Origin: Eubacteriales bacterium
Lineage (GTDB): Bacteria > Bacillota > Clostridia > Christensenellales > UMGS416
Direction: 5' to 3'
DNA length: 6,699 nt
Assembly: GCA_028709505.1 (NCBI GenBank)
Contig: JAQVWW010000068.1
Coordinates: forward strand, 1-6,699
Under the pieces are notes generated by a model, which saw only the letters and a program-made list of their open reading frames with translations, made no database searches and was not told the origin of the DNA. Position numbers and translations under genes: made by a program. The stretch's first letter is position 1, and each line of letters begins with the position of its first letter. Of the stretch, positions 1 to 6,699 are shown one piece after another.

Positions 1-1019
1 TGACGCTGCGCCTGCTGGGCGTCGGCCCCGGCGACGAAGTGCTGGTGCCGGCCTATACCTATACCGCCAGCGCCAGCGTCGTCTGCCACGTGGGCGCGCG
101 CCCGGTGTTTGTCGACAGCCAGCCCGACAGCTACGAGATGGATTACGACGCGCTGTCCGCCGCCGTCACCCGGCGCACCAAGGCCGTCATCCCGGTGGAT
201 ATCGGCGGCGTCGTGTGCGACTATCCGCGCCTCTTTGCGGCGCTGGCTGATACGGCCGGCTCCTTTACGCCCGGCAACGATTTACAGGCGGCGCTGGGGC
301 GGCCCGCCGTGCTGGCCGACGGCGCGCATTCCTTTGGCAGCCTGCGCGGCGGCGTGCCCAGCGGCAGCTTTGGCGACTTTACCGCCTTTTCCTTTCACGC
401 CGTCAAAAGCCTGACCACCGGCGAAGGCGGGGCCATCGTTTGGAAGCCCATCCCGGGCATGGACGACGACGAGTTGTACCGGCAGTACATGCTTTTAAGC
501 CTTCACGGGCAATCCAAGGACGCGCTGGCCAAGCTTGCGCCCGGCGCCTGGGAATACGATATCGTCATGCCCGGCTACAAGTGCAATATGCCCGACATCC
601 TGGCGGCCCTGGGCCTGGCGCAGCTGACGCGCTATGAAGAGATGCTCAGGCACCGCCGCAAAATCGTCGCGCTCTATCAAGATGCGCTGGCCGGACGAGA
701 TGTGGGATGGCTTGCCCACCTCAGCGATGCCAGCCTGACCAACGCGCACCTTTTTATGGCCCAGCTAAACGGCCGTACGCTGGCCCAGCGCAATGCCCTT
801 ATCCACCGGCTTGCCCAGCGGGGCATCGCCGCCAACGTGCACTTTAAGCCGCTGCCCATGATGACGGCCTACCGCAATCTGGGCGCGGATATCGGCGACT
901 ATCCCCATGCCCGGCGCCTTTTCGAGCGGGAAATTACGCTGCCGCTGTATTCGACGCTGTCGCAAAATGACGCGCAGTACGTGGCGCAGAACGTAATCGA
1001 GCTACTGGAGGAAGTCTGA
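1..1019 (+). CDS. DegT/DnrJ/EryC1/StrS family PLP-dependent sugar aminotransferase, 5' end outside window
   Basis: The reading frame is open from base 3, so the gene begins upstream; the methionine codon at 39 lies inside the conserved fold and is not the start. Family enzymes transfer an amino group, usually from glutamate, to a keto-sugar nucleotide in the cytoplasm. Seen here: GVGPGDEVLVPAYTYTAS near the N-terminus, the typical phosphate-binding region; GARPVFVD; ADGAHSFGS, whose Asp (318-320) should contact the PLP ring nitrogen; and SFHAVKSLTTGEGG, whose Lys (405-407) should form the PLP Schiff base. About 338 codons are visible, so roughly 30-50 N-terminal residues are missing. The stretch between VDIGGVVCDYPRLF and the ADGAH motif looks longer than in many relatives. 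A GGAGGA site just before the stop serves the overlapping sugar transferase gene, so the two are co-translated. The pairing suggests synthesis of an amino sugar for a surface glycan. The exact sugar cannot be read from sequence. Confidence 0.93.
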   Translation, partial: TLRLLGVGPGDEVLVPAYTYTASASVVCHVGARPVFVDSQPDSYEMDYDALSAAVTRRTKAVIPVDIGGVVCDYPRLFAALADTAGSFTPGNDLQAALGRPAVLADGAHSFGSLRGGVPSGSFGDFTAFSFHAVKSLTTGEGGAIVWKPIPGMDDDELYRQYMLLSLHGQSKDALAKLAPGAWEYDIVMPGYKCNMPDILAALGLAQLTRYEEMLRHRRKIVALYQDALAGRDVGWLAHLSDASLTNAHLFMAQLNGRTLAQRNALIHRLAQRGIAANVHFKPLPMMTAYRNLGADIGDYPHARRLFEREITLPLYSTLSQNDAQYVAQNVIELLEEV

Positions 1020-1705
1020 TGCTACCCCGATGGGAGACGCTTCCCGCGGATCTGCGCACGCCGGCCGTCCGGCGCTATTATGATATTCTGCGCCGCCGCC
1101 GGGGCACGCTGGCGGCTAAGCGCCTGTTTGATGTGGCCGCTGCCGGCCTTCTAACGGCGGTGCTTTCGCCGCTGATGCTGGCGCTGGCGCTGATCATCCG
1201 GCTGGATTCGCCGGGGCCGGCGCTGTTTCGCCAGCAGCGCGTCACCACCGCCGGGCGCACATTTTGTATCTTTAAATTCCGCACGATGGTCTACCAAAGT
1301 ACCGCCGGCGCCTTTCCCCTTACGGTGGGCCGCGACGATACGCGCATTACCCGCTGCGGCGGTGTGCTGCGCCGCACGCGGCTGGATGAGCTGCCCCAGC
1401 TCTTTAATATCCTAAAAGGCGATATGACGCTGGTGGGTACGCGGCCCGAAGTGCCGCGGTATGTGCAGGCCTATACCGACGAGATGAAGGCCACACTGCT
1501 GCTGCCCGCCGGCGTCACGTCGCCGGCCAGCATCCACTATAAGGACGAGGCGGAACTGCTCGCCCGAAGCGACGACGCCGACGCTGCTTATATCGAAAAA
1601 ATCCTGCCCGAGAAGATGGCCTATAATCTAGCGTATCTGGAGAGTTTATCCTTGCGGGGAGATATCAAAATTCTGTGGGATACGGTGGCAGCGGTGCTTT
1701 GTTAA
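1019..1705 (+). CDS. Polyprenyl-phosphate sugar-1-phosphate transferase (bacterial sugar transferase family, PglC-like)
   Basis: A 228-residue member of the bacterial sugar transferase family (monotopic phosphoglycosyl transferases). These move a sugar-1-phosphate from a nucleotide sugar to undecaprenyl phosphate at the inner membrane face, the first committed step of an exopolysaccharide, capsule or glycoprotein glycan. Seen: KRLFDV (34-39) leading into one hydrophobic segment at about 38-60, interrupted by Ser50-Pro51, the break that in PglC gives a re-entrant helix; SPGPALFRQQRV (64-75); FKFRTM (85-90); RLDELPQLFN (121-130) with the Asp123-Glu124 catalytic dyad; and GTRPEVPRYV (140-149). 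The length matches the short PglC/WcaJ-core form, without the extra N-terminal membrane domain of large WbaP-like enzymes. The start is set by GGAGGA at 1007-1012 and the TGATG overlap with the aminotransferase stop. The sugar is unknown; an aminotransferase partner would fit an amino or diamino sugar, as in bacillosamine pathways. The palindrome array begins two bases after the stop. Confidence 0.93.
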   Translation: MLPRWETLPADLRTPAVRRYYDILRRRRGTLAAKRLFDVAAAGLLTAVLSPLMLALALIIRLDSPGPALFRQQRVTTAGRTFCIFKFRTMVYQSTAGAFPLTVGRDDTRITRCGGVLRRTRLDELPQLFNILKGDMTLVGTRPEVPRYVQAYTDEMKATLLLPAGVTSPASIHYKDEAELLARSDDADAAYIEKILPEKMAYNLAYLESLSLRGDIKILWDTVAAVLC

Positions 1706-1706
1706 A

Positions 1707-2280
1707 AAGGATGCGCAGCATCCTTCCAGCTTATCCTCCCACTAAAATAGCGACAGCGGCCACTTGTGGCCGCGTCAGCGGTAAAGGATGCGCAGCATCC
1801 TTCCAGCCTATCCCCCCACTCAAGCAGCGTTAGCGGCCGCTTGCGGCCGCGATAGCAGGAAAGGATGCGCAGCATCCTTTTTGCCTATCTTCCCACCAAA
1901 AGCAGCGTCAGCGGCCACTTGTGGCCGCGTCAGCGGTAAAGAAGGATGCATCGCATCCTTTTGCCTATCTTCCCACTAAAGCAGCGATAGCGATAAAGGA
2001 TGCGCAGCATCCTTCCAGCCTATCTTCCCACTAGAGCAGCGTCAGCGGCCGCTTGCGGCCGCGATAGCGATAAAGGATGCATCGCATCCTTCCAGCCTAT
2101 CTTCCCAGTAGAGTAGCGACAGCGAGAAAGGATGCACAGCATCCTTCCAGCCTATCTTCCCACTAGAGTAGCGACAGCGAGAAAGGATGCGCAGCATCCT
2201 TTTGCTTATCCCCCCACTCAAGCAGCGTTAGCGGCCACGTGTGGCCGCGATAGCGGTAAAGAAGGATGCGCAGCATCCTT
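1707..2280. repeat. Palindrome A: nine copies of an invariant 8-bp stem with a variable triloop
   Basis: Copies lie at 1707-1725, 1784-1802, 1861-1879, 1942-1960, 1996-2014, 2073-2091, 2128-2146, 2183-2201 and 2262-2280. Both arms (AAGGATGC and GCATCCTT) are identical in all nine. The central three bases are GCA in six copies, ATC in two (1942, 2073) and ACA in one (2128). Copies 3, 4 and 8 run into four or five T residues at the right arm (for example 1878-1882), which makes them modestly terminator-like on the plus strand; the others are followed by CCAGC and are poor terminators. Confidence 0.95.
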
Positions 2281-2328
2281 CCAGCTTATCCTCCCACTAG
2301 AGCAGCGTCAGCGGCCACTTGCGGCCGC
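1756..2328. repeat. Palindrome B: six copies of a GC-rich 8-bp stem with paired substitutions
   Basis: Copies lie at 1756-1773, 1833-1850, 1911-1928, 2045-2062, 2231-2248 and 2311-2328. Those at 1756, 1911 and 2231 have arms GCGGCCAC/GTGGCCGC. Those at 1833 and 2045 have GCGGCCGC on both sides, so the seventh base pair changes from A-T to G-C on both arms together. The last copy (2311) is a hybrid with an A-C mismatch at that pair. The centre is TT except GT in the 2231 copy. Short direct repeats of the form GCGTCAGCG, GCGATAGCG or GCGACAGCG flank the stem, offset by 22 bases (for example 1905-1913 and 1927-1935). Confidence 0.93.
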
Positions 2329-2377
2329 GTCAGCGGTACAAAAACACAAATGCCTTCCCCGCTGTGGTTATCGCTCG

Positions 2378-2397
2378 GCGCAGTAACATTACTGTGC
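2378..2397. repeat. Isolated inverted repeat (CAGTAA/TTACTG hairpin)
   Basis: GCGCAGTAA and TTACTGTGC form a nine-pair stem including one G-T wobble, with a two-base centre (CA) that would open to four in RNA. No T run follows, so it is not a classical terminator. It is unrelated in sequence to palindromes A and B. It may be an operator-like dyad or an RNA hairpin. Confidence 0.5.
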
Positions 2398-2441
2398 GGC
2401 ATAAAATCCGGCGTGCAAAGCAGCGTTTCGGCAGCCCTCGC

Positions 2442-2459
2442 GGGGAAAGTTCCCTTTTT
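2442..2459 (+). terminator. Possible weak rho-independent terminator for the plus-strand glycan operon
   Basis: GGGA and TCCC pair around AAGT, with one possible outer G-T pair, and five T residues (2455-2459) follow. The stem is short, and upstream CCC bases (2435-2437) could compete for the same G run. It is the first site after the sugar transferase gene with a hairpin directly followed by a T run outside the array. Confidence 0.3.
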
Positions 2460-2496
2460 ATCCGCCGCCTAGCGCAAGATTGCCCTCAAATGAGCA

Positions 2497-2514
2497 CCGC
2501 GCGGCGCCGCGCGG
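2497..2514. repeat. Perfect 18-bp GC-only palindrome
   Basis: The sequence centred on GGCGCC (2503-2508) is self-complementary over nine bases on each side. With one bulged base (2515) the pairing continues through AGCA (2493-2496) and TGCT (2516-2519). There is no loop and no following T run, so a terminator role is unlikely. Confidence 0.6.
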
Positions 2515-2533
2515 ATGCTTGGCCTTTACTCAT

Positions 2534-2558
2534 AAAAACGCGGGAGATTCCCGGCGTT
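2534..2558 (-). terminator. Rho-independent terminator of the isomerase-kinase-methyltransferase operon
   Basis: Read on the minus strand directly after the methyltransferase stop, AACGCCGGGA pairs with TCCCGCGTT around loop ATC. That gives nine base pairs with one bulged C, and it runs into five T residues (2538-2534). The stem starts one base after the stop codon, which fits the end of the operon. Confidence 0.85.
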
Positions 2559-2559
2559 G

Positions 2560-3261
2560 TTACGCTTCTGCCCGCCTGCGCAGCCGCAGGATGCAGATAA
2601 CCGGCTCTTCGGGTTGGTTGTCGGGTACCTCGGCAAAGCCGTCCAGCGCAAAGCCCGCCGCAAAGGCTGTGCCCAGCACATGGCTCAGCGGACGGTGGTA
2701 GTAATACTGCGGCACCGGCTGGCCTATGATGGCCTGGCCCTGGTGCACAAAAGGGGACAGATAGCGGCCTTCCGGGCGAACAAAGCACGGGTGGTGCAGC
2801 GAGCAGACAAAGATGCCGCCGGGACGCAATAGCCTATCCAGCGCGGCAAACAGCGGCGCGATGTCCGACATGTCCATCAGCGCCATGTTGGCCACCGCCT
2901 TGTCAAAGGGCCGACCTTCCCCCAAGGCCAGCAGCGCCCGCTCGTCGGTGGCGTCGCATACGGCAAATCGGATGTTTTTCTCCTGCACGGCCCGCCGCCG
3001 GGCGTGGGCAATGAGCTTTTCGCTGTAGTCGCAGGCCACCACATACGCGCCCCTGCCGGCCATGCGCCGGGCGAAGTTGCCGTTGCCGCAGGCTATCTCC
3101 AGGATACGCGCGCCGGGCTGCACGTCCAGCAGCGCCTCGGTGCCCGGCCGTACGATCTGGCGGTGGAAAAAGTTGGATTCGTCACCCATGCGCGCATCCC
3201 AAAAGTCGGCGTTGGCTTCCCAACGGGCGCGGCTGTCGTCGTGGGTCTTATCTTTGGGCAT
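2560..3261 (-). CDS. Class I SAM-dependent methyltransferase
   Basis: A 233-residue cytoplasmic methyltransferase with a Rossmann-type SAM-binding fold. Seen: a preceding helix with WEANADFWDARMGDESNFFH (14-33); motif I ILEIACGNGNFARRM (53-67); the acidic end of strand 2 in VVACDYSEKLI (74-84), whose Asp78 should bind the SAM ribose; an acidic site in VCDATD (101-106); motif IV-like DKAVANMALMDMSD (120-133); and LLRPGGIFVCSLHHPCF (144-160). The C-terminal half (RYLSPF, QYYYHRPLSH) probably shapes the substrate pocket. The closest general type is UbiE/Methyltransf_25-like small-molecule enzymes; the substrate cannot be named. I chose the start at 3261 because AGGAGG lies eight bases upstream; an in-frame ATG at 3306 would overlap the kinase gene and lacks such a site. 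It is the last gene of a three-gene operon and is followed at once by a terminator. Confidence 0.9.
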   Translation of the reverse strand: MPKDKTHDDSRARWEANADFWDARMGDESNFFHRQIVRPGTEALLDVQPGARILEIACGNGNFARRMAGRGAYVVACDYSEKLIAHARRRAVQEKNIRFAVCDATDERALLALGEGRPFDKAVANMALMDMSDIAPLFAALDRLLRPGGIFVCSLHHPCFVRPEGRYLSPFVHQGQAIIGQPVPQYYYHRPLSHVLGTAFAAGFALDGFAEVPDNQPEEPVICILRLRRRAEA

Positions 3262-3269
3262 CTTATTCT

Positions 3270-3275
3270 CCTCCT
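3270..3275 (-). promoter_or_regulatory. Shine-Dalgarno site fixing the methyltransferase start
   Basis: AGGAGG on the minus strand lies eight bases before the ATG at 3261, directly after the kinase stop TAG (3278-3276). It supports the start at 3261 over the longer in-frame alternative at 3306. Confidence 0.85.
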
Positions 3276-4208
3276 CTACCCGATGCGGTATCGCGCCATC
3301 TGGCACAGCAGCGCCCGGGCCTGCCCGGGGATTTGCGAGCCCGCCACGTCCACGCCGGCGTCGTGATAGTGCATGACCTCGGTGAACAGCTCATAGAAAC
3401 ATTTTTTTACGTCAAAGGCGGGGCTGAGCGCGGCCCTTGCCCTGTAGTTGTCCAGCAGGCCGAATTCTTTGCCGTTGGCGTTGTCCAGCTGGTAAAGATC
3501 CAGTTCGGCGTCGGCCCAGCCGCCGCCAAAGGGGTCGAGGAAGGCCGCCGCGTCGGTCTGCCCGTCGTTGAGCAGAATGTTCCACATGTTGTAGTCGCCG
3601 TGGATGAGGCGGGCCTTTACCGAATCGGAAAATATCTGCCCGTAGCCGTCCAGGGCGCGGCGCATGATATCCACCACGTGGCCGTCCAGCGCGCCCCGCC
3701 CCTCCAGGGCGATCGCCTTGTTTAGGATGCTCTGTGCCTGGGTGCGGTAGTAGTCCTGCCAGTTGGGCGCGTAGCAGGCGCCGCCCACCGGGCCGAACCC
3801 GGCGGAATTGACGGCGCTGTGCAGCGCCATCAGGTTGTCCACTACGCTATCCGCGATACGCCGCCGGTGGGCCGCCGGCAGGTTTTGGGCGTGTCCGGCG
3901 TTTTTGCCTTCCAGAAACTCCATCGCCAGCGCATGGACGGGGATTTCCCCGTCGGCGTCGTGGCAGGCATAGAGGACAGGCAGGCGCAGCGCGGCATACC
4001 GGCGCATCGTCTCTATCTGGCAAAACTCACTGCGGTTTAAGCCGGGCTTATCGTATATCTTCACCGCTGTGCGGTAGGGCGGGCCGGATATTTCGGCCAG
4101 GTATACCTTTGCGTAGAAGCCCCCGCCGATGGGGGTTACCCGCAGCGGCGCCTGCCCAAACAGCCCTTTCACCAGCGCCGACGCCGCCGGGATGTGCGTT
4201 TGGCTCAT
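3276..4208 (-). CDS. APH / fructosamine-kinase-like small-molecule kinase
   Basis: A 310-residue protein of the aminoglycoside phosphotransferase / fructosamine kinase superfamily, which transfers phosphate from ATP to a hydroxyl of a small molecule. Seen in order: a glycine-rich loop PIGGGFYAKVY (26-36); the ATP-binding Lys50 in AVKIYDK; a probable helix-C Glu66 in QIETMRRY; a hinge ALAMEFLEG (93-101); the Brenner catalytic motif HGDYNMWN (203-210) with Asp205 as base and Asn210 as metal ligand; and the DFG-equivalent FLDPFGGGWADAELDL (223-238) with Asp225. No membrane segment or signal is visible. The start at 4208 is supported by AGGAGG four bases upstream and by an ATGA overlap with the isomerase stop; an in-frame ATG at 4406 would only add isomerase-antiframe sequence of odd Arg-rich composition. 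Placement after a sugar-isomerase-like gene suggests a sugar or sugar-derived substrate, as in fructosamine or ketose kinases. Antibiotic resistance is possible for this fold, but nothing here supports it. Confidence 0.88.
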   Translation of the reverse strand: MSQTHIPAASALVKGLFGQAPLRVTPIGGGFYAKVYLAEISGPPYRTAVKIYDKPGLNRSEFCQIETMRRYAALRLPVLYACHDADGEIPVHALAMEFLEGKNAGHAQNLPAAHRRRIADSVVDNLMALHSAVNSAGFGPVGGACYAPNWQDYYRTQAQSILNKAIALEGRGALDGHVVDIMRRALDGYGQIFSDSVKARLIHGDYNMWNILLNDGQTDAAAFLDPFGGGWADAELDLYQLDNANGKEFGLLDNYRARAALSPAFDVKKCFYELFTEVMHYHDAGVDVAGSQIPGQARALLCQMARYRIG

Positions 4209-4990
4209 AGCCCCTCCTGCGCCGCCAGCACGCGTAGATGGGCCGTGGCCCGGGCGATGTCCCGGGCAAAGTCTTGCGTGGCGCCTTCGATGCTGACCCG
4301 CCCGGCGTAGCCGGCGGCCTTGAGCGCGGCGAAAAACGCCCGGTATTCCTGCTGGGCTTCGCCGGGCCGGCAATACGCGCGGCTGACCGGCTCGGCAATG
4401 TGGCAATGAACCAGCCTGTCCCCAGCCTCAAGGATGCCGGAGAGCGGCTCGGCATTGTTGTGCACGTGGTAGAGGTCGGCCAGCACCGCCAGGCCCTGCG
4501 GATCACCTGCCCGGCGGCAAAGGGAAAGCGCTTGGCTGACCGTATGGATGACATTGCACTCGCTGTGGGACAGCGGCTCAACAGCCAGCACAATGCCGTG
4601 CCGAGCGGCCAGGCCCGCCGCCTGGCGGGCAAAATCCGCCAGCTGATCCAGCGCCGCCTCTTGGGCAAAGCCGTCGGGCACCTGCCGCGCCGCGCCGCTG
4701 CCGAACACCACCACTTGCACGCCCAGCCGCTGGGCGCGGGCAAAGCCCCGCCGGGCAAAATCCAGCGCTTCGCCCGGGCGGGCGTCGGGGCCGGTCAGGC
4801 GCATGCCGCCGGGCAAGAACAGGTTCATCACCTCTATTGCCAGGCCGGTCTGCTGCACCTGCCGGCACAAGGACGAAAAATCCTCTTCCCGCATCTGGGT
4901 TACGGCGCTGAAACTTAGCTCCGCATAGTCGCAGCCGCCCTGCTTGGCCTGCGTTAGGTGCTCAGGACCGATACATACGCCCAGTTTCAT
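4205..4990 (-). CDS. Xylose-isomerase-like TIM-barrel sugar isomerase/epimerase
   Basis: A 261-residue cytoplasmic protein of the xylose isomerase-like / AP endonuclease 2 TIM-barrel family, which includes D-tagatose and D-psicose 3-epimerases, hydroxypyruvate isomerase and inosose dehydratase IolE. Seen: barrel strand 1 MKLGVCIGP (1-9); YAELSFSAV (22-30); AIEVMNLFLP (51-60); VQVVVFGSGAARQVPDG (91-107); and the probable divalent-metal ligands Glu138 (LAVEPLSHSE), Asp172 (LADLYHVHNN), His195 or His197 (LVHCHIAEP) and Glu235 (VSIEGA). Spacing of these acids and histidines fits the D-tagatose 3-epimerase-like subgroup, so an isomerase or epimerase activity on a keto sugar is more likely than a nuclease. 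The substrate is not determinable. It is the first gene of the operon, with GGAGGA at 5003-4998 eight bases before the ATG, and it overlaps the kinase gene by four bases. Confidence 0.9.
   Translation of the reverse strand: MKLGVCIGPEHLTQAKQGGCDYAELSFSAVTQMREEDFSSLCRQVQQTGLAIEVMNLFLPGGMRLTGPDARPGEALDFARRGFARAQRLGVQVVVFGSGAARQVPDGFAQEAALDQLADFARQAAGLAARHGIVLAVEPLSHSECNVIHTVSQALSLCRRAGDPQGLAVLADLYHVHNNAEPLSGILEAGDRLVHCHIAEPVSRAYCRPGEAQQEYRAFFAALKAAGYAGRVSIEGATQDFARDIARATAHLRVLAAQEGL
4213..4218 (-). promoter_or_regulatory. Shine-Dalgarno site fixing the kinase start
   Basis: AGGAGG (minus strand) lies four bases before the ATG at 4208, inside the end of the isomerase gene. The ATGA overlap (4208-4205) implies translational coupling. 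Confidence 0.8.
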
Positions 4991-4997
4991 CGTGATA

Positions 4998-5003
4998 TCC
5001 TCC
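4998..5003 (-). promoter_or_regulatory. Shine-Dalgarno site of the isomerase gene
   Basis: GGAGGA on the minus strand, seven bases before the ATG at 4990, sets the first start of the minus-strand operon. Confidence 0.8.
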
Positions 5004-5014
5004 GTTTTTTCTTA

Positions 5015-5044
5015 AGGGTACCCCCATCGGGCGCACGGCGTCAA
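5015..5044 (-). promoter_or_regulatory. Candidate promoter of the minus-strand operon
   Basis: On the minus strand, TTGACG (5044-5039) resembles a sigma-A -35 box, followed after 18 bases by TACCCT (5020-5015) as a poor -10 match. The -35 is good and the -10 weak, so it may need an activator or may be the wrong choice. It would put the transcript start near 5008, leaving a leader of about 18 bases. Confidence 0.35.
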
Positions 5045-5066
5045 TCTTTACTGGGGAAAATACCCT
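5015..5066. repeat. Inverted repeat across the divergent promoter region
   Basis: AGGGTA (5015-5020) and TACCCT (5061-5066) are perfect complements. Just inside them, CCCCA (5022-5026) and TGGGG (5052-5056) also pair, separated on the right by four A residues. The left arm covers the candidate -10 of the minus-strand operon, and the right arm lies just upstream of the plus-strand -35. This could be an operator serving both directions. Confidence 0.4.
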
Positions 5067-5073
5067 GTTCTCA

Positions 5074-5102
5074 TTGAAGTGCCGGCGGTTTTCTTTTACA
5101 AT
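5074..5102 (+). promoter_or_regulatory. Sigma-A-type promoter of the L,D-transpeptidase gene
   Basis: TTGAAG (5074-5079), a 17-base spacer and TACAAT (5097-5102) match the housekeeping consensus at ten of twelve positions with ideal spacing. The transcript should begin near 5109, giving a leader of about 55 bases. This rules out the in-frame TTG at 5074 as a start, because it is the -35 box itself. Confidence 0.8.
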
Positions 5103-5163
5103 AGAACTATATTGCGCTTTGTGTATCCTTTTACGGCGTCTATCACTGGTTCGGGGGTATGTT

Positions 5164-6480
5164 ATGAAGTTTCGTTGGAATTCGCTTGGCTGGTTCGATC
5201 CTTGGGGGCATGCCGGCGCGCTGTCTCATGCGCTGTGCCGACTGACCGCACTGTTTCTGGCCGCGGGGTTGATAGTGGGCGGCGCGCCGGTTTTTATCCG
5301 CGCCGCGTCGCCGGCGCAGATGGCCGTTACCCTCCCCCCCGCCCCGGTACCCGATACCACCCAGGTAGCTTCCCCCACGCCGGCGCGCACCTATGCGCCC
5401 TTTACCGCCGCGCCCGGCACGGCACCACCGGCTACCGCCGCGCCCACCGCCACAGCGCCGGACGGCACGCCCGCCCCTTCGCAGACGCCGTCCGCCTCGC
5501 TCACGCCCACGCCGCAGCCCGGCCCCACGCCCACGCCGGTATACACCGGCCGATATGTGCTGGTGGTGTATAAAGGCAGCCAGGTGGTGGTGGCTTACGC
5601 CGCCGACGATGCCGGCAACTATGACGCGTCCAAGCCGCTGCGTAAGATGATCTGCTCCACCGGCGCCTCGGGCAGTGAGACGCCGTCGGGCAGCTTTTCT
5701 ATCAGCAACAAATACGTCTACCGCAAGCTGGAGGGCGCCTATGGGCAATACGCGTCGCGTTTTTACGGCGGCTGCCTGTTCCATTCGGTGCCCATCGCCA
5801 CATCGGCCACCACCATAGACGCTGGCCGGTCGATGATGAGCGTCGCCGGCTATAACAGCCTGGGGCGCAAGGCCTCCCACGGCTGCATACGCATGCTGGT
5901 GCGCGATGCCAAATGGATTTACAGCAGCTGTCCCAGCGGCACCAAGGTCATCGTCACCGGGGACTCCAGCCCGGTGGGCGGCGGCTCCAAGCCGGCGCTG
6001 ATCCAAAAAAGCCCCTACGTCAGCGGCGGCCGCGGCTGGGACCCCACCGATCCGCACCCGTCCAACCCGTATAACAACAATGTTCTTTTTGTCCAATCGG
6101 TGCAGCTGGATAAGAGCGCGCTGACGGTGACGGCGGGTTCTACCGCCACGCTGCGCGCCACGGTGCTGCCGGCCAACGCCTACGACATTTCGGTCACCTG
6201 GCTTAGCTCGCAAAACGGCGTGGCCACCGTAGCCGACGGCGTTATTACCGGCGTAGCGCCCGGTCAGACGGTGATTACCGTCATCACCCAGGACGGCGGC
6301 TGGAACGCCGCTTGTATCGTTACCGTAGTGGAGCCTACGCCGGCGCCCACGCTGGACCCCACATTGGCTCCCACGCTGGCGCCCACTGCGCCGGTAGCCA
6401 CGCCGACAGCGGCGCCTACCGTGCCGCCGCCACCCACCGAACCGCCGCCGGCCACGCTGCCTCCCGAACCGCCGGCATAG
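5164..6480 (+). CDS. Membrane-anchored YkuD-type L,D-transpeptidase with Big_2 Ig-like domain
   Basis: A 438-residue extracytoplasmic enzyme that should cross-link peptidoglycan stem peptides or attach material to them through a Cys acyl-enzyme. Seen: a short cytoplasmic N-terminus; one hydrophobic segment at about 27-45 that is an anchor or poorly cleaved signal; a Pro/Thr/Ala-rich spacer at 56-126; a YkuD catalytic domain at about 128-266 with His207 (LFHSVP) and the active-site motif SHGCIRM (238-244), catalytic Cys241 at bases 5884-5886; a Gly/Pro/Asn-rich joint (270-306); a bacterial Ig-like Big_2 domain at about 310-389 (VQLDKSALTVTAGSTATL and the ending GVAPGQTVITVIT); and a Pro/Thr-rich tail to 438. 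No LPXTG sorting signal is present. I chose ATG 5164, preceded by GGGGG at 5153-5157, a mediocre ribosome site; the open frame extends upstream, but only into the promoter. A GNAT gene follows after 22 bases, probably in the same transcript. Confidence 0.93.
   Translation: MKFRWNSLGWFDPWGHAGALSHALCRLTALFLAAGLIVGGAPVFIRAASPAQMAVTLPPAPVPDTTQVASPTPARTYAPFTAAPGTAPPATAAPTATAPDGTPAPSQTPSASLTPTPQPGPTPTPVYTGRYVLVVYKGSQVVVAYAADDAGNYDASKPLRKMICSTGASGSETPSGSFSISNKYVYRKLEGAYGQYASRFYGGCLFHSVPIATSATTIDAGRSMMSVAGYNSLGRKASHGCIRMLVRDAKWIYSSCPSGTKVIVTGDSSPVGGGSKPALIQKSPYVSGGRGWDPTDPHPSNPYNNNVLFVQSVQLDKSALTVTAGSTATLRATVLPANAYDISVTWLSSQNGVATVADGVITGVAPGQTVITVITQDGGWNAACIVTVVEPTPAPTLDPTLAPTLAPTAPVATPTAAPTVPPPPTEPPPATLPPEPPA
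6352..6387 (+). repeat. Short 12-base tandem repeat in the L,D-transpeptidase tail
   Basis: Three in-frame copies encode LDPT, LAPT and LAPT (residues 397-408) in the Pro/Thr-rich tail. Such repeats are prone to slippage in multiples of four residues without breaking the frame. Confidence 0.6.
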
Positions 6481-6502
6481 CCGGGCAGAAAGGATACCGC
6501 CT

Positions 6503-6699
6503 ATGGAATTTAGCATTCGCCCGGTTCAAATAACCGATGCGCCGGGCATCAATCTTCTGCGCCGCCTGCCCGGCGTGATGGAAAACACGCTGGGCATCCC
6601 GTCGGAACGCGTGACGCGCAACGAGGACGGCCTTCGCCACCTGGACGGCAACGCCCACCAGTTTGTGGCGGTGTTTACCGCCACCACCGGCGAGGAAGT
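6503..6699 (+). CDS. GNAT-family N-acetyltransferase, 3' end outside window
   Basis: The frame opens with ATG at 6503, preceded by AGAAAGGA (6487-6494) eight bases upstream, and stays open to the window edge, about 65 codons. It begins MEFSIRPVQITDAPGI, the usual first strand and helix of GNAT acetyltransferases, followed by LRRLPGVMENTLGIPSE and, after a gap, NAHQFVAVF, which resemble the N-terminus of YhhY-like GNATs (N-T-L-x-x-P, then the second strand). The acetyl-CoA binding motif (Q/RxxGxG/A) lies beyond the window, so the assignment rests on the N-terminal third. GNATs move an acetyl group from acetyl-CoA to an amine of a small molecule or protein. It starts 22 bases after the L,D-transpeptidase stop with no terminator between, so the two are probably co-transcribed. 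The substrate is unknown, and a cell-wall role is only suggested by the neighbour. Confidence 0.72.
   Translation, partial: MEFSIRPVQITDAPGINLLRRLPGVMENTLGIPSERVTRNEDGLRHLDGNAHQFVAVFTATTGEE

Follow-up and report, generated by a model that had tools for sequence, protein, structure and literature searches.

The window, i. e. the whole stretch of 6,699 nucleotides that was analysed, is a complete contig (C211) of a genome of 1.7 Mb in 340 contigs that is 76% complete. Gene positions in it were taken from reading of the sequence and from Pfam. A sugar transferase gene (PF02397; 1019..1705, + strand) and a methyltransferase gene (PF13649, PF08241; 2560..3306, - strand) converge here, as an earlier note on this DNA had described. 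Between them lies an array of palindromic repeats (1707..2338, + strand), which begins at the second base past the sugar-transferase stop codon. Further along, the window (5164-6477) codes for an L,D-transpeptidase (YkuD) that has a Big_2 domain and stretches rich in Pro and Thr.

Two terminator-like sites, both of them consensus matches only, are found between the array and the methyltransferase gene: a weak hairpin, accompanied by a T run, beyond the array (2442..2455, + strand) and a hairpin directly behind the methyltransferase gene (2541..2553, - strand). Judged by its sequence, the latter may end the methyltransferase transcript before the array is reached. The terminator scan returned four rows for the region of the array, two of which are the site at 2442..2455; shuffles gave 1.5 (sd 1.3). 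No promoter-like site was found in 1500-2700.

The array consists of nine head-to-tail units in a single orientation, as delimited by unit calling, tandem repeats and a covariance model. They start at 1707, 1784, 1861, 1942, 1996, 2073, 2128, 2183 and 2262, and the tandem-repeat rows (1706-2338) agree with these limits. Six units measure 77-81 bases and three 54-55. The lengths that occur (54, 55, 77, 79, 81) break the reading frame, and thus the repeat is not a coding one. All nine units open with the palindrome AAGGATGC-N3-GCATCCTT, here called stem 1. In unit 1 it reads AAGGATGC-GCA-GCATCCTT (1707..1725, + strand, perfect-hairpin scan). Its arms recur on the + strand at 1784-1802, 1861-1879, 1996-2014, 2183-2201 and 2262-2280, with the loop ATC at 1942-1960 and 2073-2091, and with the loop ACA at 2128-2146. 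Stem 1 is followed by a C-rich, G-poor linker (1726..1748 in unit 1, + strand, with a counterpart in every unit; 42% C and 11% G over the nine linkers) and then by a GCGNNAGC motif, the first of which (1750..1757, + strand) overlaps the start of the second palindrome. This second palindrome, stem 2, is present together with another GCGNN motif in six of the nine units and missing from units 4, 6 and 7. In unit 1 it is GCGGCCACTTGTGGCCGC (GCGGCC-N6-GGCCGC; 1756..1773, + strand); the others lie on the same strand at 1833-1850, 1911-1928, 2045-2062, 2231-2248 and, with one mismatch, at 2311-2328 in unit 9. The array holds 15 GCGNNAGC motifs, in which NN is TC six times, AT four times, AC three times and TT twice. 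It is possible that the motif forms a mini-hairpin with a GNNA loop.

These data confirm the composite palindrome array of nine units that the earlier note had reported. Of its two alternating palindromes both exist, but they do not alternate strictly, since stem 2 occurs in six units only and is mismatched in one of them. The linker, which it had called conserved, is similar between units but not fully conserved. It had also excluded CRISPR, and rightly so: a CRISPR has near-identical repeats and unrelated spacers of one length, whereas here what separates the stems is conserved too, with 19 of 35 shared columns invariant, and the unit length varies from 54 to 81.

Over the nine units none of the 16 columns of stem 1 is variable, as against all three columns of its loop and 16 of the 35 remaining shared columns (Fisher p = 0.0008 for stem 1 versus the rest of the unit). 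One inner pair of stem 2 reads A-T in three units and G-C in two others, and it is mismatched in one. Perfect hairpins with a stem of at least 7 bp number 14 in the array; 200 dinucleotide shuffles contained 0.21 on average and two at most. Folded as RNA, the + strand reaches -275.2 kcal/mol (shuffles -209.4, sd 4.0, n=20) and the - strand -317.4 kcal/mol (shuffles -251.0, sd 7.6). Because both strands fold far better than their shuffles, neither is singled out by folding energy. Single units beat shuffles only slightly (z -2.8, -2.6, -2.1 and -1.2), and unit 1 taken as DNA folds equally on both strands (-19.6 each). If transcribed, the array would by these models probably form a row of RNA hairpins. 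It was also considered as an intrinsic terminator, i. e. a GC-rich hairpin with a U-tract, and rejected, as no stem 1 on the + strand has this form. At most five T follow stem 1 on this strand, its own two included, which does not make a canonical terminator. No stem 1 passes the terminator scan on the + strand; one site within the array passes on the - strand.

The earlier note had proposed to look for further copies in the host genome. With a covariance model built from 14 units of three arrays, at least 24 units matched with E below 1e-4 among the 150 of 2011 candidates scored in this 76% complete genome. All 24 strong matches lie in four head-to-tail arrays, each on its array's own strand, and none is solitary. 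By the model the array of the window (C211) has nine units, C195 six, C103 three and C274, which was outside the first model, six. Hence there are three more arrays of the same build. The repeat does not occur only once, the case that the earlier note had named as a refutation, although the family was found in one genome only. Weak matches of the model on C78, C167, C316 and C196 proved on reading not to be arrays. The pattern GCGNNAGCGGYAA occurs 14 times forward and five times in reverse in the genome (two and three times for the reversed-pattern control); 12 of the forward matches are inside arrays, and the two others (C5, C168) are in none.

Flanked by ileS on one side and a nucleotidyltransferase gene on the other, the C195 array is antisense to each of them; it has the stem 2 GCAGCCC/GGGCTGC, altered on both sides. 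Ahead of ileS, on the minus strand of L005 (510-580), stands GGGTGGTACCGCG followed by a terminator-like hairpin, presumably a T-box signature; the Rfam search at gathering level gave no report for this site. In C103 a partial unit sits directly at the stop codon of a DUF1294 gene, the first full unit starts 12 bases further, and the array is followed by a 12-of-12 match to TTGACA-17-TATAAT ahead of a HisZ-like gene (hisZ). The three terminator-like sites found there are all the array's own stems with mixed tails (shuffles 1.2, sd 1.2). Seven of the ten C103 units are derivatives of 49-60 bases in which the right arm of stem 1 is missing; stem 1 is hence dispensable in this array. The folding of these derivatives does not surpass that of shuffles (z -0.7 and -1.1). 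At L006 (7848-8280) units of about 50 bases were seen that keep the GCGNNAGC frame while half of stem 1 is gone, with CC, AG, TT, GC, TC and AA as NN. In C274 stem 1 is CGGAAGGC/GCCTTCCG, i. e. four of eight pairs are replaced on both sides, and the C-rich linker and the AGYAGCG part are retained; two of its stems pass the terminator scan on the - strand. The linkers of the four arrays have C and G contents of 42/11, 41/16, 32/9 and 59/14%, and their sequence is not the same between arrays. Counted over their full length, the arrays C211, C195 and C274 contain more C than G, and C/G is 0.83-0.88 in C103 as well as in C186 and C15, two arrays of other sequence.

C211, C195 and C103 together have 18 units with stem 1, and its arms are identical in every one of them. 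Its loop measures two, three or four bases across the arrays, a variation more in keeping with a hairpin than with a rigid operator in DNA. In these three arrays alone, two of 15 pairs are altered on both sides, a number reached by 270 of 500 shuffles. A second count, over 19 units of four arrays with an alignment that was fitted to the structure, gave both-side changes in eight of 15 pairs, and 36 of 500 shuffles also reach eight. These changes fill 40 cells, which none of 500 shuffles equals, the cells being derived from few between-array differences. Pairing holds in 99.3% of the cells of the four arrays (equalled by none of 500 shuffles) compared with 34-57% for slid partners. As to further pair types, 498 of 500 shuffles have as many. 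The paired changes between arrays stem from few independent events. As DNA palindromes would show the same, they support hairpins but not RNA as such.

Hairpin arrays of other sequence came to light in a tandem-repeat survey of 102 of the 340 contigs (590 kb of 1.7 Mb), four of which were chosen by model match, one (C168) by pattern match and 97 without bias. Five of the 97 (C15, C19, C186, C209 and C178) carry a tandem array with a consensus hairpin of at least 6 bp; that these arrays are non-coding was judged by eye. C186 has eleven units of 55-56 bases starting 50 bases behind pyrG, and in them the palindrome GGAAAGC/GCTTTCC gives way to GGAAGGC/GCCTTCC. In C15 (L139, 284-540) palindromes alternate in units of 49/98 bases; this array appears to lie between divergent genes and, by eye, behind a TTGATG..TATAAT-like sequence. 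In C209 (L211, about 4561-5160) 179-base units, 2.1 copies by TRF and about four by eye, each carry a AAAAGCGGCC..GGCCGCTTTT-type hairpin; the array lies behind a zf-HC2 gene, has no Rfam match and looks like a tandem small-RNA or terminator array. C178 (L248, 1461-1774) consists of 124-base units with the hairpin TTGGGGG-ATCTG-CCCCCAA. A genome of the same genus contained two such tandem rows in 22 stretches (253 kb), namely an array behind mgtC (L166) and 2.2 copies of 20 bases (L178). The five arrays and the one from the same genus indicate that hairpin arrays recur while their sequences differ. Of the nine arrays examined for their place (eight from the host and one from the relative), eight lie behind at least one stop codon, where chance intergenic placement would put most of them too.

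The model matched none of seven relatives from the family and none of 395 other genomes of the order, those seven included; with 11 candidates scored per genome and strict filters, weak or diverged arrays would be missed in this search. In a genome of the same genus (G007) no array is present behind the sugar transferase gene (65% identical) or behind the DUF1294-type gene upstream of hisZ (hisZ 68% identical), and in both places the next reading frame follows within about 12-25 bases. Likewise, G006 has no array behind the sugar transferase gene (56%) or ahead of hisZ (47%); its sugar transferase gene is followed by what by eye is an ordinary GGGCCGG..CCGGCCC hairpin. As both sites are array-free in both genomes, the arrays at the C211 and C103 sites are likely recent.

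A collection-wide scan for tandem GGATGC-N3-GCATCC gave 29 stretches from several phyla, 14 of them under Clostridia-type names; the scan may omit records near the host genome, and no rate was drawn from it. No viral contig with the tandem GGATGC pattern was found. By mechanical reading frames some of the 29 stretches lie just ahead of a gene. Since their linkers and second palindromes are unrelated to those of the C211 family, they are of the same kind but not relatives. In Christensenella sp. UBA4263 and Clostridia RGIG4336 (L069, L073, L076, L097) the tandem units measure 81-86 bases and carry GGCCGGATGC-N3-GCATCCG and a similar second part (GTGCCGAAAG / GTGGCCGAAAG); they form a separate family. 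Five other stretches (L071, L077, L084, L090, L095; cyanobacterial, Rhodopirellula and Desulfocapsa) combine GGATGC palindromes with palindromes of the GTTCCCA..TGGGAAC type.

In our best reading, hairpin arrays of this kind evolve fast, arise by local duplication and sit at the ends of operons. If transcribed, it could be a multi-hairpin zone that ends or insulates the RNA of the upstream operon, to which we give a probability of roughly 40%. Among the functions proposed in the earlier note, a structured 3' RNA or transcription barrier would then fit best. A role at transcript ends is suggested by the hairpins and their constancy, by arrays that abut a stop codon at two loci, and by the fact that C103 has no other terminator-like site before the next promoter. 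The array would grow and shrink through local tandem duplication and slippage. RNA polymerase that runs past the end of the sugar-transferase gene would be slowed by a series of up to fifteen hairpins, the C-rich, G-poor single-stranded linkers between them might let Rho load, and transcription would then stop ahead of the convergent methyltransferase gene. The host genome does encode a Rho RNA-binding domain. Several findings speak against a terminator role: the C195 array is antisense to both neighbours and C15 apparently lies between divergent genes, the - strand folds as well as the + strand, stem 1 is mostly lost in C103, and whole-array C/G is below one in C103, C186 and C15. Moreover, going by its sequence, the weak + strand site behind the array (2442..2455) could suffice alone.

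A bolder and rather unlikely version is that the lineage swaps ordinary terminators at some operon ends for head-to-tail arrays of its own. Each array would have its own stem sequence and stems would be swapped between loci, with the architecture of hairpin, C-rich linker, GNNA mini-hairpin and second hairpin kept; unit number would set the read-through, which amounts to a termination zone tunable by slippage. If arrays do set termination strength, unit number would be a heritable read-through dial that slippage could alter quickly. In any case the arrays are a natural experiment on the upkeep of hairpins, with one architecture and different stems at several loci of one genome.

The main rival of a zone at transcript ends is a neutral, self-expanding minisatellite, in which tandem duplication makes the units and template switching during replication keeps or rebuilds the stems without any function. 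We regard this as possible, if somewhat doubtful. Arrays that differ in sequence, and a model that finds none in relatives, are expected under fast turnover, and units without stem 1 or stem 2 survive. Template switching can both create and repair hairpin stems and can give paired changes (PMC8794818). However, it matches the arms within one unit and alone does not keep stem 1 letter-identical over nine units, let alone over the 18 units of three arrays whose linkers diverge. None of the stem-1 loops in the four arrays shows loop inversion, which PMC8604942 names as one outcome of template switching. If the arrays are neutral nevertheless, they would offer a clean example of a mutation mechanism that by itself keeps palindromes perfect.

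The same constancy of stem 1 could reflect binding of a dimeric or nucleoid protein to the dyad AAGGATGC-N3-GCATCCTT in DNA, with the repeats serving to cluster sites. Invariant half-sites around free central bases, identical arms in three arrays and the equal folding of unit 1 on both DNA strands would agree with this, but half-sites spaced by two, three or four bases are unexpected for a rigid operator, and C274 and C186 have another palindrome. Such a binding array thus appears quite unlikely to us. It seems slightly less likely still that the array is a transcribed structured RNA which binds a protein or another RNA via repeated linkers. Single-stranded linkers do recur between stable hairpins, and the GNNA-type loops are variable; yet the linker sequence differs between arrays, no promoter-like site lies around the array, and no Rfam match reaches the gathering score. 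The least probable explanation is the REP-like or BIME-like mobile family, spread by a tyrosine transposase, that the earlier note had put forward. Intergenic palindromes in clusters, and matches to the Y1 transposase in three of eight family genomes, the one of the same genus included, are compatible with it. By contrast, the 76% complete host genome has no Y1_Tnp match, there is no conserved GTAG or CGTC tag, and all 24 strong matches (150 of 2011 candidates scored) are head to tail in four arrays, none of them solitary.

Searches for known elements in Rfam 15 gave three matches in the window, all below gathering, of which MIR5638 (E 0.14) covers the array on the - strand; in 19 further loci they gave one tRNA and nothing on any array. 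A word search of open papers found no such arrays described in the titles and abstracts listed.

REP and BIME elements are likewise short intergenic palindromes, often clustered and mostly behind genes, for which roles in termination and mRNA stability have been proposed (PMC3733652, PMC2817692). The likeness pointed out in the earlier note holds as an analogy but not as membership, which fails on tag, orientation and copy number. A REP palindrome carries an unpaired tag, GTAG or CGTC, at one of its ends, although untagged REP-like families also exist (PMC3733652). Next to stem 1 the nine units have neither a constant GTAG nor a constant CGTC; CGTC occurs at six of the 15 GCGNNAGC motifs, only where NN is TC. 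Whereas a BIME has regularly spaced REPs in alternating orientation, the units of each array are all on one strand. REP copy number is usually above 100 per genome (PMC2817692); here at least 24 units were found, and the stem sequence differs between arrays. The BOX element of Streptococcus pneumoniae resembles the array: it too is an intergenic repeat of modular plan, its tandem structured modules vary in number, and it has a predicted RNA fold (PMC3049150). In BOX, boxA and boxC modules enclose the boxB copies; at the ends of the C211 array no distinct bounding modules were seen, and its repeated module is stem 1-linker-stem 2. Families of stem-loop sequences, defined in 40 earlier genomes, are also intergenic repeats with a common predicted secondary structure (PMC2267715), a likeness of description. 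Finally, terminators made of clustered hairpins that need no U-tract have been proposed; there, too, several successive hairpins follow a stop codon (PMC8355165). Two-hairpin units are the commonest among them, whereas the C211 array is a tandem repeat with up to fifteen hairpins.
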